This document shows, one piece after another, positions 1 through 64,000 of a stretch of 64,000 nucleotides of DNA. The translations under genes were made by a program, and so were the position numbers. The notes beneath the pieces are model-generated. The model saw only the letters and a list, made by a program, of their open reading frames with translations, did no database searches and was not told the DNA's origin. Position 1 is the first letter of the stretch; each line of letters starts with the position of its first letter. The stretch lies in NCBI RefSeq assembly GCF_001953175.1, contig NZ_CP018258.1:1826210-1890209 (forward strand). Direction: 5' to 3'. Origin of the DNA: Dehalogenimonas formicexedens. Lineage in GTDB: Bacteria; Chloroflexota; Dehalococcoidia; Dehalococcoidales; Dehalococcoidaceae.

Positions 1-1274
1 GGACCCGCAGTCCTGAGAGAGATCAACTGATCAATCCAGGCGATACCGGCATCTACAATCTGCTTGGTGATGAGAGCGCGGCACAGGTGACGGGCGACGA
101 CGCCCTCGCGGCCGCCAGCCTTGAAGAAATCAACCAGCGCCGGGAACTTATTGACCAAACCGCGCGCCAGAGGGCCGACTTCCATGGTCTGCGAGTTGTA
201 GCGGGGAGATTTGAAGAAGGAGTAGGCGCCGGTCTTGTTGACGTTGAATTCGGTGACGCCGGCGGACGGATGGAGCGCGGTGGTGCCGGAGGGGTAATTG
301 TACCAGGAATTGGTCACCGATTCGGTGATCTTGGAATAATCAACTGCGCCGATGGCCAGGCCGGCAACATCGGAAAGGGTGCCACGCTCCCCGGTCGAAG
401 TGATAACGCCGCCCTTGAACATCGGGTTCGATCCGCCGAAGGAGGTGTCAGCCGGAGAAGCCGACGGGTTCTGAGGAAGCATCGGGTAGGCCAGGTAATT
501 GCCGGCGGTGGCGCCGAGAGCAATCTTGGCCAATGGGAACAAAGGACCGGTTCCAACGGCCAGCACATCAGGCAGATAGTAGTTGTCCACGAAGGCTTTC
601 TGCTCCAGCCACAGGTCGCGGAAGGCCAGAAGCTGTTCGCGGGAAGGAGTAGCGACGCAGCCGCCTACGGTGATGGTGTTCGGATGGGGCTGGATGCCGG
701 TGATATAAGCCAGCATCTTCTGCGATTTAGCTTTCATCTCGAGGGATTTAATGTAATGAGACACCAGAGTGGTAACCGTGTCCGGGTCATTCAGGGAAAA
801 GGCATCCGGGGTGTAGCGGGGAACGAAGGGAGAGGCATCACCCCTGGTAACCAGCCCGACTACCTTATCCCTGATAGCCTTGAGACCTTCATCGGAACCC
901 TTGTAGTTGGCAACGGCGAGGATATCGATGTAGTCCAAAGCCGACAGGTTGTAAAAGTGGACGTAGTGATCATGAACATAGTAGCCGGCGCAGAAAAGGT
1001 TTCTGAGCAGGCGGCCGGCTTCGGTGAGTTCGATACCGAAGGCGTTCTCCATGGCCTGGGCTGAAGCAATGGCATGGACGCCCTCGCACACGCCGCAGAC
1101 ACGGCTGGTGACATATGGAGCATCCCAGGGATCCCGCCCTTGAAGCAGTATTTCAAAGCCGCGGGCCATGGTCCCGGCAGACCAAGCATCGGTAACAACC
1201 CCGTTGTTGACCTCAACTTCAATCCGGAGGTGACCTTCAATTCTCGTTATCGGATCGACGACAACTCGAGTCAT
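1..1274 (-). CDS. hupL: [NiFe] uptake hydrogenase large subunit HupL, 3' end outside window
   Basis: Catalytic subunit of a membrane-bound uptake hydrogenase; it holds the Ni-Fe site and oxidises H2 together with HupS. The first residues read MTRVVVDPITRIEGHLRIEV, the classical N-terminus of this family, and the first nickel-ligand motif RVCGVCEGVH lies at residues 59-68 (Cys60, Cys63). The frame stays open to base 1, about 424 residues, and ends inside the window at ...WIDQLISLRTAG, so the C-terminal DPCxxC-type motif lies outside. An AGAGGAT Shine-Dalgarno lies 9 bases before the ATG. HupS ends 55 bases upstream, so this is one operon. The long open frame on the plus strand here (87-1064) is an antisense shadow. 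Confidence 0.95.
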   Translation of the reverse strand, partial: MTRVVVDPITRIEGHLRIEVEVNNGVVTDAWSAGTMARGFEILLQGRDPWDAPYVTSRVCGVCEGVHAIASAQAMENAFGIELTEAGRLLRNLFCAGYYVHDHYVHFYNLSALDYIDILAVANYKGSDEGLKAIRDKVVGLVTRGDASPFVPRYTPDAFSLNDPDTVTTLVSHYIKSLEMKAKSQKMLAYITGIQPHPNTITVGGCVATPSREQLLAFRDLWLEQKAFVDNYYLPDVLAVGTGPLFPLAKIALGATAGNYLAYPMLPQNPSASPADTSFGGSNPMFKGGVITSTGERGTLSDVAGLAIGAVDYSKITESVTNSWYNYPSGTTALHPSAGVTEFNVNKTGAYSFFKSPRYNSQTMEVGPLARGLVNKFPALVDFFKAGGREGVVARHLCRALITKQIVDAGIAWIDQLISLRTAG

Positions 1275-1329
1275 TTCATCTATCCTCTTTCTTAATCTAT
1301 TTCCAGATTTTCACTAACTTGATTGAACG

Positions 1330-2286
1330 TCACACGCCGAAGTTGAAATCGTGGGCGATAAGCATGTTGCCTTTTTCAAAAAACTCAGGTTGCGAGCAGG
1401 CGACACAGGGGAAGCTGCTCTGGATGCAGTAGCTGGCCCGGTTGTTCCACAGCCTCTCCCAGCAGTCCTGGAAGGCGATAGGACCTTTGCAACCCTTCAG
1501 GATCAGGCAGTAGCCCTGCTGCTTGGGATCGTTGAAGTTGGTGACGAAGTGCCGGGCTTCGAACTGACCGCGGCGGGCGCAATTATCATGCTGCAGCTTG
1601 CCGTAGAAGGCGACCGGGCGCTGGTACGCATCCAGTTCCGGGGCTTTGCCGAAGGTTAAATAGTAAACCAAGGTGGCGACCAGGCGTTCGTTATGAACGG
1701 GGCAGGTCGGCAGGTTGATAACGGGCGCCTTGATATCAGCAAATGTGTTGTGCTTGGTAGTGCCGTTATAGAGAATCCCCACGCCGCCAGTCGGCCCGAA
1801 GCGGGGGATGCCGCCGAATGAGGAGCAGACCCCCGCGGCGACAATCACCGCGGCATTCTTGGCGGCGGCTTTGAACTGGTCGACGAAGGTCTGGCCGCCG
1901 ATGGTGCAGTATTTACCGTTCTCCGCCAGCGGGATGGCGCCATCAACGACGAGAACATATCCGCCCTTGGCGATGGTCTGGGCCAAAGCCTCTTCGGCCT
2001 GGTAACCCGAACCGGCCATTACCGTCTCATTGTATCTCAGCGAGATCGTATCCAACAGCAAGTCAACGGCGGTGGGTTCCAGGTTGTTGACAAACGATTC
2101 TACGCAACCGGTGCAACTCTGGCCGTTAAGCCAGATAACCGCCGGTTTGGCGGCTTGCTCTTCGAGAGCGTTGACGATGGTCGGGGTTAAGGCCTGGCTC
2201 AGGCCGAAATAGGTTGCCGTCATCCCGGCGATCTTGACGAAATCCCGGCGGTTAAGTTCCTGCTTGGTCAGGATTGAAAGATCCAT
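1330..2286 (-). CDS. hupS: [NiFe] uptake hydrogenase small subunit HupS with Tat signal
   Basis: Iron-sulfur subunit that passes electrons from the HupL Ni-Fe site. It has 318 residues. The twin-arginine signal NRRDFVKIAG at residues 12-21 indicates export of the folded heterodimer, with HupL carried along. The proximal-cluster motif SCTGCVE (Cys58, Cys61) and further cysteines in LPTCPVH, LKGCKGP, CWERLW and FPCVACSQ match the three-cluster arrangement. A GGAG site lies 8 bases upstream of the ATG. The gene sits between the cytochrome (58-base gap) and hupL. No membrane anchor is visible at the C-terminus. In Dehalococcoidia this enzyme feeds electrons from H2 to organohalide respiration; that link is family knowledge, not seen here. 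Confidence 0.95.
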   Translation of the reverse strand: MDLSILTKQELNRRDFVKIAGMTATYFGLSQALTPTIVNALEEQAAKPAVIWLNGQSCTGCVESFVNNLEPTAVDLLLDTISLRYNETVMAGSGYQAEEALAQTIAKGGYVLVVDGAIPLAENGKYCTIGGQTFVDQFKAAAKNAAVIVAAGVCSSFGGIPRFGPTGGVGILYNGTTKHNTFADIKAPVINLPTCPVHNERLVATLVYYLTFGKAPELDAYQRPVAFYGKLQHDNCARRGQFEARHFVTNFNDPKQQGYCLILKGCKGPIAFQDCWERLWNNRASYCIQSSFPCVACSQPEFFEKGNMLIAHDFNFGV

Positions 2287-2344
2287 TTTTGCTCCTTCAG
2301 CGGGCTATCGCTCCGCGCAATTTTTACGTTCAGAACTATCCCTA

Positions 2345-2956
2345 CTAGGGCGCCATCTTCAGGTAATGGGCCAAGATATCCTGGCGGTCCTTGCTCAGAT
2401 TGGCTCCGGTAAAGTGAGCCGAGATGAAGGCGCTGAGTTGAGCTTCAGTATTGAAGTTAGTCAGTTGAAGCGCGGTGATGTTCGGTCCGCCGAGGCCGCC
2501 GGCACGGCTGGCGCCGTGGCATAAAGCGCAGTTGCTGGAGTATAAAACCACCGGATCGGTGCTGAAAGCCGGGCTGGTTGAGGTAGCCGGCTTGGACTTG
2601 ATCTTAAGATAATTAGCAAGGACATCCCTGAGAGGCTGTGTCATTCCGGGTGCCGGGTGAACACCGAGGAAGGTGCTCAAAAAAGCGGCGCTGAAATTGC
2701 TGGTGTCTGTAATATTAGGCCCCGCGACACTGCCCTGAAGGTTTACGCCGTGGCAGACGGAGCATTTGCTGAGGTACAGCAGGTCGGCGTCAATTCCGGG
2801 AACTGTGGGCAGAAGGGCGGTCGAAACCGGAGTGGTGGTGGGAACCGGCGCGGTCGTTTCAGTGGTTGGATTGTTAGAGGTACAGGCGCTTAAAATGGGT
2901 ATCAACAGCACTACCAGGGCGAGGATGAGGCTAGGGACGCCGTGTCTTTTCATCAT
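2345..2956 (-). CDS. Diheme c-type cytochrome lipoprotein upstream of hupSL
   Basis: Probable electron carrier on the outer face of the membrane. Residues 9-25 form a lipoprotein signal ending in the lipobox LSAC (Cys25), followed by a Thr/Pro-rich linker. Two similar cytochrome c domains follow, each with a heme motif: CSVCH at 65-69 and CALCH at 143-147. Both continue into a G-x-GPNIT stretch and end with a predicted helix (NYLKIK, HYLKMAP), so they look like an internal duplication. The gene has a good Shine-Dalgarno (AGGAGAG) and is first in the hup operon. Multiheme or c-type cytochromes are not typical of organohalide-respiring Dehalococcoidia, where a ferredoxin-like HupX usually accompanies HupSL, so this is a notable substitution. 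Heme attachment would need a maturation system elsewhere. Confidence 0.9.
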   Translation of the reverse strand: MMKRHGVPSLILALVVLLIPILSACTSNNPTTETTAPVPTTTPVSTALLPTVPGIDADLLYLSKCSVCHGVNLQGSVAGPNITDTSNFSAAFLSTFLGVHPAPGMTQPLRDVLANYLKIKSKPATSTSPAFSTDPVVLYSSNCALCHGASRAGGLGGPNITALQLTNFNTEAQLSAFISAHFTGANLSKDRQDILAHYLKMAP

Positions 2957-3071
2957 TCAACTCTCCTGTCTATTATCGCCGCTTCGTGTCAAGCCCTCGA
3001 TGGAATCCAAATTCAAGCAGTTCGGCTGGTTCTTTTTCGCCCCGGCCGCAGAGACTTTTCAAACCTGCCGG

Positions 3072-3101
3072 ATTCTAACACCATGGTACTAATACTGTCA
3101 A
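3072..3101 (-). promoter_or_regulatory. Promoter of the cytochrome-hupSL operon
   Basis: Read on the minus strand, TTGACA (3101-3096) is followed after 18 bases by TAGAAT (3077-3072). This would start transcription near 3065 and give a leader of about 110 bases before the cytochrome ATG at 2956. Nothing else is recognised in the non-coding stretch 2957-3296. Confidence 0.6.
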
Positions 3102-3296
3102 AGGCGCCTTACGTTGGTTGGATTAAATGTCCAATTCTCAATCTTGCCAGATTCACAATCTAAATTTTACGACAATCCATTTTGACCTAAAAACAAAACT
3201 TCTTTAATTTCACGATTGACCCGGAATCCGATCAAAAATATTTTTAAAGTGGCGAGTTCAAAGATGAACCGGACCTTCCACGTTTACAATATTAGT

Positions 3297-3875
3297 TCAG
3301 CCATCGTCCAGCGCCGGGGCACAATTCAGCTTGCGGGTCCAATCCCGCAGCGCAGCCAGCAACTGTTCGATAAGTTCCCGCGATTTCGGATCGATGAGCC
3401 TCCCGTCTGAGTCAAAAGCCTGCGCCGCCAGCGGCACCATCACCTCCGGCCGGTTAAGAGGATACATCTCCAGGAAAACCATGATCTGCCGGAGATGATA
3501 CTGGGCCCGGGCTCCGCCGAAAGAACTGATGGAAGCGCTCATGATGGCCGCCGGTTTTTCTTTGAATGCATTATCGCCGTAAGGCCGCGATGCCCAGTCG
3601 ATGGCGTTTTTCATGACGCCGGGAACAGAGTAGTTGGCTTCAGGGGTGACGAACAATATCGCATCGGCGGCGCGGATCAGCGATTTGAATTCCCTGACCG
3701 CGGCGGGCGGGTCGTGCTCCAGGTCCTGATTAAAGGGGGGAATGGGCGCCAGGTCGAACGTTTTTATTTCCATGCCCGAAGGGGCCAGCTCGACCGCGTT
3801 CCGCAGCAGCAGCCTGTTGAAGGACCCCCGGCGCAGGCTGCCGGCAAAACCGAGTACCTTGATCCTGGTCTCCAT
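3297..3875 (-). CDS. NADPH-dependent FMN reductase family protein
   Basis: Flavodoxin-like reductase of 192 residues. The N-terminal phosphate-binding loop GFAGSLRRGSFNRLL (residues 9-23) and TPEANYSVPGVMKNAIDW (about 97-114) are the FMN-binding signatures of the family; the usual YN pair appears as NY in this copy. The segment SISSFGGARAQYHLRQIM matches the conserved dimer and flavin contact region. The protein is cytosolic with no extra domains. It probably reduces FMN or quinones with NAD(P)H; the substrate cannot be told from sequence. There is no Shine-Dalgarno before the ATG, and the promoter lies so close that the message may have almost no leader. Confidence 0.9.
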   Translation of the reverse strand: METRIKVLGFAGSLRRGSFNRLLLRNAVELAPSGMEIKTFDLAPIPPFNQDLEHDPPAAVREFKSLIRAADAILFVTPEANYSVPGVMKNAIDWASRPYGDNAFKEKPAAIMSASISSFGGARAQYHLRQIMVFLEMYPLNRPEVMVPLAAQAFDSDGRLIDPKSRELIEQLLAALRDWTRKLNCAPALDDG

Positions 3876-3886
3876 CGAAATTGATT

Positions 3887-3915
3887 ATAGTACGGCGTGC
3901 GGCGAGCTCAAACAA
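3887..3915 (-). promoter_or_regulatory. Promoter of the FMN reductase gene
   Basis: On the minus strand TTGTTT (3915-3910), a 17-base spacer and TACTAT (3892-3887) place the start point around 3880, only about five bases before the ATG at 3875. This fits a leaderless or nearly leaderless transcript and agrees with the missing Shine-Dalgarno. Confidence 0.5.
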
Positions 3916-3971
3916 GAAGTCTAATGGCGTTCGAGAATGCCCGATATCATGTCCAGGGCGATCATTCAATC

Positions 3972-3986
3972 GGGGGGGGGGGGGGG
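3972..3986. repeat. Run of 15 guanines
   Basis: Fifteen consecutive G residues immediately precede the palindromic repeat array. Such a tract is prone to length change by slippage and can form a G-quadruplex. It lies between genes, about 95 bases upstream of the FMN reductase start. Confidence 0.9.
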
Positions 3987-3994
3987 ATATATTG

Positions 3995-4410
3995 AGGGAG
4001 GGCGGGTTAAAAACCCGCCCCTACAATGTTCCGATAGCCAAACCGTAGCAGCCGGTCTCCAGACCAGCGCAGATCCCAGTCTTCGCCAAAATAACGAGAG
4101 GTGCGTTCGAGGGTGGAATGGGGGAGGGCGGGTTAAAAACCCGCCCCTACAGTGTCCGGGCGCAAAACCGGGGCAGCCGGTCTCCAGACCAGCGCAGATT
4201 CCAGTCTTCGCCAAAATAACGAGAGGTGCGTTCGATGACGAACCGGGAGAGGGCGGGTTAAAAACCCGCCCCTACGATACCGGTCGCAAACCAGGGGCAC
4301 CTGGTGTCTTGTGGCGATCTAGAAGAAGACGGGATTCCGGCCTTCGCCGGAATGACAAGAGGCACCTCAAGGATGAAACCGGAAGGGCGGGTTAGAACCC
4401 CGCCCCTACA
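3995..4410. repeat. Array of palindromic repeats with about 125-base period
   Basis: Four copies of a GC-rich palindrome with core GGGCGGGTTAAAAACCCGCC, followed by CCTAC, start at about 3998, 4124, 4249 and 4383. The first three sit in near-identical units of about 125 bases that also share GCAGCCGGTCTCCAGACCAG and CGCCAAAATAACGAGAGG; the fourth is divergent. A single related half (AAAACCCGCCCCTC) appears again near 9305-9318. The arrangement is that of REP/MITE-like intergenic repeats in the gap between two minus-strand genes (3876-4405). Each palindrome could fold as a hairpin on either strand. No transposase is associated. Confidence 0.85.
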
Positions 4411-7400
4411 TTTGGGGCGAAATCGAAGAGGCCGAGTACCTGATTATCTCGGCGAAGTTTTGAATCCGGGTGCGGTTGTTGCTCTCCATGATACCATCAT
4501 AGGTAAGGGTGACCCAGGGTTTGTGCAGCGATGAGGCCAGTTTTTCCGCCATGGCGGCTACGATGCCCCCGGGCATGCAGCCGTGCGGCATGACTGAGAT
4601 CACGCCGGCGAAATCCGGGCTTTCCAGCCATTCCAATCCCGAACCGATGGACAGCACCGCCTCGCTGCCGCACCGGGGCGACAGGTGGAGTCCCGACTTA
4701 GCCAGAACTTCCTCGATGGAACCTTCCCTCAACCCACCAACGATATGTTCGATCACGCCGATGCTGTTACGGTAGTCGGCGTCCAGGACGCGGCGCCTGA
4801 GGTAGCTCCGGAACAATTTGCCGTATCGCCGGAACCTGAAATTGTCCTCATGGGCGCGGTGGAAAATATACCTCAACCACTCGGCGGTGGGCGAGATGGT
4901 GACTTCAAGCCCGGCCGCCTCGCAGCAGCGCGCGAGGTCATCGTTGGCAAAGCGGTTGGCCCTGAGATAGATCTCGCCGTTTATGCCGACCAGGGGCCGG
5001 CGGGGCAAAGTGACGTCTATGATTTCCTTGAAATCACGCGCCGCATGCTCAAGCAACCCGTTCAAATTCTGCCAGCGGCGAGCCCCGTCCCGGAACCGGG
5101 ATACATAAGATTCGAATAGCCTGTCCGCCAGTCCCGATTCTTTTTCATAAGGGCGAGCGCGCCAGAGCAGCTTTTCAAGGGCGTCGGCGGCAAAGATGGC
5201 GTCGGCGGCGCGCCGCGGGAAATCAGCGCCAAGGTTCAAATCCTCGTAAGATTTGTTGGAGGTGGTCGATCTTACCTGGATGTCGTAACCGGCTTGTTTA
5301 AGGGCAATACCCTGTTCCAGGGCGTATTTCCCCAGCCTGCAAGGACCGTAGGCGCTGGCCATGATGAACTCAGAACCCGGTACGGCGGCGCGGTTATCCT
5401 CGCAGAACCTCAGAAAGTCCCCCAGGGTGGCGCGATAGGGCAAACATTCCGTCCCGGCGGTGACCCGGTTGGATAACTGCAGGCTGCGCGCGTCGGTTTC
5501 CGGCAAGACCTCTACCTTCCGGCCGCTGGCTTCAACCGCTCCGGCCAGAACCCGGATAAAAGGGGCCATAAACGGGATGACAAAGGTCTTGTGATCGACA
5601 CTTACGGGCAAGGTCTGCCTTTTATAATCTATAGGCGCCGTTTCGTGCCGCTGTGCCGTCCGCGAGTAGCCGTTGATGGTATCGACGAAAGCCTCAAGCC
5701 GTGTGATGACGCCGGCTTCCGCGGCGTGCTCGTCGACCTCTAACTGGCCCAGGGGTTTGCCGCCCATGATGTCTTCCAGTACCGGCAAAATAAAGGAATT
5801 GGGCCCGCAGCCGAAGTTGGTGATCATCAAGCCGTAAAGGTTTGGCTCCCGGGCGATGATGTCCGACGCGGCGATGAATTTACTTTCATACGACCAGTAA
5901 GGCCGGTCGGTGTATCGGCTGATATCGACCGACTCCAGTGGCAAAAAGTCCATGGGGATGGGTTCGACCCCCAGTTGAGCCAGGGCATTGGCAATGCCCA
6001 GATTAGCCCCGGGATCCCCCGCCATATAGGAACGGGAGATGAGGACGACCCCGGTTTTGCCGCTGGATTTTAAGCTGGCCAGTACCTCTCGGCCGGCCGC
6101 CGCCCGGCCTGTTTCAAATAGTCTCTGGGAACGGATGCCTGCCACGGCCGCCTGGCGTGCCCGGACAGGCGGGGCGCCGAGTTCGCGGGCGGTGCGGGCG
6201 AGGTTGGCGATAACCTCATCGTCGCCGAGGCTGAAATCAATGACCGGCGACACTAGCCGAGCCCCCGTTTCGAGAACTTCCCGTACAATAAAAGGCGACG
6301 CCTGCACCAGCGGGCAGGCATATTTCTGATTTTCATCCCCTTCCTTGGGACCCAGGCGGATGGCAGCGGGACAGAGGATAAAATCAACCGCGTCCTTGAG
6401 GAAGGCGACGTGCCCGTGAAGGAGTTTCACCGGGAAACAGCTGTCGGTGTAGGAGAGTTCAATGGCGTGCTCGATTATTTTAGCCGTCGTTCTGGGGGAA
6501 ATTACCACGCGCGCGTCCAGGGCGTTCAGGAAACCGGTCAGAAGCGGCGCCAGATCATGGGTCAGAAGAGCCCTCGGGATGCCGACAGCCGGTCCATGGC
6601 CTGTGGCCCCGCCGGCATCTTTGAGTAATAACGCTTCCCGGTCATCGAAGGCGGTGCGGATCTTGACCTTGTCGATCCGGGAGTCATAGCGGTCGCAGCG
6701 GCTGCCGAAGAACGAATCTGACCCGTCCGGCAGCTTCATCTGAGTGATAGAGCAATTGTTGTCGCAGTGATAACACGGGAAGGTCGTCAGGTGGCAACTG
6801 CTTTCGGCCAGGGCTTTGAAACCTTTAAAGACCGATGGCACCGGGAACAACCGGCCCTGATCCCGGGCAAGGAGCGCCGCGCCAGCAGCCCCGCTGACTT
6901 CCCGGTGTTCCGCCACCGAGAGCTCATGATCCGGCAATTGCTGCCGGAAAGCCGCCACCACCGCCTCATTGTAGAACACGGCGCCGGTCAGGATAATGTT
7001 TCGACCCAATTTCCGGTGGGCGACCACTTTCGACAGATAGTTTTTGGCGATGGCGTTGGCCAGCGACGCGGTGATCACGGGCAGGGAAACCCCATCCTGC
7101 TGCGCCGAGGTGATGGACTGGCTCATGAAGGCGGCGCACCTGGTTCCCAGGTCGATGGTATATGGCGCGGTAAAGGCGAGGCGGGCGAAATCACCGTTGG
7201 TGACTTTGACGCCCAGCTGGTCGGCCAGTTCGTCGATAAAGCTGCCGGTGCCGGCGGCGCAGGCCTTGTTCATCTGGCAATCTATGACCACGCCGTTCCG
7301 CTTAAGAACCAACTTGGAATCCTGCCCGCCGATCTCGATGATATCCGCGTCTTGATCGATCACTGCCGCCGCCCGGGTCTGGGCGGTTATCTCGTTCTTG

Positions 7401-8542
7401 ATCAAATCCGCGCCGACGAAACCGCCCACCAGGTAACGCCCCGAACCGGTGACCCCGGCGCCGGCGATATCGACATTTTCGGCGCCTTTCTTCATCAGCT
7501 CGACCATCACCTGTTTTACGGCATCGATCGGGCGGCCGGCCGTCATCAGGTAAGTCTTGGCGATAATCTTGCCGGTAACGCTGTCCAGGATGACCGCCTT
7601 GGTGCTGGTGGAGCCGACGTCGATTCCCAGGTAGCCGCTGCCGCGATCCGTGATCACAGGCAGGGAGGGGGGTACCGGCACAGCCTGGCGCTCCAGCGGC
7701 GGGGTCTGGAAATAATTCCGCCGGTTATCGGCCACCGGCAGCGTGCCGATTTTGGAACGCCTTCCTATCGATAAAAGGGCGGCGCCATGGGCTTCGGTGT
7801 AGACGGCGTCCCCCGGTACGGCCACCGCGACGTCATACCCGTTCCGGCTTGAGAGTAATGCGTTCAGCGCCCGCTCCACAGCGCCGTTGGCGGCAACCCC
7901 GCCGACCAGGTACAACGGAGCGTCAAAAGGACCTTTCTTCAATGAAACGATCATCCGGGCAATGCTTTCGCAAAGCGCGGACAGGATGGCCGAAAGCTGA
8001 ACGCCCTTCTGCTGCAGGTGAATGATATCGCTCTTGGCGAAAACGCTGCAGCGGGCGGCGACCCGGGGCGCATGACCCCGCTGGGACAGGGCGATGCGGG
8101 TGAAATCCTCCATGGTGATACCGAGCCGATAAGCCTGCTGTTCCAGAAAACGCCCGGTCCCGGCAGCGCAAAGCGGGTTGGAAACCACCTTCCAGGGCTT
8201 TTTCAATCCGTCCTCAAGACTGATGACGAGTGAGGTCTGGCCGCCGACCTGGATGATGGTTCTGGCGTCCGGATGGGCGTGCAGCACCCCCGACGCAACG
8301 GCCAGCGGACTGGAGTATGATCCCCAGTGCCAGTCAGCTGGAATCAACTCCTTACCGGACCCGGTGACCCCCGCTCCGGCGATGTCCGGGAATTGTTCCA
8401 GGCGTTTGAGAAGCGAGTTGACGGACTGGCGGGCGTCGAAGACGATCTTTTCGATGTCATGTTTGACCACGCTCCCTTTGTCATCGACGAGACAAAGTTT
8501 GACGTTAACCGATCCTACGTCCAGCCCAAGGTAATAGTTCAT
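4406..8542 (-). CDS. Giant 2-hydroxyacyl-CoA dehydratase activase/dehydratase-like protein
   Basis: A protein of 1378 residues from the chosen start MNYYLGLDVGSVNVKL; an ATG 13 codons upstream (8581) is possible but lies before the conserved ASKHA fold. Two BadF/BadG/HgdC-type ATPase domains follow each other (about 1-270 and 305-565). Each has the DVGS phosphate loop and a CAAGTGRFLEQQ or CAAGTGSFIDE segment carrying the cluster-binding Cys. They are followed by a DUF2229-like region (about 640-880, with FPCYHCDNNC) and a dehydratase-like C-terminal part (about 880-1378, with NFGCGPNSF and ASAYGPCRLGKYA). Known smaller relatives use ATP to fire a single electron into a 4Fe-4S dehydratase. 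The substrate of these giant fused versions is unknown. The gene stands alone. Confidence 0.85.
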   Translation of the reverse strand: MNYYLGLDVGSVNVKLCLVDDKGSVVKHDIEKIVFDARQSVNSLLKRLEQFPDIAGAGVTGSGKELIPADWHWGSYSSPLAVASGVLHAHPDARTIIQVGGQTSLVISLEDGLKKPWKVVSNPLCAAGTGRFLEQQAYRLGITMEDFTRIALSQRGHAPRVAARCSVFAKSDIIHLQQKGVQLSAILSALCESIARMIVSLKKGPFDAPLYLVGGVAANGAVERALNALLSSRNGYDVAVAVPGDAVYTEAHGAALLSIGRRSKIGTLPVADNRRNYFQTPPLERQAVPVPPSLPVITDRGSGYLGIDVGSTSTKAVILDSVTGKIIAKTYLMTAGRPIDAVKQVMVELMKKGAENVDIAGAGVTGSGRYLVGGFVGADLIKNEITAQTRAAAVIDQDADIIEIGGQDSKLVLKRNGVVIDCQMNKACAAGTGSFIDELADQLGVKVTNGDFARLAFTAPYTIDLGTRCAAFMSQSITSAQQDGVSLPVITASLANAIAKNYLSKVVAHRKLGRNIILTGAVFYNEAVVAAFRQQLPDHELSVAEHREVSGAAGAALLARDQGRLFPVPSVFKGFKALAESSCHLTTFPCYHCDNNCSITQMKLPDGSDSFFGSRCDRYDSRIDKVKIRTAFDDREALLLKDAGGATGHGPAVGIPRALLTHDLAPLLTGFLNALDARVVISPRTTAKIIEHAIELSYTDSCFPVKLLHGHVAFLKDAVDFILCPAAIRLGPKEGDENQKYACPLVQASPFIVREVLETGARLVSPVIDFSLGDDEVIANLARTARELGAPPVRARQAAVAGIRSQRLFETGRAAAGREVLASLKSSGKTGVVLISRSYMAGDPGANLGIANALAQLGVEPIPMDFLPLESVDISRYTDRPYWSYESKFIAASDIIAREPNLYGLMITNFGCGPNSFILPVLEDIMGGKPLGQLEVDEHAAEAGVITRLEAFVDTINGYSRTAQRHETAPIDYKRQTLPVSVDHKTFVIPFMAPFIRVLAGAVEASGRKVEVLPETDARSLQLSNRVTAGTECLPYRATLGDFLRFCEDNRAAVPGSEFIMASAYGPCRLGKYALEQGIALKQAGYDIQVRSTTSNKSYEDLNLGADFPRRAADAIFAADALEKLLWRARPYEKESGLADRLFESYVSRFRDGARRWQNLNGLLEHAARDFKEIIDVTLPRRPLVGINGEIYLRANRFANDDLARCCEAAGLEVTISPTAEWLRYIFHRAHEDNFRFRRYGKLFRSYLRRRVLDADYRNSIGVIEHIVGGLREGSIEEVLAKSGLHLSPRCGSEAVLSIGSGLEWLESPDFAGVISVMPHGCMPGGIVAAMAEKLASSLHKPWVTLTYDGIMESNNRTRIQNFAEIIRYSASSISPQM

Positions 8543-8645
8543 TGCTTCGGCAATTATGCTGTAAAACCATTGGGTTGGCAAATCAAAATAATGACCTTTG
8601 AAGCTGCGGCGCCAACTTCAAATCACATCGGGAGCGCCTCCGGGA

Positions 8646-9002
8646 TCAACCGGTGGCCATGGCTCGCAACAACGGTATGAAGGCTTCAGGGGGATCGTTT
8701 TTACTGATAAAGGCCCTGCAGCCACAGGCTAAGGCTTCTTTCCTGGATTCCGGCAACGCGCTCAGGGCGACGACGGCGGCTTCCGGACACTTGTTCCTGA
8801 TGCCCCGGAACAGACCGGAACGGTTATTCACAGGCAACTCCCAATCCAACAGGATCAGATCAGGCGAGTTGCCGGGGCTTATCTCCAAAAGCTGCTCGGC
8901 GGCTGCGGCTTCCTCAATCACCACATGGTCGAAGTGCTGTTCGATGAGGAGCCGTAAAGCTCTCCTCACCTGTAAATCATCGTCGGCAATGAGTACTCTC
9001 AC
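8646..9002 (-). CDS. Stand-alone response-regulator receiver domain
   Basis: A single CheY-like receiver of 118 residues with no output domain. The acidic pocket DDD (residues 7-9), the phospho-acceptor Asp in LILLDWELP (about 54), the conserved Ser/Thr position in ALSALPE and the Lys in FISKND (about 101) are all present, so it should be phosphorylatable. No kinase is adjacent; the nearest is the PAS kinase at 13.5 kb. Its target cannot be inferred. The gap to the next gene (9003-9020) is only 18 bases, so it may be co-transcribed with the small membrane protein upstream. Confidence 0.85.
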   Translation of the reverse strand: MRVLIADDDLQVRRALRLLIEQHFDHVVIEEAAAAEQLLEISPGNSPDLILLDWELPVNNRSGLFRGIRNKCPEAAVVALSALPESRKEALACGCRAFISKNDPPEAFIPLLRAMATG

Positions 9003-9020
9003 CGAGCTTCTTCTCCGGTA

Positions 9021-9176
9021 TCAGCGGTCCAGAAAACGATTGATCCCGCCGGCGTGAAAATTGCTTTCAGGACTTCTTTCCGGCGTCTCCCTGGACCTTA
9101 CCGGCGATTGCTCCGGCTTGGGTTCGGTCAACCATAAAAATACGCCTAGCGCCGCAATGATGAGAATGATCCACAT
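9021..9176 (-). CDS. Small single-pass membrane protein (51 aa)
   Basis: Starts MWIILIIAALGVFLWLTEP: one hydrophobic segment at residues 2-16, then a charged Pro/Ser/Arg-rich tail. The start was chosen because AAAGGGGGC lies just upstream of this ATG; a longer in-frame reading up to 9446 crosses repeat-like, non-conserved sequence. No function is known. It may be transcribed with the receiver gene that follows. Confidence 0.6.
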   Translation of the reverse strand: MWIILIIAALGVFLWLTEPKPEQSPVRSRETPERSPESNFHAGGINRFLDR

Positions 9177-9355
9177 GGCATGCCCCCTTTGTTTATGGTA
9201 AGAAGCATAACGGACCATCCCGGGGGCGGTATCCGCGGTTAGGCGGGATTTGGGGTGGACGGAGGAGGGGTTTTTAATTGGCCATTCGGCCAGTATCGGA
9301 ATCCAAAACCCGCCCCTCAATAAAAGTGGAACTACGCGGTCAGGAGCGTTTTTGG

Positions 9356-12304
9356 CTAGAAGAACCTGCCGTGCTGACGGACGCGGGCTTTGTACCATTC
9401 CAGCAAACCAATCGGAATCAGCGCAAAAACCAGCGCAACTATCCAATCCGCCGCGGTCAGACGTATTATCTCCAGATTGATGGAGAGGCTATTATTCAGG
9501 AATGCCTGAAGCCCTGGAAAATACATGAGAGCCAGGTGAAAGACCGGAACGAACGCCAGAAACGGCCAGACAAACAAGTAATTGTCATCCTTGAGGGTTC
9601 TGAACGCCGATTTGTTCAAACGGCGTAAGGACAACACGAGCAAGGTCTCGCTCAACAGCGCCACGGTCAGCAGCAAGGTGCGGGCCTTGGCTTGCGCCCA
9701 TCCAACCGGGTCCAGGGCTCCGCCACCGAAATCCGGAACTGTTCCCAGGTGGTTACCGTCCATGACCGGCACCAGCCCGGAAGAAGCAAAAAGGTAGGTC
9801 AATGAAAGCACCGCGGCCAGCGATACGATGAACAGCGCCATTGCCGATGTTGTTCTCCGGTTGAAAATGTCCTCGCCGTCGCGGGGTTTTTCGGACATGA
9901 CGTCTCGGCTTAGACGGTCCGAGATGAAGGCCAGCGGCGGGATGGCGTGCGCCGTGGTAAAGATGTATATCCTCTGCCAGGAGTTCAAAAGACTGAAATC
10001 CGGAATAAAGGAAGCGCCGAAATAGACCAGCGCTTCTGCCGCGTTGACAGCGATGTAGAAAAAGATGAGCGACCGGATCTTTTGAAAAAGTCCCCGCCCT
10101 TCACGGATTCCCACCACCACTGAATTGAAAGAGTCATCGGCGATGATCATATCCGACGACTGTTTGGCTACATCGGTCCCGGTCACGCCCATGGCAATAC
10201 CGACATCCGCTGTCGACAGAGCAGGCGCATCGTTCACCCCGTCCCCGGTGACGGCGACGGTTCGGTTGGATTGCTTGTACCGCCGGACAATGGCCATCTT
10301 ATCCTCGGGCGAGACCCGGGCGAAGACCGAGGTTTTGAGAAATTCTTCGTCGGTGAGGCGGTTATCGTACGCCGCAAAAGCCAGATCGCCGTCACGGACG
10401 ATTCCGACCTGGCCGGCAATGCTGCGGGCGGTTTCCAGGCTGTCGCCGGTGACCATGACCGACCGGATGCCGGCTTTCCCGGCCTCGGCGACCGAGTCCA
10501 GGACGCCATCCCGGGGAGGGTCAATGATGGCGACGAAACCGAGGTAGGTAAGGCCGCTTTCGACCGAATCCCTAGACAATGATTGCGTAGCCCCATCGAT
10601 ATACTTGAAAGCCAGCGAAATGACCCGGTAGCCGTGAGCGGCGAACGCCTCCGCTTTCTTTATAAGGTAGCCTTTTTCTTGATCGCCGAGAGCCACGGTT
10701 TCATTGACCGTGCCGGTGACCAGGGATGAACACTTTTCGAGCACTCTTTCAGTGGCGCCTTTGGTAAAGACTTCAACTTTTACGGTCCTGCCGCCCGCGA
10801 AAACCTTGCTCACCCGCTTCAGATTCGAGTCAAAAGGGAAAGAGGCGATTTCACGGAAAATCGACCGGAAATAATTCTCGTCCAGGCCTGATTTGCGGAA
10901 AAGGGTCAGGATGGCGGCATCGGTGGTGTCGCCTACGGCGCAATACGACGCCTCCTCGGCCGTTCCACCGGCATTTTTGTTCAAGACTTTAACTATCGAA
11001 CTCTCATTGTTCAACATGCCCGAGACCAGCACCATTTCCAGCGCCGACCCAGGGCCGACCGATGCGGCTGGCCTGGAATCCGGCACCTGGTCGAATTCGA
11101 CTCCGACCGCTGACTCAGGTGCGTCTGCAGCGACAAACAAGCGCCCGGCCGGATCGAAACCGGTACCTGTGGCGCCAAAAATGTGATCGGCGCCCTTAAT
11201 TTCGGGCAGGCTGAGCCATCTGACCGTCATCTCGTTTTTGGTGATCGTCCCTGTTTTATCGGTGCACACCACCGAAACGCGTCCCAGGCTCTCCACCGCC
11301 GACAGGTCCCTGATCACCACCTGGTGCCTGGCCATAGCCAGGGTTCCCGCGAGTAAGATTACGGTGGTCAGCAAGGGAATGTTGATGGGCATGATGCTCA
11401 TCGAGGTAATGAGGCTCCGGGAGGCGGTTTCAGCCAGCAAATGAGTGTTGAAGACTCCGCCCGCCACAAGTTCTCCGTCCCGGTACAATGAAACCAGGTG
11501 GTAGGCCAGTGAAATCAGCAGATACACCGCCACCGCCGAGGCGAGATAGCGGGCTACCTTGTTTACTTTTTGCCTGAGCGGGATGTCGCCGGTGTTCAAC
11601 CTGGTTACGGTTTCGGCGATGCTGCCAAGGCGCGTCCGGCTGCCGGTGGCGATCACAAGCGCGATCGCATTGCCCGACGTAACGTATGTTCCCAAGTAAA
11701 CCATGTTTCCGTTTTCTGAAACTGAAGAGGCGTTCTCCGAGGTCTTTTCCACTGGGACGGATTCTCCAGTCAACGGCGCTTCGTTCACGGTTAGGAACGA
11801 TGCCTTGATGAGCCTCGAATCCGCCGGCACCCGGTCGCCCTGCTCCAGTTTTATCAGGTCCCCCGGAACCAGCGCCTCCGATCTCAGTTCTTTGATCTGG
11901 CCATCTCGGATGACCTTGCTTTTAGGCGGAGACATGTTCTCCAGGGCTTCAAGTTTCTTCTGCGCCCGGATCTGTTGAATGATAGCCACAGCCGCGTTGA
12001 GCACGATGAAAACGATCCAGAAGGTTACCTGCCCCCACAAATCGGGCAGGACAAAGATCGCCAGAAGGGCCAGAATAGAGGTGATAATCAGGTAGATATT
12101 GACCAGCCAGTTGAGGAGGGGGGCAATGTAGACCTGGAACAGGTTACGCGGCGGCCTTGGAATAAGGTTTGGCCCGTACTTATCGAACCTAATTCCAGCC
12201 TCAGCCTGGGTGAGGCCCGAATTTATGTCGGTGCCGAACCGGCGCAGCAGTTCCTCAAGCGATTCCGTGGAATTTTCGGAAACCATCGGACATTTTATAA
12301 ACAA
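9356..12304 (-). CDS. P-type cation-transporting ATPase with atypical PINIP motif
   Basis: A 982-residue pump. It has an N-terminal cation-ATPase domain, an actuator domain with LTGESVPVEK, the phosphorylation motif CTDKTGTITKNE, an N-domain with FTKGATERVL and the hinge MVTGDSLETA ... TGDGVNDAPAL. About ten membrane segments are visible. Overall shape is P2-like (Ca/Mg/Na-type), but the M4 segment reads IMPINIPLL where P2 pumps have IPEGLP; the Pro-x-x-x-Pro spacing is nearer to P3A proton pumps (PIAMP). The acidic residue that coordinates Ca in P2A pumps is therefore absent, so the ion cannot be assigned. The upstream region faces the divergent protease gene. Confidence 0.9.
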   Translation of the reverse strand: MFIKCPMVSENSTESLEELLRRFGTDINSGLTQAEAGIRFDKYGPNLIPRPPRNLFQVYIAPLLNWLVNIYLIITSILALLAIFVLPDLWGQVTFWIVFIVLNAAVAIIQQIRAQKKLEALENMSPPKSKVIRDGQIKELRSEALVPGDLIKLEQGDRVPADSRLIKASFLTVNEAPLTGESVPVEKTSENASSVSENGNMVYLGTYVTSGNAIALVIATGSRTRLGSIAETVTRLNTGDIPLRQKVNKVARYLASAVAVYLLISLAYHLVSLYRDGELVAGGVFNTHLLAETASRSLITSMSIMPINIPLLTTVILLAGTLAMARHQVVIRDLSAVESLGRVSVVCTDKTGTITKNEMTVRWLSLPEIKGADHIFGATGTGFDPAGRLFVAADAPESAVGVEFDQVPDSRPAASVGPGSALEMVLVSGMLNNESSIVKVLNKNAGGTAEEASYCAVGDTTDAAILTLFRKSGLDENYFRSIFREIASFPFDSNLKRVSKVFAGGRTVKVEVFTKGATERVLEKCSSLVTGTVNETVALGDQEKGYLIKKAEAFAAHGYRVISLAFKYIDGATQSLSRDSVESGLTYLGFVAIIDPPRDGVLDSVAEAGKAGIRSVMVTGDSLETARSIAGQVGIVRDGDLAFAAYDNRLTDEEFLKTSVFARVSPEDKMAIVRRYKQSNRTVAVTGDGVNDAPALSTADVGIAMGVTGTDVAKQSSDMIIADDSFNSVVVGIREGRGLFQKIRSLIFFYIAVNAAEALVYFGASFIPDFSLLNSWQRIYIFTTAHAIPPLAFISDRLSRDVMSEKPRDGEDIFNRRTTSAMALFIVSLAAVLSLTYLFASSGLVPVMDGNHLGTVPDFGGGALDPVGWAQAKARTLLLTVALLSETLLVLSLRRLNKSAFRTLKDDNYLFVWPFLAFVPVFHLALMYFPGLQAFLNNSLSINLEIIRLTAADWIVALVFALIPIGLLEWYKARVRQHGRFF

Positions 12305-12448
12305 TCACACCGCAATAATCAAACGGGTCTAATTCTGTCGATATTTCACATCCTAACTTTGGAGCCGATCAAGCGTTAATACTGTTAAGCTTAGCCTTGT
12401 GTTAGAATACGAAGCAATCTTGCCAAAGGCAGGTAGAACGCCCGAATA

Positions 12449-13408
12449 ATGGCGACACCCAAAAAAACCCGTCAAATCAACCCCATAGTCTGGGGACTAC
12501 TATTATTCGTCATCGCCCAGGTGCTGACCCTGCTTTTGGTCAACCGGATCGATCCATTCCTGGACGAAAACAACATCTACGTCCCGAGCCAGCCACCTCA
12601 GGACGTGACCGTCTGGCCCGGCGAGACCACCCTTCCCTCCGGTGAGGTGATCGATGTCCCGGTCTATTCCTCTCTCGGGCCTATCCTGATCTACTTTGCC
12701 GTCGTTGTCGCCATTGTGGGGCTAGTGCTGGCGTTGATCCCGGTCAGGATGTTGAAAACGGTGCTCCGGGGGGTCTTCGCCCTGGTTTTCGGGTGGGGAA
12801 CTTTCATCATGGCAGCCTTGTGGCTGCCTTTTCAGGTCGCGATCGTAATGGCCCTGGCCGTCAGCGTTATCTGGTTTTTCATCCCCCGCGTGTGGTTCCA
12901 CGATGCCGCGCTGGTCATATCATTCGTGAGCCTCGGTGCGGTCTTCGGCAGGTTCATTACGCCGTGGACCGGCATGATCATCATAGGCGCCCTGGCGGTC
13001 TACGACTTTGTCGCGGTCAAGTCCGGTTTCATGGTGTGGATGGCCGACAAAATGACTCAGACCGCGGCGCTGCCGGCATTGGTCATTCCGCGTTATGCCG
13101 GCGAATGGGGGGACAGCATCAAGGAACGAGGCGTCCAAACCCTCGTCCAGACCGAACCCGCCGACCGGAAGTATTCGATCATCGGCGGAGGCGATATCAG
13201 CTTCCCCTGCCTGCTCACCGCTTCGGTTTATTTTTCCCAGGCGCAAGGCCTGGCGCCCGGAATTATCATGGCCATCGCCGGGACCGCCGGCCTGGGCGGC
13301 GCCTATCTTATCCAAAAATTCATCGTGAAGGGCAAACCGGTTCCCGCGCTGCCACCCATAGCCGTTTGCACCCTTATCGGCCTTTTCATCATCCGTTCAA
13401 TCTGGTAA
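12449..13408 (+). CDS. Presenilin/signal-peptide-peptidase-like aspartyl protease
   Basis: A 319-residue polytopic membrane protein with about nine hydrophobic segments. The three signatures of family A22 intramembrane proteases are in order: VYDFVAV (catalytic Asp 1), GGGDISFP (the GxGD motif, catalytic Asp 2) and PALPPIA (the PAL motif). It resembles the archaeal presenilin homologues more than the eukaryotic ones in length and spacing. Such enzymes cut transmembrane helices within the bilayer; the substrate is unknown. It is preceded by AGGCAGG and diverges from the P-type ATPase. A PAS kinase gene follows 120 bases downstream, but no functional link is evident. Confidence 0.85.
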   Translation: MATPKKTRQINPIVWGLLLFVIAQVLTLLLVNRIDPFLDENNIYVPSQPPQDVTVWPGETTLPSGEVIDVPVYSSLGPILIYFAVVVAIVGLVLALIPVRMLKTVLRGVFALVFGWGTFIMAALWLPFQVAIVMALAVSVIWFFIPRVWFHDAALVISFVSLGAVFGRFITPWTGMIIIGALAVYDFVAVKSGFMVWMADKMTQTAALPALVIPRYAGEWGDSIKERGVQTLVQTEPADRKYSIIGGGDISFPCLLTASVYFSQAQGLAPGIIMAIAGTAGLGGAYLIQKFIVKGKPVPALPPIAVCTLIGLFIIRSIW

Positions 13409-13527
13409 ACCGGCAGTTGTGCCGCCAGCCTCGCAGGGATTAAAATCTTCTTTGCCGCATGGGCATCGCAGATACCGGCTATCGCCGTCTGCCTGCTTGA
13501 AAGCGATAACGATCCCTGGCTGAAAAG

Positions 13528-15969
13528 GTGTCGGAAACCGGATTGAACACTGAACCTAACAATGATTCTTCTGACAATCAGGCGCCCGGACTGTTCGGCC
13601 GATCACTGATCGGCTTCATTCGGGGCCGGGTAATGTACGATAAAAGCTCCGCACCGATCGATTACGAGATTGTCGATGTGAATGATGCCTTATTGAGCTA
13701 TGCCGGCCTCGCCAGGGAGGAAGTAATCGGCCGTAGTGCGTCAACCCTCTGTGGCCAGCGGAAACTCGCGCTTCCCCCTCTTGATTTTATTACGAAGACT
13801 GTGGCGTCCGGTGAACCCCGGATCTCCGAGTTGTTCTTAGAAAGTTCAAACGGGCGGCTTTCAATAGCAGCTTGCCGCCTGTCGCCCGGCGAATTCAATG
13901 CGATATTCGAAGATATCACCGGCAGAAAGCTAGCCAGTGAGAAACTGGAAGCCGTGGTTGACGAGCGGACCCGGCAGTTGCGGACCGCTAATCAGCAACT
14001 CGCCGCCCGAACTGCTGAAAAAGATAAAATCGAGACGCAATTACGAAACTATCAGGTCCATTTCCGATCTCTTTACGAAAAACTGCCGATCGGATACCAG
14101 TCCCTGGACGCCGAAGGATTTATCCTGGAAGTGAATCCGGCGTGGCTGAACGCCCTGGGGTACGAACAAGATGAGGTGATCGGCCACAGATTTTGTGATT
14201 TCCTGATCCCGGAGCAGGTACCTCTGTTCGTGGAAAGATTCCCCCTGTTCAAAAAACGCGGTGAAATACAAACCGAATTCACTATGCATAGAAAAAACGG
14301 CACTCACGCGTTGATTTCGCTCACCGGAAGAATCGACTACGACTCCGAAGGCGCCTTTACAAAAAGCCACTGCTTCCTCCTGGACATCACCGAGCAGCGC
14401 CGGAACGAAGCGGAAAAGAACAGGTCAGCTTCGTTACCCCCGGTAAATCCGAACCCGGTGATGCAATTATCGCCCCAGGGTAAGATCATCTTTGCCAACA
14501 ACGCCAGCCTCCCGATACTGCAGTACTGGAATACCTCCGTCGGCGGAACGCTCCCGGATTACTGGAAGTCTCAAATCAACGAAATTTTCAGCCGCGGCAA
14601 CATGGAGGACTATGAAATCGAGTGCGGCGGGCGTTTCTTCGATCTTAAAATATTTCCGAACCCGGAGCTTGGCGTTCTCAACCTTTATGCCCTTGAGGTC
14701 ACCAATAAAAAACAGATCGCCAGGGAACTGGCGATCAGCGAAGCCAACTACAGGATGATCTTTGACAACGCCTCCGACGCGATGATCCTGTGGGAGATCC
14801 AGGACGACGGCGTTTATCGCGTCAGGGAAGCCAACCTGACGGCACTGGAACGCTACGGATACACCAAGGAAGAAATGCTAAAGCTGAACGGGTCGGATCT
14901 AAATACCCCCGAGAGCTTCTCCAGGACCTTAGCTGCCGGCGAACAGATGAACAAGACCGGCTATGCCGTTTATGAATTAACCCATAAGACGAAAGCTGGC
15001 AGGTTTATTCCGAGCGAGGTTTACGGACACACCTTCGAACTGGAAGGGAAGCGGGTGGTCATGTCCGTAATCCGCGATATTTCCGAACGCAAGAGGGTTG
15101 AAGCCGAAAGGGCGCGCTACCAGGCTGAACTGGAGGTAAAGGTCGAAGAACGGACCGCGGCTCTATCGGCGGAGATAGCATCCCGGCAAAAAGCGGAGGA
15201 AGCTCTTCAGTCTCTTTACGAACGCGAGCGTTCGCTCAGCCAGGCTTTGAAGCGACAGATCGACGAAAGAATCTTCTTTACCCGGGCGCTGGTACACGAA
15301 CTGAAAACCCCCTTGACGCCGCTCCTTGGTTCGAGTGAAATTATGGCTAAATTGGCCCAGGAAGAACCCTTGATAGGGTTGAGCCGCAATATACGCAGCG
15401 GCGCTTTGCAGCTGCAACAACGGATCGATCAGATGCTTGACCTGGCAAAAAGCGAGGTCGGCCTATTAAAATTAAAGTTGCGGCCCGTCGATCTGGTAGA
15501 GCTGATCAAAGATGTCGCCATGTATACAACCCCGGTGTCTGAAAAAAAGGGGTTGGTGTTCTCAATAAACCTGCCGGGTGCTTTGCCCCGGATTCAAGGT
15601 GAAAAAGAACAGCTCAACCGGGTGCTGCTGAACCTGCTGGACAACGCTTTCAAATATACCCCCAGGGGCGGACAGGTCAGTATCAGCGCCCGCCGGGAAA
15701 AGGGCAAGATTATCGTCGAGGTCACCGATACCGGGATCGGCATTTCACCCGAGAAGCTGAATCGCCTGTTCGTGCCTTACTCCAGAGTGTCGGATGATGA
15801 CTCCGAGTTTGCCGGACTCGGCCTGGGTCTGGCCTTATGCAAAACAATTATCAACCTTCACGGCGGTCAAATCTGGATTGAAAGCCCCGGACGCGGGACA
15901 ACGGTGGGATTCACACTGCCTGTCCGCGCAAAGGCGTTAACAACGGTTAAGGAGGCCCTTGAGCAATGA
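13528..15969 (+). CDS. PAS-domain sensor histidine kinase
   Basis: An 813-residue kinase starting at a GTG 2-3 bases after a GAAAAGG site. At least three PAS-type domains are visible (about 25-130, 170-285 and 405-530), and the second and third are followed by coiled coils (...EERTAALSAEI...). There is no membrane segment, so it is cytosolic. The HisKA box reads ALVHELKTPLTPLLGS with the phospho-accepting His near 590. The HATPase part has LLNLLDNAFKYTPRGG (N box), DTGIGI (G1) and GLGLGLALCK (G2). It overlaps the next gene by four bases, so the two are translated together as a two-component pair. The signal is unknown; no heme or Fe-S ligand motif stands out. Confidence 0.93.
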   Translation: MSETGLNTEPNNDSSDNQAPGLFGRSLIGFIRGRVMYDKSSAPIDYEIVDVNDALLSYAGLAREEVIGRSASTLCGQRKLALPPLDFITKTVASGEPRISELFLESSNGRLSIAACRLSPGEFNAIFEDITGRKLASEKLEAVVDERTRQLRTANQQLAARTAEKDKIETQLRNYQVHFRSLYEKLPIGYQSLDAEGFILEVNPAWLNALGYEQDEVIGHRFCDFLIPEQVPLFVERFPLFKKRGEIQTEFTMHRKNGTHALISLTGRIDYDSEGAFTKSHCFLLDITEQRRNEAEKNRSASLPPVNPNPVMQLSPQGKIIFANNASLPILQYWNTSVGGTLPDYWKSQINEIFSRGNMEDYEIECGGRFFDLKIFPNPELGVLNLYALEVTNKKQIARELAISEANYRMIFDNASDAMILWEIQDDGVYRVREANLTALERYGYTKEEMLKLNGSDLNTPESFSRTLAAGEQMNKTGYAVYELTHKTKAGRFIPSEVYGHTFELEGKRVVMSVIRDISERKRVEAERARYQAELEVKVEERTAALSAEIASRQKAEEALQSLYERERSLSQALKRQIDERIFFTRALVHELKTPLTPLLGSSEIMAKLAQEEPLIGLSRNIRSGALQLQQRIDQMLDLAKSEVGLLKLKLRPVDLVELIKDVAMYTTPVSEKKGLVFSINLPGALPRIQGEKEQLNRVLLNLLDNAFKYTPRGGQVSISARREKGKIIVEVTDTGIGISPEKLNRLFVPYSRVSDDDSEFAGLGLGLALCKTIINLHGGQIWIESPGRGTTVGFTLPVRAKALTTVKEALEQ

Positions 15970-16649
15970 AAATCCTGGTTATCGAGGACGACCGTGATAT
16001 TGTAGATTTCATTTCCCTGGCGCTTGGCATCGGCTGGCCGGGGATTGAAATTGAGGTGGCTGACACTGGAGAAAAAGGCATTGACATGGCCGGGAAGGTC
16101 AAACCTGATGTCGTCACCGTCGATCTCGGGTTACCCGGACTGAACGGCTTTGAAGTCATCAAGTCGATCAGGGTTTTTTCCAAGGTACCGATAATTGTTT
16201 TGACGGTTCGAGGTGAAGAAAAGGACATAGTCAGGGGGTTGGAACTCGGCGCCGACGAGTATGTCGTTAAGCCTTTCGGGCAGATGGAGCTCATCGCCCG
16301 AATCAGGGCGCTTATCCGACGCAACCAGGCAAAGGGCGAACTCAAACCACTGGTCTACGGCAGCCTGACTTTCGACGCGGCGAAGCGGCTGGTGAACACC
16401 GGCGGCAGAGACACTATATTAACGACTACCGAGGCCAATATTTTAGAACAACTCATGTCGAAACCCGGAGAAACGGCCACCCATTCCGCCATCGCGGAAA
16501 AACTCTGGGGTTCGAATTACCCGGAAGCATCGGAAGCGATCAAAGTCCACATCCGTCACATACGGGAAAAGATCGAATCCGATCCGGGCAAACCCCAGAT
16601 AATCCTTACCCGTTTCGGGGTGGGTTACTATCTGGCCAAACCTGTGTAA
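15966..16649 (+). CDS. OmpR-family response regulator
   Basis: A 227-residue partner of the preceding kinase. The receiver has EDD at residues 7-9, the phospho-acceptor Asp in TVDLGLPG (about 53), the Thr in VLTVRGEE and the Lys in YVVKPFG. The C-terminal winged helix (about 130-225) ends in the typical VGYYLAKPV strand and has the recognition-helix region EAIKVHIRHIREKI. It should bind direct repeats in promoters once phosphorylated. Targets are not known from the sequence. The ATG overlaps the kinase stop (ATGA arrangement). Confidence 0.93.
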   Translation: MKILVIEDDRDIVDFISLALGIGWPGIEIEVADTGEKGIDMAGKVKPDVVTVDLGLPGLNGFEVIKSIRVFSKVPIIVLTVRGEEKDIVRGLELGADEYVVKPFGQMELIARIRALIRRNQAKGELKPLVYGSLTFDAAKRLVNTGGRDTILTTTEANILEQLMSKPGETATHSAIAEKLWGSNYPEASEAIKVHIRHIREKIESDPGKPQIILTRFGVGYYLAKPV

Positions 16650-16829
16650 TCAGGCGATTCAGGTTTCGGTGCCTGTATCTCAAAAATGGCTGCCTGTTAA
16701 TAATTATTAATCAGGCTGGTTATTCAGGTTATGCAATCTTAATATATTCCCATTACAAGTAACTGTTTCGTAATTTTAAATACGTGCGTTGGCGGATATA
16801 CCCCTGCCGAATTTCAGGTTATAATTCAG

Positions 16830-17546
16830 GTGTTAATTTATGAACGTATTAAAACGATGGACCTTCTAGTAGTAGCACCAAAGCAAGAGGATACCGATTC
16901 TCCGGCTGCCATATTCAAGATGCTATGGCCGGGCACTAACGTTGTGACCTCTACGAGTTCACAGGAAGCTCTGTCCATCGTTGAAAAGCGGCATCCCGAT
17001 TTTATGCTGCTTAACATCGCCAGCCCCAGCGGAGCCTGGCTTGATCTTATCCGTGACATCCGGCTCTTCTCCGCTGTTCCGCTGGTCGTCGTTTCGAACG
17101 ATGCCAATGAATCCACCATGGTACGTTCCTTTGAACTCGGAGCTGATGACTATTTCGTAAAGCCTTACAAACCATTGGAGCTGGTTCTCAGGACCAAGGC
17201 CATCATCAAGCGGGCGAACGGCTCCAACGAAGGCGAGTCGCTGGTCGTAGGCCTGCTCCGTCTCCATGCCCTGCTGCACCGGGTGTACGTCGGTGACAAG
17301 GAGGTATCCCTTACCCCGACCGAGAACAACATCCTGCGGCACATGATGGAAAATGTCGGGCACATCGTGACCTACAGCAGCCTTGCCCAGCAGGTATGGG
17401 GCGACGATTATCCCGACGCCTCGGCGACCTTAAAAGTCTACATTAAACGCTTAAGGCAAAAACTGGGCGACGATTGCAAGCGGCCTTCGATGATCCTCAA
17501 CGAAACCGGCCTGGGCTACCGCCTGGTGAAACCGATACAGTCCTGA
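16830..17546 (+). CDS. OmpR-like regulator with a degenerate receiver
   Basis: Regulator of 238 residues (229 if the second Met, in MDLLVVAPKQE, is used) built like the preceding gene. The receiver has lost its phosphorylation chemistry: the acidic pocket reads VVAPKQE, and the acceptor position reads LLNIASPSG, with Asn in place of Asp. The Lys of YFVKPYK is kept. The winged-helix domain is intact (TPTENNILRHMM, ATLKVYIKRLRQKL, GLGYRLVKP). It should therefore act without phosphorylation, perhaps by constitutive dimerisation or ligand control. It lies 180 bases after the pair above and is similar enough in its DNA-binding domain to be a diverged copy. Confidence 0.9.
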   Translation: MLIYERIKTMDLLVVAPKQEDTDSPAAIFKMLWPGTNVVTSTSSQEALSIVEKRHPDFMLLNIASPSGAWLDLIRDIRLFSAVPLVVVSNDANESTMVRSFELGADDYFVKPYKPLELVLRTKAIIKRANGSNEGESLVVGLLRLHALLHRVYVGDKEVSLTPTENNILRHMMENVGHIVTYSSLAQQVWGDDYPDASATLKVYIKRLRQKLGDDCKRPSMILNETGLGYRLVKPIQS

Positions 17547-17618
17547 CTTTCTGCCTAAACTTAAAGTCCGGAGCCGCCCTGTTAGCCCTGGGTTCCACCC
17601 GATTCAGATTGCGGCTGC

Positions 17619-18053
17619 TCACAGCGCGTCACGAACCGATTTCGCCCAATTTTTAACACTTGCAGGGTATTTTTCAAGGCCTCCCTCAACAACATCCCTT
17701 ATTGTCATCGTCCAAACCGGAAGGCGGTCATATTCCCCCACTCCAGGACGGCGCGCGGTGATCGGCCAATTCCTGCGGCTGTTCCGCACCTTTTCGCTTT
17801 CCGAGCGGCGAATCGAGTCCGGAGTCCTTCCGTTTCCCAGGAACTCAACGAGAAGACCTTGGGCATGCTCCTACCCTTCCGGGGAGTACCGGCTGGGATG
17901 CTGCAAAAAGTAGCATAGCACGGTCAGGTGATGCACGGCGCCAGCTCCCGCCGGGTCCTCGAAGTCCCAGGCCAGCGCCCGGTGAAAATAAGTTTCACAA
18001 GACAAGCCAGCCGGTAATTCCGCGCCGCACTCATGGCACACAACCGTCATCAT
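17619..18053 (-). pseudogene. DUF5946-family gene interrupted by one in-frame amber codon
   Basis: The frame opens with MMTVVCHECGAELPAG and continues AVHHLTVLCYFLQHPSRYSP, which matches the DUF5946 pattern (CxxC, then HHLTV...LQHPS). A single TAG stands at 17873-17871. Beyond it the same frame stays open for another 83 codons (EHAQGLLVEFL ... YDRLPVWTMTIRDVV ... SVRDAL) and ends at a TGA (17621-17619). The total of about 144 codons fits the family length. One base change (for example TGG to TAG) explains the break. It is either a recent pseudogene, a read-through gene or a sequencing error. DUF5946 has no known function; the cysteine pair suggests metal binding. Confidence 0.75.
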
Positions 18054-18110
18054 CCAATTATGGCACAGGCGGCTTTCTCCGGCACCCCGCCGGCCATCAC
18101 CCGACATAGA

Positions 18111-18166
18111 TTGACGCGAATGATCATTTGGTTTATAATATTTATTGCAAATGATTAGCATTTGCA
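18111..18166 (+). promoter_or_regulatory. fur-feo promoter with overlapping palindromic operator
   Basis: TTGACG (18111-18116), a 17-base spacer and a perfect TATAAT (18134-18139) form a strong sigma-70-type promoter. Immediately downstream, around the predicted start point, lies an inverted repeat with 8-base perfect arms (TGCAAATG at 18146-18153 and CATTTGCA at 18159-18166, 5-base centre). A second small palindrome AATGATCATT lies in the spacer (18119-18128). The placement suggests repression of fur and the feo genes by a Fur/DtxR-type protein, probably autoregulation. Confidence 0.7.
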
Positions 18167-18194
18167 TATCAGCGACAGTTCCATGGAGGCAAAC

Positions 18195-18608
18195 ATGACG
18201 CCATTGGGTGAAACCGAACTCAAGTCAACAGATCAGCGCTCGGTCATTCTGGATATCGTCAGAGCGGGCAAAGGGCACCTGGATGCCGGCGAGATCTACC
18301 AGCGCGCGCGCAAAAAACTGCCGCGCCTATCTCTTTCGACCGTCTATCGCGCTTTAGCCAAGTTCAAGGAGACCGGCCTTATCGAAGAACGGCACCTTGA
18401 CGAAAACCACCATCATTACGAGATTTCTCACCGCGGTGAGCACCATCACCTGATCTGTACCGGCTGCGGCAAGGTCGTTGAATTCAAATTGCCGCTGACC
18501 GAGATAGTTATCGAGAAAGTTCCCCAGGCCGCGGGTTTCAAGATTAACCACAGCGGCGAACTGAGCCTGTCAGGTATCTGCCCTGATTGCCGGAAGAAAG
18601 CACCTTAA
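18195..18608 (+). CDS. fur: Fur-family metal-responsive regulator
   Basis: About 137 residues from the ATG at 18195, chosen because GGAGG lies five bases upstream; earlier in-frame ATGs have no such site. The N-terminal winged helix contains LSLSTVYRALAKFKETGLI. The metal-binding half has EERHLDENHHHYEISHRGEHHHLIC, a His-rich regulatory site, and two CxxC pairs (CTGC, CPDC) for structural zinc. It starts the fur-feoB-zinc ribbon-dtxR/feoA operon (one base before feoB). Family choice between Fur, PerR and Zur cannot be settled, but the neighbours point to iron. The palindrome at its promoter is the likely target. Confidence 0.9.
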   Translation: MTPLGETELKSTDQRSVILDIVRAGKGHLDAGEIYQRARKKLPRLSLSTVYRALAKFKETGLIEERHLDENHHHYEISHRGEHHHLICTGCGKVVEFKLPLTEIVIEKVPQAAGFKINHSGELSLSGICPDCRKKAP

Positions 18609-18609
18609 C

Positions 18610-20649
18610 ATGTCCCAACCCGACCTTGTTATCGATTATTCTGACGACTGCGCCTCCTGCCACGAGCGCATGCCCAAGCGCACAAAATCCCAATTGGCCG
18701 GGACACCGGCGCTGAAAATAGCCCTGGTAGGCAGTCCCAACGTGGGCAAGAGTTCGGTTTTCCATGCCCTCACCGGGCGGCGGGTTATCATCTCCAATTA
18801 TCCCGGTACCACCGTCGATATTTTCCGCGGTACCGCTGTCCTCGACGGGCATTCGGTGGAGGTCATCGACACCCCGGGAATGTACTCCCTGCACTCCATC
18901 ACCGAGGAAGAACGGGTCGGACGCGCCATCCTGCTCAGAGAAAAACCCGACGTCGTCCTGCATGTCCTGGATGCCAAGAACCTGGAACGCATGCTGCCGA
19001 TGACTTTCCAACTCATCGAAGCCGGACTCCCCATTATCGTCGTTTTGAATATGATCGACGAAGCCGAAGCTCACGGCTTATCGATCGACATAAGAAAATT
19101 ATCAGCCGCCATTGGGGTTCCGGTGCTGGAAACAGCTGCAAGCCTCGGGCGGGGAATGCCGGAACTCAAGCAGGCGATCCTCGATTTCAAATCTCAGGGA
19201 TTTATTCAACCCATCGTTTACGATGAGGCCATCGAGAACGCAATCGACAGCCTTGTCCCCTCGGTCAAAGACAGTCCGCCCTCCGAAAGGATTTCACCGC
19301 GCTCCGTGGCTCTCCTTCTTCTGCGCCAGGACGAACAGGTGCGGCGACTGGTGGCCGGCGAAGGCAATGATGTGTCAACGGTTGACAGGGTGGTCGAGGA
19401 AACGATGCTAGCCCTACCCCAGCCGCCGGCTTATCTCCTGGCCTTGAATCTGCAGAAGGAAGCCTCCAAACTAGCCTCCGAGGTGATGACCCACCGGCAA
19501 ACACCGGGGATCCGCTTCAACGAAAGGCTTTCCCGGGCCATGATGCAGCCGTTAAGCGGCGGCATCATCCTGGCGGCTGTTCTGCTTGCCATGTACTACG
19601 TTGTCGGCGTGTTCGGCGCGGGTTTCCTGGTCGGCTGGCTTGAAAAGACGCTGTTCGGCCAGATCATCAATCCGTTCTTCCAAAATACGCTTTCGACCTT
19701 GATCCCAGTAAAACCGATCTCCGACCTGTTCGTCGGCCAGTACGGCATCATCACCCTCGGACTGACCTACGCCATCGCCATCATACTGCCGATCGTGACG
19801 ACTTTCTTCCTGATTTTTTCAATGATCGAAGATTCCGGGTATCTGCCGCGCCTGGCGATGCTGATCGACAGGCTGTTCAAATTCATCGGCCTGAATGGCC
19901 GGGCGGTCATCCCGATGGTTCTCGGCTTTGGCTGCGATACCATGGCCACCATCGTGACCCGGACGCAGGAGACCAAGCGGGAAAGAATTATCACCACATT
20001 GTTGCTGGCTCTCGCCATCCCGTGTTCGGCTCAGCTCGGCGTGATCTTCGGCATCCTCTCAGTGTCGACTGGTATGCTTATAACCTGGTTGGGGATTATC
20101 GTCCTGATCTTCATTCTGGTCGGTTGGCTGGCTTCCAGGATCATCCCCGGAGAACGCGCCTGTTTCTACATGGAGGTACCCCCGCTACGGCTGCCCCGGC
20201 TGTCCAACGTCCTTCAGAAGACCTACGCCCGGTTGGAGTGGTACCTGATGGAAGTCATCCCGATTTTCATCCTGGCCAGCGTCGTCCTGTGGGCAGGTGA
20301 TCTTATTGGACTGCTCGACCTCCTGATACGGGGATTGCGTCCCGTGGTTGAATTCGCCGGCATTCCCGCCGCCGCCTCTGTAGCCTTCGTCATCGGCTTT
20401 TTCCGTCGGGACTTCGGCGCCGCCGGATTGTATGCCCTGGCGACGCAGGGGATCCTTACCGGCAACTCCCTGCTGATCTCGGCGGTGGTGATGACCCTTT
20501 TCGTACCCTGCATTGCCCAGTTCAGCGTCATGATCAAGGAGCGCGGATTAAAGACCGCGCTGGCGATTGCCGGTTTCATTTTTCCCTTTGCGTTCCTGGT
20601 CGGCTTTGTCCTGAACCATACTTTAAAAATCCTGGGGATCAACTTATGA
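18610..20649 (+). CDS. feoB: Ferrous iron transporter FeoB
   Basis: A 679-residue Fe(II) permease. The N-terminal G domain shows GSPNVGKSS (G1), GTTVD (G2), DTPG (G3) and NMID (G4), followed by the GDI region and about eight membrane segments with two Gate motifs. The second half contains MVLGFGCDTMA and the C-terminal VPCIAQF. Ahead of the G domain sits a short extension with a CASCHERM cysteine motif, unusual for FeoB and possibly metal sensing. It imports Fe2+ into the cytoplasm. Upstream fur is one base away; downstream the small zinc-ribbon gene overlaps the stop by four bases. Shorter than the 770-residue E. coli protein but typical of many anaerobes. Confidence 0.95.
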   Translation: MSQPDLVIDYSDDCASCHERMPKRTKSQLAGTPALKIALVGSPNVGKSSVFHALTGRRVIISNYPGTTVDIFRGTAVLDGHSVEVIDTPGMYSLHSITEEERVGRAILLREKPDVVLHVLDAKNLERMLPMTFQLIEAGLPIIVVLNMIDEAEAHGLSIDIRKLSAAIGVPVLETAASLGRGMPELKQAILDFKSQGFIQPIVYDEAIENAIDSLVPSVKDSPPSERISPRSVALLLLRQDEQVRRLVAGEGNDVSTVDRVVEETMLALPQPPAYLLALNLQKEASKLASEVMTHRQTPGIRFNERLSRAMMQPLSGGIILAAVLLAMYYVVGVFGAGFLVGWLEKTLFGQIINPFFQNTLSTLIPVKPISDLFVGQYGIITLGLTYAIAIILPIVTTFFLIFSMIEDSGYLPRLAMLIDRLFKFIGLNGRAVIPMVLGFGCDTMATIVTRTQETKRERIITTLLLALAIPCSAQLGVIFGILSVSTGMLITWLGIIVLIFILVGWLASRIIPGERACFYMEVPPLRLPRLSNVLQKTYARLEWYLMEVIPIFILASVVLWAGDLIGLLDLLIRGLRPVVEFAGIPAAASVAFVIGFFRRDFGAAGLYALATQGILTGNSLLISAVVMTLFVPCIAQFSVMIKERGLKTALAIAGFIFPFAFLVGFVLNHTLKILGINL

Positions 20650-20843
20650 ATGAAACGGACAACGATAAAATCAAATGCCCTTTCTGCGGCTTCGAATTCG
20701 ATGCCGTCTCAAGCACCGGTTACTGCGGATCATGCCCGCTGGCGAAGAATTGCAAGCTATTAAGGTGCCCTAACTGCGCCTACGAAATGCCGGCCGAGCC
20801 CAAGCTGTTCTCGGCGATCAAGCGGCTGAGGAGAAAACCATGA
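20646..20843 (+). CDS. Small zinc-ribbon protein in the feo operon
   Basis: A 65-residue protein with CPFCGFEF near the start, CGSCPLAKNC in the middle and CPNCAYEMP; eight cysteines in all, arranged as a zinc- or Fe-S-binding ribbon. It overlaps feoB by four bases and the next gene by four, so it is translated with them. It may take the place of FeoC, which also carries clustered cysteines in some bacteria; that is inference. Confidence 0.8.
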   Translation: MNETDNDKIKCPFCGFEFDAVSSTGYCGSCPLAKNCKLLRCPNCAYEMPAEPKLFSAIKRLRRKP

Positions 20844-21340
20844 ACATCGACGAACATGGCGAAGAAATCCTGGAAACGATGTGGATCCGAACACAAGAGG
20901 AAAAAATCCCGGTCAAAGCCGATGAATTCCAGTCTCACCAGGCCCTGGAGCAACTGATCGAGGGAGGCCTGATCGTATCAGGCGGGGATGGTTCGCTCGT
21001 TCTGACCGACAAGGGCTTGCCCGAAGCCCGCAGCGTCGTCCGCCGCCATCGCCTGGCGGAGAGGCTGCTTTATGACGTCCTCGGTACCCGAGACCGCCTG
21101 ATGCATGATAAGGCCTGCAAGTTCGAACACCTGCTGGACAAGGGTCTCGATGAAAACATCTGTATCCTCCTCGGGCACCCCAAAGTCTGCCCTCACAACA
21201 AGCCCATCCCTCCAGGCAGATGTTGCCAGGAAGCGGCAGGAAAGCCGCAGAAGCTGGTTTCTCCATTATCCGAATTGAGGCCGGGCCAGCACGGAACGGT
21301 GGCCTATCTTTACGCCCCCGAGGCAAGTAAACTCCAGAAA

Positions 21341-23168
<1,828 letters not shown>

Positions 23169-23179
<11 letters not shown>

Positions 23180-24119
23180 CTTTTCCTCCTACAGATGCCG
23201 GAATGCCCTCCAGCGAGATTGGTTTAATTGCGTCTATTTGAGGTTGGAGAAGGTGGCTATCACAGGTGTTCATTATAATGAGAGCCACCTTTTCGACCTC
23301 GGCGGCGGTATTGACCATGGGTTGAGCCAGGGCAATGAGTCTTTCGTCACTGAAACTCCAGGCGTGATTCAGGGTGATTTTGCTAGATAGATGAGGCATT
23401 TTGGTTTTCACGGCCTTGTCAACGAGAGAACCGGGCAACGCTCGCCTGCCCTTTTTGGGGAAAGGCCCGTCGATACCGAAGATGCTTGGTTTCGTTTCTC
23501 CGTTCCGGGAGCCCGACCAGTACGTGACTGCCCATTCTTTGCCTTCGGCGTCGTCCGGTTCATACAGCGCGCCGTAGAAAAATAGCCGGTCCTGGATCAC
23601 TTCACCTATACGCAGCAGGATTTGGGAACAGCTCTTGGAGTAAATCCCGGAGAGGCCGATGACATCGAATCCAGCCCGGTAGGCTCTTTCACGAAATTCG
23701 TCCTCAGGCAGCAAGACCGCCGATGCAAACCGGTTGGCGGCGATGTGGCGGGCGCTCGTCCTCAGCGGCTCGTATCCCGGCTCAGTCTGCACAAACACAG
23801 TCTCCATCATCTCTCTCAGCTCATGAAGGATGGTGTTCTCGATGCCGCTGGCCGTATCGTTCCGGCGATAATAGATGTATTTCCGGCCGCCGCACATTTC
23901 GTGATAGCCCCTCACATTTCGCGGCATTTTCTCCGACTCTTTCAGGTGGACACCGAAACATGAAGCAACCGCTCTTAGCGCCCTCACGTTCGCCGGTAAA
24001 TCCCTCAAATAGATCTGCCTGAACTCCTCTGCCTTTTGATCCTCGGTCGAAGCCCTGGGATTGCCATACTTCCCAACCAGGTAGTCGCAGAAACCCTCGA
24101 GGTCATTGAGGCTCTTCAC
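23169..24119 (-). CDS. ImmA/IrrE-like metallopeptidase-fold protein
   Basis: A 316-residue protein of the ImmA/IrrE type that normally cleaves a partner XRE repressor to induce a mobile element. The zinc-site helix reads ILHELREMMET, and the downstream conserved segment is ARHIAANRFASAVLLPEDEF. The usual HExxH is degenerate (HELRE), so catalysis is uncertain. The C-terminal half has AVTYWSGSR and a Cys near the end. It overlaps the XRE gene by four bases and the recombinase by 11, forming a three-gene repressor-protease-integrase operon. It may sense induction signals without cutting. Confidence 0.8.
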
Positions 24120-24514
24120 TCGCTGCGCCCCGGCAGCAGCTTTTTCCCGGTGGCCTTCTCGTACATCTCAACTATAAACCGCTTCACGTCCGTCGTCAGT
24201 TCACCCGTCATGCGGGTACCGGAATGGTAGCGGGGGTCGTTCATGACGTAATTGAAAGCCATCTCCACTTCCTGTTCGTCGCTAAGACTAGGTTCATTCT
24301 CTTCGAGATAACCGGCCGCCCTGAGGAGGTCTTTGAGCGTCACCTGGTAGACGGGCGCCAGGCGCTTCATGAAGTCAGGTCCGGGCGGATTTCTCCGGCC
24401 CTGCTCGATCTGGGCCAAGTACGAATAAGAGATGCCGGTCTTCTGCGCGACGTCCCTCAAGGAAAGCCGCTGCTTCTGGCGCAGTTGTCTTATATATCCC
24501 GCGAAATCTGGCAT
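24116..24514 (-). CDS. XRE-family repressor of the element
   Basis: A 132-residue protein with an N-terminal helix-turn-helix: LSLRDVAQKTGISYSYLAQI at about residues 18-37, followed by EQGRRNPPGPDFMKRLAPVY. The C-terminal half is helical and charged. It starts the operon with the ImmA-like protein and recombinase and is divergent from the small XRE gene at 24676. It is the likely master repressor, binding between the divergent promoters. Confidence 0.88.
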   Translation of the reverse strand: MPDFAGYIRQLRQKQRLSLRDVAQKTGISYSYLAQIEQGRRNPPGPDFMKRLAPVYQVTLKDLLRAAGYLEENEPSLSDEQEVEMAFNYVMNDPRYHSGTRMTGELTTDVKRFIVEMYEKATGKKLLPGRSE

Positions 24515-24532
24515 AGGTCCTCCATGTTCACA

Positions 24533-24561
24533 ATGTTAGCACATTCTGGTAACAGATGCAA
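24533..24561 (-). promoter_or_regulatory. Leftward promoter of the repressor-recombinase operon
   Basis: On the minus strand TTGCAT (24561-24556), a 17-base spacer and TAACAT (24538-24533). The GGAGG of the repressor gene follows about 13 bases later. The motif ACATG occurs on both sides (AACATG/CATGTT), a possible operator. Confidence 0.55.
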
Positions 24562-24617
24562 CATGTTTCCGACAATTATTTTACGTTTGTTTTGAGATGA
24601 AAGTGACATTCCGGCCT

Positions 24618-24646
24618 TGACCTGACCCGTCTGATGTTTTACTATT
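24618..24646 (+). promoter_or_regulatory. Rightward promoter of the element
   Basis: TTGACC (24618-24623), a 17-base spacer and TACTAT (24641-24646) lie 29 bases before the small XRE gene, which also has an AGGAG site. Together with the leftward promoter it forms a divergent switch in 160 bases. Confidence 0.6.
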
Positions 24647-24675
24647 GTGCTCACTAATTCTTTCAGGAGTGGCAC

Positions 24676-24912
24676 ATGTTCAAGGTGGTTTTGAACAGGG
24701 ATAACCTTGAAAAAGCAATGCTTCGCCACAACCTCTCGCGCAAGCTCCTTGCCAAGAAGATCGGTCTGTCGCCGAGTTACCTCTGCCGCATCCTCGCCGG
24801 CAAGCAAGCCCCGACTGCCGCAGTACGCCAGCAACTTCTCGACTACTTCAAAGGCAGTTCGTTCGACGACCTGTTCACCATCCAGGAAAACGGGGCTGGT
24901 AATGACGATTGA
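24676..24912 (+). CDS. Small XRE helix-turn-helix protein
   Basis: A 78-residue protein that is almost only a helix-turn-helix (KLLAKKIGLSPSYLCRILAGKQAP). It is the first gene of the rightward operon and faces the XRE repressor, as Cro faces CI in lambdoid phages. Its C-terminus (FDDLFTIQENGAGNDD) is acidic. A Cro-like or activator role is inferred from position. Confidence 0.85.
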   Translation: MFKVVLNRDNLEKAMLRHNLSRKLLAKKIGLSPSYLCRILAGKQAPTAAVRQQLLDYFKGSSFDDLFTIQENGAGNDD

Positions 24913-25105
24913 AGCCGATCGGGAAGACTTTGAGAACGGTCTGCGTATCTGGGCCCGCATGATCGCTAGGGCTCACCTGAAGAATTTGGCCAGAACGAAA
25001 GAAATCAACACGGAGGGAGAAGGAAATGCCGATCAAGGGAATTACCGGGGTCATCAGGTTGCCGAGGCTGGGGAAAATCAGGCTGGGGCTGCAAAGGGAG
25101 TCTAG
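24902..25105 (+). CDS. Possible small protein of the switch operon (67 aa)
   Basis: An ATG that overlaps the end of the small XRE gene opens a frame reading MTIEADREDFENGLRIWARM. It is basic and helical in the first 35 residues; the rest overlaps the next gene in another frame. No family is recognised. The first half, up to 25025, is the only sequence not used by a neighbour. Confidence 0.4.
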   Translation: MTIEADREDFENGLRIWARMIARAHLKNLARTKEINTEGEGNADQGNYRGHQVAEAGENQAGAAKGV

Positions 25106-26009
25106 CGAAGGGTTCTCCTATCCAGTCCCGACCGACTACTTCGTCTGCCCGGATGAGGTGAAGAAGGTCTTTGGGCAGTGTCCGACCGAGCTTTCGGTCA
25201 TGCTGCCGACCGAAAACCCGAACCAGTGGGCCAGCCAGTACCTACGATGCTACTCGGCCTACCGCGGCCTCATCTGCCGCGGCGACGGCGAGACGGCAGT
25301 GGCCAGGGTGAACACGAAAACCGGCCAGGTCGCCACCCACGAGGATGCTGAGACCGAACTAAGGGAAATCGCCTGCAGCCCAAAGTCGTGCCACCACTAC
25401 GAAACCGGCCGCTGCAAGCGGGTGATGAACCTCCAGTTCCTCATCCCCGACTGCCCGGGCATAGGCGTCTACCAGCTCGACACCGGCTCGTATCATTCCA
25501 TCCTCAACGTCAACAACAGCCTTGACCTGATCAAGAGTGCCTGCGGCCGGCTGTCGATGATTCCGCTTTCTTTAAGGCTTATCGAGAAGGAGGTCGACAT
25601 CGAGGGCAGGAAGAAAACGGTCCGGGTGCTGCTACTGACCTCCCATTCTACCTTGGCCGAGATCCAGAAGCTCGCACAGATGCCGCCGAGCGAAGTGCTG
25701 CTCCTGCCGCCGCCCGACAGCGCGGTGCCGGACGACCTTTTCCCCGAAGAGGCAATCAATATCAATAAGGAGAATATCAGGCTCGAAGACGGTGCCACCG
25801 AGCGCGACCTCATCAGACTCTGGGACAAGGCCAAGAGCAAGGTGTGGCAACTCGATATTAGGGAACACCAGCTCAGGCAGTGGTTTAGCAAGCACTGCAA
25901 CATCGATGTCGAGATACGAGATTTCAACTGGCCGCTACCGCCGGCGAAATTCACCGCCGAGGGGCTTAACCGGTTCCTTAAAGCAGTAGACCGCGACACC
26001 GCATGTTAG
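25026..26009 (+). CDS. Recombination-directionality-factor-like protein
   Basis: A 327-residue protein that I recognise by pattern as the phiC31 Gp3-like family: MPIKGITGVIRLPRLGKIRL at the start, then YPVPTDYFVCPDEVKKVFG, a LICRGDGETAVAR segment, a Cys-rich CSPKSCHHYETGRCK, and FLIPDCPGIGVYQLDTGSYH ... RLSMIPLSLRL. Relatives are annotated as metal-binding or hydrolase proteins, and Gp3 is known to turn a large serine integrase from integration to excision. Placed in the rightward arm opposite the serine recombinase, this is the natural partner for excision. The match is from memory of the family and has not been computed. Confidence 0.75.
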   Translation: MPIKGITGVIRLPRLGKIRLGLQRESSEGFSYPVPTDYFVCPDEVKKVFGQCPTELSVMLPTENPNQWASQYLRCYSAYRGLICRGDGETAVARVNTKTGQVATHEDAETELREIACSPKSCHHYETGRCKRVMNLQFLIPDCPGIGVYQLDTGSYHSILNVNNSLDLIKSACGRLSMIPLSLRLIEKEVDIEGRKKTVRVLLLTSHSTLAEIQKLAQMPPSEVLLLPPPDSAVPDDLFPEEAININKENIRLEDGATERDLIRLWDKAKSKVWQLDIREHQLRQWFSKHCNIDVEIRDFNWPLPPAKFTAEGLNRFLKAVDRDTAC

Positions 26010-26016
26010 TCAGAAC

Positions 26017-28311
26017 ATGACCACCAAAGACTCACGCGGCGAAAAGACCGCTACTGCCGACGCGTTCAGCGAGGCCGTGCCGGAACTCCTGGAGAGTCAC
26101 TTAAGGCATCTCCTGGATGACACCGGCCTCGACCTCGACATCATCCGGGAGCGGAAGTACCGGAGCATCGTGTGCAAGGCTGAGCTATCAAGGCTCGGCT
26201 TTGCACAGTCGCAACAGCATGTGCCCGGCCTCCTAATCCCTTTGTGGGGCGTCGACGGGCAGGCGGCCGGGTACCAACTCCGGCCCGATAACCCCCGCAC
26301 CAACAACCAGGGCAAGATGGTGAAATACGAGCTGCCGGCAGGGTCGGCAAACCGGCTCGACTGCCCGCCCCGCTGCCAGAAAGCTCTCGGCAACCCCAAG
26401 GTGCCGCTCTGGATCACCGAGGGCTCCAAGAAAGCCGATGCCCTGGCCGGCCGCGGTGCTTGCGCCATATCCGTCACCGGTGTCTGGGGATTCAAAGGCA
26501 AGAACGAGTTCGGCGGCGTGACCTTCCTCGCCGATTGGGACTACATCGCCCTTAAAGAACGCACCGTTTACCTCGCCTTCGACTCCGACATCATGACCAA
26601 GGAGCCGGTGAGGAAAGCACTGTCTCATGTCGCCGAGCACATCCGGCGTAAAGGGGCGAAAGTGCAAATCGTCCAACTGCCCCAGTTGGAAGGCCAGGGC
26701 AAAACGGGCATCGACGACTACCTGCTCAAGTATTCCCTCGCCGATGCCGAAAAGCTGGTCGGTGAGTTCAAGCTGGAAGAAGAAGACCGGGAGCGGTATG
26801 TCTCCGGTTTCATCCTCCGCGACGGCACGGTGGGCGAGATGGTGGTCGATGAAGATGACCGGTATTTCATGGTTTCAGACGGTGGGGCAATCAAGAAAGT
26901 CTGGCAATACGACACCTCGAAGGTGACCTACCTGCCGACCACCGATTCGCTGGTCGGCCATGTGGTGCACTTCGCCCCCGGCGCCGCGCCTTATGACTCT
27001 CAGGCAAAACTCTTCGGAGAGATAAAGGGCTTTATCCACCGCTATATGGAGCTGCCGTCTGATTTCGAGGAGATCGCTTCGCTCTACGTCCTCTTAAGCT
27101 GGGTTTACGAGTTCGCCCCTTCGATTCCATATCTCCGGGTGATCGGCGACTGGGGCACCGGCAAGACACGTTTTTTGCAGGTTGTCGGCAGCGTGTGCTT
27201 CCGCCCGATGTTTGCCTCGGGCGCTACCACGCCGTCGCCGATCTTTCGCATTCTGGAGCAATTCCGGGGAACGTTGGTGCTTGATGAAGCCGACTTCAAG
27301 GATTCCTCAGCCTGGACGGAGATGGTGAAGCTTCTCAATAACGGCTACCGGCCAGGGATGCCGGTCCTTAGAGCCGACAAGGAAAACGGGAAATGGTTTC
27401 CCCGCGGCTACCAGGTGTTCGGGCCGAAACTACTGTCGACCAGGTTCCCATTCAGCGACGAAGCCCTCGAGAGTCGCTGTCTGACGTCCGAGATGATGCC
27501 GCTCACCCGCGAGGACATCCCCCGCGTGCTGCCGGCGTCTTTCGACAAAGAGGTCGGGACCCTGCGGTCAAAGCTGCTCACCTTTCGCCTTCACAACCTT
27601 TGCCGTCTCAGGGGCAAGACCTTCGGCAACGAACTCCTCGAACCCAACCTGCAGCCGCGCCTTCAGGAGATACTCATTCCGATGAAGGCCATGCTTAACG
27701 GCGACCACGCCATGGCGGAGGCGCTGGGCAGTTTCGTCCACCGGCTACAGGAATCGCTTTACACCAGACGCCGAGAAAGCGACGCCGGACGGGTGCTTGC
27801 CGCAATGATTGAACTGCACCGGGAAAACAAGGAACTGTCACTCAAAAACATCGCAATAAGCGCCAGCGCCATGGATGAAGAGGAGGCTCCATTCAACCCG
27901 GAAAAGGCTGGCTGGCTGACCCGGCGGCTCGGCTTTCAAAAAGAGAAGGGCAGCAGCACGCGGCGAAGGGTGGTCTGCTGGGATCAGGCAAGGGTCGAAA
28001 GCCTGATCAAGCAATATGGCCTTAAGCTCGAACCCCCCGTATCCGAGAAAAAACCTTTCACTCCTTTCGAACCTTTCGAAACAGCTTCAGATTCCCCGAA
28101 AGGTTCTCAAGCGAAGGAAAAACCTTTCGCTGAAAAAGCCGGAAATTCGTCGGATTTAGCTTTGGAGGGGACGAAAGGTTCTGAAAGGGCGGAAAAACCT
28201 TTCGAAAAACCTTTCGTACGTGAGCCTGAACGTGAGGCGAAAGGTTTGAAAGGTTCGAAAGGTTCTGTAGGGAATACGGCGTCTTATCATCAGCCGGAGG
28301 GAACGACATGA
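26017..28311 (+). CDS. DUF3854 primase-helicase-like replication protein
   Basis: A 764-residue protein. Residues 60-250 resemble DUF3854, a TOPRIM-like domain that often sits on primases: PLWITEGSKKADALAGRGA and VYLAFDSDIMTKEPVRKA. Residues about 350-560 form a P-loop ATPase: Walker A GDWGTGKTR, Walker B GTLVLDEAD, and an arginine-rich segment around LESRCLTSEMMPLTREDIP. A C-terminal wHTH-like region precedes an unstructured tail (about 675-755) rich in KPF and KGS motifs, which results from the DNA repeats described below. It probably opens and primes the element's origin. The next gene overlaps it by four bases. Confidence 0.8.
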   Translation: MTTKDSRGEKTATADAFSEAVPELLESHLRHLLDDTGLDLDIIRERKYRSIVCKAELSRLGFAQSQQHVPGLLIPLWGVDGQAAGYQLRPDNPRTNNQGKMVKYELPAGSANRLDCPPRCQKALGNPKVPLWITEGSKKADALAGRGACAISVTGVWGFKGKNEFGGVTFLADWDYIALKERTVYLAFDSDIMTKEPVRKALSHVAEHIRRKGAKVQIVQLPQLEGQGKTGIDDYLLKYSLADAEKLVGEFKLEEEDRERYVSGFILRDGTVGEMVVDEDDRYFMVSDGGAIKKVWQYDTSKVTYLPTTDSLVGHVVHFAPGAAPYDSQAKLFGEIKGFIHRYMELPSDFEEIASLYVLLSWVYEFAPSIPYLRVIGDWGTGKTRFLQVVGSVCFRPMFASGATTPSPIFRILEQFRGTLVLDEADFKDSSAWTEMVKLLNNGYRPGMPVLRADKENGKWFPRGYQVFGPKLLSTRFPFSDEALESRCLTSEMMPLTREDIPRVLPASFDKEVGTLRSKLLTFRLHNLCRLRGKTFGNELLEPNLQPRLQEILIPMKAMLNGDHAMAEALGSFVHRLQESLYTRRRESDAGRVLAAMIELHRENKELSLKNIAISASAMDEEEAPFNPEKAGWLTRRLGFQKEKGSSTRRRVVCWDQARVESLIKQYGLKLEPPVSEKKPFTPFEPFETASDSPKGSQAKEKPFAEKAGNSSDLALEGTKGSERAEKPFEKPFVREPEREAKGLKGSKGSVGNTASYHQPEGTT
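28052..28264. repeat. Iteron-like AACCTTTCG repeats on both strands, candidate origin
   Basis: Within the last 90 codons of the primase-helicase gene the 9-mer AACCTTTCG or its complement CGAAAGGTT occurs eight times without mismatch (starts 28070, 28097, 28121, 28172, 28196, 28208, 28238, 28256), plus near matches at 28052, 28061, 28183 and 28247. Because both orientations share one reading frame they are translated differently, as KPF and as KGS. Conservation is therefore at DNA level. Replication origins inside or next to the initiator gene are common in plasmids and phages. Confidence 0.75.
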
Positions 28312-28556
28312 AGAAAAAAAGGACTCTCTATGAATGCGCCCATGCCAGGGCGTATGGGAAAAGGATCTTCTGCCGGAGGGGGTTCCCTCTGTCCGACAAG
28401 GCGGGAAACGGCGGCATCGACATCATACGGCTGGCCCGCGGCGAGCCGTTGGCGCTCGACATCTGCCAAGCCTGCCTCGATTTCAACCGACTGGGACCGG
28501 CCGTCCCGGATGGGGAACGCGGTTGGCTCAAAAAGAAAGAGGTGTCAAAAAGATGA
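28308..28556 (+). CDS. Small cysteine-containing protein
   Basis: An 82-residue basic protein. Cysteines in YECAHARAYGKRIFCRRG and DICQACLDF make a possible zinc site (C-x11-C ... C-x2-C). It overlaps the primase gene stop (ATGA) and the next gene start. No family is recognised. Confidence 0.65.
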   Translation: MKKKRTLYECAHARAYGKRIFCRRGFPLSDKAGNGGIDIIRLARGEPLALDICQACLDFNRLGPAVPDGERGWLKKKEVSKR

Positions 28557-28774
28557 TCGATTTTCTGGGAAGACTCTACGAAAGCTTATGGGGCCGGGTC
28601 GGCGGGAAACCCTGGACCGAGATCATCCGCGACGACCAGAAGAAATCGCCCCTCTTCTTCATGCTTATCTTTCTCGGCCTGGGTATGCTGCTTGCAAGGC
28701 TCGGCGGAAAGTATTGGTGGCAGATTCTTATCGGCTTTTTCCTCGGAATCCTGTGCGGCCATTTCTGGTGGTGA
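28553..28774 (+). CDS. Small two-helix membrane protein
   Basis: A 73-residue protein starting MIDFLGRLYESLWGRVGGKP, overlapping the preceding stop. Two hydrophobic segments follow: SPLFFMLIFLGLGMLLARLG and WWQILIGFFLGILCGHFWW. Function unknown; start chosen by the four-base overlap. Confidence 0.6.
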   Translation: MIDFLGRLYESLWGRVGGKPWTEIIRDDQKKSPLFFMLIFLGLGMLLARLGGKYWWQILIGFFLGILCGHFWW

Positions 28775-28778
28775 TGCC

Positions 28779-29135
28779 ATGGAAGAACGCTTCAACAGAA
28801 TCAAGAGGATACAGCAAGACCTGGCAAACGAGCTTCAAGTGTTCATGTGCGAGCTCTTTACCAGCGCCGCCGACCCAACCACTGTCATGAACTTCGCCCA
28901 GAGGCTCGGCGTGGACGTTTCGGCTGGTAAGCATTTGCCGCCTCAACCGCCTGCTCAGGATCCCTACAGGGTCCTCGGCTGTGACCGGGGGACGCCGCAG
29001 GAGCAGGTAAGACGCCGCTACTTGGACCTACTCCGAAAGCTTCACCCGGACACCGCCGGCATCAAGGGCACCGAATACCTGACTCAACTGGTGACCGAGG
29101 CCTTCAAGAAGATCTCCGTCGAGAGGAGGTGGTAA
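28779..29135 (+). CDS. J-domain (DnaJ-like) protein
   Basis: 118 residues. The C-terminal 50 form a J domain: DPYRVLGCDRGTPQEQVRRR, then YLDLLRKLHPDTAG with the HPD tripeptide that stimulates Hsp70 ATPase. The N-terminal part is a helical segment (MEERFNRIKRIQQDLANELQ). The domain is shortened, which is common in phage and plasmid J proteins. It precedes an AAA ATPase, so together they may recruit host DnaK during replication or assembly. Confidence 0.8.
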   Translation: MEERFNRIKRIQQDLANELQVFMCELFTSAADPTTVMNFAQRLGVDVSAGKHLPPQPPAQDPYRVLGCDRGTPQEQVRRRYLDLLRKLHPDTAGIKGTEYLTQLVTEAFKKISVERRW

Positions 29136-29137
29136 AG

Positions 29138-30058
29138 GTGAAGGATGAAAGTGTTCTGGAACAACTTTCCGAGATCGCAAGATTCGAGGCGTCGGTCGAC
29201 ATGGACAAGAACTACCGTATCGGCTGGGGCTGGCGGCAGGTCCGCATCTGGCCGGCGACGCTGTCGAAACTCTTCAAAGAGGGTTATCTCGAAAATGTCT
29301 TTCGCTCCAACTCCCACACCGGCTACCGGCTGAGCGAACTCGGTAAACACCTTCTTTCGGCCGAGAATGCGCCGCCCCAGGCGCGCCAGGGGCCAAAACT
29401 GGCGGCACCCGATTCTCTATTTGCGGATATCATCGGGCATGACGGCGTAAAAGAGCTTCTCAGGGCTTCACTTCTTGCCGAAAAGCCGGTGCATGTCCTT
29501 CTCACCGGACCGCCCGCCCTGGCCAAGACGCTTTTCCTCTGGGATATCGAAAAGGCCGGCGGCGAGAAGGCCATCTGGTTGGTGGGCTCGGCAACATCGA
29601 AGGCCGGTCTTTGGGACCTTGTTGCCGGACGCGAGCCTTCCATCCTTCTTATTGACGAAATCGACAAGATGAACGCAGCCGACACCGCGGCGCTTCTGAC
29701 CATGATGGAAGGCGGCCGGTTGATCCGGGCCAAAAGGGGCCGCGAGCTTAACATCAACAATCCGCTGTGGGTGGTGGCCGCCTCAAACCGGTGCGAGAAA
29801 TTGTCGCCGGAACTCCGGTCGCGGTTTGCGATCCGGATGTTGAATCCGTACGGCCGGGCGGAGTACCTCGCTGTTGTGAAAGGCGTCCTCGTCCGCTCAG
29901 AGGGCTTGAGCTCCGAGCTTGCCACGGAGGTCGCCGACCGCCTCGACGGCCTGACCCAAAACGTTCGGGACGCAATACGAGTGGCTCGCCTGGCGCCGCA
30001 ACTCGGCGTCGAGAAGGCGATCAAATTACTTTTAGGAGGAGCGTCAAATGAAGACTGA
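29138..30058 (+). CDS. MoxR/RuvB-like AAA+ ATPase with N-terminal winged helix
   Basis: About 306 residues from the GTG at 29138, which has GGAGG eight bases upstream; another GTG lies nine bases earlier. Residues 1-70 look like a winged helix (LSKLFKEGYLENVFR ... HTGYRLSELG). The AAA+ core has Walker A GPPALAKT, with Ala where Gly is usual, Walker B ILLIDEIDKM, sensor 1 VVAASN and the arginine finger SPELRSRFAIR. The sequence style (SKAGLWDLVAGREPSILLID) is like archaeal-type MoxR/RuvB-like proteins. It could load a helicase or remodel a complex. It ends inside the next gene's start. Confidence 0.8.
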   Translation: MKDESVLEQLSEIARFEASVDMDKNYRIGWGWRQVRIWPATLSKLFKEGYLENVFRSNSHTGYRLSELGKHLLSAENAPPQARQGPKLAAPDSLFADIIGHDGVKELLRASLLAEKPVHVLLTGPPALAKTLFLWDIEKAGGEKAIWLVGSATSKAGLWDLVAGREPSILLIDEIDKMNAADTAALLTMMEGGRLIRAKRGRELNINNPLWVVAASNRCEKLSPELRSRFAIRMLNPYGRAEYLAVVKGVLVRSEGLSSELATEVADRLDGLTQNVRDAIRVARLAPQLGVEKAIKLLLGGASNED

Positions 30059-30380
30059 AAAGGAAATCAGGCAGAAGCTGGAGTATTACCGGGGAATCCT
30101 TGGAGTCATCCAGGCTAAAAGGACCAGGACGAGGTCGAGCGGCTTCGGTAGAGGCACGAGGCCCTTTCCCGAGGACGCCCTGCACTTGCTCACTGCCGGG
30201 GCTAACGTCGATGAGGTGACCACCGATTTTCCTCCGGCCGAGCAGGAGTTCATCAGACAGTGGTTTGGTTCGCTTTCGGCAAGCGCCCTACAGCTCATCA
30301 CCGCACTGGCCGGCATCCTCGGCTGGGTGCTCGATGAGGCCGAAGCGGTGGAGGGGGTGACCCCCCACCAGGCAAAATAG
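30048..30380 (+). CDS. Uncharacterised 110-residue protein
   Basis: Starts MKTEKEIRQKLEYYRGILG after a good AGGAGG; helical, with a basic patch (KRTRTRSSGFGRGTRP) and a weakly hydrophobic C-terminal helix (ALQLITALAGILGWVLDEAE). It overlaps the AAA gene by 11 bases. No family is recognised. The following 139 bases (30381-30519) hold short inverted repeats (GGTTGAAAACCAACC) but no gene. Confidence 0.6.
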   Translation: MKTEKEIRQKLEYYRGILGVIQAKRTRTRSSGFGRGTRPFPEDALHLLTAGANVDEVTTDFPPAEQEFIRQWFGSLSASALQLITALAGILGWVLDEAEAVEGVTPHQAK

Positions 30381-30519
30381 CTTCAAAATGAATGGTCTAA
30401 AGGTGGTTGAAAACCAACCAATTAGCTTTGTTGGCCGTAACCGATTCGAAACCGGCTTGCGTTTAATGCCAAAACCAGCCGTTAACCAGTCTAGCTTTGG
30501 CGGTTGAAAGAGAGGGTAT

Positions 30520-31344
30520 ATGAATGACCAGTTTGTCGAGAAGGTGAAGGAGCTTGCGGCGGGCGGCGATTCGCAACGCACGATTGCCGAGAAACTCAAC
30601 GTATCCCGAAGCCAGGTACAGAAGGTGCTCGCCGCCCCGAAGGCACCATCGGACGACACTCCTCAGGTGGCCGAAGAACAGCTGCGGAAAATCATTCGTG
30701 AAGAACTGAAAAGCGCCCGCGATTCGGAGAAGACCGACGACAAGGAAAAGGCCAACGGTCAGTTCCCGATGGTCCGGAAAATGGGTGGCGGCATGGAGGT
30801 CATCTCTCCTGAGGCGGTGTTACGCCAGTACATGGGCGGTACGCCGGAGGAGGAAATTGAACTTCGAGCGATCATGAAGTTCCGGGCGTCCATGCTCATG
30901 GTCATGGACCTGGTGAATATCCAGAAGGGTTCGGCCGAGGCTGATGCCAAGCGCATGATCCCAATCCTAAGTCTGATGAAGGAGACCAGGGAAGAACAAG
31001 ACGCCGCGGCCGCCAGGGCGAAGGCCTCGAGCGAAGAAATCGCCGACCGGGCAGCACATGAAACTGCGGCTCACCTTTTCAGCGCCATCTCCCAAAACAA
31101 CACCCAAGTAAGTGGCTCGCTGGAACAGATCAGGCAGATCCTTAATGGCAAGAACGACGATCCGTTCAGCCGGCTCACGAACATGATGCAGTCCATGCAG
31201 AGCCTGTCGCAGATGTTCGGTATGCCGATGCCGGGCGTGATGCCCGGTGCCCCGCCGCCTGTCTCACCCGGTACCCAGCCGCCGCCAAACCCGCAACCTA
31301 TCGAGCGATACAAGATAAACGAAACGGAGGAAAAAGATGTTTGA
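30520..31344 (+). CDS. Helix-turn-helix protein with long helical body
   Basis: 274 residues. The N-terminus carries an invertase-like helix-turn-helix (DSQRTIAEKLNVSRSQVQKV, residues 18-37). An acidic helical linker and a long helical region with EIELRAIMKFRASMLMVMDL follow. The C-terminus is a Met/Pro/Gly-rich tail (MFGMPMPGVMPGAPPPVSPG). It may bind element DNA and, through the Met-rich end, the membrane proteins encoded downstream; that is inference. Shine-Dalgarno GAGAGGG. It overlaps the next gene by eight bases. Confidence 0.6.
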   Translation: MNDQFVEKVKELAAGGDSQRTIAEKLNVSRSQVQKVLAAPKAPSDDTPQVAEEQLRKIIREELKSARDSEKTDDKEKANGQFPMVRKMGGGMEVISPEAVLRQYMGGTPEEEIELRAIMKFRASMLMVMDLVNIQKGSAEADAKRMIPILSLMKETREEQDAAAARAKASSEEIADRAAHETAAHLFSAISQNNTQVSGSLEQIRQILNGKNDDPFSRLTNMMQSMQSLSQMFGMPMPGVMPGAPPPVSPGTQPPPNPQPIERYKINETEEKDV

Positions 31345-31615
31345 TTTCATGCAGATGGCCAGCTCCCCCCAGTCTCAGGAGATGATGTTCCGGATGATGA
31401 GTCGGCAGATGGGACAGGCGCCGCCGGAGGTCAGGGACGCGGTTGCCCGGGTGGAAGTGATCATTAAAAAGGGCGAACGTGGTTTCGAGCTTCGTCTGAG
31501 CCGGAGCGACAACGCCAAAGTTGAAGAGATGACCAAGCAGTCGGTAGAGAGCTGGGTTGATCTCCTGAGCCGGGGCTTCCAGGCGGTAGGTTACAAGGTG
31601 AAGATCTATGAATAG
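31337..31615 (+). CDS. Uncharacterised Met-rich small protein
   Basis: 92 residues with a Met-rich N-terminus (MFDFMQMASSPQSQEMMFRM, continuing MSRQMGQ) and a C-terminal alpha/beta part (RVEVIIKKGERGFELRLSRS). GGAGG lies seven bases upstream. It resembles the Met-rich theme seen from 34.4 kb onward, so the element may begin its structural functions here. Confidence 0.6.
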   Translation: MFDFMQMASSPQSQEMMFRMMSRQMGQAPPEVRDAVARVEVIIKKGERGFELRLSRSDNAKVEEMTKQSVESWVDLLSRGFQAVGYKVKIYE

Positions 31616-31853
31616 CTGGATGTCACCGTTATATTCACTGCTTTTTCTGGCGTTGTGGCGGGTGTCATATGAGGCAGCAAACGGTATTGATCCGGGAGTG
31701 CCTTTGGACGCGCCAAAGGGACCGGAACAGAGTACTCCAACACGTCTGCCCCCTCTCCAAAAGAAGTGGACTGAAAAGGCGGTCCAAAAATATGCAGAGG
31801 CACAAGACAAGAAGTGGTCGAATTGGGTAAACTCAATGTTTGACCATGAGTGA
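31608..31853 (+). CDS. Small protein with N-terminal hydrophobic helix
   Basis: 81 residues, overlapping the previous gene by eight bases. One hydrophobic segment (LYSLLFLALWRVSYEAAN), then a Pro-rich linker and a basic, Trp-rich tail (LPPLQKKWTEKAVQKYAEAQ). Function unknown. It closes the left transcription block before the AT-rich nuclease gene. Confidence 0.55.
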   Translation: MNSWMSPLYSLLFLALWRVSYEAANGIDPGVPLDAPKGPEQSTPTRLPPLQKKWTEKAVQKYAEAQDKKWSNWVNSMFDHE

Positions 31854-31925
31854 CAGGCGCATCTCCTCATTTAGCCTAGCAGTACCTTCGCTCTGTCGTG
31901 GATCGGTAAAGTAGTGAGTACGGCG

Positions 31926-31931
31926 TATAAT
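31926..31931 (+). promoter_or_regulatory. -10 element of the nuclease gene
   Basis: A perfect TATAAT; no clear -35 is visible. Transcription would start near 31938. This gives a 28-base leader to the ATG at 31966 with a GAGG eight bases upstream, or no leader for the ATG at 31939. Confidence 0.45.
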
Positions 31932-31965
31932 AAGGGTCATGTCATCCTTTATTGAGGATCAAAGA

Positions 31966-33780
31966 ATGCTTTGCCCTACTTGTTTAACCGAAATCGGCCG
32001 TACTAGACTTACTGCGATCAATGGTGTGACAACATGCCGAAGCTGTTCATCCTTTTTTCGGGCTTTGAGAGTTCCTTATCAGAATTGGTTTACTCCAAGC
32101 AATATATTAACAAGTAAATCGGTTAATGACCGCCATCCTGGTATTAATATTCAGTTATTGAAGAACGTGATAAAACGGTTGAATTTATCGGGCACTTATA
32201 ATACGCCCGAGTCTATACGAGCGGTTTTAAATCGTCTATGCGCTTCGCTACATTTGCTTCTCACCAAGGAAATCAGTTCATTCGAAAAGTATGAAGCGAT
32301 CACGGAGATTCTGAATCGGCTCGATTATTTATATACACTTAGGTCGGTTCAATTAATGGAATATTCGAGATCATCTATTCCACTAAACGAACATGTTGAT
32401 CGCAATTTATTCTTCAATAAATTATTCGCGTCTTACGGGAAATCTCTCGAACTTATTCTTGAATCAGCCCTCAAGAATGATAGTTTTTCCAAGTACCCTT
32501 CTCATAATAAGAGCCCCTGGAACAATATACTTGAACTAGCTTCAGAAATTGTAACCATCAATCATCATGTGGAGACATTCAATCTGTTTCCAGAAAAAGG
32601 GGAACTTCAAATAACAGCCTGCTCATGGGATTTAAATTTTCCAGAGGAACAAGAGCAATTACTTAATTCGTTAATGACAGGCTGGTCGAAAGATGACGTC
32701 AGTCATAGCTTAGATAATAAAGTGGACAATGACTCGGCAGCAAGCTCTTCTGAAGACAGAATTAGCGAAATAATGCAATTATCCAATAATAATTATAAAC
32801 TGATAGATGATACTTGGGAAGACCTTCAAGAGGTTATTTTAAAAACCAACAATTTCCATGTAAAAGAGTATGGATATGCTTTCAACCACAAACTCGCCGT
32901 CACCCTTCTTATTGCCAAATTGCCAAAAGCGTTAGATCGAGATTGGATAACGAAGGAAGAACTCATTAATTACATTAAAACTAATCTGAGTCTCGAACAT
33001 GAAGAGTGTTCCTTCATTATAGATAGTCTTTCCTTGACAGGTCATAATCTCAGAGAAGAGAATGCTTATTATTTTGAATTCCGGCGGATTAATCGCATAA
33101 TAAGAAAACCCTTGGTCGCGATTCCTGTAGGTAATACTAACGCCTATTTCGTCTCTCCTGCATTACTCGGTCGAGCAGCCCTACATCTCCAGATCGAATA
33201 CTGTATTGGCAATAGCCCTGAAATGAAAAGTAACGACCTGAAAAAGGCTTACGGTCAGATTAGTCAAGGATACGCTGATTATTTTGTAAGAAAAAGGGTA
33301 TCGCCTATTTTTGTGAGTAACGGATTTATCTGTGATCAGCTGATAAAAGAAATTGATGGTATTGATTTAAAGGATCAATGCGGTGAGTTGGACGTTGTGG
33401 CTTATAATCCAATCAATAACCAATTGTATGTCGTAGAATGCAAACATCGATCAGGCAAACACATCCATACAAGTCATTTCAGAAAAGAAATCCAAACCTA
33501 CACAAAAGAAAAGGGGTATTTAACTCAATTAGTTAAAAAGGTGCAATGGGTGACAAACAATACAAATATGGTCTTAAAGCATTTGAAAGTAGATTGTACG
33601 ATTCAACCAACAGTCAAAGGACTATTTGTGACCACGTTTTTTTCGCCTGTCTCTTTATTACAACAAGAAATAGAAATATTGACAATAGATGATCTGGCAC
33701 CATGGTGTGCAACCAAAGTTAAAAGTCGAATATGTGAAGAAGGCCAAAGAATAAGGATCTCAAATTTGAATTCCTCGTGA
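31966..33780 (+). CDS. AT-rich PD-(D/E)xK nuclease-like protein with zinc ribbon, candidate defence gene
   Basis: 604 residues from the preferred ATG (613 from 31939). The N-terminus is a zinc ribbon: MLCPTCLTEIGR and TTCRSCSSFFR. The middle 400 residues are helical and unrecognised. Near 470-500 lies CGELDVVAYNPINNQLYVVE, immediately followed by CKHRSGKH: Asp then Glu-x-Lys on a predicted beta hairpin, the catalytic core of the PD-(D/E)xK fold. The gene is far richer in A+T than its neighbours and uses codons rare in the rest of the element, with its own promoter and a downstream hairpin terminator. This is the usual look of a recently acquired cargo gene such as an anti-phage nuclease. No methylase or helicase partner lies beside it. 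Confidence 0.7.
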   Translation: MLCPTCLTEIGRTRLTAINGVTTCRSCSSFFRALRVPYQNWFTPSNILTSKSVNDRHPGINIQLLKNVIKRLNLSGTYNTPESIRAVLNRLCASLHLLLTKEISSFEKYEAITEILNRLDYLYTLRSVQLMEYSRSSIPLNEHVDRNLFFNKLFASYGKSLELILESALKNDSFSKYPSHNKSPWNNILELASEIVTINHHVETFNLFPEKGELQITACSWDLNFPEEQEQLLNSLMTGWSKDDVSHSLDNKVDNDSAASSSEDRISEIMQLSNNNYKLIDDTWEDLQEVILKTNNFHVKEYGYAFNHKLAVTLLIAKLPKALDRDWITKEELINYIKTNLSLEHEECSFIIDSLSLTGHNLREENAYYFEFRRINRIIRKPLVAIPVGNTNAYFVSPALLGRAALHLQIEYCIGNSPEMKSNDLKKAYGQISQGYADYFVRKRVSPIFVSNGFICDQLIKEIDGIDLKDQCGELDVVAYNPINNQLYVVECKHRSGKHIHTSHFRKEIQTYTKEKGYLTQLVKKVQWVTNNTNMVLKHLKVDCTIQPTVKGLFVTTFFSPVSLLQQEIEILTIDDLAPWCATKVKSRICEEGQRIRISNLNSS

Positions 33781-33864
33781 GTCTTTCCCCCCGTTGTCTT
33801 TTAGCTGTCTTTGGGTCAGCACTGAATGCTGGATTTGAGACAAAGCTAAAATACCCTCGCCCTA

Positions 33865-33892
33865 TTGACAGGCTGAATGGAGCCTGTATAAT
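33865..33892 (+). promoter_or_regulatory. Consensus promoter before a hairpin terminator
   Basis: TTGACA (33865-33870), a 16-base spacer and TATAAT (33887-33892): both hexamers match the sigma-70 consensus exactly. It is the strongest promoter seen in the element and points toward the structural gene run, but the terminator hairpin begins only 11 bases downstream. Confidence 0.75.
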
Positions 33893-33898
33893 CTGAAA

Positions 33899-33948
33899 TC
33901 GTAAGCCTCGTGAGCTTGCCGACTGAAGTTGGCTCACGAGGCTTTTTA
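33899..33948 (+). ncRNA. Predicted short RNA or attenuator of about 50 nt
   Basis: Directly downstream of the consensus promoter, AGCCTCGTGAGC (33904-33915) pairs perfectly with GCTCACGAGGCT (33932-33943), followed by TTTTT. The transcript would be little more than the hairpin itself. It could be a small regulatory RNA, or an attenuator that must be overcome to express the genes from 34.1 kb. Confidence 0.5.
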
Positions 33949-33976
33949 ATTTCAGCGGCAGCTCACAGGCTTCAAC

Positions 33977-34020
33977 AAGGGGTCAGCACTCTGGATCGGC
34001 TAGGTTCAGGCTGACCCCTT
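33977..34020. terminator. Second hairpin ahead of the structural genes
   Basis: AAGGGGTCAGC (33977-33987) and GCTGACCCCTT (34010-34020) form an 11-bp perfect stem with a 22-base loop and only a weak T tract. A partial copy, GGGTCAGCACT, lies near 33815-33825. The stretch 33781-34095 otherwise holds no gene. Confidence 0.5.
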
Positions 34021-34095
34021 TGCCTTTCCGACCAGAGTGCACCCCAAAGATTGTCCCGGCCGCGAACGGACCGAGACTAACAAGGAGGTGCCCGC

Positions 34096-34308
34096 ATGGG
34101 TAAGTACGCCAGCTGGAACGACCTGGAAAAGAATGTCCCCGTCGCCTATCAGGAGAAAGCCACCCCCGAAGCCTTCCGCACCGGCATGAACGGCATCGCG
34201 CCGTCCGGCCTGAAGGTCAAGGAGGGCCGGGTAAACCACTATCGCGACGGCGTCGACGGCAAGGGTCCGGTCATGGTTAGCGGCTACAAGCGCGCCATGT
34301 TCGAATAG
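34096..34308 (+). CDS. Uncharacterised element protein, paralogue of 42425-42730
   Basis: 70 residues, GGAGG upstream. Starts MGKYASWNDLEKNVPVAYQE and contains FRTGMNGIAPSGLK. The gene at 42425 starts MGRYTNHEEFGVNAPINYRE and contains FLEGMSAIAPPGMR, so the two are homologous. They bracket the run of small structural genes. The tail (GYKRAMFE) also recurs (DLAMFGG). No known family. Confidence 0.65.
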   Translation: MGKYASWNDLEKNVPVAYQEKATPEAFRTGMNGIAPSGLKVKEGRVNHYRDGVDGKGPVMVSGYKRAMFE

Positions 34309-34352
34309 CGCCACCTTCGCCTGGCGCCCTCCCCTTGAGGCTTGTTTGAGAT

Positions 34353-34382
34353 CCCATACCGCCGTCGCGGCGGCGGTATGGG
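34353..34382. other. Intergenic hairpin
   Basis: CCCATACCGCC (34353-34363) and GGCGGTATGGG (34372-34382) form an 11-bp stem with no T tract. It lies between two genes of one operon and may stabilise or process the mRNA so that downstream products are made at different levels. Confidence 0.6.
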
Positions 34383-34450
34383 TGATAGCCCAGGGGGGGC
34401 GGCACCAGGCTACCGCATGAAGATCAACCGAAAGCAGTAAGGAGAAAGCG

Positions 34451-34654
34451 ATGTACAGAGCACAGCAGATCAGCGGGCCGTTCGCGCCGGGCCAGGCGGG
34501 CCCGATGCAGGTGGCCGGGCCTTCGGCCTATTACCCGTCCCAGACCACCGATCCCTTCTCGGGAATGTTTTCCGCCATGATGCCGATGATCATGATGGTG
34601 ATGATGATGGCTATCATTATGCCCATGATGAAGGGCGTCACGTCCAAGGATTGA
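34451..34654 (+). CDS. Met-rich single-pass membrane protein A
   Basis: 67 residues: a soluble Gln/Pro/Gly-rich N-terminus containing AYYPSQTTD, then a hydrophobic segment in which about half the residues are Met (MFSAMMPMIMMVMMMAII), and a short basic tail KGVTSKD. It is a close copy of the next gene at both DNA and protein level. A strong GGAGA site precedes it. Such small, repeated, single-pass proteins are typical of abundant coat or membrane-particle components (compare filamentous phage coat proteins), but Met richness of this degree matches no family I know. Confidence 0.75.
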   Translation: MYRAQQISGPFAPGQAGPMQVAGPSAYYPSQTTDPFSGMFSAMMPMIMMVMMMAIIMPMMKGVTSKD

Positions 34655-34690
34655 ACCAAAACGAAGTTGACTATAGGAGGTAGCTAAGAC

Positions 34691-34885
34691 ATGTATCCCG
34701 CCCAACAGTTCAATACCCAGCAGCTCCGCCCGCAGCAGTACCAGTACGGCACCGTCGGCGGTTACTATCCTTCTCAGACCACCGACATGACCGGCATGTT
34801 CTCGGCGATGATGCCGATGATCATGATGGTGATGATGATGGCCATCATGATGCCGATGATGAAGGGCATCACCGGCAAGTCCTAG
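34691..34885 (+). CDS. Met-rich single-pass membrane protein B (tandem copy)
   Basis: 64 residues: N-terminus MYPAQQFNTQQLRPQQYQYG, then GYYPSQTTDMTG and the membrane stretch MFSAMMPMIMMVMMMAIMM, ending KGITGKS. It is a tandem duplicate of the gene 37 bases upstream; the transmembrane part is nearly identical while the N-terminus differs. AGGAGG lies ten bases upstream. The two probably build one structure with different exposed ends. Confidence 0.75.
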   Translation: MYPAQQFNTQQLRPQQYQYGTVGGYYPSQTTDMTGMFSAMMPMIMMVMMMAIMMPMMKGITGKS

Positions 34886-34916
34886 GCGACCCCGCTAGAC
34901 AGGAGGAATGAAATTC

Positions 34917-35504
34917 ATGACGAAAGAGAATATCCCGCAGCAGTACCCGGGCTACCCCGGGGCGCGGCCTCCCAAGGGTTGGGTGCCTCCGCTGGGGCAG
35001 TCCCTCGCCCTGCTCGGCGTCTACGACAACGAGTCGGGCAACTGGATGGGCCTGCCGCTCCAGGTCTTCCGCGAGGCCCTCTTATCCGCCGAGGCCATCC
35101 ACACCGAGGACCGCATCGACGAGCGCCACAAAACCGAAGTTACGGTGCCTGACGCTTCTGCTCAGGACACTGTGAAGACCGTCGAGCTCGAAGTGCCGGC
35201 CGGCGAAGTCTGGTTTCTGAATCGCCTCAACCTCGTCACCGAGGCTGAGGTCTCCGGCAACATCCGCGTCTCGAAGTTCCCCAAGTCGGACACCATCGAT
35301 AAAAAATACATGGGCACCGACCAGGCGGCCGGAGCTAGCGCCAACTACGACCTGGCCGAGGCCGGGCAACTCGGCGCCGATCTCCGACTTGTCGGCGGCG
35401 ACAAGCTGACGGTGGTCGCCACGGTGACCGCCGCCGGCGGCACCACCGCTGCTCGCAAGGTGACCCTGAATCCGTTTGGCCGCAAGGCAAGGCGGCTAAT
35501 CTAA
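34917..35504 (+). CDS. Beta-rich structural-type protein
   Basis: About 195 residues from the ATG at 34917 (AGGAGG ten bases upstream; an ATG nine bases earlier is too close to that site). The Pro/Gly/Tyr-rich N-terminus (QQYPGYPGARPPKGWVPPLG) resembles the N-termini of the Met-rich proteins. Residues 75-195 are predicted beta strands: VELEVPAGEVWFLNRLNLVT, GGDKLTVVATVTAAGG. No cysteine, no membrane segment. Candidate coat or attachment protein; no family recognised. Confidence 0.65.
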   Translation: MTKENIPQQYPGYPGARPPKGWVPPLGQSLALLGVYDNESGNWMGLPLQVFREALLSAEAIHTEDRIDERHKTEVTVPDASAQDTVKTVELEVPAGEVWFLNRLNLVTEAEVSGNIRVSKFPKSDTIDKKYMGTDQAAGASANYDLAEAGQLGADLRLVGGDKLTVVATVTAAGGTTAARKVTLNPFGRKARRLI

Positions 35505-35521
35505 GCGTAGGGAGGCTTCCC

Positions 35522-36022
35522 ATGCCCTATGCGATGGTGCCGCCGGGCTACCGGGCGATACCTCTGGGAATCGCCGGCAGCATAGAAGGACTGGGCGCCT
35601 TCGCCCCGCTCGAAGAGAGCTCGGATGAAGGCGCTCTTTTCTTAGCCCGGCTCGATCTCGAGGAAACCCCTTCTGCGGAGATGCTGGCGCAGATGGAGCA
35701 AGCCTTTACCGATGCCGGCGTCGAGCATTGGCCGGGTTACCAGTACGTCGTCCATGCAGATTCCGGCCGGACCTCGGTATACCTTGCCTGGCAGAAGGGC
35801 ATGGCCTGGTTGCCGATCATTGCCGGCATCATCGGCTTCATCGCCCTGCCGCCGCTTGTCGGCACCGTCATCTGGTGGCTGATCCCGGAGGACGTGAAGA
35901 ACCTCATCTCGAGCCTCATCAACATGGGCATGATGCTGCTTGTTATGTTCATCCTGATGCAGGTGATGAAGCCACTCACGGCACCTTCAAAACCCAAGAA
36001 ACTACCCGAGGCAAAAGCATGA
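35522..36022 (+). CDS. Membrane protein with N-terminal soluble domain
   Basis: 166 residues. The first 85 form a small alpha/beta domain (FLARLDLEETPSAEMLAQME ... HWPGYQYVVHADSGRTSVYL). Two membrane segments follow, PIIAGIIGFIALPPLVGTV and the Met-rich NMGMMLLVMFILMQVM, then a basic Pro/Lys tail. GGGAGG precedes the ATG. It overlaps the next gene by four bases. Function unknown; it shares the Met-rich membrane feature of the module. Confidence 0.65.
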   Translation: MPYAMVPPGYRAIPLGIAGSIEGLGAFAPLEESSDEGALFLARLDLEETPSAEMLAQMEQAFTDAGVEHWPGYQYVVHADSGRTSVYLAWQKGMAWLPIIAGIIGFIALPPLVGTVIWWLIPEDVKNLISSLINMGMMLLVMFILMQVMKPLTAPSKPKKLPEAKA

Positions 36023-36180
36023 ACGGCTACCCAGTGGAATATAACCAGTACCAGTCGATGTTCTGGCAGGCGGCCGTTTCGGGCGTTATCAGCATCGCCA
36101 TGATGGTCGCGATGGGCGCCTGGGCGCTCTCGATGGTAAGGAAAGCCCTCAAGGGCGAGGACGTGGAGTTCCCGCTGTGA
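36019..36180 (+). CDS. Small single-pass membrane protein (53 aa)
   Basis: Starts MNGYPVEYNQYQSMFWQAAV and has one hydrophobic segment (SGVISIAMMVAMGAWALSMV) with a basic, then acidic tail. The ATG overlaps the preceding stop and its own stop overlaps the GTG of the next gene, so it is translated in a chain. The Tyr/Gln/Pro N-terminus is like that of the Met-rich proteins. Confidence 0.65.
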   Translation: MNGYPVEYNQYQSMFWQAAVSGVISIAMMVAMGAWALSMVRKALKGEDVEFPL

Positions 36181-36743
36181 GCCGGGCACTTTCGGTGATG
36201 GGCGGCGCAGCCGGCGATGTCTTCTGGGATCTGCCGCCGTGGCTCTACTACACTCCGGGCTACGACCTGGGACTTTCTGTCTATGTGGCTAATCCCACGG
36301 ACGTCGAGCAGGAATACGCCCTCTTGGCCCGGCTGTCGCGGGATACGACCCAGATCAGCGAGGAAGCCTTGCCGGTCTTTGGTTACACCTGGTTTGAGGT
36401 CGAGCCTGGGGACGTCGAAAAGCTCAAGGGTTCTTTGCGATTTTCCGAGACCAACGCGGTCTTGACGCTGCTTCTACACGAGAAAGACAGCGGCGAGGTC
36501 ATCGACTCGGTGGCCACCATGCTGGTATCTCCGGGCAGCTCGGTGCTACCGCCTGCCTGGCCGGGAGCGCCGGTGAACACTGGCACCAGTGGCTTCGATT
36601 GGACCTCGCTCATGGGCTTCATGCTGCCGGTCTTGATGCTGGGCATGGTTGCTTCGGCGACCAAGTCCAAAAAGGACCAAGCCAAGAAACTTGAGCCGGG
36701 AAAAGAGCCGGTGAAACAGTTGCCGCTGGGGAGGGGAAGCTGA
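36177..36743 (+). CDS. Beta-domain protein with Met-rich C-terminal anchor
   Basis: 188 residues from a GTG overlapping the previous stop. Residues 15-115 are beta-rich (LGLSVYVANPTDVEQEYALL ... GYTWFEVEPGDVEKLKGSLR), then a Pro/Gly/Ser linker and a C-terminal membrane segment (LMGFMLPVLMLGMVASATKS) followed by a Lys-rich tail. The topology would be beta domain outside and a basic tail inside if it has no signal peptide and inserts by its tail. Family unknown. Confidence 0.65.
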   Translation: MSRALSVMGGAAGDVFWDLPPWLYYTPGYDLGLSVYVANPTDVEQEYALLARLSRDTTQISEEALPVFGYTWFEVEPGDVEKLKGSLRFSETNAVLTLLLHEKDSGEVIDSVATMLVSPGSSVLPPAWPGAPVNTGTSGFDWTSLMGFMLPVLMLGMVASATKSKKDQAKKLEPGKEPVKQLPLGRGS

Positions 36744-37210
36744 TGCCCGGCGAGTTTTACATCGAGGGAAACAAGGCAAAGCTCTCTCTCAAGGTCATCG
36801 AGGCGGCCGTCGCCAGCCTGGAGGCGAAACTTGAGGCGGTCAGGAGTCAGACCGACAAGCTTGCCGGCGAGGTGCCTTACGTAGGTTTCGCCGTCGCCGA
36901 CTGGCAGGCCGCCGAAAGCAACTTGATCGTCGTCGGAGCGCCCGGCGCGAAATACAAGCTGCACGACCTCTCGCTCGGCATCCAGAACCTTGCCGGAACC
37001 CAGGTCACGGTCCGGTTGTACAAGAAGATAAACGGTGTTGAGCGAAAAGTTTACGCGCAGTTATTCGATGCCACCGCTGACGGCCCAGGACTGCCGGTGG
37101 TGAACGGGAGTTGGGCGATCCACGACACACTAAGGGTGACCGTCCAGAGCAACGACCCTGCCGATAACGGCAAGGCAATCGACTACGACTTTCTACTGGA
37201 GGCGATGTAG
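36743..37210 (+). CDS. Coiled-coil plus beta-sandwich protein
   Basis: 155 residues, ATG overlapping the previous stop. Residues 14-40 form a helix suited to trimerisation (LKVIEAAVASLEAKLEAVRS), followed by a beta domain with KLHDLSLGIQNLAGTQVTVR and WAIHDTLRVTVQSNDPADNG. A helix followed by a beta-sandwich head is the layout of trimeric fibre and attachment proteins of phages. That role is inferred. Confidence 0.65.
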   Translation: MPGEFYIEGNKAKLSLKVIEAAVASLEAKLEAVRSQTDKLAGEVPYVGFAVADWQAAESNLIVVGAPGAKYKLHDLSLGIQNLAGTQVTVRLYKKINGVERKVYAQLFDATADGPGLPVVNGSWAIHDTLRVTVQSNDPADNGKAIDYDFLLEAM

Positions 37211-37714
37211 GTGAGCCTTTTAGTAAAGGCAAAATCGGGAGCGACCAGGCTGTCGGAAATCGAAATCGACACCGACAAAGACTGGGGCGGAAAGAGCCTC
37301 AGCAACCTCGGCGGGATCGGTCCTTCGATGCAGCCCGGCGACATCATCTATCGGGGCGCAAGCGTCTTTGAACGGCTCGCCTTGGAGTACGGTAATGGAT
37401 ACAACGTCCTCAAGGCGCTGAATCACGGAGCGGGCCGGCCGGGCTGGCTGGACATCCAGGAACTCATCATCTACATGACCGGCGCGGTCAACCGGGTCGC
37501 CGCCCCGCCACTCCTCGTCATGCCGAGACCGTCCATGGTCCTTATCGCGGCCGAAGACCACTCAGGCGGTGCCTTTACGGCCGGCAAGATACTTTCCTTT
37601 GCGGCGCCGGGCATCGCAGTTTTGAGCGAAGCCCGAGTCGATTCGGCTCAAAACAAAGCCATACCACTAGCAGTCCCGGCGCCGAGTATTGGCGTGACAG
37701 CGCAACTAGTTTAG
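37211..37714 (+). CDS. Uncharacterised structural-module protein
   Basis: 167 residues from the GTG directly after the previous stop; soluble, mixed alpha/beta. Contains LSEIEIDTDKDWGGKSLSNL and GDIIYRGASVFERLALEYGN, phrases of the kind found in phage tail-fibre-type proteins, and ends in Ala/Val-rich strands (AVLSEARVDSAQNKAIPLAV). No family assigned. Confidence 0.6.
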   Translation: MSLLVKAKSGATRLSEIEIDTDKDWGGKSLSNLGGIGPSMQPGDIIYRGASVFERLALEYGNGYNVLKALNHGAGRPGWLDIQELIIYMTGAVNRVAAPPLLVMPRPSMVLIAAEDHSGGAFTAGKILSFAAPGIAVLSEARVDSAQNKAIPLAVPAPSIGVTAQLV

Positions 37715-37727
37715 GAGAAAAACGGAA

Positions 37728-38483
37728 ATGAACGAACGATTCTACATTGAAGACCTAAAGCTGGAGACCAAGTATCGCCGCTTCGAAAAGCTGGGCACCG
37801 AGCTCAAGCTGCCCGTTTTTAAGACCTTTCTCGAAATGGAGGTCCTCGACAAGGATGGGAACACCATCCATGCCCACAAGCAGCGGAGTCACTCCTGGAA
37901 CCGCAACGCATATAACTTCTTGTTTTCCCAGATGGCTGCTTACGGCCTCACCGGGACCAACATATTCGAGGCCGGCGCCATATCCCTCAAATGGACCACC
38001 GGAAGCATCTACCCCAACGGTTCCAACTGGGGTTTGAACAAGGTTGGCGGTTGGGATGAGGATATCAACCTCAACGACCGGTCAACTAACACCGGGTTGC
38101 TGGCTACCGCCGGTTCAACGGATAAAGGCATCATCGTCGGCACCAACAACTTTCCCGAATCGTTCGACGGATACGTCCTGGGAGCCGCGATCGCCAATGG
38201 TTCAGGGGCGGGGCAAATGGACTATGCCCAGTCGGACCTCCATGTGGTGAGCTACGACGCACCTACCAAGACTCTCACAGACACCCTGATCCGGTACATC
38301 AACAACAACTCCGGCGCGGCTATCGGGATCAACGAAGTCGCCCTATACGGCAGGGTTAAATTCAGCTCGGCCGGAACCGGCTCGATCATGTTTTCCCGCG
38401 ACCTCCTGGCATCGACAGTCACCGTGCCCAATACCGGCCAACTCAAAGTGACCTATACCATCCAGCTGGCCTACCCGGCATAA
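37728..38483 (+). CDS. Phage-structural-like beta protein
   Basis: 251 residues, GGAG upstream. The pattern FLEMEVLDKDGNTIHAHKQR near the N-terminus and ALYGRVKFSSAGTGSIMFSR then TVTVPNTGQLKVTYTIQLAY at the C-terminus are of the style common in phage virion proteins (a capping beta-sandwich ending in ...VTYTI). The middle is Gly/Asn-rich. This is the best hint that the module builds a virion-like particle. The resemblance is from memory and was not computed. Confidence 0.6.
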   Translation: MNERFYIEDLKLETKYRRFEKLGTELKLPVFKTFLEMEVLDKDGNTIHAHKQRSHSWNRNAYNFLFSQMAAYGLTGTNIFEAGAISLKWTTGSIYPNGSNWGLNKVGGWDEDINLNDRSTNTGLLATAGSTDKGIIVGTNNFPESFDGYVLGAAIANGSGAGQMDYAQSDLHVVSYDAPTKTLTDTLIRYINNNSGAAIGINEVALYGRVKFSSAGTGSIMFSRDLLASTVTVPNTGQLKVTYTIQLAYPA

Positions 38484-38492
38484 GGAGATGAA

Positions 38493-39749
38493 ATGCGCTA
38501 CGCCATCATTCCAAAAGGTAAAAGCCTGACCGATATCGAGGTCGAAGCAAAAAAGATCGGCGCCCGGAACCTGAAAAAGGCGGAGGTCATCGGCCAGATC
38601 TTCTGTGAACTGGACCAGGCCCAGGCCGAAAAGCTGGCCGCAGTCTCGGGGCTGGTGCTTAAGCCCCTCAAGGAATACGGCACCAGTCAGATGACCGCCC
38701 AATCGCCGCCGGCCGAGAGCATCTCAGACGTCTTCTATTTGCTGCGGAGCTACTTCGCTCCGCCGATCACCGGCACCGGCCTTACCGTAGCCGTTCTGGA
38801 TAGCGGCGTCCGGAAGACCCACCAGTCGCTCTTGGGCAAGGTGGTCTATGAAGCCAACTTCACCGAATCGCCGACCGCCGCCGACGTCTTCGGACATGGC
38901 ACCCAGGTAGCTTTCACCGTGGCCGGCGGGCACCATGCCCTGGGTGAGAACTCCGGGGTATCGCCCGGAGCCGTGATCATGAACATCAAGGTTATCGGCG
39001 ACGAAGGCATCGCCTCCGATGAGGCTATTGTCCTCGGCATCGACCGGGTGTGCGACCTTGCCGAACAGGCAAGGACCTCCGGGCTTTTCCCGACCGACGA
39101 CCTATATCCCAATGTGATAAACCTCTCCCTCGGCGGTGAGGATGACGGCGATCCGGACAATCCGGTCCGGGTCGCGTGTCGCAAGGCGAGTCAGGAATAC
39201 GGACTCGATGTCATCGCCGCGGCCGGCAACACTGGCCCCAAGATGACGACGGTAATGTTGCCGGCGTGCGAGCCAGAGGTCATCGCCGTAGGAGCTGTAG
39301 AGACGTTCGGCGAGCTGCTTGTCTGGGAGAGGTCCTCGCGCGGGCCGACCGTCCAGGGCGAGACCAAGCCGGATTTTGTCATCTGGGGCACCAACCTCGA
39401 AATGGCCTCGGACAAAAACGACGAAGACTTCCTGGTGAAGTCGGGAACGAGTTTTGCCGCGCCCATGCTGGCAGGCCTTACCGGACTTCTCTGGGAGAGC
39501 GGCCGGCGGGCTTATGGCGAAGGCTGGCAGTACCGCTGGACGGCGGCAAGAGATGTGGCGCCTTATTTTTCAACCAAGCCGCAAGACGCGCCACTTAGCA
39601 AGGACAATGCCTACGGCTTCGGACTGCCGGCCATGGGAGCCATGCTCGGCCAGGTGATGAGTAGCGCTTCGCCTAACGCCCAAACCACGGAGATGGTGCA
39701 AATGATGACGGCCATGATGATGATGGCCGGCGTAATGGGAGCGATTTAG
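38493..39749 (+). CDS. Subtilisin-like (S8) serine protease with Met-rich C-terminus
   Basis: 418 residues. The catalytic triad is intact: Asp in VAVLDSGVRKTH, His in FGHGTQVAFTVAGG and Ser in SGTSFAAPMLAG, with the oxyanion Asn in AAAGNTGPK. There is no signal peptide; an 85-residue N-terminal part may act as a propeptide. The last residues are Met-rich and hydrophobic (MVQMMTAMMMMAGVMGAI), like the module's membrane proteins. Proteases in virion operons usually mature the particle; here it could also be displayed on it. GGAG seven bases upstream; the next ATG follows the stop without a gap. Confidence 0.88.
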   Translation: MRYAIIPKGKSLTDIEVEAKKIGARNLKKAEVIGQIFCELDQAQAEKLAAVSGLVLKPLKEYGTSQMTAQSPPAESISDVFYLLRSYFAPPITGTGLTVAVLDSGVRKTHQSLLGKVVYEANFTESPTAADVFGHGTQVAFTVAGGHHALGENSGVSPGAVIMNIKVIGDEGIASDEAIVLGIDRVCDLAEQARTSGLFPTDDLYPNVINLSLGGEDDGDPDNPVRVACRKASQEYGLDVIAAAGNTGPKMTTVMLPACEPEVIAVGAVETFGELLVWERSSRGPTVQGETKPDFVIWGTNLEMASDKNDEDFLVKSGTSFAAPMLAGLTGLLWESGRRAYGEGWQYRWTAARDVAPYFSTKPQDAPLSKDNAYGFGLPAMGAMLGQVMSSASPNAQTTEMVQMMTAMMMMAGVMGAI

Positions 39750-39941
39750 ATGAACAAAGGCATGATCGCGGCGATTGTAATCGAGCTTGTCGGTATCGGC
39801 GCCACCGGCATCGGTATCGGTATCGAACTGGCGAGCAATGTTGATTTCGGGCTTGTAGTGACCACTTCCGGCAGCTGCCTCATTGCTATGGGCGGCGTCA
39901 TCTGGGGCAAGTTCATCTGCATCAACCGCAGGAAGGATTAA
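39750..39941 (+). CDS. Small two-helix membrane protein (63 aa)
   Basis: Starts immediately after the protease stop. Two hydrophobic segments, IAAIVIELVGIGATGIGIGI and GLVVTTSGSCLIAMGGVIWG, then a basic end (CINRRKD). Size and layout resemble holins, but so do many small proteins; no family recognised. Confidence 0.6.
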   Translation: MNKGMIAAIVIELVGIGATGIGIGIELASNVDFGLVVTTSGSCLIAMGGVIWGKFICINRRKD

Positions 39942-39946
39942 CGGCC

Positions 39947-40255
39947 GTGGAGAGACTATATATCGCCCTTGCCGCCTTGTTCGGGGGGATCGTTGCTGCT
40001 GGTCTTGGCTGGCTGGAAAGCGGGGAAGCATTTGATCTCCGGAAGTTCGGTGGATCTATCGTCCGGTCCGCAATTGCCGGAGTAGTTATCAGTCTGGGTT
40101 CCGGCGTTGCCGGTCCGGTCGATGTCGCTGTCCTTTTCTACGCCTTCCTGGGCGGTGCCGGTGTCGATGTCATCGGCAACCGCCTAGCAGGAAATTTTGG
40201 CAACGGCAGTTTCCCTATGACGCAGAAAACTCCAGAGGATGCTGAGGAGAGTTAA
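39947..40255 (+). CDS. Small membrane protein (102 aa)
   Basis: GTG start. N-terminal hydrophobic helix (YIALAALFGGIVAAGLGWLE) and a second Gly/Val/Ala-rich stretch (SAIAGVVISLGSGVAGPVDV, then AVLFYAFLGGAGVDVIG). The soluble end NFGNGSFPMTQKTPEDAEES is short. Together with the preceding gene it could form a holin-like or scaffold pair. Not recognised. Confidence 0.55.
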   Translation: MERLYIALAALFGGIVAAGLGWLESGEAFDLRKFGGSIVRSAIAGVVISLGSGVAGPVDVAVLFYAFLGGAGVDVIGNRLAGNFGNGSFPMTQKTPEDAEES

Positions 40256-40642
40256 ATGGCGCAGTACGCCGATATCGTCTCCATCGATGCACCGTCCGAG
40301 GCCGCCTCCGGCAGCCGGGTGGATCTCACGATCCGGGTGAAGAACACCTATTCCGCACCGATCGCCATCAAAGTGGCGGCGACGCTGGAATACGGTGTCT
40401 CGCCCTATCCGGGCGCCGTTATCCCGGTGGACTGGGCCAACGTCGACGCGCAGGTCACCTGGCCGTTCTCTGGCTATTTCTACATGCCCGGCCAAAAGGT
40501 GACCATTCGCGCTAAAAGCTTCTGGTACGGCGCCGACGGAGTGTGGTATGCCGACGACGAGATGACAAAGACGGTGAACCTCGGTTCGGTCGGGTCGCCC
40601 AGCATTTCGGACTTTCGCATCGCCGATTTCGCCAAAACATAG
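40256..40642 (+). CDS. CARDB-like beta-sandwich protein with shared C-terminal tag
   Basis: 128 residues, starting directly after the preceding stop. The body is an immunoglobulin-like fold of the CARDB style (VSIDAPSEAASGSRVDLTIR, then VKNTYSAPIAIKV ... PGQKVTIRAKSFWYG). The last 14 residues are SPSISDFRIADFAK followed by T. The neighbouring protein ends with the same pattern (TISEFKISDFAK, then V). No signal peptide. Probably an exposed component. Confidence 0.65.
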   Translation: MAQYADIVSIDAPSEAASGSRVDLTIRVKNTYSAPIAIKVAATLEYGVSPYPGAVIPVDWANVDAQVTWPFSGYFYMPGQKVTIRAKSFWYGADGVWYADDEMTKTVNLGSVGSPSISDFRIADFAKT

Positions 40643-40651
40643 GAGGAAAAC

Positions 40652-41254
40652 ATGGCTCTCAAGAAACTGGAACTCGAACTAAAGGCCTTTAGCGCATTGG
40701 GGGAAGGTGCCGTTGCGCTGTCGGAGGACCCGGTTTTGCCGGGCTGGTACGTCGACCCGGCAACGGGCGCTCGCGTCTTCTATGACCCGGTGGCCGGCAA
40801 ATTCTTCACGGCCGCGGGCGGCGTCTACATCCCCCTCGGCTATATAAACCCGGCGCCGAAGCAGGTGGCGATCGCCCCCGGCGACCGGCTCATGGTTTCG
40901 ATCTCATTCAAGTACACCGGCCCGGCGGTCAGCGGCGTCACCGGATACTACTGCATCGGCACGAACGGCATGTTCGGCTTCGATGAAAAGCTGGTGCAGC
41001 AAACGACATTCAGCATCCCGCAGGTGACGACTCCGCCGTCGTATCCCAATGTCACCAACTCCTACGTGTTCACGATCCCATCTAACGTCGACACCAACTG
41101 GGACGACATCTACGTGAAGATATTCGGCGGCAGTCCCAGCATCGGCGGCCAGGCGACGACGAACTACCTTTTCGGCTACGAAAACGCACTTTTAGTCGCC
41201 GGGATCCAGCCGACGATTTCGGAGTTCAAGATCTCGGACTTCGCCAAGGTGTAG
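40652..41254 (+). CDS. Beta-sandwich protein sharing the same C-terminal tag
   Basis: 200 residues, AGGAGG upstream. It begins with a helix (ALKKLELELKAFSALGEGAV), then WYVDPATGARVFYDPVAGKF and FTAAGG, a repeated Tyr-Asp-Pro style, then a beta domain (VAIAPGDRLMVSISFKYTGP). It ends PTISEFKISDFAKV, matching the end of the preceding gene product. The shared end suggests both are bound by the same partner. Confidence 0.65.
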   Translation: MALKKLELELKAFSALGEGAVALSEDPVLPGWYVDPATGARVFYDPVAGKFFTAAGGVYIPLGYINPAPKQVAIAPGDRLMVSISFKYTGPAVSGVTGYYCIGTNGMFGFDEKLVQQTTFSIPQVTTPPSYPNVTNSYVFTIPSNVDTNWDDIYVKIFGGSPSIGGQATTNYLFGYENALLVAGIQPTISEFKISDFAKV

Positions 41255-41263
41255 GAGAGGATC

Positions 41264-41734
41264 GTGGTACTCGATATCGCATTTGCGCCGATGGCGCTTT
41301 CACCAACTACCTTCAATGCCGGGGACACCGTCCGGGTGACGGTGTCCTTCAAGTACGTTGTTGGCGTGACCAAAACGGTGAAGCTCCTGGCCGGTCCCTA
41401 TTCGACAAATCTTTTTGGCAAGCACATGGTGGATGTCTGTGTCGGTCTGGCCGACCTCGTCCTTCCGGCCAGTTCGACACCGGCCGAGGGGAACGGCACG
41501 GTCGATTTCCTGCTTGTGCCCAAGTCAAGCGGTGGCATCGACGACGGCACCTTCGGCCTCCGCGTCTGGATCGAAGACACGAACGCCGTGGCCGAACAGG
41601 ATGCCGTTATCATCGTCTCCGGCAACTCTTCGGGCGGCGACATGCTCTCAGGGATGATGCCTATGCTCATGATGCTTCTCATGATGGGCATGATCTTGCC
41701 TATGACGCAAAATCTGGGTGAGGAGTCGGGCTAG
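41264..41734 (+). CDS. CARDB-like protein with Met-rich C-terminal anchor
   Basis: 156 residues from a GTG with GGAG upstream. Residues 1-115 form a CARDB-like beta domain (ALSPTTFNAGDTVRVTVSFK, then YVVGVTKTVKL ... FGLRVWIEDTNAVAEQDAVI). The C-terminus is a Met-rich membrane segment (MLSGMMPMLMMLLMMGMILP) of the same type as the 34.5-kb proteins. It may anchor the two tagged proteins. The stop overlaps the GTG of the integrase gene. Confidence 0.7.
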   Translation: MVLDIAFAPMALSPTTFNAGDTVRVTVSFKYVVGVTKTVKLLAGPYSTNLFGKHMVDVCVGLADLVLPASSTPAEGNGTVDFLLVPKSSGGIDDGTFGLRVWIEDTNAVAEQDAVIIVSGNSSGGDMLSGMMPMLMMLLMMGMILPMTQNLGEESG

Positions 41735-42432
41735 TGGGCAAGGCTTACCTGGAACCGGGCGACGTGGCCAAGCTCGAAGACGCGGCGCAGTATCTCCGGG
41801 ACCGGTTGTTGATCCGGCTCTTGTTTCACCTTGGCTGCCGGGTGTCTGAGGCCCTCGCGCTTCGGCTCAAGGACATCGACATCAGACGCGGCACGGTGAC
41901 CATCGAGCACCTGAAGTCGCGAATCCAGTTGTCATGCCCCGGCTGCAGCGCGCGCCTGGGCAAGGCACACAGGTATTGCCCGGGCTGCGGGCAGCCGGTC
42001 GAGAAGGCAGTCGCCCAAGAGAGAGAGCATCACCGTTACCGGACGCTGCCGGTGGATAAGACCACGCTTTCCCTACTCAAGGAGTACCTCGGTCGCGGCG
42101 GCGCTGTCGAGAGAAATGGCGAAAAGTGCCTTTTTGATCTTCGTCGTAACCGTGCCTGGCAGATCGTGACAGAGTGTGCCGAGCGCGCAGGCCTTCCGCG
42201 CCTGGTGAACGCCGAAAGTGGCAAGACTCACAATGTCAGCCCCCACCGGCTGCGGGATGCTTTTGCCGTCCATGCGGTGAAGGCGGACGACTCGGGCGAC
42301 GGGCTGCGGCTGCTGCAGGAGCACCTGGGCCACCGGAGCATTGTCACCACTATGAAATACCGCAAGGTTTCCGGTGAAGAGCAAAAAGAGTGGTATCGGA
42401 GACTGTGGAATGGAGGAAAAGCAAATGGGTAG
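41734..42432 (+). CDS. Short tyrosine recombinase with zinc-ribbon insertion (copy 1)
   Basis: 232 residues, GTG start overlapping the previous stop. It has the catalytic domain only: Arg in LGCRVSEALALRL, then the beta sheet region, HRLRDAFAVHAV (His-x-x-Arg), LGHRSIVTTMKYRKV (His and nucleophile Tyr). A zinc ribbon CPGCSARLGKAHRYCPGCG is inserted after the beta strand that follows the first Arg. The usual N-terminal arm-binding domain is missing. A paralogue with the same insertion lies at 44745. It may resolve multimers or invert or cut the element rather than integrate it, since a serine integrase is present. Confidence 0.85.
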   Translation: MGKAYLEPGDVAKLEDAAQYLRDRLLIRLLFHLGCRVSEALALRLKDIDIRRGTVTIEHLKSRIQLSCPGCSARLGKAHRYCPGCGQPVEKAVAQEREHHRYRTLPVDKTTLSLLKEYLGRGGAVERNGEKCLFDLRRNRAWQIVTECAERAGLPRLVNAESGKTHNVSPHRLRDAFAVHAVKADDSGDGLRLLQEHLGHRSIVTTMKYRKVSGEEQKEWYRRLWNGGKANG

Positions 42433-42730
42433 GTATACCAACCATGAAGAGTTCGGGGTGAACGCCCCGATCAACTACCGCGAGGACACGACCAGCGATT
42501 CTTTCCTTGAAGGCATGTCGGCGATCGCGCCTCCCGGCATGCGACCGAAAAGAAGCCGCGGGGAGAAGTTCGAGGAAAAGACCGATTTCAAGGCCTCGGC
42601 CAGGTGGCACCGCAACTTCGACCTGGCCATGTTCGGCGGATCGGATATCGGGGACACCGACTTTGAGAACAAGCAGCTGGGTCTTGAGAGCAAGCGGAAC
42701 GGCATCAAACGGATCCCCGGGAGGCGGTAA
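42425..42730 (+). CDS. Paralogue of the 34096-34308 protein, extended
   Basis: 101 residues from the ATG at 42425, chosen for its GGAGG and because its start aligns with the 34.1-kb gene (MGRYTNHEEFGVNAPINYRE against MGKYASWNDLEKNVPVAYQE). The C-terminal extension is basic (LGLESKRNGIKRIPGRR). It overlaps the integrase gene by eight bases and the next gene by one. Confidence 0.65.
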   Translation: MGRYTNHEEFGVNAPINYREDTTSDSFLEGMSAIAPPGMRPKRSRGEKFEEKTDFKASARWHRNFDLAMFGGSDIGDTDFENKQLGLESKRNGIKRIPGRR

Positions 42731-44205
42731 TGGCCGGCCAGGTGAAAATAACTATCAAAGACAGAGAATGGATCGCCGCCGTGGCGGCCGCCCCCTGGGA
42801 ACTTACTCAGGGCTTGGGTGGTCTGCCTGGGCTGCCCGCGGCGACCGGGATGTTCTTTGATTTGGGATACTCTCGGATTGTTGAAGTGACCACGGCACCG
42901 ATGTTTTTCTCACTCGATATCGCTTTCCTTTCCGAGGATTTCGTAGTGATTGACATCTACCGCGACATTTTGCCCGGGTACCTGGTGACTTCGGCTTTAC
43001 CGGCACGGTTCTTCATCGAGGTGAATGCCGGCGAGTTGGAAGGAATCGAGGTTGGCGACAAGGCCTCGGTCAGCTGGCTTCCACTCCAGGAAACGCCGCC
43101 CATGGCGCCAGATTGGGCAAGTTCCATTGCTCTACTCGGCGGTTCCCTGGCAGCCGGGGTGTTTCTGATCGGCTTGTCCCGCCATTTCGCCGATACTGTT
43201 GTCGGCTCTTCAGGATCAGAATTGCCGACAGCCGCTGGGGACCAGTCAGCCAAATGCGAGATCGTGAAACCTCGGAGCTACGACCTGATGAGCTGGGTCG
43301 GCGCGCCGGTGCCGGACTACAGCTTTTCCATCGAGCCGGAAGCCAAAGAACGCCGCATCGATGAGGTCTTAAAGCAACTCAAAGATGGCGTCGACGGCAT
43401 CCAGTCAAGCAGCCATTTCCGGAACTTCCTGCTTACCATGTCGAAGTTCCACGACTACTCCATCGGCAACCTGATTCTCATCGCCTCTCAGAATCCTAAC
43501 GCTACCCGGGTGGCCGGCTTCAACACTTGGAAAGATCTCGGCCGCTGGGTGATGAAAGGTGAGAAGGGAATTGCCATCCTGGCACCGTGCCTGCCATCGA
43601 AATCGAGTCTGAAAACCGAGCCATCAGGCGAAGATGAATGCCGGAAAGATGACGAGGAAACAGAGAAGCGGGAGCTGCTGCGGCCAATCTATTTCAAGGT
43701 GGTCTATGTTTTCGATGTCAGTCAGACCGAAGGCAAACCGCTGCCCGAATTCGATGTTCCGGTGCTCACCGGCGAAGCCAATGAGGAGCTATTCGACGAT
43801 ATTACGCATCTCGTCAGGAGTGAAGGCGTGCACGTCGGGTTTGACTCTAAGCCGTACCAGGATCCGGCCATAAAGGGTTTCTTCTCCGGCAAGGAAATCT
43901 GGGTCAGGCCTGAGGAATCGCGGGCCCAACAGTTGAAGACGCTTATCCACGAGGTGGCTCACTACTATTCCGAAGGAGTCTTCCACATTCCGAGGCGAGA
44001 TGCCGAAACCATCGCCGAAAGCGTTGCCTTTGCCATCGGCGCCCACTTCGGCTTCGATACCGGTACCAGGTCCTTCCCCTACGTCGCTCTCTGGGCGCAG
44101 GATAAGAAGGTCCTTGAACGGAATCTGGCCTCGATCCGCCAGGTGACCACCAGAATCATCGAAGGCCTCGAATCCCTGGCAAAAAAGCCGGCAGGGGTGG
44201 TATAG
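42730..44205 (+). CDS. DUF192 - membrane helix - ArdC-like antirestriction/metalloprotease fusion
   Basis: 491 residues. Residues 30-115 match DUF192 (TTAPMFFSLDIAFLSEDFVV, ... LPARFFIEVNAGELEGIEVG). A hydrophobic helix follows (IALLGGSLAAGVFLIGLSRH). Residues 210-300 resemble the ArdC N-terminal ssDNA-binding domain (FRNFLLTMSKFHDYSIGNLI, then RVAGFNTWKDLGRWVMKGEK). Residues 395-450 form a zincin with LIHEVAHYYSEG (HExxH) and AETIAESVAFAIGAHFG. ArdC proteins protect incoming plasmid DNA from restriction. The fused DUF192 and membrane helix are unusual and would place the protein at the membrane where DNA enters. Confidence 0.8.
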   Translation: MAGQVKITIKDREWIAAVAAAPWELTQGLGGLPGLPAATGMFFDLGYSRIVEVTTAPMFFSLDIAFLSEDFVVIDIYRDILPGYLVTSALPARFFIEVNAGELEGIEVGDKASVSWLPLQETPPMAPDWASSIALLGGSLAAGVFLIGLSRHFADTVVGSSGSELPTAAGDQSAKCEIVKPRSYDLMSWVGAPVPDYSFSIEPEAKERRIDEVLKQLKDGVDGIQSSSHFRNFLLTMSKFHDYSIGNLILIASQNPNATRVAGFNTWKDLGRWVMKGEKGIAILAPCLPSKSSLKTEPSGEDECRKDDEETEKRELLRPIYFKVVYVFDVSQTEGKPLPEFDVPVLTGEANEELFDDITHLVRSEGVHVGFDSKPYQDPAIKGFFSGKEIWVRPEESRAQQLKTLIHEVAHYYSEGVFHIPRRDAETIAESVAFAIGAHFGFDTGTRSFPYVALWAQDKKVLERNLASIRQVTTRIIEGLESLAKKPAGVV

Positions 44206-44214
44206 GCCGCGCCA

Positions 44215-44748
44215 ATGGAGATGGAGTTGAGACCGAGTCGGGGCGGTTTCCTTCGGCCGTTCGGCTGCGGTTGGTTCATCCGGGAGTACCTCCTGGGAAA
44301 CGGGCCGGAGGGTTCGCCGCGGATCGACCGGGAGCGCGGCGCGCCGCAGGCAGACATCAACTACGAATACAAGGAAGCGCTAGCCAGGGCGACGGCAAGG
44401 GAGAGGTCCGAACGGATCATCAGCAAGCAAGTGGTCCGGGGCGTAGATGTCACCGAGGAATATGCCGAAGAAATCTACCAGAAGCAGCTCAAGAGGGTTT
44501 CACGGAAGTTCACCCACATGCGGTATCACTCATTCTTGATGTATTTCGGCGTGCTCAAGAGGTTGGGGTGGGTGGAGGCGACCGAAAGGATGGAACCGTC
44601 GGCAATTCAAGACAATTACCCCGATGCCCCGGAGCGGACATATTACCGACTGACCCGGGTAGGAATCTCGGCCGATGACCGGTCTTGGGCGAATCCACTA
44701 TTCACTTTGTATCCCGAAATCGGACCGAACCACCTGAAAAACAATTGA
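44215..44748 (+). CDS. Uncharacterised winged-helix-like protein
   Basis: 177 residues. A charged helical centre (ALARATARERSERIISKQVV) is followed by a region with the look of a winged helix (YFGVLKRLGWVEATERMEPS, then TYYRLTRVG). No family recognised. Its stop overlaps the TTG start of the second tyrosine recombinase, so the pair is translated together. Confidence 0.6.
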   Translation: MEMELRPSRGGFLRPFGCGWFIREYLLGNGPEGSPRIDRERGAPQADINYEYKEALARATARERSERIISKQVVRGVDVTEEYAEEIYQKQLKRVSRKFTHMRYHSFLMYFGVLKRLGWVEATERMEPSAIQDNYPDAPERTYYRLTRVGISADDRSWANPLFTLYPEIGPNHLKNN

Positions 44749-45449
44749 CCACAAAAAGCTATCTCGAACCGCAAGATATTGGCTGCTTGATTAGCGCCGC
44801 CGACAATTTACGCGACAGGCTGCTGGCCACCATGTTATTCCATCTTGGCTGCCGGATTTCAGAAGCGTTGGGAATAACGGTCGATGACATCGACCTCGAC
44901 GGTAGGGCCGTCACGATTAAGCACTTGAAATCCCGCATCAAGCTGAAATGTCCTAAATGTGGCTCTGCTCTCGGCCTGGCAACCGTTTTCTGCCCGAAAT
45001 GCGGGGACAAGGTAGAGGCAGCGGTCAAAGAGCTGAGAGAGCATCGCAGGCAACGGGTGCTGCCGCTGGACTGCGACCTCGTCACCCTGCTCCGGGAATA
45101 TATCTCCAACGGGAGCCTGGTATGTCGAAACGGGAAGCACCTCCTTTTCGGAATCAACAGGCACAGAGCCTGGCAAGTTATCAAAACCCTCGCCGAGAAA
45201 GCTCAGTTGCCGAGGATCATCAACAACGAATCAGGCAAGGTTCATCACGTTTCACCGCACAAGCTTAGGGACGCCTTCGCCGTCCACGCAGTCAAACACA
45301 ACGACACCGGCGACGGTCTGAGAATGCTTCAGGAACATCTTGGTCACCAGAGCTTCAACACTACGGCACGGTATCGTAAAGTCGCCGGTGAGGAGCATCG
45401 GCGTTGGTACGACGACCTCTGGAAGGATGGTGACCCTGCTAAAGCCTAA
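44745..45449 (+). CDS. Short tyrosine recombinase with zinc-ribbon insertion (copy 2)
   Basis: 234 residues from a TTG that overlaps the previous stop; this start aligns with copy 1 (TTKSYLEPQDIG against GKAYLEPGDVAK), while the ATG at 44685 would overlap the previous gene by 64 bases. Catalytic residues: LGCRISEALGI, HKLRDAFAVHAV, LGHQSFNTTARYRKV. The zinc ribbon is CPKCGSALGLATVFCPKCGD. Like copy 1 it has no N-terminal arm-binding domain. It is the last element gene; the following 195 bases to 45644 hold only a short hairpin (AGCATC/GATGCT near 45470-45490). Confidence 0.85.
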   Translation: MTTKSYLEPQDIGCLISAADNLRDRLLATMLFHLGCRISEALGITVDDIDLDGRAVTIKHLKSRIKLKCPKCGSALGLATVFCPKCGDKVEAAVKELREHRRQRVLPLDCDLVTLLREYISNGSLVCRNGKHLLFGINRHRAWQVIKTLAEKAQLPRIINNESGKVHHVSPHKLRDAFAVHAVKHNDTGDGLRMLQEHLGHQSFNTTARYRKVAGEEHRRWYDDLWKDGDPAKA

Positions 45450-45644
45450 GTGGGGCACTTCCTTTTGAGCATCTCGCTGGGGGATGCTGCACATTCGCAG
45501 ATATTGTTGCGAGGCTATTAAACAAACTCTTGCTTGCCTAGCAATTGTTCGAGCCAATTTTTATGAAACATCGGAATAAAAACCTGCGCGTACCACGTTG
45601 AACACAAAACCACGTAACATCTTTATTACGAGTAAATAGCATGT

Positions 45645-46241
45645 TTAAATCACAATATCCATCAGTCCCACGGTGTTGTGCTCAGACAGGAAAGAGTCAT
45701 CCGGACCAAATGCCCACATAACCTCGTTGTTGCCCTTAACCAAAATGCGGTGTGTTAAGTCTCCAGGATTTGATTTACGTTTGAATTTCAATTGTAGTAA
45801 TACCATCATTTTCACTTCCTGACACCAAGACACCGGTAGGATTAGTATCCAATGAATGAGTTCCCGTGAAGTCGATATGCATAAATTCATTGAAGACGAC
45901 TTGCCCATTTTGAACAAACCCAATAAACGTGTCAGAATCCCCAGCATGTGCATCGGAAGAAAGTGACAACGCGGCCCAGCCAGTTGTCCGAGCTTTGAGT
46001 CCAATATATACGTAGGTGGTATCAGAGCTCCAACTAAGGTTAAATATATCATTGTAAATCTGGGTCTTTTGGTATTTACCTGGTGGAAAATCGAGCGATC
46101 CAGAAGATGCACTTGTCGTAAGGATGGGTTGGCTGTTGGTATCTCGGGTGTTGTGCTTGAGCTATTACAGCCGGCCAAAATTGAAACCGAAATGAGCGAT
46201 GCTAATGCGGCGAGAGTTGTTGGCACCAGGGTTTTGAACAC
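45645..46241 (-). pseudogene. DOMON-type lipoprotein gene with two frameshifts
   Basis: The N-terminus is a lipoprotein signal (LASLISVSILAGC). After about residue 38 the conserved sequence moves to another frame: TTSASSGSLDFPPGKYQKTQ ... NLSWSSDTTYVYIGLKARTT ... LSSDAHAGDSDTFIGFVQNG, up to GITTIEIQ near 45780. It then returns to the first frame for FKRKSNPGDLTHRILVKGNN ... MWAFGPDDSFLSEHN. The restored protein looks like a DOMON/ethylbenzene-dehydrogenase-like heme or sugar-binding lipoprotein of about 195 residues. Two shifts (near 46130 and 45780) make it a pseudogene unless the sequence has errors. Confidence 0.7.
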
Positions 46242-46318
46242 GAGTGCGACTTTATTGCCATTATTCTTTAAACCTCAATGAGTGTTAGATTCGAGTTTTC
46301 ACACACTCTAACCGTAGG

Positions 46319-47092
46319 CTACCCTATTAGTTGGTATACTTGGAAGTGCTTAGATTCCAATTCCATCAGGCTCATATCCCAATCAAAGATGAGCAAACTA
46401 TTTTGCATTCCTGAATGACTCAGAAGTCGTCGCCCATCTTTGGAAACGACACTTTCTCCACCGATCCAATCAACGTTCTTTTCAGTGCCGGTGCGATTGC
46501 ATACCCAGAGCGGGATACTGGCCTCTAATGTTCGCCTCTCCCAGCGGTCACCCGGACCATATTTCGCACCCCATGCGGCGGGACATATTAACAACTGGGC
46601 GCCTTTGTCCTTATGTTGCATCGCTAACTGACCTTCATAAATATCCGCGCAAATTAGAATACCAACATTCACTCCGTCTATTAAGACCGGTTGAATCGTC
46701 TCTCCTGGAGTTGACCAGCCTTCTTCTAAACCTGGATGAACCATAATTTTCCGGTGCTTTCCGGCAATCTTTCCCATTGAATCGATGACATAAGCCGTGT
46801 TATGTAAGTTCCCAGTTGCAGCGTCGCGCTCCGGTTGGCAAATGATAAGGTTCAACTTCCTTGATGATGCTAGGGTTTGCAGCCTTCCTAACCATTCATC
46901 CGATGCGGAAGGTATCCAGTCGGTGCCGACAACATCGGAGAAAAAGTAACCGCAAACGGCTAATTCAGGGGTAATGATCCAGGTGGCTCCCAAATCGGCC
47001 GATCTCAGTATTCCCATTTCAATTAGCTTTCGGTTATGGGTTATTTCGCCCGGTTTAGGACTTATATGCAACAAACTCACACGTGTCAACAT
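46319..47092 (-). CDS. Carbon-nitrogen hydrolase (nitrilase/amidase superfamily)
   Basis: 257 residues. The catalytic triad is visible: Glu in ITPELAVCGYFF, Lys in AGKHRKIMVHPG and Cys in GILICADIYEG. Members cleave amides or nitriles or transfer ammonia from glutamine. It is the last gene of the corrinoid operon and overlaps the degenerate CobO-like gene by seven bases. In this setting it might hydrolyse an amide side chain of the corrin ring; that is inference from position only. Confidence 0.85.
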   Translation of the reverse strand: MLTRVSLLHISPKPGEITHNRKLIEMGILRSADLGATWIITPELAVCGYFFSDVVGTDWIPSASDEWLGRLQTLASSRKLNLIICQPERDAATGNLHNTAYVIDSMGKIAGKHRKIMVHPGLEEGWSTPGETIQPVLIDGVNVGILICADIYEGQLAMQHKDKGAQLLICPAAWGAKYGPGDRWERRTLEASIPLWVCNRTGTEKNVDWIGGESVVSKDGRRLLSHSGMQNSLLIFDWDMSLMELESKHFQVYQLIG

Positions 47093-47541
47093 TTCTCACA
47101 CTCGCACCCGGTAACCAGATCGGCAACCCCAATTACCTTTTCGTTGGCGTAGTTTCCAGTCAGGATGATTTCGGTCTTGCCATGATCAACTTTCAACAAT
47201 TCCAAGATTCGTTCCCCTGAAATTCTTTGCTCGCCCCTGCTTAAGACTTGGTCGAAAACCACCACATCGAAATTCTCGCCCCCAGCATTCAAGAATGTAC
47301 TATCGGAGTCGAGAAGAGAGAATTTGTCGCTTGAATCTACCAAGTCAACAACGACACCAGGCAACCGATTCAGTGTTCCCGACCTGGTAATGTCTTCGGC
47401 AGAAGCGCTACCAAAAAAGACGATATGCACTTTAAGACCGTAACCTGCTGCCCTGATCGCGGTTCCGATGGCCGCCGAAGTCTCAACATGACCTTCACCG
47501 AGAAACACCTGGATCATGCCTTTCCGTTCGGTCATCGCCAC
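47086..47541 (-). CDS. Degenerate CobO/CobA-like protein without a working P-loop
   Basis: 151 residues that align with the corrinoid adenosyltransferase at 52393 (MIQVFLGEGHVETSAAIGTA against KIHVFHGDGRGKTSAAMGEV). The Walker A motif has lost both its Gly and its Lys (GEGHVETS instead of GDGRGKTS). The segment FDVVVFDQVLSRGEQ parallels FDLVILDEIINAQYY. It ends in CECEKC, a possible metal site absent from CobO. ATP binding in the usual way is unlikely; it may bind corrinoid or act as a regulatory or chaperone subunit. Confidence 0.75.
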   Translation of the reverse strand: MAMTERKGMIQVFLGEGHVETSAAIGTAIRAAGYGLKVHIVFFGSASAEDITRSGTLNRLPGVVVDLVDSSDKFSLLDSDSTFLNAGGENFDVVVFDQVLSRGEQRISGERILELLKVDHGKTEIILTGNYANEKVIGVADLVTGCECEKC

Positions 47542-47557
47542 ATCTCAATCAAGGAGT

Positions 47558-48253
47558 TTATTCCCATATGCTACCCTCGTTATAGACAACCATGACCGAC
47601 AGCCAGTTGAACTTCATTCCAGCCACCGTGCCAAGTGAAGTCTGAGTAACGTGCTCATCTTCCAACGTCAGGTTTTCGAATACCGTCACTCTAGAAGTCG
47701 GCTTGACTTCTTGGGCCAACAAAAAGCGAGCCGTTAGCGACGGCATCTGACGGACGCCAGACAGGATGATCAGGTTCAAGCCATTGGACAGCGCCTGCAC
47801 CATCCGTTTCCGTTTCAATCTAAGGTCTCTGCCGCCATCCCTGGGCAACGGATGATAGGTGATAATGGCTGAATCAGCCAGGGATATTTTGGCCTTGGCC
47901 GCTGCCAACTGGACAGAACTGATCCCGGGAACGACTTGAACGTCGAAACCGTCAAAAGTCGAAAGCAACTCGTTAAGACCAGCCGGCGCCACCAATGGAT
48001 CTCCGGTTTTAAGTACTACCACCGTCGAACCGTTTTTAGTCGCCTGAATTGCTGCCTGGTCGGGAATCTCCAAGTAATTATGGCATTCCTGGAGGAATAT
48101 CCTTTGATTTCGTACCAGGCTCGCTACCGGCCTAAAATCCTGTTCCCAGCCGACGAGGATATCGGCAGAGATCACCAGTTCCCGCACTCTTCTTGAGACC
48201 CAATCGGGTGAGCCCGGTCCGACACCAACGATATATACTTTGCTTTTATCCAC
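47558..48253 (-). CDS. cbiE: CbiE-like precorrin methyltransferase
   Basis: 231 residues of the tetrapyrrole methylase fold. The SAM-binding start VYIVGVGPGSPDWVSRRVRE, the segment VVLKTGDPLVAPAG and VVPGISSVQLAAAKAKI are those of CbiE (the C5 methyltransferase half of precorrin-6Y/cobalt-precorrin-7 methylase). There is no CbiT domain and no other ring-building gene nearby, so complete de novo synthesis is not indicated. It may methylate a salvaged corrinoid or related compound. It overlaps the BtuF-like gene by eight bases. Confidence 0.8.
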   Translation of the reverse strand: MDKSKVYIVGVGPGSPDWVSRRVRELVISADILVGWEQDFRPVASLVRNQRIFLQECHNYLEIPDQAAIQATKNGSTVVVLKTGDPLVAPAGLNELLSTFDGFDVQVVPGISSVQLAAAKAKISLADSAIITYHPLPRDGGRDLRLKRKRMVQALSNGLNLIILSGVRQMPSLTARFLLAQEVKPTSRVTVFENLTLEDEHVTQTSLGTVAGMKFNWLSVMVVYNEGSIWE

Positions 48254-49133
48254 TAGGGATTCCTTTAAAAGTCGCCGTCTTGTTGAATATTTCAGGATAG
48301 AATAATTCAGCCAGCTTTTCGATTCCCTCCACCATCCGGGGGCCGGGGCGACTGATCAGGTCGCTGCTCACACCATAAATACGGCCTGTCTGCCTCGCCT
48401 TGGTCCCGGCAATAGCAGGCTCTTTACGAGCAATCTCTAAAGGTTCTTGGGGATTTGCTAAGTATCCCGTCTCTGCAATGATAATATCCGGATCGCTTTT
48501 AACAACGTCAGTAAACGTCGGGTAGGGATAATAATCGCCGAAATCCCGACCGACGTTGTAGCCACCGGCAATATCGGTAAGAGTGTCTCCGATAGTTTTA
48601 GCGCCGAAGGTTTTCCAAGTGCTTGATTCATGCAGATAAAAAACCCGAGGCCGGTCCTTTGCTTTCACCCGAGCGACCTTTGAGCTCACAAAGCAGAGCC
48701 GGCTTCTAATCGATATCTCAAGTCCGGCAGCGGCTTGGTCTTTACCAACACACCAACCAATGATTCTAATAGCTTTAATCATCTCTTCAATGGTGTTTGC
48801 CTCAAGAACAATCACCGGGCAACCTATTCTTTCAAGATCAGACAGCAAACCTTTTAAATGGATAGCAGCGGCGATGATCAGATCGGGTTTGCTTTCTCGG
48901 ATGAGATCAAGGTCAACCGTGCTAAAGCCGCTGACTTTAGGTTTGGACCTGGCATCCAACGGATAGTCACAATAATCGGTAACCCCGTACAGGTTATTTT
49001 CGGCCCCGAGCGCGTAGACGATTTCGGTACTGCTGGGGGCAAGCGAGACAATCCGGGTTTTGGGGACTTCCAGCCACATCTGACGGCCGGCCTGGTCGGT
49101 GATCACAAGCTGGTTATTTAAGACTGTATTCAT
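48246..49133 (-). CDS. BtuF-like corrinoid-binding protein without signal peptide
   Basis: 295 residues of the vitamin B12/iron-siderophore-binding fold: KTRIVSLAPSSTEIVYALGA, YGVTDYCDYPLDARSKPKVS, LDLIRESKPDLIIAA and GDYYPYPTFTDVVKSDPDII. It begins MNTVLNNQLVITDQAGRQMW with neither a signal peptide nor a lipobox, so it should stay in the cytosol, unlike transport BtuF. No BtuC or BtuD gene is in the window. It may hold corrinoid for the enzymes of the cluster. It overlaps its neighbours by eight and one bases. Confidence 0.8.
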   Translation of the reverse strand: MNTVLNNQLVITDQAGRQMWLEVPKTRIVSLAPSSTEIVYALGAENNLYGVTDYCDYPLDARSKPKVSGFSTVDLDLIRESKPDLIIAAAIHLKGLLSDLERIGCPVIVLEANTIEEMIKAIRIIGWCVGKDQAAAGLEISIRSRLCFVSSKVARVKAKDRPRVFYLHESSTWKTFGAKTIGDTLTDIAGGYNVGRDFGDYYPYPTFTDVVKSDPDIIIAETGYLANPQEPLEIARKEPAIAGTKARQTGRIYGVSSDLISRPGPRMVEGIEKLAELFYPEIFNKTATFKGIPSG

Positions 49134-49948
49134 TATTTTTTCAGACCGCCTTCCAGATGATAGTTGGGGTCCTTGGCCAGTTGTTTTCCAAAGGCTATTT
49201 TACAGGCCTTGGTAACCGTGCTGGCCATAAGTTCCCCTAGTTTGGTGTGGCCGCCGGCGTACCGGCATTTGAATTCGCTGCCCGAAACAACAATTATCTG
49301 GTCGGTGCCGGTGCCGGTTGCCTGGAGGGTGGGATTGAATGAACTATGGATACCCAAATCCTGCAAGGCGACGTCTTTGGCTTCGGTGGCCGTAATAAAA
49401 CTCGATGCCATAGTTCCCAGGGATAGTCTGGCGTTGGTGGTTAGAACGATATTGATCGTACCGCACGGCTGATATTTGCCTTCTACCTCTGTACCGCAGG
49501 CTTTGTCTACTCCAGCCCGCATAGCATTGTGGCGGAAACCCGCGGTGACCCAGGAATGTACCCAAAAGTTCTGAAAACTCTCGGAGGCCTGTGACATGTC
49601 TTTCATGTCCACCCCGGTGGCCAGCGTCGTGACTTCCCTGGTGGGCACACCGTAACGATCAGCGATCACTTTTACCAGATCCTTCAGGTAGTTATCGTAG
49701 CTCAGGTCATGAAAATGTAGGTGATCGCACAGATCTTTGGGCATATAGGAGTTGCAGACAAGTTTAATGCGCCGATATCCCCCATCACCCGAGAGGGACG
49801 CGTGCGGTTCATCAAACCGTATCACCAGAGTGTTGGCATCGGTATTCCAGGCTCGGTGGGTTACAATTTCGGTTGAGCCACCAGGAAAAACACCTGCCTC
49901 GGCGGTACCAGTAACCATCACTGAAGGTCCGAAATTGGGGTTTACCAT
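49133..49948 (-). CDS. cbiZ: CbiZ adenosylcobinamide amidohydrolase (copy 1)
   Basis: 271 residues. The signature ITATEAKDVALQDLGIHSSF, then LQATGTGTDQIIVVSG, and AGFRHNAMRAGVDKACG identify CbiZ, which removes the aminopropanol-linked nucleotide loop from foreign cobamides so that the lower ligand can be exchanged. Dehalococcoidia depend on such remodelling. A second, diverged copy lies at 55439. It overlaps the desulfurase gene by seven bases and the BtuF-like gene by one. Confidence 0.9.
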   Translation of the reverse strand: MVNPNFGPSVMVTGTAEAGVFPGGSTEIVTHRAWNTDANTLVIRFDEPHASLSGDGGYRRIKLVCNSYMPKDLCDHLHFHDLSYDNYLKDLVKVIADRYGVPTREVTTLATGVDMKDMSQASESFQNFWVHSWVTAGFRHNAMRAGVDKACGTEVEGKYQPCGTINIVLTTNARLSLGTMASSFITATEAKDVALQDLGIHSSFNPTLQATGTGTDQIIVVSGSEFKCRYAGGHTKLGELMASTVTKACKIAFGKQLAKDPNYHLEGGLKK

Positions 49949-51099
49949 CGCGAATAAACCTCTGATTCAGCCCGCACTTTTTGGACAATTTCGGAAAGCG
50001 TCTGCACTGCCCTTTTGATATCCTCGTCCGTAGTGTGTTTGCCCAGCGATAATCTTATGGAACAGTTGGCCAAATCACGGTCGAGCCCGGTTGCCAGGAG
50101 CACATATGGGGCTTCGTGTGTCGCCGAGCTGCAGGCCGATCCTGTGGACACGCAGATGCCTCGCTTGGCTAGTTCCCCCGAGAGATACTCTCCCTCCATG
50201 CCCTCAATGCTGACATTCACATTTCCGGGCAGACGCTTATCGGGATGGCCGTTAAGGCGCGAGCCGGGAACAGAAGTCATGATCCCGGCTATAAGATCCC
50301 GGCTCATCTTTCTAAGGCAAAATTCCTCTCCGGCTGATTCATACCTGGCGATCTCGGCAGCGGCGCCCATGCCTACGATCGCCGGGACATTTTCGGTACC
50401 CGATCGGAGCCCTTCCTCCTGACCACCTCCGAAAATAATCGGCGACAGCGCCACGCTTCCCCGGGCATACAGGGCGCCAACGCCCTTCGGGCCGTAAAAC
50501 TTATGGGCGGACAGCGACATCAGGTCGATATCACTTCTCTCGACATCGATAGGAAGATGCCCTACTGCCTGGACGGCATCGGTGTGAAACAGGACCCCAA
50601 GTTTCTGACAGATGGCGCCAATCTCAGCTACCGGCTCGATCGTGCCGATGACGTTGTTGGCAGTCATGATACTGACAAGGATGGTGTCTGGCCTGATCGC
50701 ATCCCTGACGTTTTCGGGAGCCACTATTCCGAAAGGATCGACCTCAAGATAGGTCACTTCAAATCCGTTTCGCTCAAGATTCCGGCAGGCTTCTAGCACA
50801 GCATGGTGCTCGATTTGTGAAGTGATGACATGCCGCCCCTTAGATACGTTGGCTCCCGCCACACCCAAAATGGCCAGATTATCTGCCTCAGTGCCGCCGC
50901 TGGTGAAAATAACTTCGTTTGGTTGGCAGTTAATGAGCTGGGCAACTTGTTCCCGCGCCCTCTCGACCGCTTCCCTGGCCCGGCGGCCCAAGGGATGAAT
51001 CGAAGACGGATTGCCGTAATCATAGTAAAAATACGGTAGCATCGCTGCCACCGCCTCAGGATCGACAGCCGTTCCGGCGGCATGATCAAGATAGATCAC
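49942..51099 (-). CDS. Cysteine desulfurase (NifS/IscS type)
   Basis: 385 residues, PLP enzyme. It has MIYLDHAAGTAVDPEAVAAM, SGGTEADNLAI, the PLP lysine in SLSAHKFYGPKGVGALY, and the sulfur-carrying Cys in STGSACSSATHEAPYVL. It would deliver sulfur for Fe-S clusters. In a cluster with three radical SAM proteins this may be a dedicated Fe-S supply, or a sulfur donor for the product itself. No IscU scaffold lies beside it. Confidence 0.92.
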   Translation of the reverse strand: MIYLDHAAGTAVDPEAVAAMLPYFYYDYGNPSSIHPLGRRAREAVERAREQVAQLINCQPNEVIFTSGGTEADNLAILGVAGANVSKGRHVITSQIEHHAVLEACRNLERNGFEVTYLEVDPFGIVAPENVRDAIRPDTILVSIMTANNVIGTIEPVAEIGAICQKLGVLFHTDAVQAVGHLPIDVERSDIDLMSLSAHKFYGPKGVGALYARGSVALSPIIFGGGQEEGLRSGTENVPAIVGMGAAAEIARYESAGEEFCLRKMSRDLIAGIMTSVPGSRLNGHPDKRLPGNVNVSIEGMEGEYLSGELAKRGICVSTGSACSSATHEAPYVLLATGLDRDLANCSIRLSLGKHTTDEDIKRAVQTLSEIVQKVRAESEVYSRW

Positions 51100-51147
51100 G
51101 TCGTCTAAGTGCCTATCGGGATTATTTAATCGGATATCGTTTTCCTT

Positions 51148-51405
51148 TTAACAGGCACGAGGCCGGGCCTGAGATTTTTTAACGTTATAGGCAACGACCG
51201 CCGCGTCGATGTCCTTACCAAGGCCTTCCACTTCTTTCAACTGATCCTGGGACAGTTTGGCGTATTCTTCATTCATCGCCGAGAAAGCGATGAGCTGTAC
51301 CCCAAGTTTGCGTTCGAGCGCCCGGACTTTATCCAGCGCAGCATCATCAAGGGGTTTGACCGGGATCTTTACGAAGCAATGGGCTAATTCTTTGGCCATT
51401 TCCAA
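51148..51405 (-). CDS. Uncharacterised 85-residue protein of the corrinoid operon
   Basis: Begins MEMAKELAHCFVKIPVKPLD; helical and charged, with RALERKLGVQLIAFSAMNEE and a C-terminal tail QARPRAC. Two cysteines only. It lies between the desulfurase (48-base gap) and cbiB (11-base gap) in the same direction. GGAGG lies in front of the ATG. No family recognised. Confidence 0.65.
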   Translation of the reverse strand: MEMAKELAHCFVKIPVKPLDDAALDKVRALERKLGVQLIAFSAMNEEYAKLSQDQLKEVEGLGKDIDAAVVAYNVKKSQARPRAC

Positions 51406-51416
51406 CCTCCAAGCGC

Positions 51417-52367
51417 TTAAAATACGTAAAATGCCAGCCAGAGGACACTTGCACTGAGTGCGATATCGGTGGCGGCCATGAACCAGAAGAGATGCACCGC
51501 ATGACCGATTACACCTGGGGCCAGGGGCAGATCGGCATCTCCCAGGGCGTAGTGGGCGTTTCGATCGAGTCTGACCTCAAGGGCACCGGCAGCAGCCGCC
51601 ATCGGCCAACCCCCGTTCGGGCTTTCGGTTTTAGCGTGGTCCCGCATCGTAATGTGCCAGGCCTTTTTCGAGTTCAGACCGGTAAGCCAGGCTGCGGTGA
51701 TAAAGAAGAATGCAGTCAGCCTGGCCGGGATAAAGTTAACGACGTCATCGAAAATGGCGGCGAATTTTCCAAGGTATTCGTACTGCCCCCGGTGGCCCAG
51801 CATGCCGTCAAGGGTATTGGCTACCCGGTAGGCCACGGCGCCGGGCACTCCAAGGATGAGAAAATAGAATAAGGGAGCAACCAAAAAATCCGATGCATTC
51901 TCGGCCAGGGATCTGACGGTCGAAGACACGATTGGTGGGACTGTTTCATCAAGCGATCCTCGTTCAACCGTGGTAAGCAGATAGCGGATCTTCTTGTCGG
52001 CGTTCTCAATCTGTAAGTCGCTACCCTTGAGATATTTTTCCACTAACAGCGACATCTGGCCATTGAATTTAAGGCAGAATGTCGGCTTCAGGATGATTAC
52101 CCCGATTAGGAGATAAAGGACGATATTTAAACCTTTCAACAAGCTCAAGAGCCAATAGGTGATGCCACCAAAAAAGGCGATCAGGATAAGGGAAGCAAAC
52201 ATGCCAAAAACGAATTGCAGGGTGTGGTTCTTGATCCCAAGCCCGATCTTTTCTACGACAGAGATCGCTCGCCCGATCCAGACGGTGAGGTGGACGGCTG
52301 CCGGGGGTTCGGCAATCACCAAGTCTAACAGCACCGCACCTAAGAGAATCCAGATGTCGTAACTCAC
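51417..52367 (-). CDS. cbiB: Adenosylcobinamide-phosphate synthase CbiB/CobD
   Basis: 316 residues with about five membrane segments. The family motifs SLAENASDFLVAPLFYFLIL, YRVANTLDGMLGHR and ESPNGGWPMAAAAGALEVRL are present. It joins aminopropanol phosphate to adenosylcobyric acid, the step that follows CbiZ action in remodelling. This gives the cluster both the removal (CbiZ) and re-attachment (CbiB) steps. Confidence 0.93.
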   Translation of the reverse strand: MSYDIWILLGAVLLDLVIAEPPAAVHLTVWIGRAISVVEKIGLGIKNHTLQFVFGMFASLILIAFFGGITYWLLSLLKGLNIVLYLLIGVIILKPTFCLKFNGQMSLLVEKYLKGSDLQIENADKKIRYLLTTVERGSLDETVPPIVSSTVRSLAENASDFLVAPLFYFLILGVPGAVAYRVANTLDGMLGHRGQYEYLGKFAAIFDDVVNFIPARLTAFFFITAAWLTGLNSKKAWHITMRDHAKTESPNGGWPMAAAAGALEVRLDRNAHYALGDADLPLAPGVIGHAVHLFWFMAATDIALSASVLWLAFYVF

Positions 52368-52392
52368 GGATATATCCCTGCTTCAGCTGCCT

Positions 52393-52929
52393 TCAGAAAT
52401 CTATGCCTTTCCTGGCAAAAATACCTTTGTCGTATGGATGCTTGATTTTGTGAAAAACACACACCTGGTCAGCGCGTTCTAGAATCCTTTTATCGGCAGT
52501 TTTACCGGTAAGAATCATTGACATCCCGTTTGGCTTGGAAACCATCAGTTTCACAATGTCGTCGGCTAAAATCAGACCGTAATACTGGGCATTGATAATC
52601 TCGTCGAGAATCACCAGGTCAAAACGGCCTGACTTTAAAATAGCTCCGGAGTATTCTAAAGCCTGCCGGGCTAGCACCTTGTCCTGGGTCTCGGCATCAG
52701 CACCGCTTAAAAAGCCGCTGCGGCCGAAAACGGCGTATTCGACCCCCAGGTTTTCCAGGGATCTGTATTCCGCACCTTTCCGTTTGCCTTTCATGAAGAA
52801 AACGACGCCTACTCTTTGCCCCAGAGCCTTGGCTCTAAGCACCTCGCCCATCGCTGCCGAGGTCTTGCCGCGCCCGTCCCCATGAAACACGTGTATTTTG
52901 CCAACCGTAGTCATTGGATTCGGCATCAA
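52393..52929 (-). CDS. cobO: Corrinoid adenosyltransferase CobO/CobA
   Basis: 178 residues with an intact P-loop FHGDGRGKTSAAMGEVLRA, LVILDEIINAQYYGL and a C-terminal KHPYDKGIFARKGIDF, all typical of the CobO type. It transfers adenosyl from ATP to Co(I) corrinoid, forming the Co-C bond. It overlaps the RNR-like gene by four bases, an arrangement that would supply adenosylcobalamin for that enzyme. Confidence 0.92.
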   Translation of the reverse strand: MMPNPMTTVGKIHVFHGDGRGKTSAAMGEVLRAKALGQRVGVVFFMKGKRKGAEYRSLENLGVEYAVFGRSGFLSGADAETQDKVLARQALEYSGAILKSGRFDLVILDEIINAQYYGLILADDIVKLMVSKPNGMSMILTGKTADKRILERADQVCVFHKIKHPYDKGIFARKGIDF

Positions 52930-54689
52930 ACCGCCTCAACCATACCATTGCTTTGGAAATATCTCTGGGCTACCTCGACGCACTCCGGCCCGGTGCACAA
53001 TACCTGAGCATCGCGGCTGGTGTCGCGGTAGGCAGTGACTCCTTTTAAACCTAAATCATAGGCTTTCAAAAACATGGACTTGATGTCTTCCACGGTAGCA
53101 CTTTTTGGAAAATTAACCGTCTGAGAAATGGCATTGTCGATGTGTCTCTGGAAAACTGCCTGCATCCGAATGCACCACTCTGGATCAATGTCCCGGGCAG
53201 TAACGAAAAGCTGGCGGAAAGGCTCGGGGATTCTTTGGCAGTTGACTGGGCTCACCCCGGACAGGAGTTCCTCAACGAGTTTGGAGTTGAAGAACCCAAA
53301 TTTTTTGGCGATTTGTTCAAAGGCTTGGTTAATATCCAATAGACGCTCACCGTCGAGAATATTGCGTACCATGACCATGGCGTATATTGGATGAATGCCG
53401 CAAGAAGTATTGGCCAGGATGCTGGTCGTACCGGTATTGGTGAAGGTCAGGCAGGAGGCATGGCGCATCGGGTGACCATCCTGACGATCAAAAACGCTCC
53501 CAGTGAATGCCGGAAAAGTCCCCCGTTCCCTAGCCAGGTTCTCGCTGGCTTCGTAGGTTTTTGTGCGGACAAACCACATTAGTTCATCGGCTATTTCCAG
53601 CGCTTGGTCAGAATCGTAACGGATGCCAAGTTTGATCAGGAGTTCTGCAAAACCCATGAGCCCTAAGCCGATTTTCCGAGTGGCTCTCGATGCCTTTTCG
53701 ACGTCGCCAAGCGGATAAAGATTAACATCGAGAACGTTGTCCAAAAACCTCACCGCTTTCGGAATAACATCTCCCAGCCGCAGGTAATCGATCGAAGGTT
53801 TCTCACTATCCTCTGAAACCATGAGCGACAGGTTTATCGTTCCCAGGGTAGCGGATTCGAAAGGCACCAGGAGCTGGCCACCGCAGGGATCCGTCGTCTC
53901 GAAATTACCCAACTGGGGGGTGGGGTTGCTGTCATTTATCCGATCGATGAACATGATCCCCGGGTCTCCGGTCTCCCAGGCGCCTTCTGCAATGCTGTCC
54001 ATAATTACCCTGGCAGGGATTTCTCCAGTTACCACACCGTTACGGGGATTAATCAGTTGACAATATTTTCCATGCCTGACCCGATCAACAAAGTCATCAG
54101 TGATCTCGATATTCGTGGCAAAATTGGCTGAGGCCGACCCATCTCGCTTAGCCTGAATGAACTTGAGGATATCTGGGTGGTTGACCGGTAGGCTTGCGGA
54201 GTTACAGCCACAGCGCACCCCCGCCTGTCGTATGTAATTGGTCGCTTCGGAAAACACCTTGATCAGTTTGACCGGCCCTCCGGCAGAGCTCAGATTTCCG
54301 GACACCAGGTCACCTTCCGGCCTGATGTGCCCGAAGGAAAACCCGGTACCACCGCCGAATTTATGGATGGTCATCGCTTTAACCAAGGCACAACTTATAC
54401 CTTCAATCGAATCCTCAACAGGCAGCACGAAACACGACGATAACAGCCCCCTTTCGCGACCGGCGTTTAAAAGGGTCGGCGAATTGGGCAGGAATTCAAG
54501 TCCGGTCATCATCCGATAGAACTCATCCGCCCATGCCGTTTCGTCTGTCTTATAACGCCTTTCTACCGAAGCGATGACGTTGGCTACCCGGCGGAACATG
54601 TCCTCGGGCGTCTCGATAATGTTTCCACCCTCATCCTTTTTAAGATAGCGCTTGTTTAAAATAATGCGGGCGTTTTGGCTAAGTTCCAT
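52926..54689 (-). CDS. Class II ribonucleotide-reductase-like protein with altered active site
   Basis: 587 residues of the NrdJ fold: TGLEFLPNSPTLLNAGRERG, LLSSCFVLPVEDSIEGI (first redox Cys kept), HKFGGGTGFSFGHIRPEGD, LPVNHPDILKFIQAKRDGSA and a barrel that looks complete. The finger-loop motif, normally NPCGE then ESCNLG, reads TTDPCGGQLLVPFESATLGT: the radical Cys is kept, but Asn is replaced by Asp, the catalytic Glu by Gly and the second redox Cys by Ala. The phosphate-site PTGT motif reads NTGTTS. It probably keeps adenosylcobalamin-driven radical chemistry on a different substrate. The end carries CTGPEC rather than a standard CxxC tail. Confidence 0.8.
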   Translation of the reverse strand: MELSQNARIILNKRYLKKDEGGNIIETPEDMFRRVANVIASVERRYKTDETAWADEFYRMMTGLEFLPNSPTLLNAGRERGLLSSCFVLPVEDSIEGISCALVKAMTIHKFGGGTGFSFGHIRPEGDLVSGNLSSAGGPVKLIKVFSEATNYIRQAGVRCGCNSASLPVNHPDILKFIQAKRDGSASANFATNIEITDDFVDRVRHGKYCQLINPRNGVVTGEIPARVIMDSIAEGAWETGDPGIMFIDRINDSNPTPQLGNFETTDPCGGQLLVPFESATLGTINLSLMVSEDSEKPSIDYLRLGDVIPKAVRFLDNVLDVNLYPLGDVEKASRATRKIGLGLMGFAELLIKLGIRYDSDQALEIADELMWFVRTKTYEASENLARERGTFPAFTGSVFDRQDGHPMRHASCLTFTNTGTTSILANTSCGIHPIYAMVMVRNILDGERLLDINQAFEQIAKKFGFFNSKLVEELLSGVSPVNCQRIPEPFRQLFVTARDIDPEWCIRMQAVFQRHIDNAISQTVNFPKSATVEDIKSMFLKAYDLGLKGVTAYRDTSRDAQVLCTGPECVEVAQRYFQSNGMVEAV

Positions 54690-54692
54690 CTT

Positions 54693-55433
54693 TTACGACA
54701 CCACCACTGGTTTCCATTGGCCGCTTTTCTCTTCTGAGGTGACCGTTGTCACGTTGTTGAGATAAAGTTTTGCCATTCTGGCGGCGTTTTCAACCTGCTC
54801 GCGGGTCGCCGAATGCCACGGCGCCTTGGGTACGGCGAAATAAGATGTCACGCGGAAGAGAATGTTCTTATCGATCCCGGCAATAAATTTTGCCAGTTGC
54901 TTTATATCAGGCTCTTCCACGATACCCGGAATGTACGCTATCTCGGCCTGTAACTTCTTACCGTTGTCAAAAATGTGTTTGAAATTGGTCATGATCGTTT
55001 CGTTCGTTTGCCCGGTATATCTTTTGTGGGCTGCTTTGAAGTAAGTTTTGAAGCTGAATACTACCTCATCGATATCTTTCAGGTCGCCCACCTTAAGCCC
55101 GTTGGTTAGAAGAATCTGTTGACTATGGTCTCTCTCATGGAGGGATGCCGCCAAGGCCGGCAGTTCGGGATCCATGATAGCCTCTTGCCCCATAAAAATA
55201 GTGTATTTCGGATCGAGGCCTTGGGTTTTATGCAGGACCTCTGCCAGAGTAAAAAAGTGGGTTGGCGGCTCGGCTGGGGCGGCATGAGACAACTGTTCAA
55301 CCGCATTCTCATTCAGTCCCAAGTCATGAATCTCAAAATTCTTGTAGCAGCCAAGGCAATGGAGATTGCAGCCCCAAAAATGGAGGTCTAAAATCCGAAA
55401 AGATGGTTCATAGGTGATGTGGTAGACATTCAT
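54693..55433 (-). CDS. Radical SAM protein, family copy 3
   Basis: 246 residues. The cluster motif lies in LHFWGCNLHCLGCYKNFEI (CxxxCxxC), followed by FTLAEVLHKTQG, a variant GGE region IFMGQEAIMDPELP, and EIAYIPGIVEEPDIKQLAKF. It begins MNVYHITYEPSF, a start shared with the copies at 56224 and 57957 (YHIAYAP, YHITHTP). Size and layout are like activating enzymes (PflA/NrdG type) but without their usual end. It lies three bases upstream of the RNR-like gene, as NrdG lies with NrdD, so it may act on it or on the same substrate. Confidence 0.82.
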   Translation of the reverse strand: MNVYHITYEPSFRILDLHFWGCNLHCLGCYKNFEIHDLGLNENAVEQLSHAAPAEPPTHFFTLAEVLHKTQGLDPKYTIFMGQEAIMDPELPALAASLHERDHSQQILLTNGLKVGDLKDIDEVVFSFKTYFKAAHKRYTGQTNETIMTNFKHIFDNGKKLQAEIAYIPGIVEEPDIKQLAKFIAGIDKNILFRVTSYFAVPKAPWHSATREQVENAARMAKLYLNNVTTVTSEEKSGQWKPVVVS

Positions 55434-55438
55434 AACGC

Positions 55439-56227
55439 TTAACAGGTTTCTTTGGAATTTCGGATGCTTGTCGCTATTGCCTCCTGGGTCGAACGGATTA
55501 CAGAAAGCGCCATCATCTCACCCATAATCGTATGGCCCTGGACGTACTGGCACTTTTCTCCAAAACCTGAAGCCACAATCACCTGGTCGGTGCCAGTCCC
55601 GGTAGCCAGCCACTCCGGGTGCTTGGAACTCCTGATGTCGAGTTCCTGGAGAGCCACATTTTTGGCTTCGGTAACGGTGATGACCGACGACACCAAAGCC
55701 CCAGGGTCTAACGTCCCATTGGTCACCATGACGTGGCAGATCGTGCCAAAGGGAATGAACTGTCCTTTCCTCTCCATGCCCACTGATTTATCGCGGCCAA
55801 TCCGGACAGCGTTGTGGCGTACACCCGCGGTGGTGAAACAGGCGACCCACAACTCCTCGTAGCGCTCTACCGCCCACGCTAAATTCCCCATCGGCACACC
55901 GGTGGAGAGGAAGGCAGTGTCCCTGATGTCCACCCTGTGTTCTGTGAGGATGTCTTTCAGCAGTTGCTCATAGTAGTAGAAATGATCTTTACTCTGATCA
56001 TGCATGTATAGTCCGAGTTCGTCGGGGATGTGGCAGTTAAAAAGTATTTTCGCTTTGACTAACCCATGACGACTGCTGATGACATTTCTAGCCTCGTCAA
56101 ATTTTATGGCAAAGACATTGTTGGGTACGCCAAGCGCCGTATAATAAATGGTCTCGGCAGAAAGACCTTCGAGTTCGGTTACAGGGCGTCTTTCGATCGC
56201 TGAAACTGGCATAAATACCCCTTTCAA
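55439..56227 (-). CDS. cbiZ: CbiZ-like amidohydrolase (copy 2)
   Basis: 262 residues (257 from the second Met, MPVSAIERRP). It shares ITVTEAKNVALQELDIRSSK, then WLATGTGTDQVIVASG, and AGVRHNAVRIGRDKSVG with copy 1. Differences in FSTGVPMGNLAWAVERYEEL suggest a different cobamide preference. The start overlaps the preceding radical SAM gene by four bases. Two CbiZ in one operon fits salvage of several corrinoid types. Confidence 0.88.
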   Translation of the reverse strand: MKGVFMPVSAIERRPVTELEGLSAETIYYTALGVPNNVFAIKFDEARNVISSRHGLVKAKILFNCHIPDELGLYMHDQSKDHFYYYEQLLKDILTEHRVDIRDTAFLSTGVPMGNLAWAVERYEELWVACFTTAGVRHNAVRIGRDKSVGMERKGQFIPFGTICHVMVTNGTLDPGALVSSVITVTEAKNVALQELDIRSSKHPEWLATGTGTDQVIVASGFGEKCQYVQGHTIMGEMMALSVIRSTQEAIATSIRNSKETC

Positions 56228-57036
56228 TACAGCCGGATTACTTCATATAGCAGGTCGGCTTTGGTGAGTTCTCTTTTGGTCTGCTGAGTACTGTAGACAT
56301 TGGCAAGGTGTTGTTTGGCGATGCCGACCGCTTCTTTCATCTCTGCCGGCTCAGGTGCCCGCCAGGGATTATCCCCGGATTCAAAATAAGCATCTATGCG
56401 GTATGGAATGCTTTTATCAACCGAACTAATGAACCTGGCAATCTTCTCAGTCTCATCAAACCCAATATACCCGGGGATAAAGACGCTCTCGGCTTTCAAA
56501 AGGACACTAGAATCATGGTACCGCTTGAAATTTTCAAGGACGAACGAGTTCGAAAGACCGGTATATTCTTGGTAGATTCGAGGCGTCACCGCCTTGAGAC
56601 TGACTATCACCTCGTCAATATTGGCCGTGTCCGCCTTGGCCACTCCGTTAGTATGAAGCACTACCCTTGCGTTCCGGCCCTTTAAATAGCGGCAGATCTC
56701 CGGTAGCGTCGGATCAAGCGATGCTTCCTGGCCTTCAAAGGCTACCTCGGCAAGTTCCACTTTTTCCAGGATGGTTATGAGTTCATCAAATGAAAGCGAT
56801 CCCGCCGGAGTCTGCGGCGGCCTGAGCCGGGGATCCCGGAAGACCACGTCTAGGTTTTCCTCCAGTGCCATGCAGTTGATTTCTTTATGGCATAGACACC
56901 CTTTACATTTTAAGTTGCAGCCCCAGTGAAACAGATAAGCCTTTTTAATCGCCGGCGCGTAGGCGATGTGATAGACGTGCGTCAGGCTTCTTTTCAGGGC
57001 GCTTAAACTGGGTGTAAATTCGGTCAGGGTAGCCAT
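56224..57036 (-). CDS. Radical SAM protein, family copy 2
   Basis: 270 residues. Cluster motif LFHWGCNLKCKGCLCHKEI (CxxxCxxC plus an extra Cys), VAFEGQEASLDPTLPEICRY and SVFIPGYIGFDETEKIARFI. It begins with a 14-residue extension before VYHIAYAPAIK. The three copies share order and spacing of all motifs, so they come from duplication. It follows the structured RNA region and precedes cbiZ copy 2 with a four-base overlap. Confidence 0.82.
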   Translation of the reverse strand: MATLTEFTPSLSALKRSLTHVYHIAYAPAIKKAYLFHWGCNLKCKGCLCHKEINCMALEENLDVVFRDPRLRPPQTPAGSLSFDELITILEKVELAEVAFEGQEASLDPTLPEICRYLKGRNARVVLHTNGVAKADTANIDEVIVSLKAVTPRIYQEYTGLSNSFVLENFKRYHDSSVLLKAESVFIPGYIGFDETEKIARFISSVDKSIPYRIDAYFESGDNPWRAPEPAEMKEAVGIAKQHLANVYSTQQTKRELTKADLLYEVIRLY

Positions 57037-57098
57037 GCGTTGTTCCTTATCGATAAAGATCTATGTTCTAAATCAGGTTTGTCCTAAGACTCATATTT

Positions 57099-57229
57099 AA
57101 AAAATTCGGCAAGCCCGGCGGTGAACCCCGATTACACCCGAGGAGCCCACGGGAAGGGTTTCACAGCTTATTAAGCCAGACTGAGTCGCGCAGTCAGGCA
57201 CCCCGGTTTCCCCCACCACAAAGCTTGCC
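57099..57229 (-). ncRNA. Structured intergenic RNA in the corrinoid operon (class unknown)
   Basis: The gap between two operon genes folds into a closed structure. GGCAAGC (57108-57114) pairs with GCTTGCC (57223-57229), and GCGGTG (57118-57123) pairs with CACCAC (57214-57219) with one G-U. Inside lie GACTG/CAGTC and AAGC/GCTT hairpins. On the minus strand, the direction of the operon, the outer stem is followed directly by TTTTTT (57104-57099), like a terminator. It does not fit the cobalamin riboswitch core well, although pieces (GGGAA, AAGCCAG on the opposite strand) look similar. It may be a cis-regulator or a processed small RNA. Confidence 0.45.
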
Positions 57230-57238
57230 GCGGAATCA

Positions 57239-57979
57239 TCAATTCTTTTCCTTCCTTACTACCATGCAGGATATCCAATGGAAATTGCCAGCGGCCACTT
57301 CTGATAGAGTAAGAGTGCGGACTTGTTCATCCGCACATCCCATGCATTCACCCACCACTGTTTCAGTGTTTTTCGAGATCCGATTCTTCAGAAGGAAAGA
57401 TGCCGTCTGAGACAAGGTCTGTTCAATGTCACTTAAAACAATCAAATTGTAACCGTTGCGAAAAGACCGGATCATCCGCTGCCTTTTCCGCATCAGGTCA
57501 TTTTGGTCTATATTGCCTTGGGGATCGGGAGCGTAAACCACCAGCAGCGAATCCTCGAGTGATATGCAAGCTGCCGCAGCGAGGAGTTGCAGGCTCGAGA
57601 TGGCAGGAACTAGCTCGATTTTGTAGCAAGGAAACAGTTTTTCGAAATCATGACTGGCAGGGTAGGTAGTGGGATCATCCTGGATTAATACCGCCACATC
57701 TTGATTACTTATTAGCCCCAGTTCCCAACTTTGGTATTGAACATTCTGATAAGTCGACGCATCCTGCTGCAAAACGACTTTTTGCTTCAAATTAAGTCCG
57801 AGTTCTCTAAGCGACCGCGGCCATCCGATGACGATTTGGCTTTCATCAAGCGATCTCTCTGATATCGGAGTAATGAACTCACCATTGCCCGGGCCTGTGC
57901 CGATTATCGACACCCCAACTTTGTTGGGTTGAGACAGGTCCCAACAACCCGCCGCCTTAGACAACCCGTTCCACTTCAT
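57239..57979 (-). CDS. Degenerate CbiE-like methylase-fold protein
   Basis: 246 residues related to the CbiE-like gene at 47558. It shares IIGTGPGNGEFITPI, ESQIVIGWPRSLRELGLNLK, LVPAISSLQLLAAAACISLE, DLMRKRQRMIRSFRNGYNLI and the ending HWISCMVV. The loop TGDPLVAP of the other copy reads QDDPTTYPAS here, so SAM binding may be changed. Two additional cysteines occur in GECMGCADE. It overlaps the upstream radical SAM gene by 23 bases. Confidence 0.75.
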   Translation of the reverse strand: MKWNGLSKAAGCWDLSQPNKVGVSIIGTGPGNGEFITPISERSLDESQIVIGWPRSLRELGLNLKQKVVLQQDASTYQNVQYQSWELGLISNQDVAVLIQDDPTTYPASHDFEKLFPCYKIELVPAISSLQLLAAAACISLEDSLLVVYAPDPQGNIDQNDLMRKRQRMIRSFRNGYNLIVLSDIEQTLSQTASFLLKNRISKNTETVVGECMGCADEQVRTLTLSEVAAGNFHWISCMVVRKEKN

Positions 57980-58697
57980 GCAGGATTTCCTTTTTCACAC
58001 CCTGGCAGCCCGATACGTTGGTCAGGTAACGGCTTACTCGCTCAACAGCCTCTGCAACTTCTTCCGGTTTTGTTTTCCGCCACTTGTTTTCCCCTGCCGG
58101 AAAATAAGGCAAGACGTAGTAGGGGATATTCCGGTCGATTCCGGCGATAAATTGGGCGATACGCTCAATTTCGGCGATCTCCACTAGTCCAGGAATCAAA
58201 ATCGAAGCCGCGGTTAGTCTAACCCCGGAACGGGCGTACCTAATGAAGTTATTCTTTACCGGCTCAGCTGATCTGCCGGTATACCACTGGTGAAGTTCCT
58301 CCGTGATGGCTTTGATACCCACTTCAACCGAATCAGTGTCGTCCATTGATGGCATCTTGAAGCCGTTTGTGTAAAGGACGTTTTCTGAGTTGAACTGCTC
58401 ATGGAAAGCTTTGGTGATCGCCGCGTAATTCGGATCGAGAGTTGCTTCTTCGCCAGTGAGATATATTCGTCTGGGATTGAGTTCATCAAGTCGATCAAGC
58501 ACTTGATCCAGGTCTAACAGGCGCTCCGGCGCATTCGGAGCATTTGCAAAGTATTTTTGGTCATCATCTTTAAGGAGGTGATCGTAGATACCTTCCTTGC
58601 ACAAACATCCCAAACAGGCCATGTTGCAGCCCCAGAAACGTAGTGAAACACTGTCGGTGGCTGGAGTATGAGTGATATGGTAGATATTGGTTTTCAA
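57957..58697 (-). CDS. Radical SAM protein, family copy 1
   Basis: 246 residues. Cluster motif LRFWGCNMACLGCLCKEGI, IYLTGEEATLDPNYAAITKA and SILIPGLVEIAEIERIAQFI. Starts YHITHTPATDSVSL after MKTN. Like the other two copies it is paired with a corrinoid-type gene immediately downstream, here the degenerate CbiE-like protein. The C-terminus (GCQGVKKEILHEVERVV) has one extra Cys. Confidence 0.82.
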   Translation of the reverse strand: MKTNIYHITHTPATDSVSLRFWGCNMACLGCLCKEGIYDHLLKDDDQKYFANAPNAPERLLDLDQVLDRLDELNPRRIYLTGEEATLDPNYAAITKAFHEQFNSENVLYTNGFKMPSMDDTDSVEVGIKAITEELHQWYTGRSAEPVKNNFIRYARSGVRLTAASILIPGLVEIAEIERIAQFIAGIDRNIPYYVLPYFPAGENKWRKTKPEEVAEAVERVSRYLTNVSGCQGVKKEILHEVERVV

Positions 58698-58699
58698 AT

Positions 58700-59458
58700 T
58701 TATACCATTGAGTTGGATAATAACGCGGTTTCTTCGCCATATTCGGGTTTATCGATAAGTGAACAATTGTCAATTTCGAGATACCAGAAGGGCGATACAG
58801 TTGGTTTGCCATCGTATAGGCCGCATTCTTTGAAGACAACCTTCTGTTGTCCTAAAGCAAGCCGCTTTTTAAAGATCGGCCCGTCAACAGTTAGTGTATG
58901 GTACAAACCTACCTTACCATCGGTTGAGGTGACATATAGTGATTTAAGTTCATCCAGCAAATCTCGGTCGAGAGTTCTCCCGAGCCAACTTCTACCTAAT
59001 TTCGAATTATCCGCGGCGATGATCAGACTCACAAATCCGGAATCTATGAGATCGTTTATGATTGATTCACGATCTTCATCCCAGAGAGGTAAGATCGGTT
59101 CCATGTCTGCCGCTCGACAGACTCTTTCAATCCACATCCGGTGTTCCAGGGCATCGGGATTACCAAGGCTGACATCGCCAAAAACGGCACCTGTGATACC
59201 GTCTTTTCTGAAATTCTGAAGCATTTTGATGTAATTGGTGGTATAACCGGCTCCGTCAGTCCAATTGGCAGTCAGGGGGATATCAATGGCTTCTGCCTGC
59301 TGCTCAACTACTTTAAGGGTAAGGTGATGAGGATAAAGCCGCCCCACTTCACGCGTGAACATGCTGGCAACGCATCTAACGTTATGGCCAATATTGAGTG
59401 CTCTGAACAGAGATAGCGAACAGTCTTTTCCACCGCTCCAAGATACGAACACATCCAT
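58700..59458 (-). CDS. DUF71/COG2102 ATP pyrophosphatase, B12-salvage type
   Basis: 252 residues from MDVFVSWSGGKDCSLSLFRA, chosen because AAGGAG lies seven bases upstream; an ATG at 59485 adds nine unlikely residues. The PP-loop SGGKDCS and the later GAVFGDVSLGNPDALEHRMW and AADNSKLGRSWLGRTLD fit the adenine nucleotide alpha-hydrolase fold of DUF71. Eukaryotic and archaeal members make diphthamide; a bacterial subgroup that clusters with cbiZ and btu genes was predicted in the literature to act in B12 salvage. This gene opens the operon. A role in amidating corrin side chains is a hypothesis. Confidence 0.82.
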   Translation of the reverse strand: MDVFVSWSGGKDCSLSLFRALNIGHNVRCVASMFTREVGRLYPHHLTLKVVEQQAEAIDIPLTANWTDGAGYTTNYIKMLQNFRKDGITGAVFGDVSLGNPDALEHRMWIERVCRAADMEPILPLWDEDRESIINDLIDSGFVSLIIAADNSKLGRSWLGRTLDRDLLDELKSLYVTSTDGKVGLYHTLTVDGPIFKKRLALGQQKVVFKECGLYDGKPTVSPFWYLEIDNCSLIDKPEYGEETALLSNSMV

Positions 59459-59600
59459 CGATTTCTCCTTGTCTACCATAACCAAGTCGATCCAGAACTA
59501 GTTCACTAGTTACTGTATCGGAATCCAACAGGAAGCATTTCGGGAGGCCATTCATCTTAAAATATATCAGTGTCGTTTCGTGGGTTTCAGTAATGTCCAT

Positions 59601-59629
59601 TACATAGACCTAGGGACCTATTGAACCAA
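59601..59629 (-). promoter_or_regulatory. Possible promoter of the corrinoid operon
   Basis: On the minus strand TTGGTT (59629-59624), 17 bases, TATGTA (59606-59601). A small inverted repeat GTAATGTCCATTAC (59590-59603) overlaps the start region and could be an operator. The match to consensus is weak. I find no cobalamin riboswitch in 59459-59722. Confidence 0.3.
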
Positions 59630-59673
59630 TTTCTCGGAATTATTCTCGTACAGTATTCTCATAAAATAGTCGC

Positions 59674-59706
59674 ATGCGTTGGGCTGGGGTTACCAGCCCA
59701 ACGCAT
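59674..59706 (-). terminator. Terminator after the PPOX-type gene
   Basis: A perfect 14-bp stem (ATGCGTTGGGCTGG and its complement) with a 5-base loop, followed on the minus strand by GCGACTATTTTAT. It lies 17 bases beyond the stop of the PPOX-type gene and separates it from the corrinoid operon. Confidence 0.7.
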
Positions 59707-59722
59707 CAAATTGAGAACTGAT

Positions 59723-60139
59723 CTATACTGCTTTACCTTTGTCTTGAGGAGCCTGGGAATAGACGGACTCTACCTTTACAGTACCAACTCCAGTAATGTT
59801 TACGCCCATGGCTTCCTTGATGGCTTTAGCAAAATTGTCAAATAACGGCCCACTCGTGTGATATTTTTGAAAACTTCCTTTTATTTGATAAGCCGTAAAT
59901 GGAGGGGCTATTGGCAAATTGATGGCAACGATTGCAACTTTTTTCGTTTCTTCAAGATTTTTAAATGTCCTGGTCGTTCGGCCATACAGATCTGCGAATG
60001 CAAGAGTCTCGTCATCTACGGCGGTCATACTAGTTTTAGGTGTGACATTTAATTCACCCTTTTTACTTATCGTCGCAACCATTTTGGGAACGCTCGGGTT
60101 TTGGAACAGAGCAACCACTTCTTTTGTCATTTTGGCCAT
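59723..60139 (-). CDS. Pyridoxamine 5'-phosphate oxidase-like flavoprotein
   Basis: 138 residues of the split-barrel FMN-binding fold: FQNPSVPKMVATISKKGELN, ETLAFADLYGRTTRTFKNLE and KKVAIVAINLP. This is the short single-domain type found in anaerobes, where the substrate is usually unknown (flavin, F420 or heme have been found in relatives). It is flanked by a strong terminator and is monocistronic. Confidence 0.85.
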   Translation of the reverse strand: MAKMTKEVVALFQNPSVPKMVATISKKGELNVTPKTSMTAVDDETLAFADLYGRTTRTFKNLEETKKVAIVAINLPIAPPFTAYQIKGSFQKYHTSGPLFDNFAKAIKEAMGVNITGVGTVKVESVYSQAPQDKGKAV

Positions 60140-60239
60140 TTTATTTAAATCCTTTCACCTAATAATAATCACTAGACTCAGGTCACTTTGAATCTGCCCT
60201 ATATTTGCATCCATTCCTCCAGATTCTTAAGCTGCAAAT

Positions 60240-60764
60240 TCAGGAAGCGTTTTTTAAAAATGAATTTGCTATGACTAATTCGTTGTTCACTAAACCGAGA
60301 CATACCCCAGTAATGGTGACATCTTTCCCGACCACATTATTTAATTGAGTGTCTGAAAGTATTTGGATTTGCACAATGCATTTTATTTTAAATAGATCAC
60401 TTGGATTGTCAGACCCGACAAATAGATAATAACCGACAGAAGCACTGACAGCATCAACCTGCTTTTGCCATGAGATAAGCTTCCCGCTAAGAACCACATC
60501 CCGTTCGAGGTAGTTCTTGTTTGCATCTGAAGAATTGGTGGCATAAGCGGTAAAAAGTTTCGATGCGTCCAATATAATTGGAGTATTTGATCCGCTTGTC
60601 GTATTCACTACCACATGGGTCGTACTGGTTTTTGCATCTACATGATCTGTAATTGATATAACACTATAGGTCATGCTTATCACTGCACAAAGTACAATGG
60701 GTGAAGTAATAACGATACTGCGTAATAAACATTTACTATCGATTGACTTAATCATTTTTTTCAT
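60240..60764 (-). CDS. Membrane-anchored OB-fold (tRNA_anti-like) protein
   Basis: 174 residues. An N-terminal membrane segment (IVITSPIVLCAVISMTYSVI) anchors an outside domain: DASKLFTAYATNSSDANKNY, then RDVVLSGKLISW ... QLNNVVGKDVTITGVCLGLV. This is the pattern of the tRNA_anti-like OB fold, whose members are often membrane linked and of unknown role. It lies between PPOX and rdhB and is AT-rich. Nothing is seen in 60765-60898 apart from an inverted repeat around GGGACCGGCTG and CAGCCGGTCCC (about 60828-60892), likely the terminator of rdhB. Confidence 0.7.
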   Translation of the reverse strand: MKKMIKSIDSKCLLRSIVITSPIVLCAVISMTYSVISITDHVDAKTSTTHVVVNTTSGSNTPIILDASKLFTAYATNSSDANKNYLERDVVLSGKLISWQKQVDAVSASVGYYLFVGSDNPSDLFKIKCIVQIQILSDTQLNNVVGKDVTITGVCLGLVNNELVIANSFLKNAS

Positions 60765-60898
60765 TGGAATATCAAATTAATTATCTTGTAATTTATGACG
60801 CAAGAATTGTCTGCAAGACAAATAGGGACCGGCTGACTCGATAATTATTTAAGTGATTCAGGTTTTAGCAGTCTGAGCCAGCCGGTCCCTATTTTGTT

Positions 60899-61183
60899 CT
60901 ACACTTTTTCGTGAGTTCGAGATCGAACCATCAGCTGAGTCGCGATTCCCAATAGTATTAAGCCTGGAACCCCAAAGAGAAGAGCCGACATTGCCGCAGC
61001 TTTCGGATAGTGCTCTTCATATGTCCCAACGATGTTTTGAAGAGCGAATAGTGTTGAAAGCAATCCAATAGCAGATAGAACCCACACGTACCATTGAACC
61101 GCAATTTTATTCGTTCGAACCCAATAAATAATCGAGGTTAAAACGATCCCTAAACCAAGAATCCCTAAATACCAATACCACAT
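60899..61183 (-). CDS. rdhB: Reductive dehalogenase membrane anchor RdhB
   Basis: 94 residues with three membrane segments (GILGLGIVLTSIIYWV, WVLSAIGLLSTLFALQN, ALLFGVPGLILLGIATQLM). The pattern ALQNIVGTYEEHYPKAAAMS, then LLFGVPGLIL, is the RdhB signature (Gln-Asn, a conserved Glu, and FGxPxxIL). RdhB anchors the exported catalytic subunit RdhA. Here rdhA is reduced to its last 33 codons, which end 21 bases upstream, so this gene is an orphan left by a deletion. Confidence 0.85.
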   Translation of the reverse strand: MWYWYLGILGLGIVLTSIIYWVRTNKIAVQWYVWVLSAIGLLSTLFALQNIVGTYEEHYPKAAAMSALLFGVPGLILLGIATQLMVRSRTHEKV

Positions 61184-61204
61184 TGTACTTTCCTTTCTCG
61201 ATAT

Positions 61205-61306
61205 TTACGTCTGATCCATACCAAAAATAGGCATTTCTTTTCCGAGATTCCACCAATCTTCATATTGTTCAACAGGTAGTTGGCCGAAACCGAAAGCATC
61301 ATCCAT
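61205..61306 (-). pseudogene. rdhA: C-terminal remnant of a reductive dehalogenase gene (rdhA)
   Basis: 33 codons in one open frame directly beside the left end of the IS3 element: MDDAFGFGQLPVEQYEDWWN, then LGKEMPIFGMDQT and TAA. The pattern ...WWN...MPIFGMD is how RdhA proteins end, and the 21-base gap to rdhB is typical of rdhAB pairs. The other 450 or so codons are missing; on the far side of the IS a different gene begins. The ATG at the junction is probably accidental. Confidence 0.8.
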
Positions 61307-61371
61307 TGACCTGACCCCCTAAAACGAGTCCAGTTTCATGTTAGACTGGAAAATAAGAAAGGGGGAAGCAG

Positions 61372-61650
61372 ATGCCCAGGAAATCTTTCACGCCAGAGCA
61401 GATCATCAACAAGCTCCGAGAGGCTGAGGTCCTTATCAGCCAAGGTACTACCCTCTCCGTAATGCTCAAGAAGATCGGAGTCAGCGACTGCACCTATTAT
61501 CGCTGGCGCCAGGAGTTCGGTGGCATGCGCATCGAGCAGGCAAAACGACTTAAGGAACTCGAACAAGAGAACGCACGCCTGAAGCGCCTGGTGGCTGATC
61601 TATCTCTCGATAAGGCCATCCTGGCCGAAGCCGCCCGGGGAAACTCCTAA
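61372..61650 (+). CDS. IS3 transposase OrfA
   Basis: 92 residues: helix-turn-helix of the HTH_21/transposase_8 type (FTPEQIINKLREAEVLISQG ... VSDCTYYRWRQEFGG) followed by a leucine-zipper-like coil (LKELEQENARLKRLVADLSL). GGGGGAAGCAG precedes the ATG. Near its end GGGGAAAC could permit the -1 frameshift that joins it to OrfB. Confidence 0.92.
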   Translation: MPRKSFTPEQIINKLREAEVLISQGTTLSVMLKKIGVSDCTYYRWRQEFGGMRIEQAKRLKELEQENARLKRLVADLSLDKAILAEAARGNS

Positions 61651-61670
61651 GCCCGTCCAGGAGAAGGAAG

Positions 61671-62486
61671 GTGATTATCCGAATATCGGATGCACTTCAT
61701 ATCTCCCAGAGGCGGGCATGTATGGTATTAGGTCAGACGAGATCTACTCAACGGCGGAGTCACAACTCAAGTGCCGAAGAGGAGAGTCTGACGGACGATA
61801 TCATTTCCCTGGCCACCAAGTTTGGCCGGTATGGCTACCGGCGTATTACGGCTATGCTCAAATCGGAAGGCTGGATGGTAAATCACAAGAGGGTGGAAAG
61901 AATATGGCGGCAGGAAGGTTTAAAGGTGCCCCAGAAGCAACCAAGGCGTAAAAGACTATGGCTTAACGACAACTCGTGCATCCGTTTGAGGCCGGAACAC
62001 AAGGACCACGTTTGGAGCTACGACTTTGTTAAACGTAGGACAGAGAACGGCAAGGCTTTCAGGATACTGACCATTATCGATGAGTTCACTAGGGAGTGCC
62101 CGGCGCTGCTGGTGGCCCGCAGTATCCCTTCTCATGATGTCATAGACCAGCTTTTCCAACTCTTTGTGCTCCGGGGAATACCTGAGTACATCCGCTCCGA
62201 CAATGGAACCGAATTCACCGCCAGGCAGATACGCAAATGGCTGGCCAGGATTGGAGTTAAAACGCTATTCATCGAGCCAGGGAGCCCATGGGAAAACGGC
62301 TACATTGAGTCCTTCAATGGCAAGCTCAGTGATGAACTCCTGGACCGGGAAATATTCAGTACGTTAACTGAGGCGAAGGTATTGATTGAGCAGTGGAGGA
62401 GGGACTACAATCAGATCCGGCCCCACAGCTCACTCGGCTACCGTCCACCGGCGCCAGAGGCCAAGATAGCTGCAATAACTACTTAA
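61671..62486 (+). CDS. IS3 transposase OrfB (DDE integrase core)
   Basis: 271 residues from a GTG; the frame is open upstream to about 61640, so it is probably made as an OrfAB fusion by -1 frameshifting. HTH_21 region (LATKFGRYGYRRITAMLKSE), then the DDE core: Asp in WSYDFVKRRT, Asp in IRSDNGTEFTA and Glu in ENGYIESFNGKLSDELL. The sequence appears intact, so the copy may be active. Confidence 0.93.
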   Translation: MIIRISDALHISQRRACMVLGQTRSTQRRSHNSSAEEESLTDDIISLATKFGRYGYRRITAMLKSEGWMVNHKRVERIWRQEGLKVPQKQPRRKRLWLNDNSCIRLRPEHKDHVWSYDFVKRRTENGKAFRILTIIDEFTRECPALLVARSIPSHDVIDQLFQLFVLRGIPEYIRSDNGTEFTARQIRKWLARIGVKTLFIEPGSPWENGYIESFNGKLSDELLDREIFSTLTEAKVLIEQWRRDYNQIRPHSSLGYRPPAPEAKIAAITT

Positions 62487-63090
62487 GAAGTGGTATCGCT
62501 ATCGGGGGCAGGTCAAATTTAGCTACCGCTTTGGTCAACATTATTTTAAGATGTGAATTACTTACCTCTTGTATCGAATACGGTATCCCAACCTTGTCGG
62601 CAAATTCGCTTATTATTTGTTCTTCAAACTTGATTCCTTTAAACCTAAGCGCAACCATTTTTGTCACGTTGGAATCAAGGACAACTCTCCCATTTTTTGT
62701 GTTTAACCCAAAACCATCAATAACTTCCTTCCTCCATTTAGTCAAAAAGGGTTTACTCAACATCCATTCATTATTCCTTAAGCATTTTCGTAACAACGAA
62801 GGGGGAAGTGACATTTCCCAACAATTCTTCCCTCCCAGCATAGATATCGAGTAATCACGGTATTTGTTCATGAGTTTCTCAAGATCAGGATGGCAAGATC
62901 CGTAAATAATAATAGTTGATTCATTTGCTATTACTGACTTGTCAATCTGTGTTCTTAACGTTTGACTACCAACTGGAAAAAGGCAACAGGGTAACACCGG
63001 ATATATAGAATAGGCGTTATCAGGTAACGTTTTTGTTACCAATCTTACTTGGTCAAGCATCGAAGCGCAGGTTAAAAGGCCGATTCTCAT
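62479..63090 (-). CDS. DUF1638-like protein with 3' end cut by the IS
   Basis: 203 residues as read. The part up to the IS edge at 62515 contains STIIIYGSCHPDLEKLMNKY, then MLGGKNCWEMSLPPSLLRKC, and FLTKWRKEVIDGFG, which fits DUF1638, a family seen near corrinoid methyltransferase and reductase-activation genes. The last 11 or so residues (LPPIAIPLLK) and the stop come from the IS end, so the natural C-terminus is lost. It overlaps the gene upstream by four bases. Function may be impaired. Confidence 0.7.
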   Translation of the reverse strand: MRIGLLTCASMLDQVRLVTKTLPDNAYSIYPVLPCCLFPVGSQTLRTQIDKSVIANESTIIIYGSCHPDLEKLMNKYRDYSISMLGGKNCWEMSLPPSLLRKCLRNNEWMLSKPFLTKWRKEVIDGFGLNTKNGRVVLDSNVTKMVALRFKGIKFEEQIISEFADKVGIPYSIQEVSNSHLKIMLTKAVAKFDLPPIAIPLLK

Positions 63091-63671
63091 TCCATTTTCT
63101 CCAGCAACGAATCTTTAAGTATAGTAGGAAGGGCCAATATGCTGGGAGGGAAATTGCATGATGATAGGTAATTATCCATTAACTCCGGTTTTAGAATAAA
63201 TATATTCCCCCCCAAGAGAACACGTATATCCTTACCACGTAACAATTTAAGAAATCTGTCTAATAGAATAATGTGGTTATATTGTGGCAAGGTGACTACG
63301 ATGAACCTACCGTTTATGAATTCGGTTTTTTGTCTTTCAGGGTTTAGTATTGACGTGGGTCGAGCTCGAAACCCTGATAATGTCAACAGTAGATAAATTA
63401 GTTCAACGGATTTAGGTATGAACTCAGAAAAATAACAGATTGGGATAACTGTTTCAGATAAATGGTGAGACGCGATAAGCGATAATCCATGATTAACAAA
63501 TTTCAATGCGGCATTTAATTCCGCCGCATTCACATTTCCTGCTTCCCATTGAGTGGTTAAGTCGCAAACAGTGGCGAGCAGTTCCTCACTCGAATATATT
63601 CTTTCAGCATTGAAGTCTTTTTCAAGAAGGTCGTTATAGAACTGTATACGGTTAACGCTGGTCGCTGGCAT
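63087..63671 (-). CDS. Uncharacterised protein, possibly a degenerate B12-binding fold
   Basis: 194 residues. An N-terminal helical part (FNAERIYSSEELLATVCDLT, then VNHGLSLIASHHLS) and a C-terminal alpha/beta part with strands FINGRFIVVTLPQYNHIIL and DIRVLLGGNIFILKPELMD. The order helix bundle plus alpha/beta domain recalls corrinoid proteins and light/B12 regulators, but the cobalt-ligand DxHxxG motif is absent. It is translated with the DUF1638-like gene. The pair stands upstream of the lost rdhA and may have belonged to its regulation or maturation. Confidence 0.5.
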   Translation of the reverse strand: MPATSVNRIQFYNDLLEKDFNAERIYSSEELLATVCDLTTQWEAGNVNAAELNAALKFVNHGLSLIASHHLSETVIPICYFSEFIPKSVELIYLLLTLSGFRARPTSILNPERQKTEFINGRFIVVTLPQYNHIILLDRFLKLLRGKDIRVLLGGNIFILKPELMDNYLSSCNFPPSILALPTILKDSLLEKME

Positions 63672-63700
63672 GTAAGAATTCCTTTTATTAACCAGGAAGT

Positions 63701-63744
63701 ATTATAGCATGCCTCATGGTAACAAAATGGTAAAAATAGGTAAC
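63701..63744 (-). promoter_or_regulatory. Promoter with direct repeats upstream of the 63671 gene
   Basis: On the minus strand TATAAT (63706-63701) lies about 30 bases before the ATG. At the -35 position there is no good hexamer but three direct repeats of a GGTAA motif (TGGTAAC 63717-63723, TGGTAAA 63728-63734, AGGTAAC 63738-63744) spaced about one helical turn, as expected for an activator site. The rest of 63745-64000 shows no gene that I can support. Confidence 0.5.
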
Positions 63745-64000
63745 GGTATGGTTGGTTTGATCGGGAAAGTTTTATTCGTTTGAAACCAGTTTTCTCTGTC
63801 CTAAAATGATCGAGGAATATTGAGGAGGCTTGAGCAAAATGGGCATGTGGCCAAACATAAATTGCATTCACTCGATTGTTCGAGGCTGTGTTTCTTACAC
63901 AAATGCGTCTTATTAAAAAACAATTTTTTACCTGGCACTGTATATTCGTTTGACATCCCCTCGAACGTAGGCGGTTCCCAACTCGCTTCAGAATGGTTCG

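Follow-up and report, generated by a model that had tools for sequence, protein, structure and literature searches.

A cluster of short repeats at the 3′ end of a primase-helicase gene of Dehalogenimonas formicexedens is, with a probability of roughly 0.8, the replication origin of an integrated mobile element, which lies inside the element's own initiator gene and is bound by the encoded protein through its C-terminal winged helix-turn-helix (wHTH) domain. The cluster was analysed within a stretch of 64,000 nucleotides, referred to here as the window. An origin within the initiator gene was already proposed in a preliminary description of this DNA, and this proposal appears to be supported by comparison with the SaPI/PICI, P4, and lambda systems and by the link between the wHTH and the repeats. 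At this site we infer protein binding, the assembly and loading of helicase rings, and origin firing with replication.

Iteron array in the coding tail

The array occupies the last 90 codons of the primase-helicase open reading frame (ORF). In the window, a gap of 47 bp separates the end of the array from the end of the ORF, whose stop codon overlaps the ATG of the next gene (ATGA, 28308-28311).

28052..28264, + strand: iteron array in the coding tail, with eight exact and three near copies of AACCTTTCG
28052..28078, + strand: left tandem triplet, with sites at 28052, 28061, and 28070 (9-bp spacing)
28238..28264, - strand: right tandem triplet, with sites at 28238, 28247, and 28256 (9-bp spacing), inverted relative to the left triplet

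The 11 sites follow the order +++ - + - ++ ---, where + denotes AACCTTTCG and - denotes CGAAAGGTT, and the codon phase is identical at the start of every one of them (11/11). Exact copies start at 28070, 28121, 28196, and 28208 on the + strand and at 28097, 28172, 28238, and 28256 on the - strand, which agrees with the preliminary description, where eight exact copies had been counted, oriented both ways but sharing one reading frame. Three of the four near copies listed there also stand, namely the one-mismatch copies at 28052 (+) and 28247 (-) and the two-mismatch copy CTCCTTTCG at 28061, which keeps the 9-bp register. The fourth, at ~28182 on the - strand, was discounted for its three mismatches and its position out of phase.

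The 9-mer is not common elsewhere except in sister arrays; its being equally common elsewhere had been named as a result that would contradict the proposal. In the rest of the window, 17 matches with one mismatch were found, showing no excess over the 18 expected from shuffling for the whole window, and the 2.09-Mb genome contains 42 copies of the 9-mer, compared to 33 of the reversed control motif. More than half of the genomic copies (22/42) sit in three like arrays, 8 in the window, 7 at ~239.3 kb, and 7 at ~1633.2 kb, while the other 20 are scattered singletons, clustering being restricted to these sister arrays. The AT content amounts to 54% in the array and 53% in its spacers, above the window's 46% and the ~40% typical of most of the gene around them, and no clear AT-rich melting stretch was detected in the array and spacers. 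The cumulative GC skew reaches a minimum near 27-28 kb, a weak signal that follows gene and transcription direction; a skew switch was therefore dropped as evidence of an origin. In addition, a second short box, GATTTAGCTTC/GAAGCTAAA, is present between the iterons at 28082-28160 and in the counterparts in loci L013, L014, and L029. This box recurs in several arrays with different motifs, its enrichment being only about twofold.

The array is under constraint at the DNA level. In the tails of six sister genes, the Pro-Phe pairs are encoded by CCT TTC in 36 of 36 cases and the Gly of the KG dipeptide by GGT in 29 of 32, whereas CCT and GGT each account for only 13% of the Pro and Gly codons, respectively, in the rest of these genes. 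The dipeptides in this test were picked by protein sequence alone and not by exact iteron strings. Array sites of other homologues are read in two or three frames, and several arrays lie wholly or partly past the stop codon (L052, L062, L065, L094, L104, L113, L115, and L116). A peptide function is ruled out as the explanation by the fixed codons, the several reading frames, and the arrays past the stop codon, in agreement with the earlier proposal that selection acts on DNA and not on protein. The proposal had also named a pattern that would contradict it, homologues that keep the KPF/KGS peptides and lose the DNA repeats; the homologues instead lose KPF/KGS and keep an array of another motif.

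The same data bear on the idea that the tail is a low-complexity protein sequence produced by slippage or gene conversion, without any function of the DNA. The tail is of low complexity, and on each side its outermost three sites form a tandem run of 9-mers. However, this explanation is extremely unlikely in view of the unlike peptides encoded by inverted copies, the fixed synonymous codons, the occurrence of sites in several frames and past stop codons, and a paralogue, described below, which keeps the spacing with a changed motif. It is also very unlikely that the function of the repeats lies at the level of RNA or single-stranded DNA, as transcript-regulating hairpins or as a single-strand origin or priming structure. 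The origin of pRN1 is a stem-loop downstream of the replication gene (PMC4234260), and the tail examined here folds far better than dinucleotide shuffles (z -4.6), which is caused by the presence of copies in both orientations. When the iterons are held and the spacers shuffled, however, the window array folds at chance level (z -0.2), indicating that hairpin folding is a by-product of the shared sites. Moreover, a single motif is used throughout each array, direct tandem copies included, which pairing would not require. Some other arrays give z values of -2.6 to -3.2 with the iterons held, possibly due to conserved bases flanking the cores.

Domain organization of the initiator and neighbouring genes

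The array directly follows the last domain of the encoded protein, in the order DUF3854, MCM-like AAA+ helicase, wHTH, and array.

26017..28311, + strand: primase-helicase ORF, 764 aa
26386..26730, + strand: DUF3854 domain (PF12965; primase-associated by annotation), E 7e-22, residues 124-238
26788..27786, + strand: predicted MCM-like AAA+ helicase core (AlphaFold2, VIA-align, Foldseek)
27802..28044, + strand: predicted C-terminal wHTH, the proposed iteron reader (AlphaFold2 pLDDT 85, winged-helix matches)
25026..26009, + strand: Gp3-like recombination directionality factor, upstream in the same module (PF18897, E 1e-48)
21341..23179, - strand: large serine recombinase of the element (PF00239, PF07508, PF13408)

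The primase-helicase has a distant PHROG match, 'DNA primase', and its helicase core carries a Walker A (GDWGTGKT) and a Walker B (LVLDEAD) motif. An AlphaFold2 model of the core (pLDDT 87.6) was aligned by VIA-align to the MCM homologue 3f8t with a Z of 17.2 over 248 residues at 4.3 A, and the VIA-align list for this model is filled by MCM chains. Foldseek gave the C-terminal region of NrS-1 as the top match and also matched ORC/Cdc6, with papillomavirus E1 (SF3) and a D5-like poxvirus helicase lower down. A sequence-profile search of the PDB returned only chance-level or weak MCM9 matches. As modelled, the helicase core has an MCM-type AAA+ fold. The top fold matches of the wHTH (about residues 596-676) are general winged helices, including ORC/Cdc6 origin readers, and the P4 alpha domain is missing from the best 50 fold matches listed for this model.

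Several other genes of the window were recorded. An AAA+ ATPase near the initiator gene (29129-30058) is weakly RuvB-like or clamp-loader-like and is possibly a helicase partner. A 613-aa ORF at 31939-33780 lies in a low-GC stretch (37-40%, compared to about 55-60% around it) and has no Pfam or PHROG match, only a weak match to a TraR-type zinc finger. The subtilisin-like protease at 38493-39749, with PADLOC matches to subtilase and IetS, is of the type found in IetAS-like systems of defence. Further downstream, a tyrosine-integrase-like ORF (41734-42432, 232 aa) is placed just upstream of an ORF at 42730-44205, in which a DUF192 domain is joined to an ArdC-type anti-restriction domain.

Motif diversity and the specificity cassette

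Arrays of this kind were searched for at the 3′ ends of 70 different complete homologues by counting how often a single 8-mer occurs without mismatch within 350 bases. At least five copies are present in 28 of the 70 and at least four in 38, and none of the equal-length upstream control stretches or shuffled sequences of the 70 homologues reached five copies; about half of the homologues have no array by this strict 8-mer criterion. The motif differs by lineage and includes AACCTTTCG, AACCGTCCG, ACTGTCCG, AGTGTCCG, AACCGTCAC, AAACCTTCG, ATTGTCAC, AACGTCAC, ATGCTTCG, AAGTTCAC, which is used by several viral homologues, AGTGAAGG, ACCGTAAC, ATCCGTAAC, and more. Most of the motifs, as read from this list, share a core of approximately [GTC]T-N-[AC]-[CG], and same-direction neighbour sites are mostly 8-9 bp apart in coding and non-coding arrays alike. 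DUF3854-related genes from Streptomyces, Pseudoxanthomonas, two uncultured phages, and a Streptomyces plasmid show no array of at least five copies, so that the array appears to go with the helicase-wHTH part and not with DUF3854.

The initiator gene is present in three genomic copies (G000:C1 237274, L013; 1631143, L019; and 1852226, L002), each of which carries its own AACCTTTCG array; the origins of the three elements should therefore cross-react. In a distant paralogue in the same genome, L071 (G000:C1:1387500-1392000; G000:C1:1389669), six ATCCGCAAC sites form a near-perfect mirror layout. Its counterpart in the sister genus keeps the spacing of 9-48-32-36-9 exactly, with ATCCGTAAC at all six sites. 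Two further observations concern single genomes. Genome G007 contains one AACCTTTCG element together with two AACCGTCCG elements. In L067 (G018:C27), GTTACC/GGTAAC repeats flank the winged helix on both sides and encode VTNVTNVTN before it and VTMVTKVTKVT after it.

The array motif changes together with the adjacent wHTH as one block.

27800..28300, + strand: specificity cassette consisting of the wHTH and the array, the part in which elements with another iteron diverge

The DNA identity between the window and same-motif elements (L163, L164, and L167) is 0.68-0.95 through 27.6-28.4 kb. Between the window and AACCGTCCG elements (L162, L165, and L166), it is ~0.73-0.95 over 27.5-27.8 kb, 0.43-0.62 over a block of ~500 bp at 27.8-28.3 kb, and again 0.65-0.87 over the 500 bp past 28.3 kb. 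In a Mantel test on 35 genes, motif similarity was correlated with wHTH identity given helicase identity (partial r 0.43, p 0.0002), although linkage alone could give part of this correlation because the wHTH and the array are neighbours, and helicase identity given wHTH identity added nothing (partial r 0.055, p 0.16). The correlation was 0.30 (p 0.0002) when each motif type of the window's genus was represented by a single gene and 0.20 (p 0.0016) with no pair above 55% wHTH identity. Linkage of neighbours is a possible confounder, but more identity is retained in the equally near downstream gene.

In trees of both the helicase core and the wHTH, all AACCTTTCG elements form one clade, the branch to which measures 0.47 in the wHTH compared to 0.082 in the helicase core. 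These sequences are consistent with one switch, either by replacement or by fast joint change, as both fit. A grouping of the window's helicase core with elements of other motifs, which would be proof of recombination, was rejected in view of the single AACCTTTCG clade in both trees.

The block also bears on whether some other protein, encoded by the element or by the host (a repressor, partition protein, or relaxase), could bind the array, which would then serve as an operator, centromere, or transfer origin. parS sites and operators, too, typically contain arrays of inverted short repeats, and a phage-type repressor is among the HTH proteins of the element. Nevertheless, such a role is unlikely, considering that the motif is tracked by the wHTH only and not by the helicase core, that identity in the flanking genes remains at 0.65-0.9 in spite of a changed motif, that the position of the array follows the helicase gene across very different elements, and that the iteron is not in excess elsewhere in the window.

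Comparison with known origins and proposed mechanism

The C-terminal domain of SaPI Rep is described in PMC7581432, which cites Ubeda et al. 2007, as recognising iterons directly downstream of its own gene. In PICIs, the origin is found right behind the 3′ end of the initiator gene, where two sets of iterons flank an AT-rich core (PMC6092414). The present system resembles these in its AAA+ initiator helicase with a C-terminal DNA-binding domain (here predicted by AlphaFold2 models), in the short iterons at the 3′ end of the gene, arranged as two opposed site sets, and in the variation of the iteron sequence between elements. In the relatives L052, L094, and L113, the array comes after the stop codon, comparable to the SaPI/PICI placement, whereas the window array is inside the ORF. 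Further differences from SaPI/PICI are the lack of an AT-rich core between the iteron sets and the fusion of a DUF3854 domain to the helicase. DUF927, the helicase type of SaPIbov1 Rep and Cch, gave no Pfam match in 27 members at E 0.1.

In P4, crr comprises tandem type 1 repeats 9 bp apart, in inverted sets, at the 3′ end of the alpha gene. P4 alpha is likewise a primase-helicase with a C-terminal winged helix (here predicted), and both systems have short iterons that occur in either orientation and form tandem pairs with 9-bp spacing, those of P4 being the 8-bp TGTTCACC. The use of AAGTTCAC by several of the viral homologues is a further point of likeness. Unlike the window array, however, crr is located directly 3′ of, and outside, the alpha coding sequence; the iteron motif differs, the helicase model described here resembles MCM, and no second origin like P4 ori1 was seen. 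Gene O of lambda contains the phage's origin (PMC4488673, PMC5043065), just as the iterons at 28052-28264 lie within their initiator gene. Lambda O is no helicase itself and depends on P for recruitment of the host enzyme, whereas the present protein has its own AAA+ helicase with both Walker motifs. The iterons bound by the N-terminal half of O are 19 bp long, and an A-T rich segment adjoins the lambda origin, of which no clear equivalent is present here. SCCmec Cch is an MCM-like helicase, and the C-terminal domain of Cch2 binds short iterons downstream of its own gene (PMC7581432). The likeness to Cch/Cch2 lies in an element-encoded, self-loading helicase (self-loading being proposed here), and the differences lie in the type of element, the domain make-up, and the three AAGTG iterons between genes, compared to eleven in the gene. 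By analogy, the system would work like SaPI/PICI, P4, and lambda and would formally be a member of none, since its array in the coding sequence, its lack of an AT-rich core, and its MCM-like helicase with a DUF3854 partner place it outside all three. What is new, as the sequences suggest, is a linked specificity cassette written into the coding sequence.

In the proposed mechanism, the initiator, made up of a primase-associated domain, an MCM-like helicase, and a winged helix, would bind the 9-bp iterons through the C-terminal winged helix, and neighbouring subunits would be seated on tandem sites 9 bp apart. The two inverted triplets could then assemble two helicase rings facing away from each other, which would open the DNA and, once the element has been excised, initiate replication in both directions. 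The intragenic location would keep the reader and its sites together; being encoded side by side, they would be inherited or replaced as one cassette, which may let related elements switch origin specificity in one step.

The host group presumably comprises relatives of the organohalide-respiring Dehalococcoides. No description of the origins of integrated elements in these bacteria was found in the literature searched, and the ssrA islands of Dehalococcoides were reported to be apparently devoid of genes for replicating independently (PMC3146451). With the array, the probable replication start of such an element can be located. The dozens of homologous readers paired with differing sites provide a data set for the DNA specificity of winged helices. 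The odds are about even that there is a widespread class of MCM-like primase-helicases in Chloroflexota mobile elements and environmental phages, in which an exchangeable 3′ cassette of wHTH and origin sites has diversified into a couple of dozen 8-9-bp iteron types, mostly sharing the core given above, and forms a natural recognition code that could be read and reprogrammed. The linked, diversified reader-plus-site cassette is the most interesting part of the finding, and it suggests how elements may escape cross-reaction with relatives in the same cell.
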